Assembly (NCBI GenBank): GCA_018824305.1
Contig: JAHJGM010000058.1
Span: 1 to 34,171 of the forward strand
Length of the DNA: 34,171 bases
Direction: 5' to 3'
From: a bacterium
GTDB taxonomy: Bacteria; Campylobacterota; Campylobacteria; Campylobacterales; Sulfurimonadaceae
Shown piece after piece: positions 1 through 34,171 of the stretch. A model generated the notes under the pieces. The model had not been told where the DNA came from and ran no database searches. It saw only the letters and a program-made list of their open reading frames with translations. Both the position numbers and the translations under genes were made by a program. The stretch's first letter is position 1; every line of letters starts with the position of its first letter.

Positions 1-2
1 AA

Positions 3-125
3 GTTGAAGATTTATTAGTAGTTAATCCCGTATTACTTAAAAAAGATTTATTGATAAATAATAAAATTTTAAATAGGGCTAAATATGAAAGTTTCACTCA
101 AAACTGTACCACATATATCAAGTAA
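3..125 (+). CDS. Possible 3' end of an upstream gene (partial)
   Basis: Only one forward frame stays open from the window edge, reading about 40 residues to a TAA at 123-125. The reading is Leu/Lys-rich (LLVVNPVLLKKDLL) and would overlap the start of the next gene by about 40 bases. I do not recognise it. The overlap is larger than the other junctions in this window, so it may be a chance open stretch rather than a real gene end. Confidence 0.25.
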   Translation, partial: VEDLLVVNPVLLKKDLLINNKILNRAKYESFTQNCTTYIK

Positions 126-636
126 AATAGCGATAGATTTAAATAAAAGTGGTGTTGTTACTATGACAAAAGGTCTTGAAGCAGTAGCACATGAAGCAGA
201 GCAAGTTTTAGTAAAAAATATTAAACAAGAGATGGCTTTAGAAGAGAAAGTCCACGAGATCGTCGATGATAATGAGGATCAGATTGAGTTTTATCTTGCA
301 GATGAGCGCCAACTCTTCTTTATGATAAAGAAAAAACTTGCTCCGGAATTCGGAGTTATTTTAAACTATGAAGAACGCTATTCAGACTTGTCCCATAAAA
401 TTTTAGATGAGCTTTATGAAGAGGATTTGATCCATTTTGACGTGACAGAAAATCGTGTTAAAAATATTATTTACAATTCGATAACATCATTCATCGCAGA
501 TAATGACGAGATTGAAAATGCAGTAAAAGACAAGATCTCTTCATATAAGCGCACTATTATTCCGGGTACAGATGATTATGAGATACTTTATGAGAAACTT
601 TTTCATGAAGAGCTGCAAAGAAGAGGAATGGCATGA
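85..636 (+). CDS. DUF507 family protein
   Basis: A 183-residue soluble protein, rich in acidic residues and predicted mostly helical. Its pattern matches the DUF507 family: N-terminal KVSLKTVPHISSKIAIDL, then repeated E/K helices and a C-terminal RTIIPGTDDYEILYEKLF stretch. DUF507 has no established biochemical role that I know of. The ATG is preceded by AGGG at about 8 bases. The stop codon overlaps the carA start (ATGATG at 633-638), so the two genes are translationally coupled and probably cotranscribed. The length looks complete. Family assignment is by recognition only; function is unknown. Confidence 0.8.
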   Translation: MKVSLKTVPHISSKIAIDLNKSGVVTMTKGLEAVAHEAEQVLVKNIKQEMALEEKVHEIVDDNEDQIEFYLADERQLFFMIKKKLAPEFGVILNYEERYSDLSHKILDELYEEDLIHFDVTENRVKNIIYNSITSFIADNDEIENAVKDKISSYKRTIIPGTDDYEILYEKLFHEELQRRGMA

Positions 637-1769
637 TGCAAAAAGTTTGGTTATATCTAGAAAATGGGACTTTTTTAGAGGCTAACAGTTTTGGAGCGAA
701 CACGACAAATGTAGGGGAAATAGTTTTCAATACCTCTATGAGTGGGTATCAAGAGATTATGTCTGACCCTTCGTATGCAGGTCAGTTCGTTACATTTACA
801 ATGACAGAGATAGGCAATGTCGGTGTAAATGATGAAGATATGGAGAGCAGATCAGCTCATGCCAAGGGTATGATCGTCCGTCAGTATCAAGACCGCTATT
901 CAAACTTTAGAGCAGAGGGTTCTCTTTCAGACTTTCTAAAAAAACACAATGTTATGGGGATCTGCGACATCGATACAAGATATTTGACAAAGATGATCAG
1001 GGAGCAGGGCTCGATGATGATGGTCGCTTCGACGGAAGTAAGTGATAAAGATGCTCTTAAAAAGATTTTAGAAAGCTCTCCTCGCATCGAAGATGTCAAC
1101 TATATCGAGCAAGTAAGTACTAAAGAGAGTTATATCCATCAAAATGGGACTTATGATCCTTTTAACTTTAAATATAACGATGCTCCTGCGGTGCAGGCAA
1201 AAATAGTAGCGATAGATTTCGGTGTAAAAAGAAATATCTTAAATGAACTGACTCAAGCAGGGATGCAGGTCGAAGTGGTTCCAAATACTTTTAGCGGCGA
1301 TGAGCTGATAACAAGATACAAAAACAAAGAGATCGACGGTGTATTTTTATCAAACGGACCGGGTGATCCTCTTGTCTTAAAAGATGAACATGAACAGATA
1401 AAAAAACTGATAGCTGCAAAAGTGCCTATGTTCGGGATCTGTTTAGGGCATCAATTGCTTTCGATTTCACACGGTTATGACACGTTCAAATTAAAATTTG
1501 GACATCACGGCGGAAATCATCCTGTTAAAAACGAAAAAACGGGAGTAGTGGAGATCACAGCGCAAAATCATAACTATAATGTACCTGATAGAATTGTTGA
1601 AGTGGCAGAAGTCACTCACGTAAATCTTTTTGATGATACTATAGAAGGGCTCTTGTATAAAGACTCTCCGATATTTTCAGTACAGCATCACCCCGAATCA
1701 AGTCCGGGACCAAAAGAGAGCAGTTATATCTTTGGTGAATTCCTCTCACTTTTAAAATCTCAAAGATAA
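633..1769 (+). CDS. carA: Carbamoyl-phosphate synthase small subunit (glutaminase)
   Basis: CarA hydrolyses glutamine and channels ammonia to CarB, making carbamoyl phosphate for pyrimidines and arginine in the cytoplasm. The 378-residue length is typical. The N-terminal CarA domain (NTSMSGYQEIMSDPSYAGQ) is followed by a class I glutamine amidotransferase domain. Its nucleophile is Cys270 in FGICLGHQLL, and its other catalytic residues are His353 and Glu355 in HHPESSPGP. FGHHGGNHPV is also conserved. Start could be ATG 633 or ATG 636; both sit just after AAGAGGAA at 621-628 and overlap the DUF507 stop. carB is not in the window. A hairpin overlaps the stop codon. Confidence 0.96.
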   Translation: MMQKVWLYLENGTFLEANSFGANTTNVGEIVFNTSMSGYQEIMSDPSYAGQFVTFTMTEIGNVGVNDEDMESRSAHAKGMIVRQYQDRYSNFRAEGSLSDFLKKHNVMGICDIDTRYLTKMIREQGSMMMVASTEVSDKDALKKILESSPRIEDVNYIEQVSTKESYIHQNGTYDPFNFKYNDAPAVQAKIVAIDFGVKRNILNELTQAGMQVEVVPNTFSGDELITRYKNKEIDGVFLSNGPGDPLVLKDEHEQIKKLIAAKVPMFGICLGHQLLSISHGYDTFKLKFGHHGGNHPVKNEKTGVVEITAQNHNYNVPDRIVEVAEVTHVNLFDDTIEGLLYKDSPIFSVQHHPESSPGPKESSYIFGEFLSLLKSQR

Positions 1770-1786
1770 GAGCTATTTGCTCTTTT
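1768..1786 (+). terminator. Hairpin overlapping the carA stop codon
   Basis: AAGAGC at 1768-1773 pairs with GCTCTT at 1779-1784 across a TATTT loop, followed by only two more T. The left arm contains part of the carA TAA stop. The short T tail makes termination strength uncertain. Confidence 0.45.
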
Positions 1787-1820
1787 GGGATAACACTTAA
1801 CAAAAAATTAACACTCAGCC

Positions 1821-1828
1821 GATAAAAT
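1821..1828 (+). promoter_or_regulatory. Possible -10 box for the TauE/SafE-like gene
   Basis: GATAAAAT lies about 14 bases before the ATG at 1842, in an AT-rich stretch with TTAACA runs upstream. It resembles a sigma-70 -10 box of Campylobacterota, which rely little on a -35 box. The leader would be very short. Confidence 0.3.
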
Positions 1829-1841
1829 CATACAAAAAGAA

Positions 1842-2645
1842 ATGATCATTATGAATAGTATAGAACTGACAGCAATCATTAGTTTCGCTTTCCTTGGCTC
1901 CATCGGGCATTGTATCGGTATGTGTGGCGGATTTATCATGACATATACTATGGCAAAAGTAAAACCTACCGATTCTAAATTCGTTCAATCACTCTATCAC
2001 TTATCATATAATCTCGGACGTGTCGCTACATACACGGTTCTTGGGGCACTCTTTGGTTATTTCGGCTCTTTATGGGAAATAAATCCGCTTGTTAGGTCTG
2101 TGATGTTTACGATCGCAGGTATATTAATGGTCGTCATGGGACTCTCTTTTGCAGGGAAACTAAAATTCTTAAACTCTATAGAGATACCTATAAGCAACTA
2201 CAGCTGGTTCAAAAGAATGTTTACTTATCAGATGAACTCCGGCAGCAAAAGCAGTTTTTTTATTCTCGGTATGCTAAATGGACTTCTTCCGTGTGGGCTG
2301 GTCTATACGATGCTGGTAACAGCAACGACCACATCGTCTGCATTTTACGGGGCTTTGGTCATGTTTGTTTTTGGTATCTTCACTATCCCGACACTTTTTA
2401 CTTTTGCTTTTGCGATCAGCCTGTTTTCAGGTCAAAAATTTCGTTCACTGATGATCCAGTTGGCGGCATTGACTGTTATCATCTTTGGTATTTGGACAAT
2501 ATACAAAGCATATCTGCAATTTGACTATTGGTACAATACAAAGGATGAAGTCCAAAAAGTAGAATCCACACAAATGAAATGTGGACCTGCGATGAAATGT
2601 GCACCCGGAAAATGCGGTACAGGAAAATGTGGTTCTAAAGAGTGA
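1842..2645 (+). CDS. TauE/SafE-like (DsbD_2-type) membrane protein with Cys-rich tail
   Basis: A 267-residue inner-membrane protein with about six hydrophobic segments. The paired signatures GHCIGMCGGF near the N terminus and NGLLPCGLVYTML in the second half are typical of the DsbD_2/UreH-like branch of the TauE/SafE group. Members are often placed near cbb3 oxidase genes and are suspected of heavy-metal, probably copper, handling. The last 23 residues hold four Cys (247, 253, 258, 263) in MKC/GKCG repeats, which look like a soft-metal-binding tail. ccoN follows 180 bases downstream. The start is ATG 1842; in-frame ATG 1851 is an alternative. The substrate is inferred, not shown. Confidence 0.8.
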   Translation: MIIMNSIELTAIISFAFLGSIGHCIGMCGGFIMTYTMAKVKPTDSKFVQSLYHLSYNLGRVATYTVLGALFGYFGSLWEINPLVRSVMFTIAGILMVVMGLSFAGKLKFLNSIEIPISNYSWFKRMFTYQMNSGSKSSFFILGMLNGLLPCGLVYTMLVTATTTSSAFYGALVMFVFGIFTIPTLFTFAFAISLFSGQKFRSLMIQLAALTVIIFGIWTIYKAYLQFDYWYNTKDEVQKVESTQMKCGPAMKCAPGKCGTGKCGSKE

Positions 2646-2646
2646 C

Positions 2647-2670
2647 ATTTTTGTATCGTGTTACAAAAAT
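2647..2670 (+). terminator. AT-rich hairpin after the TauE/SafE-like gene
   Basis: ATTTTTGTA (2647-2655) and TACAAAAAT (2662-2670) form a perfect 9-bp inverted repeat with a 6-base loop, directly after the stop codon. No clean T tract follows, so it may be a weak terminator, a 3'-end stabiliser or a binding site. Confidence 0.4.
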
Positions 2671-2750
2671 ATACAAAAATATTAAAACTTCCTTAATTTT
2701 TATTCCTATAAAATAATTGCAACTAAATAATTAAATTTTTATATTTCTTC

Positions 2751-2759
2751 TGCTATGAT
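2751..2759 (+). promoter_or_regulatory. Extended -10 promoter of the cco operon
   Basis: TGC followed by TATGAT at 2754-2759 forms an extended -10 element. Upstream is a long AT-rich stretch, as is usual for Campylobacterota sigma-70 promoters. The predicted start of transcription near 2766 lies just before the large palindrome listed next. Confidence 0.45.
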
Positions 2760-2762
2760 GAC

Positions 2763-2802
2763 AGCGTCTATAGTCTATACACGGTGTATAGATTGTTACG
2801 CT
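2763..2802 (+). promoter_or_regulatory. Palindromic operator or leader stem-loop upstream of ccoN
   Basis: TCTATACAC (2774-2782), one G, then GTGTATAGA (2784-2792) make a perfect 19-bp palindrome. A second pair of arms, AGCGT (2763-2767) and ACGCT (2798-2802), encloses it. The element sits between the likely -10 box and the ccoN ribosome-binding site. It could therefore be a dimeric repressor operator or an RNA hairpin in the leader. It is not an FNR box (TTGAT-N4-ATCAA). Confidence 0.5.
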
Positions 2803-2825
2803 TTGAATCTTTAAGGAGGCTATAT

Positions 2826-4325
2826 ATGGAAAATCGTCCATTAGAGTATGACTATACAGTTGCTAAGATGTTCATGTTTACAACAGTTCTATTAGGCTTT
2901 GTAGGTATGCTTATCGGTGTAATTTTGGCTGCAGAGCTTGCTTTCCCTGGTGTTAATACAATATTAGGTGGGTTAGGTCTTAACGAATTTACAAACTTTA
3001 GTCGTTTACGTCCACTGCACACAGATGCAGTTATTTTTGGTTTCACGTTAAGTGGTATTTGGGCAACTTGGTATTACGTAGGGCAACGTGTTTTAAAAGT
3101 TTCAATGGCAGAATCTAAGGTACTAATGTTCCTTGGTAAACTACACTTCTGGTTATATTTGATCGGTGTTGTTGCTGTTGTTGTTTCTCTTTTTGCAGGT
3201 ATCACAACTTCAAAAGAGTATGCTGAATTTGAGTGGCCTATCGATATCGCTATCGTTGTTGTATGGGTACTTTGGGGATTAGGTATATTCGGTCTTATCG
3301 GTATTCGTCGTGAAAGATCACTGTATATCTCAGTTTGGTATTACATCGCTTCTTTCTTAGGTATAGCAATGCTTTATCTATTCAACAATATGGAAATACC
3401 TACAATGCTTGCAACATCACCGGCTGGTGAAACAGGTATAGGTGCATGGTATCACTCGATCTCTATGTATTCAGGTACAAATGATGCGTTGGTACAATGG
3501 TGGTATGGACACAATGCTGTTGCATTCGGTTTTACTGTTCCTATCGTTGCGATGATCTATTACTTCCTTCCAAAAGAGTCTGGTCAAGCAGTTTATTCAT
3601 ATAAACTTTCTTTACTTTCTTTCTGGGGATTGATGTTTGTTTATTTATGGGCTGGTGGACACCACCTTCTTTTCTCTACTGTACCTGACTGGATGCAAAC
3701 TATGGGATCTGTTTTCTCTGTAGTTCTTATCTTGCCATCTTGGGGTAGTGCTATAAACATGCTTCTAACGATGAAGGGTGAGTGGCAACAAGTTGCAACG
3801 TCTCCGTTAATCAAGTTCATGATCTTAGCTTCAACTTTCTATATGTTCTCAACATTAGAAGGACCGATTCAAGCTATCAAATCTGTAAACGCTATCGCTC
3901 ACTTTACTGACTGGATTATCGGTCACGTTCATGATGGTGTTCTTGGTTGGGTTGGATTTATGATTATGTCTGCACTTTTCCATATGGCTCCACGTGTATT
4001 TAAACGTGAACTATATTCAAAATCATTAATGGCAGCACAATTCTGGATTCAAACATTAGGTGTTGTTTTATACTTCACTTCTATGTGGATCGCTGGTATT
4101 ACTCAAGGTATGATGTGGCGTGCTCACGATGAATACGGTAACTTAGCTTACTCATTTATCGATACAGTTACTGCTCTTCACCCATACTATACAATTCGTG
4201 CGGTTGGTGGTGCTTTATACCTAGTAGGTTTCTTGATGTTCGCTTGGAATATCTATAAAACTATGACAGCTGGTCGTCGTGTTGAAGAGAGCGAGTTACA
4301 AAACGCTTCTCCTATGGCAGCGTAG
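2826..4325 (+). CDS. ccoN: cbb3-type cytochrome c oxidase subunit I
   Basis: CcoN is the catalytic, membrane-embedded subunit that reduces O2 to water and pumps protons, serving high-affinity respiration. The 499-residue protein has about 12 membrane helices. Metal ligands are visible: His65 (LHTDAV) and His369 for the low-spin haem b, His229 (GHNAVAFGF), His279 and His280 (GGHHLLFSTVPDWMQ) for CuB, and His367 (GHVHDGVLG) for haem b3. The start is ATG 2826, set by a strong AAGGAGG at 2813-2819. An in-frame GTG at 2784 would add 14 residues but lies inside the leader palindrome. It is the first gene of ccoNOQP. Confidence 0.97.
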   Translation: MENRPLEYDYTVAKMFMFTTVLLGFVGMLIGVILAAELAFPGVNTILGGLGLNEFTNFSRLRPLHTDAVIFGFTLSGIWATWYYVGQRVLKVSMAESKVLMFLGKLHFWLYLIGVVAVVVSLFAGITTSKEYAEFEWPIDIAIVVVWVLWGLGIFGLIGIRRERSLYISVWYYIASFLGIAMLYLFNNMEIPTMLATSPAGETGIGAWYHSISMYSGTNDALVQWWYGHNAVAFGFTVPIVAMIYYFLPKESGQAVYSYKLSLLSFWGLMFVYLWAGGHHLLFSTVPDWMQTMGSVFSVVLILPSWGSAINMLLTMKGEWQQVATSPLIKFMILASTFYMFSTLEGPIQAIKSVNAIAHFTDWIIGHVHDGVLGWVGFMIMSALFHMAPRVFKRELYSKSLMAAQFWIQTLGVVLYFTSMWIAGITQGMMWRAHDEYGNLAYSFIDTVTALHPYYTIRAVGGALYLVGFLMFAWNIYKTMTAGRRVEESELQNASPMAA

Positions 4326-4345
4326 AAAGAAGGGGGGAAAATAAT

Positions 4346-5038
4346 ATGTTTCATTGGTTAGAAAAACATCCGTTCTTTTTTGCGGTAGGTGTGTTTTTAG
4401 TAATTGCGTTCGCAGGTCTAGTAGAAATACTTCCAAACTTTGCTCAAGCGGCTCAGCCGGTAGTTGGTACTAAACCATATACTGTGCTAGAGATGGCTGG
4501 TCGTGAAGTCTATATCAAAAATAGCTGTAATGCTTGTCATTCACAACTTATTCGTCCATTTAAAGCTGAAACTGATCGTTACGGTCACTACTCTTTAAGC
4601 GGTGAATATGCTTATGATCGTCCATTCCTTTGGGGTTCAAAACGTACAGGTCCGGATCTTCACCGTGTCGGTAATTATCGTACTACCGACTGGCATGAAA
4701 ATCACATGAAAGATCCTGCCGGTGTTGTTCCTGGTTCAGTTATGCCAGCATACGCTTGGATGTTTACAAATTTAGCTGATATTGATACTGCTTATGCAGA
4801 TCAGTTAACAAATGCACAATTTTTCAGTGTTCCATATAACAAACCTGTACCTATGAAAGATGGTAGTACAGTTACAGTTAAAATGGCAAATTCAGTAGCG
4901 GAGGCAAATGCAATGGCTTTAGCTGAAGCAAAAGCTATCACTGCTGATATGAAAGATAAAGATGTTCAAGATATGGTTGCTGCAGGTAAAATTCCTGAGA
5001 TCGTAGCTTTAATTGCATATTTAAACTGTTTAAAATAG
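4346..5038 (+). CDS. ccoO: cbb3-type cytochrome c oxidase subunit II (monohaem cytochrome c)
   Basis: CcoO passes electrons from CcoP to the CcoN active site. The 230-residue protein begins with one membrane anchor (about residues 10-32) and then a periplasmic cytochrome c domain. The haem attachment site is CNACH at residues 61-65 in the family pattern GREVYIKNSCNACHSQLIRP. The GSVMPAYAW segment provides the probable Met ligand, and KRTGPDLHRVG is also conserved. An Ala/Lys/Asp-rich insertion (about residues 185-215) precedes the C-terminal helix. GAAGGGGGG-type Shine-Dalgarno sequence precedes the ATG. It lies 20 bases after ccoN and 9 bases before ccoQ. Confidence 0.97.
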   Translation: MFHWLEKHPFFFAVGVFLVIAFAGLVEILPNFAQAAQPVVGTKPYTVLEMAGREVYIKNSCNACHSQLIRPFKAETDRYGHYSLSGEYAYDRPFLWGSKRTGPDLHRVGNYRTTDWHENHMKDPAGVVPGSVMPAYAWMFTNLADIDTAYADQLTNAQFFSVPYNKPVPMKDGSTVTVKMANSVAEANAMALAEAKAITADMKDKDVQDMVAAGKIPEIVALIAYLNCLK

Positions 5039-5047
5039 GGGTCTAAA

Positions 5048-5251
5048 GTGGATATTGCTCAGCTTCAAGGATATGCTTATTTTGCACTAGTCGTGTTTAT
5101 GGTAGTTATTCTTTATAGTTATATTTACCATCTATATAGCAGTGAAAAAAAAGGTATTAAAGATTTTGAGAAGTATGGCAATATTGCTTTAAATGATGAG
5201 ATCGACGATGCTCCGGTAGAAGAGATCTCTAAAGATGAAAAAAATAAGTAG
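5048..5251 (+). CDS. ccoQ: cbb3 oxidase small subunit CcoQ
   Basis: A 67-residue protein with one hydrophobic segment (YAYFALVVFMVVILYSYIYHLY) followed by a charged cytoplasmic tail ending in Lys. CcoQ stabilises the interaction of CcoP with CcoNO. Identity rests on size, topology and position between ccoO and ccoP. The start codon is GTG 5048, supported by AGGGG just upstream and by the lack of a better candidate. The tail (KKGIKDFEKYGNIALNDE) resembles the FixQ form. Confidence 0.88.
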   Translation: MDIAQLQGYAYFALVVFMVVILYSYIYHLYSSEKKGIKDFEKYGNIALNDEIDDAPVEEISKDEKNK

Positions 5252-5260
5252 GAGGCATAT

Positions 5261-6220
5261 ATGAATAAGCTTTATTTGGCAGGTGTAGTATTTGTTGCTG
5301 CGATGCTAGGTTTTACATATGTTGCAATGGATATCAAGGGTGGTTTGAATGGTGACATAGTCAACATGCTAGCTATTCTTGGTGCTATCGCACTTGTAAT
5401 CGTTACAGTTTTCGTTGTTACTAAATATGTTCGCCAAATGCAATCAGACACTGCTGGCGGTGAACTTGCAGAAGAAAAATGGGATGACATAGGCGAATAT
5501 AAAAACCCACTTCCAATGGGATGGGCACTAATATATTTAGGAATGTTAGTTTGGGCAGGATGGTACTATTTAGCTGGTTATCCGGTAAATGCATACTCTC
5601 AAATCGGTGAATATAATGAAGATTCAGCTGTAGCAAATGCTAAGTTTGAAAAGAAATATGCAAACTTAAGCCAAGAAGAACTACACAACATGGGTGAGTC
5701 GGTATTTTTGGTTGATTGTGCTCCTTGTCACGGCCTTGCTGCTGATGGTATGGACGGCAAAGCGGCAAATCTTAACAAACGTGTAGATGCTAAATCTGTC
5801 GCTTATGTTGTAACACACGGTTCAAATAACGGTATCGCTGTACATGAAGAGATGACTAACGGTAAATTGGTTAAAACTACTAGTATGATGCCAAATCGTG
5901 ATGGATTATTTAATAGTAATACTGGTGCTTTGATCTCTGATGCTGAGATAGCGACTGTTGCAAAATATGTCGCTAACGGTATGAAGGGCGAGGGTGCTGA
6001 CATTTTTGCCGGTACATGTTCATCTTGTCACGGTGCAGATGGCAAAGGTATGGATTTTGTTGCTCCAAATGTAGCTGCGTTTACTCCGGCTTTTGTTGCT
6101 GACATGCTTTCACACGGTAAAAAAGGTGCTATAGGTACTATGCCAGCGTTTACTAATCTAAACGATACTCAAGTTAAAGCTGTATCTACTTATATCACAG
6201 ACATAAGTAAAGGAGAATAG
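5261..6220 (+). CDS. ccoP: cbb3-type cytochrome c oxidase subunit III (dihaem cytochrome c)
   Basis: CcoP accepts electrons from a cytochrome c or the bc1 complex and feeds CcoO. The 319-residue protein has hydrophobic segments at about residues 5-23, 34-55 and 86-107. Two periplasmic cytochrome c domains follow, with haem sites CAPCH (153-157) and CSSCH (253-257). Likely axial Met residues lie in SMMPNR (209-210) and TMPAF (293). The first pair of helices before the usual FixP anchor (KNPLPMGWALIYLGMLVWAGWYY) gives a longer membrane part than the classic rhizobial protein. AGGAGG precedes the ATG. Confidence 0.96.
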   Translation: MNKLYLAGVVFVAAMLGFTYVAMDIKGGLNGDIVNMLAILGAIALVIVTVFVVTKYVRQMQSDTAGGELAEEKWDDIGEYKNPLPMGWALIYLGMLVWAGWYYLAGYPVNAYSQIGEYNEDSAVANAKFEKKYANLSQEELHNMGESVFLVDCAPCHGLAADGMDGKAANLNKRVDAKSVAYVVTHGSNNGIAVHEEMTNGKLVKTTSMMPNRDGLFNSNTGALISDAEIATVAKYVANGMKGEGADIFAGTCSSCHGADGKGMDFVAPNVAAFTPAFVADMLSHGKKGAIGTMPAFTNLNDTQVKAVSTYITDISKGE

Positions 6221-6222
6221 TA

Positions 6223-6441
6223 ATGGATAATAATTTCAAAGGTTCTGGTGTATTTTCACTAGATGGAATTACAGGTATGTTAATAGCAACTGTTTTATTA
6301 CTAACTATCCTAGCAGGTTTGACTGTTTGGGGTTTAGGTGTTCAAAATGCTAACCAAACAAAATTCTATAAAGTTACTGATGAAAAATCTATCAAAATGA
6401 TAGATTCTACAAGCGACACTCATCGTGTCCTTGTAAACTAA
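6223..6441 (+). CDS. DUF4006 family small membrane protein
   Basis: A 72-residue protein with one central hydrophobic helix (GMLIATVLLLTILAGLTVWGLGV) and a polar C-terminal tail. Sequence and position directly after ccoP match the DUF4006 family, which I know from the same place in Campylobacterota oxidase operons. The start lies 3 bases after the ccoP stop with AAGGAG overlapping the ccoP end, so it is almost certainly cotranslated. It may be an accessory or assembly subunit of the cbb3 oxidase; that role is inferred from position only. Confidence 0.8.
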   Translation: MDNNFKGSGVFSLDGITGMLIATVLLLTILAGLTVWGLGVQNANQTKFYKVTDEKSIKMIDSTSDTHRVLVN

Positions 6442-6451
6442 GGAGTTAGTT

Positions 6452-6541
6452 ATGGACAAAATTTTAACAATCGGTATGGCTGTATTAGCAGTTGTTACTT
6501 TATGGGCAGTTCTTACGCCTAATCATTTATTCATAGGTTAA
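6452..6541 (+). CDS. 29-residue single-helix membrane peptide
   Basis: A short gene of 30 codons from ATG 6452 to TAA 6539-6541. It reads MDKILTIGMAVLAVVTLWAV, then LTPNHLFIG. Nearly all of it is one membrane helix with a short polar end. AAGGAG at 6440-6444 gives a good ribosome-binding site at proper spacing. The peptide fills an otherwise unused gap between the DUF4006 gene and the TPM-like gene. Size and location suggest a CcoH- or CydX-like oxidase accessory peptide. I recall a small protein at the same place in Campylobacter, but homology is not established here. Confidence 0.65.
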   Translation: MDKILTIGMAVLAVVTLWAVLTPNHLFIG

Positions 6542-6547
6542 TTAAAC

Positions 6548-7255
6548 TTGAATAAGTTTATTAGAGGGCTTTTTGCCCTCGTCCTCTCATTTAACGCTAT
6601 CTCTCCACTTAACGCAGAGTATTTATATAAAGATGAAGTCATATCAAACACGAAGCTTGCTCAAGATGTTGAAACAATGGGCAAAGAACTCCATGAAAAA
6701 ACTGGCATCGCTTTACGTCTTGTTGTAATCAAAGAACTGGACAATAATCAAACTATTGTCGATTACGAAAAAAACTTGGTTCAAAACTTTAATGAACCGA
6801 CTATATTATTGACGTTTTCCGAGATGAACCAAAAAGTCGATATACTGGCACGTCCTGAATCTTTATACAAGTACTTTGACAGAAAACAGGTGCTTTCACC
6901 TACTGCTACCGGTTTACAGGCATTTTTTATGGCTGTTTTCTTTAGCAGCAGTTATGATGACTTTAAAGAAAATGCTACAAACTATGGCGGCACTATCATC
7001 CCTATCCTTGCAGAAAAGGCAAAAGGCGAAGATATAATCAACAAGTACAGTGTGGCTCTTTTTAACGGCTATGCAGATATAGCCGAACAAGTGGCATCGT
7101 CTAAAAACGTCAAACTCGATAGTGCGATCGGTAATTCCAATCGCTATACTATCGAGATATTGAAGATTTTGTTTTATTCATTTATCTTGTATGTGATTTA
7201 TAAATATATAAAGATAAAATTCGATTTAAAGAAGAAAAGAAATGAAGAAAAATAG
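6548..7255 (+). CDS. Exported TPM-domain-like protein with C-terminal anchor
   Basis: A 235-residue protein with a signal peptide (cleavage probably after SPLNA at about residue 23). A periplasmic domain follows, then one C-terminal helix (about 204-222, ILKILFYSFILYVIYKYI) and a basic cytoplasmic tail. The domain pattern (TGIALRLVVIKELDNNQTIVDYEKNLVQ... ILLTFSEMNQKVDILA) resembles TPM domains, which follow a secreted hydrolase-like fold, but I see no sure active site. The start is TTG 6548, 6 bases after the peptide gene, with a weak ribosome-binding site. It overlaps the next gene by 14 bases. An oxidase maturation role is inferred from position. Confidence 0.7.
   Translation: MNKFIRGLFALVLSFNAISPLNAEYLYKDEVISNTKLAQDVETMGKELHEKTGIALRLVVIKELDNNQTIVDYEKNLVQNFNEPTILLTFSEMNQKVDILARPESLYKYFDRKQVLSPTATGLQAFFMAVFFSSSYDDFKENATNYGGTIIPILAEKAKGEDIINKYSVALFNGYADIAEQVASSKNVKLDSAIGNSNRYTIEILKILFYSFILYVIYKYIKIKFDLKKKRNEEK
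6564..6580 (+). other. Hairpin inside the start of the TPM-like gene
   Basis: GAGGGC (6564-6569) and GCCCTC (6575-6580) form a perfect 6-bp GC-rich stem with a five-T loop, 14 bases after the TTG start codon. No T tract follows the stem, so it is not a standard terminator. It could separate expression of the upstream oxidase genes from the downstream assembly and addBA genes. Confidence 0.4.
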
Positions 7256-7748
7256 CGGAATCCAATGGCCGATAGGCATAGGTTTATCTATACTCGGTGT
7301 TGTCGCTTTAGGAGCTTGGACGATTGCAGAGACTGCAAAGATGCCTGTGCAAGAAAGCGATATCTATATGACATATTATCAGGATGCGGATGCAAATGCG
7401 AACAAGATAATAAACGAAGCGATAGAGTTCAACAAAAAATATAATATCGAATACCTAGGCAAGCAACTGAATGCCGAGGGCTCTCAAATTGTTTACAAGG
7501 TTACAACTAAAAAGGGTGCAAACGTCGATGACGCAAAAGTAAAAGTCATTGTCACAAGACCTCAGACACACGACTACGATATGACGCTTGAAAACCCTAC
7601 GGTAAGCAACGGAACATATAGTTTTGAAACAAAACTGCCTGGAATCGGAAGATGGGATATAATGGCTCAGATCGAAGTCGGTGAGAACAAACGCTATTAT
7701 AATCTCAAAGCAGATACGAGATCAGACAAAAAACCGACAGAATACTAA
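7242..7748 (+). CDS. FixH-like cbb3 oxidase assembly protein
   Basis: A 168-residue membrane-anchored protein. One N-terminal helix (about residues 8-28, WPIGIGLSILGVVALGAWTI) is followed by a periplasmic domain with the FixH pattern: YYQDADANANKII near the start and PGIGRWDIMAQIEVGENKRYYN near the end. FixH/CcoH proteins take part in assembly of the cbb3 oxidase, probably with copper delivery by CcoI. It overlaps the previous gene by 14 bases and ends 6 bases before addB. The genes ccoG, ccoI and ccoS are not in the window. Confidence 0.8.
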   Translation: MKKNSGIQWPIGIGLSILGVVALGAWTIAETAKMPVQESDIYMTYYQDADANANKIINEAIEFNKKYNIEYLGKQLNAEGSQIVYKVTTKKGANVDDAKVKVIVTRPQTHDYDMTLENPTVSNGTYSFETKLPGIGRWDIMAQIEVGENKRYYNLKADTRSDKKPTEY

Positions 7749-7754
7749 AAGGTT

Positions 7755-10103
7755 ATGCAAGAGCAGACTCTTATCTTTCCTACAACTCGTGCCATCAGGC
7801 ATGAGCTGCTTTCATTTGAAAAATCCACCACTTTCTTACAAAAATATATAACTATTTCCGAATTTATCGAACGAGCATGTATAGTCGATGGATTTAAAAA
7901 AATCGACAACGATACAAGAGCTCTTCTTCTTTTAGAAGCATCGAACTTTCAAGAGTTCGAAAATCTTCAGATCGAGAGAAACTTTTTTACATTTACACAA
8001 AACAGCAGCTATATATTTTCTCTCTTTACCGAGCTTAGCGGAGAAAAAGTGGAGCTTGATGAGCTGGAACTTGCCGATACTTACGGGGATTATGAAGAGC
8101 ATATCGCGATATTAAAAGCACTCTATACCAGATATGAAAAACTCTGTTTTGAAAAAAAGCTATTCGATCCGATTTTTTTGCCGAAGTGGTATACGTTCAA
8201 TACTGAGTATATAAGATCACTGGGTGAGATAAAACTTATAGTAGAGGGTTATCTGACCGCTTTTGAGATTGAACTTTTACAAAAATGCAGCGAGATCACC
8301 AAACTTGTATTGGAAATAACGACTACTTCTTTTAATAAAAAAGTCAGAGAGCGATTTGAGACTTTGGGCTTTGGACTCAAGAGAGATAGAAAGTATACTT
8401 TGGATTTTGGCGCCAAAGAGATACTTTGTGAAGAGAAGATAGAAGAAAATACAGATATCGAGTGTTATGGTTTTAGTGAACATATCCTGCAAGTCGCATT
8501 TGTAAAACAAAAAGTCTACGAGTATATACAAAAGGGCATAAATCATGAAGAGATAGTAGTCATTTTGCCAAATGAATCATTTGCAACGACTCTGAAACTT
8601 TATGATAGCGAGACAAATTTTAACTTTGCGATGGGCGAGAAATTCACTCACAGCGAAGCATATATGCATCTTGATGCGGTGTGTGAGTATATAGAGACTC
8701 CGAGTGTGCAAAACGGCGCAAGACTGAAGAGATACAACACCTCTTTTTTTGAGGTTCTAGCTCCGATATATTATGCCGGTATGAAGGAGATAGATTTTTC
8801 CGCGCTAATGCACATCTACATAGAGTCCTTACATGTAAAGGCACAGAAAAAAATCATTGAAGAGGAGTTGTTCAGCTTTACAAAGTTAAAGCAGATGTAT
8901 GATGAACTCAATTTAAAATCTGTACTTCATCTCTTTATGCAAAGACTGGCTCAAAGAGGTATCGATGATGTCCGCGGCGGCAAGATAACCGTTATGGGAG
9001 TGCTGGAGAGCAGATATGTGGATTACAAAGGTGTGATCATAGTAGATTTCAATGACTCTAATGTCCCAAAAAGAAGTGAGAAAGACCTGTTTTTAAATTC
9101 AGATATCAGAGCCCATGCAAATCTTCCGACGCAAAATGACAGGGAAAACCTGCAAAAGCATTACTATTCTCTGCTCATCAGCAGAGCCTCACATGTAAGT
9201 ATCGCTTATGTGCACTCAGCTACTACGATGCCCTCAAGATTTTTAACGCAGCTCGGCATTAAAATAAAAGATGTGGAGAATGAGGCCTCGTATGCAAAGA
9301 TCCTGCATAAAGAGAGTCGGAGAGAGAAAAAAGAATCGGATGAAGAGATCGTTTGCGAATATGATTTCACTCGTGTCAAGCTCTCCGCGACATCTTTAAA
9401 AACTTTTTTGGAGTGCAGACGAAGATATTATCACAGGTACATCATGCATCTCGACAAACATGAGATCCCTCAAGATTTTCCCACAGAGTATCAGATAGGG
9501 CTAGATCTGCATGAAGCATTGAAGAACGTCTATAGTAAAAAAAACCACTTTGAAAATAAAAAAGAGCTGCAAAAAGAGATATTTCAAGAGCTTGAAAGAT
9601 TGTCAGGAACAAGTGCTTTGGAACATTATCAGCTAAAACTCTGGAATAAAAAACTCGATTCGTTTATAGAAAACGAGATGCTGAGATTTAAAGATGGGAT
9701 AAAAGTGATAGAGTGTGAAAAGTCTCTTACATGTAAGTTTGCGGGACTGGAACTCAGCGGACAGATAGATCGGATAGATGTTGTGGGCGAGAGTATGTAC
9801 GTCTTGGATTACAAAAGCGGGAAGTATCCCTCATATACTGTAAGGACTCTGGAAAAAGCGACGGATTTTCAGCTGGAGTTTTATTATCTATTAGCTTCGA
9901 CAATTGGAGATGTAAGCGGGTGCGGATATTACGATCTTAACAGCGGACAGATCGTGAATGAGACATTTTTACAAGAGAAACTTGAACTTTTGCAGACACA
10001 TTTAAAAGAGCTTTTAGAGCAAAAAAGTTTTAGTTTTGATAAAACAGAAGATGAAAGTAAGTGTAAGTTCTGTGAATTTGCAACTTTGTGCGGACGTGTA
10101 TGA
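7755..10103 (+). CDS. addB: AddB-like nuclease/helicase subunit
   Basis: The AddB partner of the AddAB helicase-nuclease that resects double-strand breaks for recombination. The 782-residue protein has a degenerate UvrD-like N-terminal part with no clear Walker A (LIFPTTRAIRHELLSF). A C-terminal PD-(D/E)XK nuclease follows, with GLDLHEALKNVY, GQIDRID and the catalytic DYKSG (Asp685, Lys687). The iron-sulphur cluster Cys of AddB nucleases are visible: Cys554 (LECRRRYY) and Cys770, Cys773, Cys779 (CKFCEFATLC). Its stop overlaps the addA start as ATGA. It contains three copies of the ACATGT-centred palindrome. Low-oxygen respiration genes lie directly upstream. Confidence 0.88.
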   Translation: MQEQTLIFPTTRAIRHELLSFEKSTTFLQKYITISEFIERACIVDGFKKIDNDTRALLLLEASNFQEFENLQIERNFFTFTQNSSYIFSLFTELSGEKVELDELELADTYGDYEEHIAILKALYTRYEKLCFEKKLFDPIFLPKWYTFNTEYIRSLGEIKLIVEGYLTAFEIELLQKCSEITKLVLEITTTSFNKKVRERFETLGFGLKRDRKYTLDFGAKEILCEEKIEENTDIECYGFSEHILQVAFVKQKVYEYIQKGINHEEIVVILPNESFATTLKLYDSETNFNFAMGEKFTHSEAYMHLDAVCEYIETPSVQNGARLKRYNTSFFEVLAPIYYAGMKEIDFSALMHIYIESLHVKAQKKIIEEELFSFTKLKQMYDELNLKSVLHLFMQRLAQRGIDDVRGGKITVMGVLESRYVDYKGVIIVDFNDSNVPKRSEKDLFLNSDIRAHANLPTQNDRENLQKHYYSLLISRASHVSIAYVHSATTMPSRFLTQLGIKIKDVENEASYAKILHKESRREKKESDEEIVCEYDFTRVKLSATSLKTFLECRRRYYHRYIMHLDKHEIPQDFPTEYQIGLDLHEALKNVYSKKNHFENKKELQKEIFQELERLSGTSALEHYQLKLWNKKLDSFIENEMLRFKDGIKVIECEKSLTCKFAGLELSGQIDRIDVVGESMYVLDYKSGKYPSYTVRTLEKATDFQLEFYYLLASTIGDVSGCGYYDLNSGQIVNETFLQEKLELLQTHLKELLEQKSFSFDKTEDESKCKFCEFATLCGRV

Positions 10104-12817
10104 TGTTTAAAAGTAAATTGGCGTATGAAGCAAGTGCAGGGAGCGGAAAGACTTTTAATCTTGTCGTACGATATTTGAGTCTTCTTTTTATGGGCGCATC
10201 GCCCTCAAAAGTGCTTGCACTCACCTTTACTAACAAAGCGGCTTCAGAGATGCAAGAGCGCATCGTACTGACACTGAAAGATCTTGAAAACAGGGATGAA
10301 CTGGATGTCATCTCTGAAGTAACAGGAATCAAAAAAAATGATATATTGGAAAAGAAAAAAGAGATTTTAGAGCAGTTTTTAAATGCAGACGTAAAGATAA
10401 TGACGCTTGATAAGTTCTTCGCAAAGATACTCAGAAAGTTTTCACTCTACGTGGGGCTTATGCCCAATTTTACTACCTTCGCCTCACAGCATGAACAAAA
10501 ACTCTTTGCGCGTTTTTTAGACGAGGTGAGTGTCGGTTTGAATGATGAGACTCTTATAGACCTTTCTCTTATGATGGACAAACGTGCGGGAGACATCTTT
10601 GCACTTTTGAATGAACTTTATTCAAAGCTCTCGGAGATAAAAAAACTCTCATTTAGGCAGATGCCGTTTCAAGAGTATGAGAAAAAAGCTTTTGATGCAT
10701 TTACAAAGATAAAAGAGATGGTCCTTACATGTAAGGATGCCTCGACTACCGTAAAAAATGCGGTTGATGCGGAGGATTTTGAAGGGATTTTATTAAAAGC
10801 GTGGCTTTCAAGGGATTCGCTTGATTATGCGACATTTAAAAAGTGCTATCAGCCGGCTATGGATGATGAGCTGCAAATAATAAAAGAGAATATTGTTCTT
10901 TATATGAATGCACGGGAACAGAGCTTTTTCAGTTCTCTCTATGCTCTTTTGGATACCTATGTAAAAAGTAAAAAAGCTCTTGCAAAAGAGATACAGGAAC
11001 TCGGGTTTGATGATATCTCGGTGCTTGTTCATGAGCTTTTAAGCAGCAGGGTAGACAGTGAGTTTTTATATTTCAGGCTTGACTCGAAGATAGAGCATAT
11101 CCTGCTCGATGAGTTTCAAGATACGAGTGTGTTACAGTATGAGATACTGCGTCCGCTTATCAAAGAGATAACATCGGGTCAGGGTCTGCATGAAAACGGA
11201 AGCTTCTTTTTTGTGGGCGATGTGAAGCAATCCATTTACAGATTTCGCGGAGGCGTGAGCGCTCTTTTTGATTTTGTACGCATTGACAACGATGTGGAGG
11301 TCGAGTCTTTAGTGGTGAACTACCGTTCACAAAAAGAAGTTGTAAATTTTGTCAACAATGTGTTTAGAGAGAAGATAAAAGGCTATAAAGACCAGAGCGT
11401 GAAAGAGAGTGCAAACGGCGGATATGTCGAGGTCTTAAAAACAGATGATATCCTTTATACAACGCTGGTAAAAGTCCAAGAACTCATAAACCTTGGAGCC
11501 GATCTTAACGAAATAGCTATCCTCACGGCGACCAACGGTGACGGACAAGAGATCGAAACGGTGCTCAAAAATGCTAGAGTAGATGTGGTGACAGAGACAA
11601 CGACAAAACTGATAAACCAAGATGTCGTAAAAGCGCTCATTGAATATCTGAAATATTGCTATTTCAATGAAGAGATCTATAAACAAAACTTTTTTGCACT
11701 TTTAAAAAGAGAGGCATTTGCTCTTGTTAAAGTCGATGTGAACGTATTTTCATTAAGAGAGATAGTCAAAGATGCCATAGACAGATATAATCTCTTTGAC
11801 GGTGAGTTCCATCTGCTTCGTTTTATGGATATATTAGGCAACTACAACGATATAGAGCAGTTTATTTTTGAGTATGAAAGAGATGACACGACAGCCGCCG
11901 CATCGGATATAAACGGTGTGAGAGTTTTAACCGTGCATAAATCCAAAGGTTTGGAGTATGAGCATGTGATCATTATGGACAGACTGAAAAAAGCACCGCC
12001 TTCGCGTGCCCCTATCATATATGAGTACGACGGCATAGAGTTGAAAAATATCTTTCTTAGAATGAGTGGCAGAGATGCTCTTGATGCTTCGTATGCCGCT
12101 GCACTTCAAAAAGATAAAGATCTTGCCTTAGAGGACAGTTTAAATGCTCTTTACGTTGCATTTACAAGAGCAAGAGAGAACCTTTTTATAGTCAGTAAAG
12201 AGAAAGACTCCGTCTTTGAAGTGCTTGATCTTGCACAACTGAGTTACGGCATCCTACATGTAAAGCCTCGGGAAGTAAATGAAAAAGAGCCATGCAGAGA
12301 TCTAGAGTATAAAGCACTTCGTTATGGAGTACAGACAGATATCCTTTTTGTAGCGGCAGAAGCCGAAGATGACCAGCGTGCTATCAACTTTGGCTTGGCA
12401 CTTCATTATCATCTGGAGATGATGCAGGATTTTACAGGTAAAAGCGTGCAAAAAGCCTATAATGCAATGCTAAACAGATATGGAAATCTTTTAGACGAGA
12501 GTGAACTTCAAAGCATACAAAAACGTATCAAAATGCTTTTGGCAGATGAAGAGTTTTTACAACTGACAAACGGCGAGTGTTTCAAAGAGAAAGGGATGCT
12601 TGTAAATGGCGAACTCAGATATATGGATCTGCTCGTTAAATGTAATGACGGCGGTTATAATATCATCGATTATAAAAGCTCTCAAACTTTAAACGAACAC
12701 CATGTAAAGCAGGTCCGCGGGTATAAAAAAGCGGTAGGGCATATAACATCATCGGAGGTCAGAGGATATGTTTGTTATATCAGAGAAGATGAGGTAAAAA
12801 TAAAAGAGGTTCTATGA
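10100..12817 (+). CDS. addA: AddA-like helicase-nuclease subunit
   Basis: The motor subunit of AddAB, a UvrD/RecB-type superfamily 1 helicase with a C-terminal nuclease. From the first ATG: Walker A ASAGSGKT at residues 11-18, TFTNKAASEMQERI, Walker B LLDEFQD (Asp337), GDVKQSIYRFRG, VLTVHKSKGLEYEHV and LYVAFTRARE. The nuclease core is IIDYKSS (Asp857, Lys859) with QVRGYKKAV after it. Length is 905 residues, within the AddA/RecB-like range for this phylum. ATG 10100 overlaps the addB stop; ATG 10103 is an alternative. The in-frame ATG 10088 lies inside addB and is unlikely. It contains two ACATGT-centred palindromes. Confidence 0.9.
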   Translation: MMFKSKLAYEASAGSGKTFNLVVRYLSLLFMGASPSKVLALTFTNKAASEMQERIVLTLKDLENRDELDVISEVTGIKKNDILEKKKEILEQFLNADVKIMTLDKFFAKILRKFSLYVGLMPNFTTFASQHEQKLFARFLDEVSVGLNDETLIDLSLMMDKRAGDIFALLNELYSKLSEIKKLSFRQMPFQEYEKKAFDAFTKIKEMVLTCKDASTTVKNAVDAEDFEGILLKAWLSRDSLDYATFKKCYQPAMDDELQIIKENIVLYMNAREQSFFSSLYALLDTYVKSKKALAKEIQELGFDDISVLVHELLSSRVDSEFLYFRLDSKIEHILLDEFQDTSVLQYEILRPLIKEITSGQGLHENGSFFFVGDVKQSIYRFRGGVSALFDFVRIDNDVEVESLVVNYRSQKEVVNFVNNVFREKIKGYKDQSVKESANGGYVEVLKTDDILYTTLVKVQELINLGADLNEIAILTATNGDGQEIETVLKNARVDVVTETTTKLINQDVVKALIEYLKYCYFNEEIYKQNFFALLKREAFALVKVDVNVFSLREIVKDAIDRYNLFDGEFHLLRFMDILGNYNDIEQFIFEYERDDTTAAASDINGVRVLTVHKSKGLEYEHVIIMDRLKKAPPSRAPIIYEYDGIELKNIFLRMSGRDALDASYAAALQKDKDLALEDSLNALYVAFTRARENLFIVSKEKDSVFEVLDLAQLSYGILHVKPREVNEKEPCRDLEYKALRYGVQTDILFVAAEAEDDQRAINFGLALHYHLEMMQDFTGKSVQKAYNAMLNRYGNLLDESELQSIQKRIKMLLADEEFLQLTNGECFKEKGMLVNGELRYMDLLVKCNDGGYNIIDYKSSQTLNEHHVKQVRGYKKAVGHITSSEVRGYVCYIREDEVKIKEVL

Positions 12818-12861
12818 ACTTATAAAATCCTTAATTTCAGCTAGTTATAAGGTTATGTAGA

Positions 12862-12867
12862 TATACT
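12862..12867 (+). promoter_or_regulatory. Probable -10 box of rplM-rpsI
   Basis: TATACT lies 32 bases before the rplM start, after an AT-rich stretch. It gives the ribosomal protein operon its own promoter, apart from addA. No convincing -35 box is seen, as is common in this phylum. Confidence 0.4.
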
Positions 12868-12898
12868 TTCGCACTTTAATTCGACGAAAGGTTCGAGA

Positions 12899-13321
12899 AT
12901 GAAATTTACAAAAATTGCAACTCCTGAACAAATCGATCAAAAATGGATTTTGATCGATGCAGAAGGGAAGACATTTGGGCGTATCGTAACTGAGATCGCT
13001 ACTCGTCTTCGTGGTAAAGATAAGCCATGTTATACACCAAACATTGATTGTGGTGATTTCGTGGTAGTAGTTAATGCTTCTAAAGCTGTATTCAAAGGTG
13101 CCGGTAAGATCGCTGGCAAAGAGTATTTTACTCACAGTGGTTACTTTGGATCGACTAAAAGTGTTAAGATGACTGAGCTTTTAGAGAACAATCCTGAGAA
13201 ACTATTCAAATTAGCTACTCGCGGTATGTTACCAAAAACTAAACTTGGTGCTAAAATGATCAAAAAACTAAAAGTTTATGCAGGTGCGGAACATCCACAT
13301 ACTGCACAAATAGCGAAGTAA
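12899..13321 (+). CDS. rplM: Large ribosomal subunit protein uL13
   Basis: uL13 is an early-assembling 23S rRNA-binding protein of the 50S subunit. The 140-residue length is standard. Family features include WILIDAEGKTFGRIVTEIATRLRGKDKP near the N terminus, CGDFVVVVNASKAVFKGAGK, YFTHSGYFGSTKS and the RGMLPKTKLGAKMIKKLKVYAGAEHPH tail. GAAAGG about 8 bases before the ATG is the ribosome-binding site. It pairs with rpsI, the usual bacterial order. Codon use is more biased toward T-ending codons (GGT, GCT, CGT) than in neighbouring addA, as expected for strong expression. Confidence 0.98.
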   Translation: MKFTKIATPEQIDQKWILIDAEGKTFGRIVTEIATRLRGKDKPCYTPNIDCGDFVVVVNASKAVFKGAGKIAGKEYFTHSGYFGSTKSVKMTELLENNPEKLFKLATRGMLPKTKLGAKMIKKLKVYAGAEHPHTAQIAK

Positions 13322-13332
13322 GGACATTATAG

Positions 13333-13725
13333 ATGGCTAACAAAATATATGCAACAGGACGTCGTAAGGCTTCAATAGCAAAAGTGTGGTTAACTCCGGG
13401 TACTGGTAAGATCACGATCAACGGTCTTTCACTAGACGCATGGTTAGGTGGTCTTGAAGCGAAAAAACTTCGTGTAAAACAACCTTTATCATTAACTAAA
13501 CAAGATACATCGGTTGATATCGTTGCTACTACTTTAGGTGGTGGTTTCGGTGGTCAATCAGATGCACTACGTCACGGTATCTCTCGTGCACTAGTTAAAT
13601 ATGATGCATCTTTTAGAGCAATACTAAAACCTGAAGGTATGATGACTCGTGATGCACGTACTGTAGAACGTAAAAAACCGGGTCTTAGAAAAGCACGCCG
13701 TTCACCTCAATTCTCTAAACGTTAA
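13333..13725 (+). CDS. rpsI: Small ribosomal subunit protein uS9
   Basis: uS9 lies in the head of the 30S subunit and reaches the P-site tRNA with its basic C-terminal tail. The 130-residue protein shows [15 protein letters not shown] at the start, [19 protein letters not shown] in the middle and the tail [18 protein letters not shown], ending in the invariant SKR. It lies 11 bases after rplM with AAGGAC as the ribosome-binding site. A strong terminator follows. Confidence 0.98.
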
Positions 13726-13733
13726 TCGTTTTA

Positions 13734-13766
13734 TGGAAAAAGCCCTTTTCGGCTTTTCCATTTTTT
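13734..13766 (+). terminator. Rho-independent terminator of rplM-rpsI
   Basis: TGGAAAAAGCC pairs with GGCTTTTCCA (one bulged A) around a CTTTTC loop, and a run of six T follows directly at 13761-13766. This is the clearest intrinsic terminator in the window. Confidence 0.85.
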
Positions 13767-13805
13767 CTTTCTCTTTCAATTTTCTTTTCTTTTAATTTTT
13801 ATCTC

Positions 13806-13814
13806 TGATATAAT
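13806..13814 (+). promoter_or_regulatory. Extended -10 promoter of the binding-protein operon
   Basis: TGA followed by a consensus TATAAT at 13809-13814 makes an extended -10 box. The ATG lies 23 bases downstream, leaving a leader of only about 15 bases with no clear Shine-Dalgarno sequence. Confidence 0.6.
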
Positions 13815-13836
13815 TCGCATAAAAAGACTTTATCTT

Positions 13837-15342
13837 ATGCGCTATTTTTATCTTCTAATCGTTTTTATATCCTTACATGCATCGACGCTTCATTTGGCGA
13901 CTTCCGCGAATCCTTCACGTTTAAATCCTATCCTTGCGACCGATTCGAGTTCATCAGAGATAGCAGATTTTATATTTAACGGGTTAGTAAAATATGACAA
14001 GGACTCATCGACCATCATCGGTGATCTTGCACGAGAATTTTACTTCGAAAACAACACGACGCTTATCTTTAAACTGCACAAAAACATTAAGTGGCAAGAT
14101 GGTGAGCCGTTTACTGCAAATGATGTAGTCTTCACCTATGATCTTATCAACTCTAAAAACGTAGTCTCAGCGTATACTGCAAATTTCAGGATGGTAAAGA
14201 GTGTCGAGGCTCTTGATGCCGACACTATAAAAGTGATCTACAAAGAGCCATATTTTAAGGCATTAGAGACTTGGATGATGGGAATACTGCCATCGCATAT
14301 TTTAAAAAATGAAAAAAATCTGATGAGTTCCTCTTTTAATACCCATCCAATAGGAACGGGTGCGTATAAACTTAAACAGTTAGAGTATTCAAAAGATATA
14401 GTATTAAGTGCAAACGAGGATTATTTCTTAGGCAGACCGAAGATAGATGAGATCATCTTTCATGTTATACCTGATCCTATGACGCGCTTTTTAATGCTGA
14501 AATCCGCAAAGATAGATGTCGGTTCCCTAGAGCCGATGGAGTTTGAGAGACAAGTCGATAAAACTTTTTTCGATACCTTCAACAAATATGAGGATATTGC
14601 TCATGCTTATACCTATCTCGGATTCAATCTGCGAGAAAAGAAATTTCAAGACCCTCGTGTACGTGAGGCTCTTTCGTTAGCGATAGACAGAGATGAACTG
14701 GTAGATATTCTGTTTTTGGGACATGCCAGAGTTTGTACGGGACCTTTTTTGCCGACCGGTTCGGCATTTAACAAAGATGTAAAAGCTCCAAAACAGGATA
14801 TACAAAAAGCAAAAGAACTTTTAAAGCAGGCAGGGTACGATAAAGATCATCCGCTCTCCTTTGAGATCGCTACATCAAACTCCAGCTCGGTTCGTCCTTA
14901 TGCTGCACAGATACTTCAGTATCAGCTTCAAAAAGCGGGAGTGAAGGTAACTCTCCGCGTTATGGAATGGCAGGCATTTTTAAACATGGTCGTATTCCCG
15001 AGAAAGTTCGATACCGTGCTTCTGGGCTGGTCGCTTTCATCAACACCCGATCCATATCTTCTATGGCATAGTGATAATGATAAAAAGGGCGGGTTTAACT
15101 TTATTGGGTATCATAATAGCAAAGTTGACCATGAGATAGAGATGATGCAAAATATAGTGGACAGAGATAGACTTGCGCAAGTTTGGCAGGAGATCTTTGC
15201 CGATATCGTTGAAGATAATCCTTATCTGTTCTTATTTATACCAAACAGCATTACAGTAGCAAATAAGAAGATAAAAGGCATAGCTCCAAGCCCAAGCGGC
15301 ATATGGTACAACTACAAAGACTGGGAGATGACAGATGAGTGA
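13837..15342 (+). CDS. Peptide/nickel-type ABC transporter substrate-binding protein
   Basis: A 501-residue periplasmic solute-binding protein of the SBP_bac_5 (DppA/OppA/NikA) family. The N terminus is a signal peptide (MRYFYLLIVFISLHASTLH). Family features include ADFIFNGLVKYDKDSS, LHKNIKWQDGEPFTANDVVFTYDLI, HPIGTGAYKL, FNLREKKFQDPRVREALSLAIDR and LLGWSLSSTPDPYLLWHS. No lipobox Cys is seen, so it is probably soluble in the periplasm. No permease or ATPase genes are nearby, so the transporter partner and ligand are unknown. The 3' end overlaps the methyltransferase gene by 8 bases. Confidence 0.9.
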   Translation: MRYFYLLIVFISLHASTLHLATSANPSRLNPILATDSSSSEIADFIFNGLVKYDKDSSTIIGDLAREFYFENNTTLIFKLHKNIKWQDGEPFTANDVVFTYDLINSKNVVSAYTANFRMVKSVEALDADTIKVIYKEPYFKALETWMMGILPSHILKNEKNLMSSSFNTHPIGTGAYKLKQLEYSKDIVLSANEDYFLGRPKIDEIIFHVIPDPMTRFLMLKSAKIDVGSLEPMEFERQVDKTFFDTFNKYEDIAHAYTYLGFNLREKKFQDPRVREALSLAIDRDELVDILFLGHARVCTGPFLPTGSAFNKDVKAPKQDIQKAKELLKQAGYDKDHPLSFEIATSNSSSVRPYAAQILQYQLQKAGVKVTLRVMEWQAFLNMVVFPRKFDTVLLGWSLSSTPDPYLLWHSDNDKKGGFNFIGYHNSKVDHEIEMMQNIVDRDRLAQVWQEIFADIVEDNPYLFLFIPNSITVANKKIKGIAPSPSGIWYNYKDWEMTDE

Positions 15343-15934
15343 GAAAAGTAGTTTTGACAACAGGGCAGAGGACTGGGACAGTTCAAGTATGCGCGTACAA
15401 CTGGCGCAAAATATTTATGATGCGATCGTAAAGGAGATAAAGCTTACAAAAGAGATGGATGTTATCGATTTTGGCGCAGGTACAGGGCTGTTGAGCAGAA
15501 ATATCGCCTTACATGTAAACTCGCTTTTAGGTATCGATACCTCTAAGGGGATGCTTGAAAAACTTGATGCGTTGGAGATGGATAACATAGTATCTTGCTA
15601 CGGTGATTTTTGTGAGTTTAAAAGTGTAAAGAAGTTTGATGGGATCGTCAGTTCAATGACGATGCACCATATCAAAGAACTGGATAAGCTTTTTGAGAAG
15701 ATGCATGAGCTTTTAAAAGAGGGCGGGTTTATCGCTATTGCCGATCTGATGAGTGAAGACGGAACATTTCACGGCGATAATGACGGAGTACACCATTTTG
15801 GTTTTGAAGAGGAATACCTCCTGAAAATAGCAAAAGCACACGGCTTTAAAGAGGCAAAATATCAAAAGATCTTCGATGTACAAAAAGAGGGTAAAGATGC
15901 TTACGGCATCTTCTTACTAAGTGCAAAAAAATGA
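15335..15934 (+). CDS. Class I SAM-dependent methyltransferase
   Basis: A 199-residue soluble enzyme with the Rossmann-type methyltransferase fold. Motif I is VIDFGAGTGLLSRNIA, motif II is LLGIDTSKGMLEKL, and IVSSMTMHHIKEL and LLKEGGFIAIADLMSEDG follow as motifs III and IV. The beginning, FDNRAEDWDSSSMRVQLAQNI, resembles small-molecule methyltransferases. The substrate cannot be read from sequence. It overlaps the binding-protein gene by 8 bases and the HAD gene by 4 (ATGA), so the three are translationally coupled. One perfect TTACATGTAA palindrome lies at 15509-15518. Confidence 0.88.
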   Translation: MSEKSSFDNRAEDWDSSSMRVQLAQNIYDAIVKEIKLTKEMDVIDFGAGTGLLSRNIALHVNSLLGIDTSKGMLEKLDALEMDNIVSCYGDFCEFKSVKKFDGIVSSMTMHHIKELDKLFEKMHELLKEGGFIAIADLMSEDGTFHGDNDGVHHFGFEEEYLLKIAKAHGFKEAKYQKIFDVQKEGKDAYGIFLLSAKK

Positions 15935-16560
15935 CCATACTTTTTGATCTGGACGGGACACTTATCGACTCGACTGAAGCTATATTGGAGAGTTTTCATA
16001 ACTCTTACGATATCTTTGGGCTCCCCCACCCGAGTGATGCCGAGATAAAATCGCTGATAGGTCATCCCCTTGACGTGATGTACTCTTCACTTGGCGTCGA
16101 GGAAAAGATCGTCTGGGATATGGTCGATGCATATAAGGAGCATTACAGAGTCATATCAACACAAAAAACGGTACTTTTGCCTTTTGCAAGAGAAGCTGTA
16201 GAACTCGCAAGCAAAAATGCAAGAATCGGTATCGTAACGACAAAAACTGGCAAATATTCCAAGGTTTTAATGGAGCATTTTAACATGATGCAACATTTTG
16301 AAATATTAGTCGGTCGAGAAGATGTGATAAACCCAAAACCGCATGCCGAACCTATACAAAAAGCGATAGATTTCTTAAAGGTAGAAAAGGCGGATTGCTG
16401 GATGATCGGAGACACGAGAATGGATCTTATTTCTGCAAAAAATGCCGGAATAAAAAGTGTCGCTGTACTAAGTGAATACGAGCCTATCGCGGAACTTAAA
16501 AAACATACTGATATAATAAAAAGTAATGTATATGAGGCGGTCTCAAGTATCCTAAAATAG
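15931..16560 (+). CDS. HAD-superfamily phosphatase (phosphoglycolate phosphatase-like)
   Basis: A 209-residue HAD hydrolase of the Gph/PGP type. Motif I is ILFDLDGTLIDST with nucleophile Asp6 and acid/base Asp8. An alpha-helical cap follows (residues about 15-80), then motif II IVTTKTGKYSKVLMEHF, the conserved Lys in INPKPHAEPI and motif IV MIGDTRMDLISAKNAGI. This branch includes phosphoglycolate and pyrophosphate phosphatases, but the exact substrate is uncertain. It is the last gene of the three-gene run and starts inside the methyltransferase stop (ATGA). Confidence 0.88.
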   Translation: MTILFDLDGTLIDSTEAILESFHNSYDIFGLPHPSDAEIKSLIGHPLDVMYSSLGVEEKIVWDMVDAYKEHYRVISTQKTVLLPFAREAVELASKNARIGIVTTKTGKYSKVLMEHFNMMQHFEILVGREDVINPKPHAEPIQKAIDFLKVEKADCWMIGDTRMDLISAKNAGIKSVAVLSEYEPIAELKKHTDIIKSNVYEAVSSILK

Positions 16561-16690
16561 GTAGATATAACACACTTTCATCACCTTGATAAATAACATT
16601 ACCAAAACAAGCTATATTTAAGAGCAAGTTTCATAAAATACACCAAATATTAGAGAATTCTTTTTGAATTTTAATTAGTAAGGGGACTTT

Positions 16691-17248
16691 ATGCTAGAAA
16701 TCAGATGGCACAGCCGTGCAGGACAGGGTGCTGTTACTGGTGCAAAAGGTTTGGCAGACGTTGTTTCGACAACAGGCAAAGAGGTGCAAGCGTTTGCATT
16801 TTACGGTTCTGCTAAGCGTGGGGCGGCTATGACCGCTTATAATCGTGTCGATGACAAACCGATAATGAATCACGAAAAATTTATGAGTCCAGATTATGTT
16901 TTTGTTATAGATCCGGCTTTGGTATATACGACTGATGTGACTATCAATGACAAAGAAAGCACAGTGTATATCATCACGACTCACATGAGTACTGATGAGC
17001 TTGTGGCTTCTCAACCGAAACTTGCAGGCAAAAAAGTCTTTACGGTCGATTGTATTAAGATCGCGCAAGAGACTATTGGCCGTGCTATTCCAAATACACC
17101 TATGCTTGGTGCATTTATGAAAATATCAAAAATGTACGACATAGAGTTTTTCAAAGAAAACATGAAACGTATTTTGGGCAAATTACCACAAAAGATCATT
17201 GATGCAAATATGTTGGCTATTCAACGTGCATACGATGAAGTGAAATAA
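16691..17248 (+). CDS. porC: Pyruvate:ferredoxin oxidoreductase gamma subunit
   Basis: Gamma subunit of the four-subunit enzyme that interconverts pyruvate plus CoA with acetyl-CoA and CO2 using ferredoxin or flavodoxin. The 185-residue protein has the family start MLEIRWHSRAGQGAVTGAKGLADV, then GSAKRGAAMTAYNR and NTPMLGAFMKI. It is the first gene of porCDAB, which runs without a gap to 19.85 kb. A 130-base intergenic stretch upstream (16561-16690) probably holds the operon promoter; TATATT and TAAAAT candidates are present but I cannot choose between them. AGGGGAC precedes the ATG. Confidence 0.93.
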   Translation: MLEIRWHSRAGQGAVTGAKGLADVVSTTGKEVQAFAFYGSAKRGAAMTAYNRVDDKPIMNHEKFMSPDYVFVIDPALVYTTDVTINDKESTVYIITTHMSTDELVASQPKLAGKKVFTVDCIKIAQETIGRAIPNTPMLGAFMKISKMYDIEFFKENMKRILGKLPQKIIDANMLAIQRAYDEVK

Positions 17249-17258
17249 GGAGCGAATG

Positions 17259-17654
17259 ATGGCAAATAAAGGATGGGATGAATTCGAAATTGGCGCAATG
17301 CTCCGTTCATTTAACGGTCCTGTTAGTGATGTTGCATTAACTCATCAAGAGGATAGGGATTATTCAGAAAATAACTCTTTTACTGCAAGTGTTGCTGATT
17401 GGCGTATAGAAAAACCGGTGTTTAACAAAGACTATTGTATCGATTGTCAATTTTGTTGGATCTATTGTCCTGATATCTCTATCATCTCTCGTGACAAAAA
17501 GATGGTAGGTGTTGATATGGACCACTGTAAAGGTTGTGGTATTTGTGTAGAGGTGTGTCCTACAAACCCAAAATCATTACTTATGTATTCAGAACAAACA
17601 GACGAGGAAGAAGCATTAGCTGCTTGGCCTAGTAAAGAGACAGGAGAAAAATAA
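17259..17654 (+). CDS. porD: Pyruvate:ferredoxin oxidoreductase delta subunit (2x[4Fe-4S])
   Basis: The ferredoxin-like subunit that carries electrons from the PorB cluster outwards. The 131-residue protein has two CxxCxxCxxxC motifs, at Cys60/63/66/70 (CIDCQFCWIYCP) and Cys90/93/96/100 (CKGCGICVEVCP). The start at ATG 17259 is preferred to ATG 17256 because AAGGAG (17247-17252) is then 6 bases away. The N-terminal segment (KGWDEFEIGAMLRSFNGPVSD) is the usual PorD extension. The stop overlaps the porA start as TAATG. Confidence 0.94.
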   Translation: MANKGWDEFEIGAMLRSFNGPVSDVALTHQEDRDYSENNSFTASVADWRIEKPVFNKDYCIDCQFCWIYCPDISIISRDKKMVGVDMDHCKGCGICVEVCPTNPKSLLMYSEQTDEEEALAAWPSKETGEK

Positions 17655-18877
17655 TGGCATTTGATAAAATGGAACTACGTGACATTGAAGTTTGGGACGG
17701 TAACTTTGCCGCTGCTCAAGCACTAAGACAGTGTCAGATTGATGTTGTTGCTGCATATCCTATTACTCCGTCAACTCCTATCGTTGAGGGTTACGCGAAG
17801 TTTTTAGCTGATGGATATGTTGAGGGCGAGTTTGTTATGGTTGAGTCTGAGCATGCTGCGATGAGCGGATGTATTGGTGCTGCGGCTGCAGGCGGACGTG
17901 TTGCTACTGCAACTTCGTCTCAAGGTCTTGCACTTATGTCTGAGACACTTTATCAAGCATCAGGTATGCGTTTACCGATCGTACTTAACCTTGTTAACCG
18001 TGCGCTTGCTGCACCGCTTAACGTTAACGGTGACCATTCGGACATGTATATGGTAAGAGACAGCGGCTGGATACAGTTCGATGCATACAATCCGCAAGAA
18101 GCGTATGATTTGAACTTTATTGCTTTTAAAGTGGCTGAAGACCATGATGTACGTCTACCGGCAATTGTCAACCAAGACGGTTTCATGACTTCTCATACAG
18201 CACAAGGTGTTAAGACTTTAACTGATGACGCAGCATATAATTTCGTAGGAGAGTTTAAACCTATGAACGATATGCTTGACCTTGACCATCCTGTGACTCA
18301 CGGTGTACAAACCGAAGAGGATTGGCACTTTGAACATAAAGCTCGTCAGCATAGAGACCTTATGGTGACTGTAATGCCTAAGATCCAAGCAGCGTTTGAC
18401 GAGTTTGAAAAACTAAGCGGACGTAAATATAACATCGTTGAAGAATACGATATGGACGATGCTGACGTAGCCGTCGTTTGTATGGGTACATCGGTAGAGA
18501 CTGCACGTGAAGTAGCAACAGAGATGAGAGCACAAGGGATCAAAGCAGGTGTCGTAGGTATCCGTGTCCTTAGACCTTTCCCATTCATGGAGATCGCAGA
18601 AGCACTTAAAGATGTTAAAGCTATTGCAGCACTAGATCGTTCATCTCCAAACGGTGCTGCGGGAATGCTCTTTAATGAGATCGCAGGGGCACTTTTCAAT
18701 ACTGACACGAAAGCATTGCTCTCAGGTTATGTTTACGGGCTAGGTGGTCGTGACCTTACAAAAGCTCATTTAAGAGATCTGTACAAAGAGCTTCAAGCAA
18801 ATGCCGATGCAGGCAAAGTTACAACTCAACTACAACAGTTTATCGGCGTTCGCGGTCCGAAACTGGCATTTTTATAG
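17654..18877 (+). CDS. porA: Pyruvate:ferredoxin oxidoreductase alpha subunit
   Basis: The alpha subunit provides part of the thiamine-pyrophosphate and CoA sites. The 407-residue length matches the family. Recognisable segments are VVAAYPITPSTPIVEG, MVESEHAAMSGCIGAAAAGGRVATATSSQGL, VNRALAAPLNVNGDHSDMY and LDRSSPNGAAGMLFNEI. The start overlaps the porD stop. The T-rich codon choice resembles that of the oxidase and ribosomal genes, which suggests strong expression. Confidence 0.95.
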   Translation: MAFDKMELRDIEVWDGNFAAAQALRQCQIDVVAAYPITPSTPIVEGYAKFLADGYVEGEFVMVESEHAAMSGCIGAAAAGGRVATATSSQGLALMSETLYQASGMRLPIVLNLVNRALAAPLNVNGDHSDMYMVRDSGWIQFDAYNPQEAYDLNFIAFKVAEDHDVRLPAIVNQDGFMTSHTAQGVKTLTDDAAYNFVGEFKPMNDMLDLDHPVTHGVQTEEDWHFEHKARQHRDLMVTVMPKIQAAFDEFEKLSGRKYNIVEEYDMDDADVAVVCMGTSVETAREVATEMRAQGIKAGVVGIRVLRPFPFMEIAEALKDVKAIAALDRSSPNGAAGMLFNEIAGALFNTDTKALLSGYVYGLGGRDLTKAHLRDLYKELQANADAGKVTTQLQQFIGVRGPKLAFL

Positions 18878-18890
18878 AAAGGAGATTCTT

Positions 18891-19667
18891 ATGAGTGAAA
18901 TAAAAAAAATAAAAAACTTAAAAGAGTTCTCAACTTCAGCGGATCGTTTTGAGGGTGCTAACCTTCTTTGTCCTGGTTGTGCTCACTCTATCATTGTTCG
19001 TGAGGTATTAAACGCGACAAACGATGACCTTATCCTTTCAGCATCTACTGGATGTCTAGAGGTTTGTACAGCGGTTTATCCATATACTTCTTGGGATGCA
19101 TCTTGGATACATATCGGTTTTGAGAATGGTTCGACTGCTGTTGCAGGTGCTGAGGCGATGTACAAAGCATTGAAGACTAAAGGTCGCTTAAAACAGCCTG
19201 ATCGTGAACCGAAATTCGTTTCTTTCGCGGGTGACGGTGCGTCTTACGATATCGGTTTTCAATGGATATCGGGATGTATGGAACGCGGGCACAATATGAT
19301 GCATATCGTACTCGACAACGAAGTCTATGCAAACACGGGTGGACAACGTTCATCTTCTACACCGATCGGTTCGAGTGCAACGACTTCTCCGGCAGGCCGC
19401 ATAAGCTACGGTGAAAAGAAAAACAAAAAAGATATGATCTCCATCATGGCAGCACACCAGATCCCTTACGCTGCTCAAGTCGCTCCGAACAAATGGAAAG
19501 ATATGGTCAAAAAGATCCAACATGGTCTTGCTGTTGAAGGTCCTGTATTTATCAATGCTATGAGTGCATGTACTACGGAGTGGAAGTTCGATCCAAAAGA
19601 TACTATGAGTATCTCTGATCTTGCTACTGACTCTTTAGTATTCCCACTGTATGAGATCATTGACTGA
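18891..19667 (+). CDS. porB: Pyruvate:ferredoxin oxidoreductase beta subunit, truncated by in-frame TGA
   Basis: The beta subunit binds thiamine pyrophosphate and an iron-sulphur cluster. Visible features are LLCPGCAHSIIVREVL, ASTGCLEVCTAVYPYTSW (cluster Cys), the TPP motif GDGASYDIGFQW and VLDNEVYANTGGQRSSSTP. The start is ATG 18891 with AAAGGAG at 18878-18884. The frame stops at TGA 19665-19667 after 258 codons (…LYEIID), yet the same frame continues beyond it with typical PorB C-terminal sequence to TAA 19845-19847. A full-length protein would have about 318 residues, close to the roughly 314 I recall for Helicobacter PorB. Gly (GGA) is the likely ancestral codon. Either a mutation, a sequencing error or readthrough explains it. 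Confidence 0.93.
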   Translation: MSEIKKIKNLKEFSTSADRFEGANLLCPGCAHSIIVREVLNATNDDLILSASTGCLEVCTAVYPYTSWDASWIHIGFENGSTAVAGAEAMYKALKTKGRLKQPDREPKFVSFAGDGASYDIGFQWISGCMERGHNMMHIVLDNEVYANTGGQRSSSTPIGSSATTSPAGRISYGEKKNKKDMISIMAAHQIPYAAQVAPNKWKDMVKKIQHGLAVEGPVFINAMSACTTEWKFDPKDTMSISDLATDSLVFPLYEIID

Positions 19668-19847
19668 CATGAGTTAAACATCACTTACCGTCCTAAAAAT
19701 GTCGTTCCTGTTGAGGAATATCTTGCAGCTCAAGGTCGTTTTAAACATCTTTTCAAAGATGAATACAAATACCTTATTAAAGAGTGGCAAGAACGTGTTG
19801 ATGCTCAGTGGGCATATCTACAACGCCGCGAAGAAGCACGCGTTTAA
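19668..19847 (+). pseudogene. porB: PorB C-terminal continuation beyond the in-frame TGA
   Basis: The 59 codons after the TGA stay open in the porB frame. They read HELNITYRPKNVVPVEEYLA, then AQGRFKHLFKDEYKYLI and on to a basic end, with the PVEEYL..QGRFKHL pattern that ends PorB-type beta subunits. No start codon permits independent expression: the only nearby ATG (19669) is out of frame and meets TAA after two codons. Codon use matches the rest of porB. The open frame argues that the TGA is recent, an error, or read through. Confidence 0.75.
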
Positions 19848-19861
19848 TTAAAGCTTCATCT

Positions 19862-19962
19862 TCAGCGCACCCCAAGGGCATTTGTCCCTTCGGTCGGGCA
19901 CATCTTGCGCCTAACTCAGACACTCGACGTATTTTTAGTACGCCTTCAGTCTGAGTTAACTG
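19862..19962. repeat. Intergenic palindromic element after porCDAB
   Basis: The 239 bases between porB and the next gene hold a GC-richer block with nested inverted repeats. TAACTCAGAC (19912-19921) and GTCTGAGTTA (19949-19958) are perfect 10-bp arms. Inside them CGTA (19928-19931) pairs with TACG (19939-19942). To the left AAGGG (19874-19878) pairs with CCCTT (19886-19890). The composition differs from the AT-rich flanks. It may be a dispersed intergenic repeat or a small structured RNA, and could also end por transcription, though no T tract follows. There is one copy in this window. Confidence 0.5.
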
Positions 19963-20086
19963 AAATCTACACTAAATCTAAAACTTTTCTCTACCTCTTA
20001 TCTTTAAATAAAAACATTAACCCCTTACCTAAGTTATTGTAATATATAAATAATGATAGAATCTCAAAAAAAGTAGGGACTATGAT

Positions 20087-20389
20087 ATGAATATTTTATT
20101 GGCTATGGATTGTGACGATGTAGAGGAAGCAAAACTTTGCAAGATAAATGACGTGAAAAAATGGGCTATTATTGCAGTAGAAGAGGGTGAAGTGATCGAG
20201 ACACTTTTTGCTGATCATAGAGAGGATTTTGAGCTTTATCCTGAGACGGTAGTGGTCTTTGACGACAATGAATATGTCTGGCCATTCATCGAAGAACAGA
20301 TGCAGGTCTTAGTCGCACATACGCAAAGAACAATAGATGACATCGTAGAAGCGTATCTTTTTAAAGAACTGCATGATCTCGCGTATTAA
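20087..20389 (+). CDS. Small acidic protein of unknown function
   Basis: A 100-residue, strongly acidic soluble protein (MNILLAMDCDDVEEAKLCKI at the start, FDDNEYVWPFIEEQMQVLV in the middle). I do not recognise a family. The alternating hydrophobic and acidic pattern suggests a compact alpha/beta fold. The start follows TAGGGACT at suitable spacing. It overlaps the next gene by 17 bases in another frame, so the two are probably coupled and functionally linked. Confidence 0.75.
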   Translation: MNILLAMDCDDVEEAKLCKINDVKKWAIIAVEEGEVIETLFADHREDFELYPETVVVFDDNEYVWPFIEEQMQVLVAHTQRTIDDIVEAYLFKELHDLAY

Positions 20390-20858
20390 AGAGCTGATAC
20401 ATCCTTTACCGGGTTACACTATCTTACATGTAAGCACAAAAGCGGATGAGCTTACATCTACGCTAAGTCAGATGCTTCTTGATGTGAAAGGCACGCTCAA
20501 TCTTGCGATATATGAACCGAGTGACGTTTTAGAGGAGTTTGACGAGAACGTAAAAGTACAGTATCTGGATGGGTATGACAAGATATTTCGCGCACTGCCT
20601 AGAGACAACGATATCGTCATATTTAAAGATGTATTGGCAAGGCATTCTGACAGAGAACGGATGCTCAAAAACGCCTATATAACCTTAGCGAACGCAGCAC
20701 AGATAATTATTTTGGAGAAAAAAGGGGTCATGGACGTCAGCGAAGTAAAGTCATGGCTCTATGAGCGAGAATTCCGTGCAGCAAATGAGATAGATATCAT
20801 CGAGGGCTACGATCTTATAATGGCAAAGAAGATGCATATGTGGGGCAACGGGTTATAG
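20373..20858 (+). CDS. Unknown protein, possibly a degenerate Rossmann-type fold
   Basis: A 161-residue soluble protein. The succession of beta-like and helical stretches (GYTILHVSTKADELTSTL, LNLAIYEPSDVL, DNDIVIFKDVL, NAAQIIILEKKG, and DIIEGYDLIMAKKMHMWG) recalls a methyltransferase-like Rossmann fold. A glycine-rich SAM motif is missing, so activity is doubtful. It overlaps the preceding small acidic gene by 17 bases. A perfect TTACATGTAA lies at 20424-20433 near its start. I cannot assign a function. Confidence 0.75.
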   Translation: MISRIKELIHPLPGYTILHVSTKADELTSTLSQMLLDVKGTLNLAIYEPSDVLEEFDENVKVQYLDGYDKIFRALPRDNDIVIFKDVLARHSDRERMLKNAYITLANAAQIIILEKKGVMDVSEVKSWLYEREFRAANEIDIIEGYDLIMAKKMHMWGNGL

Positions 20859-20908
20859 ATTTTTTTATATGTTTGCTCACACTGTTTAGGCAAAGAGTTA
20901 AAAAAAGG

Positions 20909-20914
20909 TATAAT
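20909..20914 (+). promoter_or_regulatory. Probable -10 box of the MBOAT gene pair
   Basis: A consensus TATAAT stands 93 bases before the MBOAT start in a run of A-rich sequence. The leader would be about 85 bases long, with no strong secondary structure that I can see. Confidence 0.5.
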
Positions 20915-21007
20915 AGCAAATCAAAAGATTATAAAAATGCAGTTATTTCTATTTATATCATAAGATTGGTTTCCTGTATTTTTCTGTTTGGATACTAGGA
21001 GAGATAT

Positions 21008-22474
21008 TTGTTATTTAACAGCTACATATTCATTTTTGTTTTTTTACCAATTACATTTTTTATATACTTTTATCTCAATTACAAAAGATTTACACAAGCG
21101 GCTAAAGGTTTTCTAGTATTTAGCAGTTTATTTTTTTATAGTTGGTGGAATATTATATATTTGCCGATCATTCTTTCCTCAATATTATTTAATTATATAG
21201 TCGGTAGTACTCTTAATAAAGATAGTGCAATGAGACATAAAAGTTTTTCAAAAAAAACACTTTTGACTTTTGGCATAGTGTCTAATATTGCACTTCTGGG
21301 ATATTTTAAGTATACTGACTTTTTTATAGAGAATTTTAATTTAGCTTTTCATACACATGCCAATCTTTTACATTTATCATTACCATTGGCAATATCTTTT
21401 TTTACATTTCAACAGATATCATATCTAGTCGATAGTTACAGGCAGGAAACTAAAGAGTACGATTTTATAAACTATACACTCTTTGTAACTTTTTTTCCTC
21501 AACTAATAGCGGGCCCTATTGTTCATCATAAAGAGATGATGCCACAGTTTATTCAAGTAAAAAATAAAATCATAAACTATAAAAACATATCAATGGGATT
21601 ATTTATATTTTCCATTGGTCTATTTAAAAAAGTAGTTATAGCCGATACTTTTTCCGTTTGGGCCACTGCAGGATTTGATACACCTTCTGCGCTAAATCTA
21701 CTTGAAGCATGGACTACGAGTTTATCATATACATTTCAATTATATTTTGATTTCAGCGGCTATACGGATATGGCAATAGGGCTATCTCTTTTGTTTAACA
21801 TAAAACTTCCTATCAATTTTAATAGTCCTTATAAAGCTACTTCTATACAAGATTTTTGGAGAAGATGGCATATAACATTAAGCAGGTTTTTAAAAGATTA
21901 TATTTATATACCTTTAGGTGGAAATAGAAAGGGGGAGTTTAGGACTTATACAAATTTACTGGCTACATTTATTTTAGGTGGTATTTGGCATGGCGCCGGT
22001 TGGACTTTCGTATTTTGGGGGTTTTTACATGGGATTGCATTGGTAGTCCATAGAATTTGGAGCAGATTGGGGTTTAAACTTTGGACTTGGCTGGCTTGGC
22101 TGATCACATTTAATTTCATCAATATAGCTTGGGTGTTTTTTCGAGCTAAAGAGATGAAAGATGCTTTTAGGGTTTTAAGTTCGATGTTTAGTTTAGATAA
22201 TATTTTCCTCCCTGATAAATTAGCAGAACAGTTTGTTTTTTTAAATCAATACGGAATAACAATTCATCATTATACGCAGAATATGGAAGATGGAATAAAT
22301 ATACTGTTATGGTTGTCTTTTGCTTTTATGATAACACTGTTTTTTAAAAACTCTATGTATCTGTTGTCAAAATTTAAAGCCAATATCTTTTTTAGTATAT
22401 TCTTAATCATCTGTTTTATAGTTAGTTTCTTTCATTTGACAAGATACTCAGAATTTATTTATTTTCAATTCTAA
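21008..22474 (+). CDS. MBOAT-family O-acyltransferase (AlgI/DltB-like)
   Basis: A 488-residue polytopic membrane protein of the MBOAT family. AlgI-type members move acetyl groups across the membrane for O-acetylation of exported polysaccharides. The start MLFNSYIFIFVFLPITFF, FFPQLIAGPIVHHKEMMPQF, YFDFSGYTDMAIGLSLLF, NSPYKATSIQDFWRRWHITLS and GGIWHGAGWTFVFWGFLHG are family hallmarks. The likely catalytic His328 lies in IWHGAGW; a second His341 follows. The start codon is TTG 21008, fixed by AGGAG at 20997-21001 and by the family N terminus. Its partner gene follows 8 bases later. AT-rich codon use stands out from the neighbours. Confidence 0.92.
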   Translation: MLFNSYIFIFVFLPITFFIYFYLNYKRFTQAAKGFLVFSSLFFYSWWNIIYLPIILSSILFNYIVGSTLNKDSAMRHKSFSKKTLLTFGIVSNIALLGYFKYTDFFIENFNLAFHTHANLLHLSLPLAISFFTFQQISYLVDSYRQETKEYDFINYTLFVTFFPQLIAGPIVHHKEMMPQFIQVKNKIINYKNISMGLFIFSIGLFKKVVIADTFSVWATAGFDTPSALNLLEAWTTSLSYTFQLYFDFSGYTDMAIGLSLLFNIKLPINFNSPYKATSIQDFWRRWHITLSRFLKDYIYIPLGGNRKGEFRTYTNLLATFILGGIWHGAGWTFVFWGFLHGIALVVHRIWSRLGFKLWTWLAWLITFNFINIAWVFFRAKEMKDAFRVLSSMFSLDNIFLPDKLAEQFVFLNQYGITIHHYTQNMEDGINILLWLSFAFMITLFFKNSMYLLSKFKANIFFSIFLIICFIVSFFHLTRYSEFIYFQF

Positions 22475-22482
22475 GGTTTTTT

Positions 22483-23559
22483 ATGCGTAAAAAAATGCAC
22501 AATAAATATTTTCTTTTTATAGTAAGCAGTCTTGGCACCATACTAATAGGCATTATAATGATTATATATTTTGTGATTATCATGACCTATCAAAGTACTG
22601 GTGAGGCAAATTATAAAAAAGCTGCAGATTGGCAGTACAGTAACAAAGGTGTAATAGGGCTTACGACCAAGGTATCAAGTGTATATAAAAGTTATGATGA
22701 GGAGTATAGGCTAAAAAAAGGCGATATCGACATATTGATCTTAGGCTCTTCGACACTTATGGGGGTAACATCTGAGATGTTTACCGGTTATGCAGTTTAC
22801 AACGGGGCAAAAAATGCCAACTCGTTACTAAATACCATTAGTGAAGGAAACTATTTTATAGATAAATATCACAGTATCAAGTATATAGTCATCGGCTTCG
22901 ACTGGATACTTGGTAAGCCATATTTAGCATATAAGAAAAAAAAATATGAACTAATATTTAAAGAGGATAAAATAGAACTATGGAGAAAGATCAAAGATGC
23001 CGTAAGCTATCAAAGGATCAAAGTCGTTATATCAAATCTGATGAGCATGAAAAAAGTTTACAGATGCCCGAAAGAAGACAATATCGGAACGGATGAGTTT
23101 TTTGGTGCTGATATTCCAGGGATTTGTAACGGTTTTAGATATGACGGCAGTGCGACCTTTGCCGGCAAGACGCCATTGACCCAAAGTAAATACGAAAATT
23201 GTCTTTTTAATAGAATATTTAAGTATACATCTGTTCGACGTACTCACGGTGTTATTGATAATAGATATTTAAATGATTTAAAACAGTTAGACGCTATCCT
23301 TAAAACTAGAGGCGGGAAGTTGATTATTTACATTCCGCCGCTTATTCCAAAAGCAGCAAGAGTAATAGAAAAAAGTAAATCCGGTCAATATTTGAAAAAG
23401 ACGATGGACACTTTAAATGATTTTTCTTCTGAAAATAATATAATATTAATCGATGCGGCAAAATCTGAAGATTTTGGTTGTGTATATAGTGATTTCATGG
23501 ATATTTATCATGCATTTCCTTCATGTCAGAAAAAAATCCTGAACACGGTAAAGTTTTAA
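22483..23559 (+). CDS. SGNH-like (AlgJ/DltD-type) membrane-anchored partner of MBOAT
   Basis: A 358-residue protein with one N-terminal membrane helix (about 10-33) and an extracytoplasmic domain. ILILGSSTLMGV near residues 84-95 looks like the SGNH nucleophile block (Ser89 or Ser90), and DIYHAF at the end supplies a DxxH dyad (Asp340, His343). This is the usual build of AlgJ/AlgX/DltD-like acetyl transfer proteins. Position after the MBOAT gene supports a joint role in O-acetylating a surface glycan. Family membership is inferred; divergence is high. No glycan synthesis genes are nearby. Confidence 0.75.
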   Translation: MRKKMHNKYFLFIVSSLGTILIGIIMIIYFVIIMTYQSTGEANYKKAADWQYSNKGVIGLTTKVSSVYKSYDEEYRLKKGDIDILILGSSTLMGVTSEMFTGYAVYNGAKNANSLLNTISEGNYFIDKYHSIKYIVIGFDWILGKPYLAYKKKKYELIFKEDKIELWRKIKDAVSYQRIKVVISNLMSMKKVYRCPKEDNIGTDEFFGADIPGICNGFRYDGSATFAGKTPLTQSKYENCLFNRIFKYTSVRRTHGVIDNRYLNDLKQLDAILKTRGGKLIIYIPPLIPKAARVIEKSKSGQYLKKTMDTLNDFSSENNIILIDAAKSEDFGCVYSDFMDIYHAFPSCQKKILNTVKF

Positions 23560-23599
23560 AAAAAATATTTATATAATTTATCGGTAACAATTCACACTA

Positions 23600-23608
23600 T
23601 GTTATAAT
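23600..23608 (+). promoter_or_regulatory. Extended -10 promoter of the HD-GYP gene
   Basis: TGT followed by a consensus TATAAT at 23603-23608 gives an extended -10 box, about 37 bases before ATG 23646, directly after the end of the SGNH-like gene. Confidence 0.55.
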
Positions 23609-23645
23609 CTAGGGAAGATACTTTAGATCAACAAGAGTGGTGAAC

Positions 23646-26264
23646 ATGTTTAAATATTTATTTCTAATTATTTTCCTTTTTGTCTCGTCCGTGTTTGCAG
23701 ATAAACTGGTCCAAATCGGAGTGCTTGCAAAAAGAAGCAGTCTTATTACACTCTCAGCGTGGTCTGCAACAGCTGATTATCTTACTCATGAGATAGACGG
23801 TTACAAGTTTGTCATCGTTCCTTTGGGATTTGAAGAGTTAAAAAGAAGCGTGGAGAACAATGAGGTGGATTTTGTTCTGACAAATACGGTGTATTACGTG
23901 GAATTGGAATATCTGTATGGTCTCAGTAGAATCGCTACACTTGAAAATATTGATAATAACGGTACTGGACTTACCAGTTTCGGCGGTGTTATCTTTACTA
24001 GAGACGATAGCGGAATCAATAGTTTTCGCGACTTAAAAGGCAAACGTTTCGGTGCGGTCAACATCAACTCGTTCGGCGGTTGGGTCATGGCCCAAAAAGA
24101 GTTGAAAGACAATGGTATAGAGGTTGATGATTTTGCCAGTTTTCAGTTTTTCGGGAGTCACGATGCAGTTGTAAAAGCGGTCAAAAGTGGAAAAATAGAT
24201 GCGGGTACGGTTCGTACGGATACGTTAGAACGTATGGAAAAAGAGGGGATAGTAGATCTAAAAGGGTGTAAGGTCTTAGGTCCAAAATCTTACAAAGGAT
24301 TTCCGTTTCGTGTCAGTACCGAATTGTATCCCGAATGGCCTTTTGCAAAACTCTCCTCAACATCTAAAACACTGGCAAATAAGGTTCTTATCGCACTGCT
24401 TAAAATGCCGCCAGATTCAAAAGCTGCCATAGACTCACATGTAGCAGGATGGACGATACCTCTTGATTATACCAAAGTCAATGAACTTCTTGAAGAGCTT
24501 CATATCGGTCCCTACCAAGAGATGGGTAAACTGACTATCGTAGAGTTCTACAAAAAAAACAGATGGCTTTTTCACACTGTTCTTTCAAGTTTTTTGATCA
24601 TCATCTTTGTGCTTGCCTATATATATAAATTGAACTGGAAATTAAAAGAGAACAAGCTTTATATAGAAAATATCAATGCCGGACTTGAACAAAAGGTCAA
24701 CGAACGTACCGCAGAGATAAAAAATATGTATCAATATGAGAAGTATCTAAAAAATATTTTAAAGACGATTGCAGATATCAACGAGCTTCTCATCACATCT
24801 TTTTCTACGAAAAGTGTTGTTGAGAACAGTCTGGGCAGGCTGGTAAAACATGAACAGTATCGCTATGTTTTGATTGAACTTACGGCAGAGAGCTCGCTCG
24901 ATATGAGTATGCAGGTCAAAGACAAAAGAGTCCAAAACAGACATTATAGATTTCAAAACAGCGATAATAACACAGTGACCCACGCAATCAAGGAAGCAAT
25001 GAAGCTCAACAAGACGATCGTGCAGAAGCTGCCAGAGGAGTATACCTTTAGTTTGGAAGATGATGTTTATGAATGTTTTTCCTACTCATTGGCGACTATC
25101 CCTATTAACAGCGGTAATGACGATGAGGAAGTTTTAGGGAGTTTATCGGTCTTTTCTACAGAAGAGAACGGATTTAAAGACCAAGAGATCAAGATGTTGG
25201 AAAATCTCTCGACGGATATAGGTCTTACACTCAACTCTATCTATCAGAGAAATAAACTCAGTCTGATGGAGGTTGAGAAAATCTCGAATTATGAAGAGAC
25301 CATATTGGCTTTTGTAAACATCATCGAGCAAAGAGACAGCTACACGGCAGGGCATACGATAAGAGTCGCTAAATACTGCCGTATGATAGCAGAAGCGATG
25401 GGCATAGATGAAACAGATATCCAAAAACTGGAAAAATCTGCCATCTTGCACGATATAGGAAAGATCGTGACACCCGATTCTATTCTTTTAAAACCTGCCG
25501 ATCTGAGTTCGTTGGAGTATGAGCTGATCAAAGAACATGCGTACGCGGGGTATATGATGCTTTCAAAGGTAAAGATGTACAGTGATCTTGCAGATATCAT
25601 GCGATACCATCATTCACGCTATGACGGTACTGGATATCCGCGCACACCAAAAGAGAATCCAAATTCGATCAATATCCTTTCTTACATCATGTCGGTTGCA
25701 GATGCGTTTGATGCGATGACGACAAACCGTATATATAAACCGAGAAAATCACTTGAAGAAGCCCTGAGCGAGATAGAGCGATGCAGCGGGACACAATTCC
25801 ACCCTGGAATCGTACAAGTCGCCGTAAAGGTACTCAATCATATAGATATAGTCGAGACGTCGCAATTTCCAAAAAGCCAACTTGAACAGCGCCGTTTTGC
25901 CTACTTCTTTCTTGATTCTTTGACAGACGTATATAATGAGAACTATTTCCAAATGGTCTTGATAAAACAGATCGATGAGAAAAGATGTCTGGTGCGGATC
26001 GAATTAAATAAATTTTCCCAGTTCAATAAAAAATATGGCTGGGAAGAGGGAAATAAATTTTTAAAAGAGTTCGCAACGCAATTGAAACAAAAATATACGG
26101 ATGCGCTGATCTTTAGATATCACGGAGACAACTTCATCTTGATCTTTGATGCGCATCACGAGATATCTGCAGATGATATCAGGACATTGGATGTTTTCGA
26201 AGAGAGTTTTATCGGAGTCAGAGTGAATCATTATGATCTGAATAACGGCATCCCCCATCTATGA
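23646..26264 (+). CDS. PhnD-type sensor with HD-GYP domain and degenerate GGDEF
   Basis: An 872-residue membrane-bound signalling protein. Order from ATG 23646: signal peptide (LFLIIFLFVSSVFA); PhnD-like periplasmic binding domain, about 20-290 (GVLAKRSSLITLSAWSATADYL, FKDLKGKRFG-like DLKGKRFGAVN); membrane helix about 308-328; coiled coil; GAF-like region about 365-530; HD-GYP domain with HDIGK at 602-606, HHSRYDGTGYP (GTGYP 661-665) and VADAFDAMTTNR. The C-terminal GGDEF-like domain has HGDNF at 826-830 in place of GG(D/E)EF, so it is probably inactive as a cyclase. Intact HD-GYP residues predict c-di-GMP hydrolysis. GTG 23637 or 23640 are alternative starts. Confidence 0.9.
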   Translation: MFKYLFLIIFLFVSSVFADKLVQIGVLAKRSSLITLSAWSATADYLTHEIDGYKFVIVPLGFEELKRSVENNEVDFVLTNTVYYVELEYLYGLSRIATLENIDNNGTGLTSFGGVIFTRDDSGINSFRDLKGKRFGAVNINSFGGWVMAQKELKDNGIEVDDFASFQFFGSHDAVVKAVKSGKIDAGTVRTDTLERMEKEGIVDLKGCKVLGPKSYKGFPFRVSTELYPEWPFAKLSSTSKTLANKVLIALLKMPPDSKAAIDSHVAGWTIPLDYTKVNELLEELHIGPYQEMGKLTIVEFYKKNRWLFHTVLSSFLIIIFVLAYIYKLNWKLKENKLYIENINAGLEQKVNERTAEIKNMYQYEKYLKNILKTIADINELLITSFSTKSVVENSLGRLVKHEQYRYVLIELTAESSLDMSMQVKDKRVQNRHYRFQNSDNNTVTHAIKEAMKLNKTIVQKLPEEYTFSLEDDVYECFSYSLATIPINSGNDDEEVLGSLSVFSTEENGFKDQEIKMLENLSTDIGLTLNSIYQRNKLSLMEVEKISNYEETILAFVNIIEQRDSYTAGHTIRVAKYCRMIAEAMGIDETDIQKLEKSAILHDIGKIVTPDSILLKPADLSSLEYELIKEHAYAGYMMLSKVKMYSDLADIMRYHHSRYDGTGYPRTPKENPNSINILSYIMSVADAFDAMTTNRIYKPRKSLEEALSEIERCSGTQFHPGIVQVAVKVLNHIDIVETSQFPKSQLEQRRFAYFFLDSLTDVYNENYFQMVLIKQIDEKRCLVRIELNKFSQFNKKYGWEEGNKFLKEFATQLKQKYTDALIFRYHGDNFILIFDAHHEISADDIRTLDVFEESFIGVRVNHYDLNNGIPHL

Positions 26265-26273
26265 AATTCGTAA

Positions 26274-27035
26274 ATGTTTGACAGCCAATACCACAAGATG
26301 GTTCAAAGCGAGGACGGCAGTTTTACCGCTTATTCAAAAGAGTTCGACGAGCATTACCATTCCACAAAAGACGGAGCACTGCAAGAGTCTTTGCAAAAGC
26401 ATGTCATACCTGCGTTTGAATTATCAAAAGAGAAAGCGGAACTAACCATCCTTGATATCTGTTTTGGTTTGGGATTTAACACCCTTGCCACCCTTTATTA
26501 CATGAAAGTAAACAATATCGAAAAAAAGGTCTCTATCTACTCCCCCGAGTTTGACAAAGAACTGGTAAGCTCACTGAGATATTTTCAATATCCTGAGATC
26601 TTCGATGATTTTAAAGAGATTATAAATGCCCTTTCTACTATAGGCGAGTATACGGATGATACTCTACATGTAAGCATCTATCTTGGCGATGCCAGAGAGT
26701 ATCTGCTTACATGTGAGGAGCGTTTTGATATCGTGTATCAAGATGCTTTTTCGCCTGCATCAAATCCTATTCTCTGGACAAAAGAGTACTTTAGGGATAT
26801 AAAAAGTCTGATAAAAGATGACGGAATACTTACGACATACTCCATCTCATTAGCGACAAGGCTTGCATTGTATGAAAACGGATTTAATATTTATCTTGCA
26901 ACACCAAAAGGGTGCAGAAGCTCTACAATCGCATCGCCTTCACTGCTGCAGGATTATGAGGCGATCGATATGCCCCATAAAATCTCATGCAATCCTGACG
27001 CAAAAGCGCTTAGCGATCTAGACTTCGATATATAG
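26274..27035 (+). CDS. MnmD-like tRNA (mnm5s2U34) methyltransferase
   Basis: A 253-residue methyltransferase of the type forming the MnmC N-terminal domain, which methylates the aminomethyl group at U34 of certain tRNAs. The pattern is clear: FDSQYHKMVQSEDGSFTAYS and HSTKDGALQESL, then the SAM motif LDICFGLGFNTLATLYY, YLGDAREYL and the FDIVYQDAFSPASNPILWT block. It lacks the FAD oxidase half of gamma-proteobacterial MnmC, so it would be a stand-alone MnmD. mnmG, which acts earlier in this pathway, is in the same window. Its 3' end overlaps the opposite-strand M42 gene by 18 bases. Two near-perfect ACATGT palindromes lie within 50 bases at 26664-26716. Confidence 0.85.
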   Translation: MFDSQYHKMVQSEDGSFTAYSKEFDEHYHSTKDGALQESLQKHVIPAFELSKEKAELTILDICFGLGFNTLATLYYMKVNNIEKKVSIYSPEFDKELVSSLRYFQYPEIFDDFKEIINALSTIGEYTDDTLHVSIYLGDAREYLLTCEERFDIVYQDAFSPASNPILWTKEYFRDIKSLIKDDGILTTYSISLATRLALYENGFNIYLATPKGCRSSTIASPSLLQDYEAIDMPHKISCNPDAKALSDLDFDI

Positions 27036-28052
27036 TTTTTTGAGTATGGTTATCATACTTTGCACCGCTTTTACCGATGTGGTCTCGTTAACGGTATGAT
27101 AACCGATGGTAGGTATTTGAAGCGTAGCACCTTGGATAGCGCCTTTTGTAGCGACGATGATACGCCCAAGCTCAGTCGTTCCCAGTGAGCCTGTCGTGCC
27201 GTTTTGCGCCATCTTGTTTTTCAGGTAAGCATCTTTAAAATGGTACTTGATATTTTCTTCGATGGCGATCTTTTTCATCTTGTTTTTGAGCGGAGATCTA
27301 AAAACGGCGTTGGCATCTCTGTTTCTGAGGATGACATCGAGGTTTTTGATATCTTCTAATGTCTGGTATGGACTTGTGTCCAAAACAAGCAGTTCGTTTG
27401 TGGAGATGTCAAATCTTTTGAACCATTCAAGTAAAAACCTCCAGCTCTTTCCGGCCTCCTCGGACGAGGTAAAAAATGCAGTTCCTTTATAGCCGATCTG
27501 GTACATGTAGATGATGATGGCGATGGAGAGGACATTGTCAAGCTGTGCGGAGATGAGGTCGTTTTGAAAGTCGAGTCTGTCCATAAACGCGATCGGCGTG
27601 CCGGGAAAGAGGTAGTCAAACCCTTCGACTTTGAAGATGATATTGTTGCGTCTAGTGCAAAGATAAGCATCTTTGATAACGCCAAGCCCCAGATAGCTTC
27701 CAGACCACGGTTCATACGCTTGTACTTTTTCATCCACAAATCTTGAGGTAAAGTTGTGAAGCAACTGTTCTGATTTTGAGTTTCCAGTCAGATCGGCTCT
27801 ATTTTTTGCAATGAAAGCCGCATACTGAAACTCGTTATGTCCGGTGCATATCAGTCCGTGTCTATCCGCATGTGCGGACATGTAGCCGCTTGTGGGCTCA
27901 TTACCTTTGGCTACCAAGACACCGTCGTAATACTCTACAGTCACACCTATCTCTTCGAGTTCACGTTTTACAAACATAAAAAACGGATGTTCGGCACCGA
28001 CAACACTTGGTATGCGGATGAGCTGTTTTAAGATGTCATAAAAAAGTTCCAT
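27018..28052 (-). CDS. M42-family (glutamyl aminopeptidase-like) metallopeptidase
   Basis: A 344-residue cytoplasmic metallopeptidase of the M42 type. Metal and catalytic residues are recognisable: the His-x-Asp of SAHADRHG, the bridging Asp of AQLDNVLS, the Glu pair of TSSEEAGKSW, the Asp of VLDTSP and the final His of IGYHTVNE. Family members are dinuclear aminopeptidases, often with tetrahedral assemblies. It is the last gene of a minus-strand run and lies 7 bases after rimK. This suggests trimming of glutamate-containing products, an inference from context. It converges with the MnmD-like gene. Confidence 0.82.
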   Translation of the reverse strand: MELFYDILKQLIRIPSVVGAEHPFFMFVKRELEEIGVTVEYYDGVLVAKGNEPTSGYMSAHADRHGLICTGHNEFQYAAFIAKNRADLTGNSKSEQLLHNFTSRFVDEKVQAYEPWSGSYLGLGVIKDAYLCTRRNNIIFKVEGFDYLFPGTPIAFMDRLDFQNDLISAQLDNVLSIAIIIYMYQIGYKGTAFFTSSEEAGKSWRFLLEWFKRFDISTNELLVLDTSPYQTLEDIKNLDVILRNRDANAVFRSPLKNKMKKIAIEENIKYHFKDAYLKNKMAQNGTTGSLGTTELGRIIVATKGAIQGATLQIPTIGYHTVNETTSVKAVQSMITILKKLYIEV

Positions 28053-28059
28053 GGTCGTC

Positions 28060-28992
28060 TTATGCTCCTATGATATCTTTTTTATGTTTTTTCTTTTTAG
28101 CCAGCAGATCACTTTTTGGAGTCACGTTTTTTTCAATGTAGTCCATTATTTTTCCTGCTATATCGATATTGGTCGTTTTCTCAATGCCTTCAAGTCCGGG
28201 TGAAGAGTTGACTTCCATGACAAGAGGACCGCGGGAGGAAGGTATCATATCGACGCCACATACACCCAGCCCCATCGCTTTTGCAGCAGCGAGCGCAGTC
28301 GCTTTTTCTTTGCGTGAAAGTTTATGCGGACTTGCGCTTCCTCCCTGATGCAGATTCGAGCGAAAATCACCCTCGGCACCCTGTCTTTTCATAGCACCGA
28401 CGACTTCACCGCCGACTATAAATGCACGTATGTCCGCTCCGCCCGCTTCTTCTATGTACTCTTGCACAAGCAGGTTCACTTCCATGCCGTAAAATGCGTC
28501 AAGTACAGATTTGGCAGCTTTTTCGCTATCTACCAAAACGACACCCACGCCCTGTGTCCCCTCAAGTATTTTTAGCACCAACGGTGCTCCGCCGCTTAGA
28601 GCGATGACATCTTTTGCACTTGATTTATTCGATGCGAAGATGGTGCGCGGCATATCCACATCGTTTTTTGAAAGTATCTGCAGGCTTCTGAGCTTGTCTC
28701 TGCTTCTTTTGATGGCAAGGCTTCCCGTGACGCTAAAACAGTCCATCATCTCGAAGTGTCGCACCATCGCCGTGCCGTAAAAAGTCCTGCTCGCACCGAT
28801 GCGGGGGATGATAGCATCTGGTACAGGCAGTTCTTCTCCCAGATAATTGATACGCAGATGCCCTTTCATGATCTCGATACTGCACTTGAGATAATCGATG
28901 ACTCTTACTTCCCAGCCTCTTGCTTCGGCGGCTTCTACGAGTCTATGTGTCGAATAAAGTCTTTTGTTTCTTGATAATATATAAACTCTCAT
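28060..28992 (-). CDS. rimK: RimK-family alpha-L-glutamate ligase (ATP-grasp)
   Basis: RimK-type enzymes use ATP to add glutamate residues to a protein C terminus (ribosomal protein bS6 in E. coli) or to a small molecule. The 310-residue protein starts [26 protein letters not shown]-grasp features follow: [53 protein letters not shown] and the Mg-binding [17 protein letters not shown] Lys-rich tail ([17 protein letters not shown]) extends beyond the usual end. It is flanked by a RimB-like protease gene upstream and the M42 peptidase downstream. No rpsF is seen here, so the target is open. Confidence 0.9.
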
Positions 28993-29006
28993 ATTGTTTT
29001 CCTTTT

Positions 29007-29426
29007 TTATGCTTTTGCCAGATACTCATGAGAGACATCAACTAAAAATTTGTTGGCTAAAAATTTTCTTCCTATAAGCATAGGATATTTCATATCCGCC
29101 CTGTTTGTAAGTGAAACCACCGTTTTGTAAGTCTTGCCAAAAAATTTGACTGTCACTTTTATGGATGGTCTTAACTCTACCGAACCGTTTGAACTCTTTA
29201 CTTTTTTGATCTTATAGATGGGCATCTTCATCTTTTTATCGTTATATGAAGGGTGGACTTCATCCAAAAGTTTGAAATGTACGAAATTATGTTCATCCAC
29301 AACTATATCATCACAATGTAACGAATTGGAATCAGCACCCGTATCGACTTTTGCATCTAAATCATAAAGTTCCAGATCGAGAATCGAAATAAGTTCTCTT
29401 CTCCCTATGACTCTTTTTTCATTCAT
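29007..29426 (-). CDS. RimB-like retropepsin-fold aspartic protease
   Basis: A 139-residue protein of the family often labelled ATP-dependent zinc protease, now viewed as retropepsin-like (RimB). The N-terminal [38 protein letters not shown] carries the catalytic DTGA at residues 28-31, with one Asp per subunit as in dimeric retropepsins. The C-terminal [18 protein letters not shown] is the second conserved block. Family members are encoded with rimK, as here (14-base gap), and act with it. It lies 9 bases after the FlhX gene. Substrate is unknown. Confidence 0.85.
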
Positions 29427-29435
29427 GCAAAACCT

Positions 29436-29693
29436 CTATGCTTTAGATTCATTTTTCATAAGCCACACAAAAACATCCGCAACAGCTTGAAACAGCCGTG
29501 GCGGAACCTCTTTGTCCAAATCCAGATCTATCAAAGAGGATGCCAGCTCAGGATTTGAAAATATAGGAACATTATACTCTTTTGCTTTTTGTATTATTCT
29601 TGTAGCCAGCTCGCCTTTTGCCGAAGCTACTATTTTTGGAGATCTGTTGAATTCTTTGTCATATTTTAATGCTACGGCTTTGTCATTGTTCAT
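29436..29693 (-). CDS. FlhB C-terminal-like protein (FlhX)
   Basis: An 85-residue protein equal to the cytoplasmic C-terminal domain of the flagellar export gate protein FlhB, without the membrane part. AVALKYDKEFNRSPKIVASAKGELATRIIQKAKEYNVPIFSNPELASSL and EVPPRLFQAVADVFVWL match the FlhB/EscU pattern, but the NPTH autocleavage site is lacking because the protein begins just after where it would lie. In Helicobacter such FlhX proteins can replace the cleaved FlhB fragment. No flagellar genes are adjacent. The start lies 1 base after the ribE stop, so the two are coupled. Confidence 0.85.
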   Translation of the reverse strand: MNNDKAVALKYDKEFNRSPKIVASAKGELATRIIQKAKEYNVPIFSNPELASSLIDLDLDKEVPPRLFQAVADVFVWLMKNESKA

Positions 29694-29694
29694 A

Positions 29695-30306
29695 TCAATA
29701 CAATGAACTTATCTTATCTAGATCATCCCATGAGGGTGAGGGTTTTTGGTGGTTCAGAATGTGTGCCACGTATCGTGCGAACATATCAGTCTCTACATTT
29801 ACATGCGAACCCACTTTATAGGTCGAAAACAGTGTTTCTTTCATGGTGTGGGGTATGATGGTGAGTCTAAATGAGTCTTTAAACACTTCATTGACCGTCA
29901 GGCTTACTCCGTCTATCGTGATCGAGCCCTTTGGCACGATAAAAGGGATAAACTTACTCTCTACCTTGATGAAAACATCATAGCTGTTGCCGTTGTTTTT
30001 GATGGATGTCACGGTTCCTAGGGTGTCTACATGTCCCTGCACGATGTGGCCTTCAAACTTGTCTCCCATACTCATCGCAGGTTCTATGTGGACCTTGTTT
30101 TTATAGTTTTCCATCGCCAGTATCTTTTGGCTTTCAGGCGAGAGTTCGACGCTAAAACCGTCACTGTTTACTTTGATGACGGTAAGACAAGCGCCGTTGA
30201 TCGCAATGGAGTCGCCGATGCCCGCTTTGTATTTTGCACGAAGGGTGAGCGTATTGTTCGAAAAGCTTTTGACCTCTGCCATCTCGCGTATAAGTCCTGT
30301 AAACAA
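29695..30306 (-). CDS. ribE: Riboflavin synthase alpha subunit
   Basis: The enzyme converts two 6,7-dimethyl-8-ribityllumazine molecules into riboflavin and a pyrimidine. The 203-residue protein has two similar lumazine-binding halves. The first starts MFTGLIREMAEV and contains IGDSIAINGACLTV; the second contains GHIVQGHVDTLGTV, GSITIDGVSLTVNEV and TIIPHTMKETLF. The start codon is TTG, set by the invariant MFTGL start and an AAAGGA upstream. The last residues are longer than the minimal family end. It sits between the sel1-like gene (23 bases) and flhX. Confidence 0.94.
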   Translation of the reverse strand: MFTGLIREMAEVKSFSNNTLTLRAKYKAGIGDSIAINGACLTVIKVNSDGFSVELSPESQKILAMENYKNKVHIEPAMSMGDKFEGHIVQGHVDTLGTVTSIKNNGNSYDVFIKVESKFIPFIVPKGSITIDGVSLTVNEVFKDSFRLTIIPHTMKETLFSTYKVGSHVNVETDMFARYVAHILNHQKPSPSWDDLDKISSLY

Positions 30307-30329
30307 ATGTTTCCTTTAATCTGGGTCTC

Positions 30330-31016
30330 TTAAAAGACTATTTTACCATCTTCTTGAAGAGATTTGATGATCTCTTTTGCTTTTAGATGCCCTTTATAGG
30401 CTGCTTTTCTACAAAGATCAAGCGCTTTGTCGTGATCCTCTTCGCATCCGAGTCCTTGGTCGTAAAGAAGTCCGAGATTGTAGAGTCCCTCTTTAAGCTC
30501 TCCCTCTGCTGCACGTGAAAAGCAAATAAAGGCACGTTTGTCATCTTGTGGGACACCGTGACCATCTTTATATAAAACGCCAAGGTTATTAAACGCTTCG
30601 AGATGTCCGCGTTTTGCCGCTTCCTCATACCAAAATGCCGCTTCGCTGAAGTTGCCCTCGCAGCCAAGTCCTTTTTCAAACATAACCCCGACCTCGTACA
30701 TCGCAGGCGGAACCTCTCTTACGGCAGCTTCTAAAAACAGCTCATGGGCTTTGTATTGGTTAAACGCTACTCCGTGCAGACCGTTTGCATAAAAAAGTGC
30801 AAGGTTATACATCGCATAAGGCTGTTTACTGTCTGCTGCAGTCATGTAAAGCTCTACGGTTTTTTGCAGATCCTGCTCACATTCTTGAGCGTTTTGGTAC
30901 ATGTAAGCCAGTGAAGTTTGTGCCTCGGCGTTATCTTCGGCACTGAGTTTTGTGTATAGTTCAAATGCAGTCTTGAAATCTTGTTTATTATAAGCCTCAT
31001 GTGCTTGTTTTAGCAT
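30330..31016 (-). CDS. Sel1-like repeat protein
   Basis: A 228-residue protein built of about five to six Sel1-like repeats, a TPR-related helical repeat. Units such as AQTSLAYMYQNA, AMYNLALFYANGLHG, AMYEVGVMFEKGLGC, AFNNLGVLYKDGHGV and GLYNLGLLYDQGLGC recur with about 36-residue spacing. There is no signal peptide, so unlike the secreted Helicobacter Hcp proteins it is probably cytoplasmic, despite several Cys. Such proteins act as protein-binding scaffolds; its partner is unknown. It heads the minus-strand run with ribE, flhX, the protease, rimK and M42. Confidence 0.85.
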   Translation of the reverse strand: MLKQAHEAYNKQDFKTAFELYTKLSAEDNAEAQTSLAYMYQNAQECEQDLQKTVELYMTAADSKQPYAMYNLALFYANGLHGVAFNQYKAHELFLEAAVREVPPAMYEVGVMFEKGLGCEGNFSEAAFWYEEAAKRGHLEAFNNLGVLYKDGHGVPQDDKRAFICFSRAAEGELKEGLYNLGLLYDQGLGCEEDHDKALDLCRKAAYKGHLKAKEIIKSLQEDGKIVF

Positions 31017-31104
31017 AACTCATCTTTATTTTAAAATTTTCGTAATTGTATTTGATATTTTGTTAGCCTATGGTAAATGTAAAAAGCTAAATACAATCAT
31101 AAAG

Positions 31105-31299
31105 TTAACGTCTGAGCTTGTTGATACGGCGCTGATTTTTCATCTTCATGATGGTGTCTGCCAGCTCCTCTTTCTTGGCCAAAAGTTCTTCGCGCACGAG
31201 ATGCTCACCACCACCGTCAACCTCTTCGTCATACTCGACAACTTCGGGAACCCAATCCTTAAACGGATCTTCTTTGTTTTCATTTTTATTATTACTCAT
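31105..31299 (-). CDS. Small acidic/basic hypothetical protein
   Basis: A 64-residue soluble protein with an acidic first half (DWVPEVVEYDEEVDGGGEHL) and a helical basic end (MKMKNQRRINKLRR). I do not recognise it. The charged layout and Lys/Arg-rich end could bind nucleic acid or another protein. TATAAAATA lies directly upstream on this strand, and no Shine-Dalgarno sequence is evident, so it may have a very short leader. A competing plus-strand frame over the same bases looks like an antisense shadow. The sel1-like gene follows after 88 bases. Confidence 0.6.
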   Translation of the reverse strand: MSNNKNENKEDPFKDWVPEVVEYDEEVDGGGEHLVREELLAKKEELADTIMKMKNQRRINKLRR

Positions 31300-31386
31300 A
31301 AGATGTATTTTATACAGAGTATCATAAAAACTTAATAAATTTGACTAATTACATAAATGCAGATGATTTTATTATTCTTGCTGCTT

Positions 31387-31392
31387 TATAAT
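31387..31392 (+). promoter_or_regulatory. Probable -10 box of the rubredoxin gene
   Basis: A consensus TATAAT lies 29 bases before the GTG start of the rubredoxin gene in otherwise AT-rich sequence. It is the only good candidate in this gap. Confidence 0.5.
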
Positions 31393-31421
31393 CTGAGCAG
31401 ATTATTGAAAAAGGATATGAC

Positions 31422-31586
31422 GTGAAAAAATATATCTGTACAGCGTGTGATTATATTTATGATCCTGAGATCGGTGATGAGGACGGCGGTATAGCTGCGG
31501 GAACTGCTTTTGAAGATATCCCGGACGACTGGGTGTGTCCGGACTGTGGCATGTCCAAAGACGCTTTTGAACTTTTAGAGGAGTAG
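31422..31586 (+). CDS. Rubredoxin
   Basis: A 54-residue one-iron electron carrier in the cytoplasm. The four iron ligands are Cys6 and Cys9 ([12 protein letters not shown]) and Cys39 and Cys42 ([10 protein letters not shown]), with the usual GD...[13 protein letters not shown] between them. The length is standard. The start codon is GTG 31422, supported by AAGGA at 31411-31415 with 6-base spacing and by the normal MKKYIC beginning. It stands alone, so its redox partners are unknown; in anaerobes and microaerophiles rubredoxins often feed oxygen or peroxide reductases. Confidence 0.93.
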
Positions 31587-31596
31587 GCTCCTCTAA
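31575..31596. terminator. Hairpin between rubredoxin and ppnP
   Basis: TTAGAGGAG (31575-31583) and CTCCTCTAA (31588-31596) form a perfect 9-bp stem. The 4-base loop begins with the rubredoxin stop TAG. It lies between converging genes and could act on both strands, but neither side has a good T tract. Confidence 0.5.
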
Positions 31597-31600
31597 GAGA

Positions 31601-31915
31601 TCATTTGATGTATGAACAGCAGTAGTCTGTTACAGTTTTGACTTTGATATCAAATGATGTGTTCGCACCCACGCTGAACTCACATGGCCCTTGCATATCT
31701 ACAAACTCTTCGCTGCCGGGAAGTTTGACAGAGAATTCACCTGAAAGTATCTCCATGATCTCCGCATCGCCTGTTCCAAAAGTGTAATCACCCTCAAGCA
31801 TGATACCAAGAGTTTTTTTCTCACCGCTTGCAAACTCTACCGTACGACTTGTAACTTTTCCGCCGAAATAGACATTTGCTTCTTTAACCACATCAACATT
31901 TGTAAACTTTGACAT
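31601..31915 (-). CDS. ppnP: Pyrimidine/purine nucleoside phosphorylase (PpnP)
   Basis: A 104-residue cupin-like protein of the PpnP/YaiE (formerly DUF1255) family, which splits nucleosides with phosphate. The pattern is recognised from [47 protein letters not shown] and [13 protein letters not shown]. Family members have a very broad substrate range. Its start follows AAAGGT. It converges on the rubredoxin gene and diverges from mnmG. Confidence 0.88.
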
Positions 31916-31936
31916 ATCTAACCTTTTTTTTTCGGA

Positions 31937-31942
31937 ATTATA
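31937..31942 (-). promoter_or_regulatory. Probable -10 box of ppnP
   Basis: On the minus strand the sequence reads TATAAT followed by TCC, 22 bases before the ppnP start codon. It mirrors the mnmG -10 box on the other strand. Confidence 0.45.
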
Positions 31943-31970
31943 TCTTATTTAGAAAGCAAATATAAAAGGG

Positions 31971-31976
31971 TATAAT
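31971..31976 (+). promoter_or_regulatory. Probable -10 box of mnmG
   Basis: TATAAT followed by TCC lies 70 bases before mnmG. A perfect 6-bp hairpin, ATCGCT (31991-31996) with AGCGAT (32002-32007), occurs in the resulting leader. Confidence 0.5.
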
Positions 31977-32045
31977 TCCAAAACAAGAGTATCGCTCGCA
32001 TAGCGATGTTTATTTATAAAAATTATTTTATATTACGGAAAACAT

Positions 32046-33923
32046 ATGAATTATGATGTAATCGTAGTCGGTGGCGGGCATGCAGGTGTAGAAGCATCCC
32101 TTGCAGCGGCTCGTATGGGACACAAAACACTTTTGATCTCTATGCTTGCAGAGCAAGTGGGTGCGACAAGCTGTAATCCTGCCGTGGGCGGACTTGCAAA
32201 AGGGCATCTTGTGCGTGAACTTGACGCTCTTGGCGGAGAGATGGGTCTGATCACCGATGAAGCGGGTATACAGTTTCGCATACTCAACCAGACAAAGGGT
32301 CCTGCAGTACGAGGAACCCGCGCGCAGATAGATATGGACAAATACCGCATTATCGCAAGAAACAAGATCCTCACAACTGCTAACCTTGAACTCAAACAAG
32401 AAACAGCAGAAGCGCTGATATTTGACGGGGATACCGTTGTAGGTGTCAAGACAGAGCTTATGCATGAGTATATGGCCAAGCGCGTTATCTTGACTACGGG
32501 AACATTCTTAAAAGGCGTGATCCATATCGGTGAGTATCAGAAAAAAGCAGGACGTTTTGGAGAGTTTAGTTCTGAAAATCTTTCAGAGTCTTTGGTCAGT
32601 CACGGGCTTAGAGTCGGACGTCTTAAAACAGGTACATGTGCGCGTATTGACACTTCAAGTATCGACTTAAATGTCATGGAAGTACAAGACGGCGATGCAA
32701 AACCGACACCGTTTAGTTTTAGAACTGACCGTGAAGAGTTCGCACGTACGAAAAAACAGTTACCGTGCTACATAGCATATACTAATCCGGAGACGCACTC
32801 TATCATCGAGGGCAACTTTCACAGAGCGCCTCTTTTTACGGGTCAGATCGAGGGTGTGGGACCACGCTACTGTCCGAGTATCGAAGACAAGATAAACCGT
32901 TTTCGTGACAAAGATCAGCATCACCTTTTCATCGAACCACAGACTTTTGACAACACCGAGTGCTACATCAACGGTATGAGTACCTCTTTGCCTGTTGATG
33001 TTCAAGAAGCGATGATCCACTCCGTAAAAGGGATGGAAAATGCAAGAATCGTGCGCTATGGATATGCCATAGAGTACGATTATGTAGACCCGACGGAACT
33101 CAAACACTCGCTTGAGACAAAAAAGGTCAAGAACCTTTATCTGGCAGGTCAGATAAACGGTACGACAGGCTATGAAGAAGCTGCAGCACAGGGTCTTATG
33201 GCGGGTATCAACGCTTCTCTTTCATTGGAGGGCAAAGAGCCGCTTGTGCTTCGCCGCGATGAAGCGTACATCGGCGTTCTCATCGACGACCTTGTGACAA
33301 AAGGGACGAAAGAACCTTACCGTATGTTCACTTCACGCGCAGAGTACCGTCTTCTTCTTCGTGAAGAATCAGCGGATGTGCGATTAAGCGGTTATGGACA
33401 TGAGCTTGGTCTTCTGCCTGAGGACGCATACAAAAAGATGCTTGTCAAAAAAGAGCAGATAGAGGAGGGTGTGGAGCTTCTGAAAAACACGAAGTTCACT
33501 CCAAACAAAGAGTTCATAGCACTTTTAGAGAGCATCGATGAAGAGAAGATAAACGATACTATTTTAGCAGAACAGCTAGTAGCAAGAAAAAGTTTTACGA
33601 CAGAGAAGATGGTAGCCATTGTTCCTGAACTTGCAAAATATGACGACTATATCAAAGAAGAGATACTCGTAGAAGCGAAATACTCAAGATACGTAGATAA
33701 ACAATCTTTAGAGATTGAGAAGATGAAAAAATATTTGACAATCAACATCCCTGAAGGGTTTGACTTTAGTAAAGTAAGCGGACTTTCAAAAGAGATAGTA
33801 GAAAAACTAGAGAAGTTCAATCCGCCGACTCTTCAAGCCGCTCTGCAGATAAGCGGTATGACACCTGCGGCTTTGGAGATACTCCATATCTACATCAAGA
33901 TATCTGCAAAAAATAAGAAGTAG
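32046..33923 (+). CDS. mnmG: tRNA uridine-5-carboxymethylaminomethyl modification enzyme MnmG
   Basis: MnmG (GidA) acts with MnmE to place a carboxymethylaminomethyl or aminomethyl group on wobble U34, using FAD and a methylene-folate carbon. The 625-residue length is standard. FAD-binding [19 protein letters not shown] opens the protein. Further marks are [70 protein letters not shown] and [19 protein letters not shown]. The C-terminal helical domain, which contacts MnmE, is complete. A hairpin overlaps its stop codon. Confidence 0.97.
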
Positions 33924-33940
33924 TCTTTGCTTCTTATTTT
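33910..33940 (+). terminator. Terminator hairpin at the mnmG stop codon
   Basis: AAAATAAGAAG (33910-33920) and CTTCTTATTTT (33930-33940) form a perfect 11-bp stem. The 9-base loop starts with the mnmG stop TAG. The T-rich right arm serves as the tail, although the stem is AT-rich. Confidence 0.6.
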
Positions 33941-34171
33941 GTAGTTATCAAAAGACTCTTCTATGTGTATCTCTGTAACTTTTTAATTCATTTTAGAATT
34001 TGTAATTATGTATACTATCCCCGGAATATTCGCTCCTGATATATTTATCATTTTGCTAAACTATTACGATTTTCGTTTGATATCTTTACAGTTTGATAAG
34101 ATATTATGGATATACGTTAATAGTTCTATATAAAAACTTTACAAAAGTCTTGAATAAATATTATAAAATAT
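33941..34171. other. AT-rich non-coding end of the window
   Basis: About 230 very AT-rich bases with no open frame of useful length, no tRNA-like fold and no clear repeat. Scattered TATA-like strings are expected by composition. It is probably the upstream region of a gene beyond the window. Confidence 0.5.

Follow-up and report, generated by a model that had tools for sequence, protein, structure and literature searches.

A single TGA in the porB frame

Is the TGA that interrupts porB in this Sulfurimonadaceae genome a wrong base in the draft, a true and recent nonsense mutation, or a codon that is read through to yield two forms of PorB? These three options had been left standing by the initial annotation of the window (the whole stretch of 34,171 nucleotides analysed here); the first two survive our analysis, whereas programmed readthrough is very unlikely. 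The frame is organized as first described: on the forward strand, it starts with the ATG at 18891, runs through codons 1–258 (18891–19664) to the motif LYEIID, meets the TGA at codon 259 (19665–19667) and resumes with HELNITYRPK for 59 sense codons up to the TAA at 19845–19847, so that the intact tail (codons 260–318 plus the TAA) occupies positions 19668–19847 and the whole span (18891–19847) encodes 318 residues if the TGA is read through. The base 3' of the TGA is indeed a C, and the site lies outside any homopolymer. A genome-wide search located a single porB locus in the genome from which the window originates (G000, a 71-contig draft, 99.74% complete and 0.45% contaminated), and a second porB copy was rejected on this ground.

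Read through the TGA, PorB aligns over residues 1–318 with full-length relatives (best identity, 96%), and conservation in the tail matches that of the remainder, which argues that the open frame beyond the TGA does not result from chance. The part beyond the TGA is thus a normal PorB C-terminus, as proposed initially, and a single codon breaks an otherwise intact frame. Compared to the full-length PorB of Sulfurimonas-type pyruvate:ferredoxin oxidoreductases (POR), which has the same length and is 93–96% identical in the nearest relatives, the read-through protein differs by one disrupted codon, Gly/Asn being replaced by TGA. Among named records, the closest are MAGs assigned to Sulfurimonadaceae, Sulfurimonas and Campylobacterales, and no match was obtained with plasmid records.

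The gene belongs to a conserved four-gene operon encoding the four-subunit enzyme, the other members of which are all intact and lie on the same strand: porG/porC, the gamma subunit (16691–17248; NF004497, 348.8 bits for a cut-off of 243), porD, the 4Fe–4S delta subunit (17256–17654; NF007204, 221.6 bits for a cut-off of 125), and porA, the alpha subunit (17654–18877; NF007201, 742 bits for a cut-off of 590). The best NCBIfam model for porB itself is PorB NF008819, with scores of 301.4 bits for the read-through and 266.7 bits for the truncated product, both below the curated cut-off of 405, so that the assignment of PorB as the beta subunit rests on its place beside porA, porD and porG and on its homology to two beta subunits of known structure (PDB 9bt4_C and 5c4i_C). 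The Pfam domain TPP_enzyme_C is matched by both forms, while full-length homology, including the C-terminal region, is displayed by the read-through protein and the 258-residue product is devoid of the tail. Residues C27, C30, C55 and C227, which we take to correspond to the cluster ligands of homologous PFORs, are invariant among relatives and, like the TPP domain, all precede the TGA. AlphaFold2, run on the read-through protein with 23 close relatives, returned a mean pLDDT of 34, and the model was discarded.

Codon 259 in other porB genes

Among the 97 other distinct porB sequences compared, codon 259 specifies Gly in 90 cases and Asn in 7; none carries a stop, Cys or Trp at this position and none ends there, leaving the window copy as the only one of 98 with a stop at codon 259. 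The Gly codon is GGA, one transversion away from TGA, in G006 and in the same-genus locus L033 of G002. GGA is therefore the likely ancestral codon on comparative grounds, in keeping with the earlier suggestion that a GGA-to-TGA change is the simplest cause of the interruption. A family scan of 228 genomes found porB in 193, and the other matches listed were all free of an interior stop, as were the other matches listed in a search of 60 relatives; in what was seen, the TGA is neither conserved nor recurrent. That a single draft genome, and no relative examined, carries the TGA indicates an isolated base change rather than a special reading of the gene. More specifically, these comparisons make it very probable that porB has undergone a GGA-to-TGA substitution, private to the G000 assembly, in an otherwise intact gene and with no recoding mechanism attached. 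In this respect, porB resembles the ordinary nonsense lesions or base errors of draft genomes (one substitution, intact flanks, one assembly), but differs from them in being a highly conserved metabolic gene.

Draft error or recent nonsense mutation

The substitution could stem from either of two sources, between which we infer the following division: an error in the draft consensus, the cell having GGA where the draft shows TGA, to which we would give an even chance, and a genuine nonsense mutation of very recent origin, which would abolish or impair the activity of the four-subunit POR and be tolerated through a NifJ-type PFOR, a serious possibility that we hold somewhat short of even. A consensus error is suggested by the fact that a single change, absent from every relative among the matches listed, affects a single 71-contig draft and a conserved gene with no other decay. 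About 757 kb of G000 were set against 1.6 Mb from G003, a complete genome, giving 350 orthologues that total 108,310 aligned residues and share a median identity of 86%. Of these, porB alone displays an interior stop with high identity on both flanks; the other interior-stop matches, six of which were inspected in full and the remainder judged by position and alignment, appear to reflect starts called too far upstream, ORFs that overlap or run antisense to another, or, in msrA, a domain boundary. Likewise, no convincing frameshift in a conserved gene was found among the 350 orthologues. The sole convincing nonsense codon is thus an isolated base, which fits one rare consensus error as well as one recent mutation; the lack of companion lesions and the position outside a homopolymer speak against an error, and the cleanliness of the sampled assembly slightly favors a real base. 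Note that the same comparison revealed an MsrA gene (L166:10819–11673, contig C20 of G000) devoid of the fused MsrB-like C-terminal part present in its G003 orthologue.

The state of the tail bears on both readings. Relative to the three nearest relatives, codons 260–318 display 0–2 nonsynonymous and 11–15 synonymous changes, and they contain no residue that is rare among relatives, from which it follows that the TGA is either very recent or not real. The undecayed tail would mean that selection has not yet relaxed, that the stop is unreal or that it is read through. Third-position divergence in the tail is lower than elsewhere when G000 is compared with several members of the genus; the same holds for G003 versus G006, so that a regional recombination event or a chimera was rejected, the feature not being specific to G000.

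A young nonsense mutation accounts for such a tail, and it could be tolerated in G000, given an intact single-chain PFOR of the NifJ type (1189 residues, C15:124627–128196; TIGR02176, 1827.6 bits for a cut-off of 911). However, the same search returned no NifJ-type match in G001 and G002, which belong to the same genus, showing that NifJ is not universal. Moreover, porA, porD and porG are intact, no other porB is broken among the matches listed, and a true loss is less expected for a gene of a conserved four-gene operon.

Predicted consequences of a true TGA

If the base is real, RF2 would terminate translation at codon 259 and the product would be mostly a PorB of 258 residues, full-length protein arising only through basal misreading of the UGA. 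The truncated form would retain the TPP domain and the putative cluster-ligand cysteines and lose the last 60 residues, which are conserved. Function would probably be lost as a result, since the missing part, which aligns with the C-terminal regions of 9bt4_C and 5c4i_C, holds many invariant residues. A separate tail peptide would not be readily made: the tail contains no in-frame ATG, GTG or TTG, and reinitiation was rejected for this reason. In such a cell, the NifJ-type PFOR could cover part of the lost pyruvate oxidation or synthesis, and G000 would constitute a natural test of the replacement of the four-subunit POR by NifJ. For annotation purposes, porB should be flagged as interrupted in the G000 assembly, and not as a split or recoded gene.

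Readthrough and recoding

Genes in which a UGA is read as selenocysteine or read through combine an in-frame UGA with a conserved tail downstream. porB shares both features with them, but differs by the lack of detected Sec factors, of UGA conservation and of an RNA signal. A functional or tolerated readthrough producing two PorB forms, in favor of which the fully conserved tail can be invoked, is very improbable in our estimate: the stop is conserved in 0 of the 97 other distinct porB genes, and the RNA around and after the TGA folds no better than shuffled sequences (z values of −0.53, −0.17 and 0.28, hence −0.5 to 0.3). UGA is the leakiest stop codon in E. coli, where basal stop readthrough amounts to ~0.4–2% under standard conditions (PMC10959953, PMC11126739), and UGA readthrough is far higher in some E. 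coli reporters under stress (PMC10959953, PMC11126739); as to the 3' context, the difference between TGAA and TGAT has a minor effect (PMC10959953). However, the amino acid inserted at misread UGA codons in E. coli is mostly Trp (PMC11126739), which is absent from the Gly/Asn position 259. A basal readthrough of ~1%, as at any UGA, may occur here and would not represent a programmed mechanism. We found no paper in which the beta subunit of PFOR is discussed together with stop-codon readthrough. The related scenario of a genuine TGA that has become fixed in the species, the truncated protein together with a little misread full-length PorB tuning the flux between POR and NifJ, appears more doubtful still.

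The decoding of UGA as selenocysteine, or its reassignment to Gly, can be dismissed with near certainty: the open tail alone speaks for it, against (i) the absence of tRNA-Sec and SelB matches over the family cut-offs in G000, (ii) an intact prfB gene (RF2), above its family cut-off, (iii) the use of TGA at 61 of the 242 orthologous gene ends sampled over about one third of the genome (130 end with TAA and 51 with TAG), (iv) the absence of a UCA anticodon among the 26 tRNAs recovered, an incomplete set, and (v) the absence of Cys at codon 259 in relatives. The sub-cut-off tRNA-Sec matches are ordinary tRNAs, and those of SelB are probably other translational GTPases, as judged from their open frames and partial coverage. 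The genetic code of G000, as read from its gene ends, is standard, which bears out the initial remark that TGA ends other genes and that the code is unaltered; a selenoprotein or a code change was rejected on the first four of these points.

Sequences downstream of porB

Directly 3' of porB lies a palindromic structured element (19850–19989; model match, 19882–19989), unrelated to the TGA, that many Sulfurimonas-like relatives carry at this position. It covaries strongly: in 39 aligned relatives, 14 of the 15 consensus pairs show changes on both sides that maintain pairing. No Rfam family matched the element at gathering score, the matches below being at chance level. The corresponding covariance model detected one copy in G000, versus 60 rows in G014 and 29 in G031, two genomes from another genus in which a few rows correspond to one site counted on both strands. 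Some of the copies in G014 and G031 (loci L267, L268, L283, L284, L290, L291 and L293–L296) are in tandem, and several of those inspected lie at gene 3' ends or stop codons, often between convergent genes. The ends of the element appear to resemble a bidirectional terminator, and the element may be either such a terminator or a REP/ERIC-like repeat. Genes for Y1 transposases number two each in G014 and G031 and none in G000 and G003, a distribution which, over these four genomes only, hints at a REP-like spread.

The 5' part of the palindromic element is split by a small GC-rich insert (approximately CCCCAAGGGCATTTGTCCCTTCGGTCGGGCAC, ~19867–19901). Similar stretches occur elsewhere in relatives (L066:7909–7945 and L036:7435–7472), suggesting that the insert is probably a dispersed mini-repeat. 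Finally, porB is followed by an ORF of 100 codons (20087–20389) that matches no Pfam or NCBIfam model; its presence at 55 of the 98 porB loci points to a real, albeit unnamed, gene.
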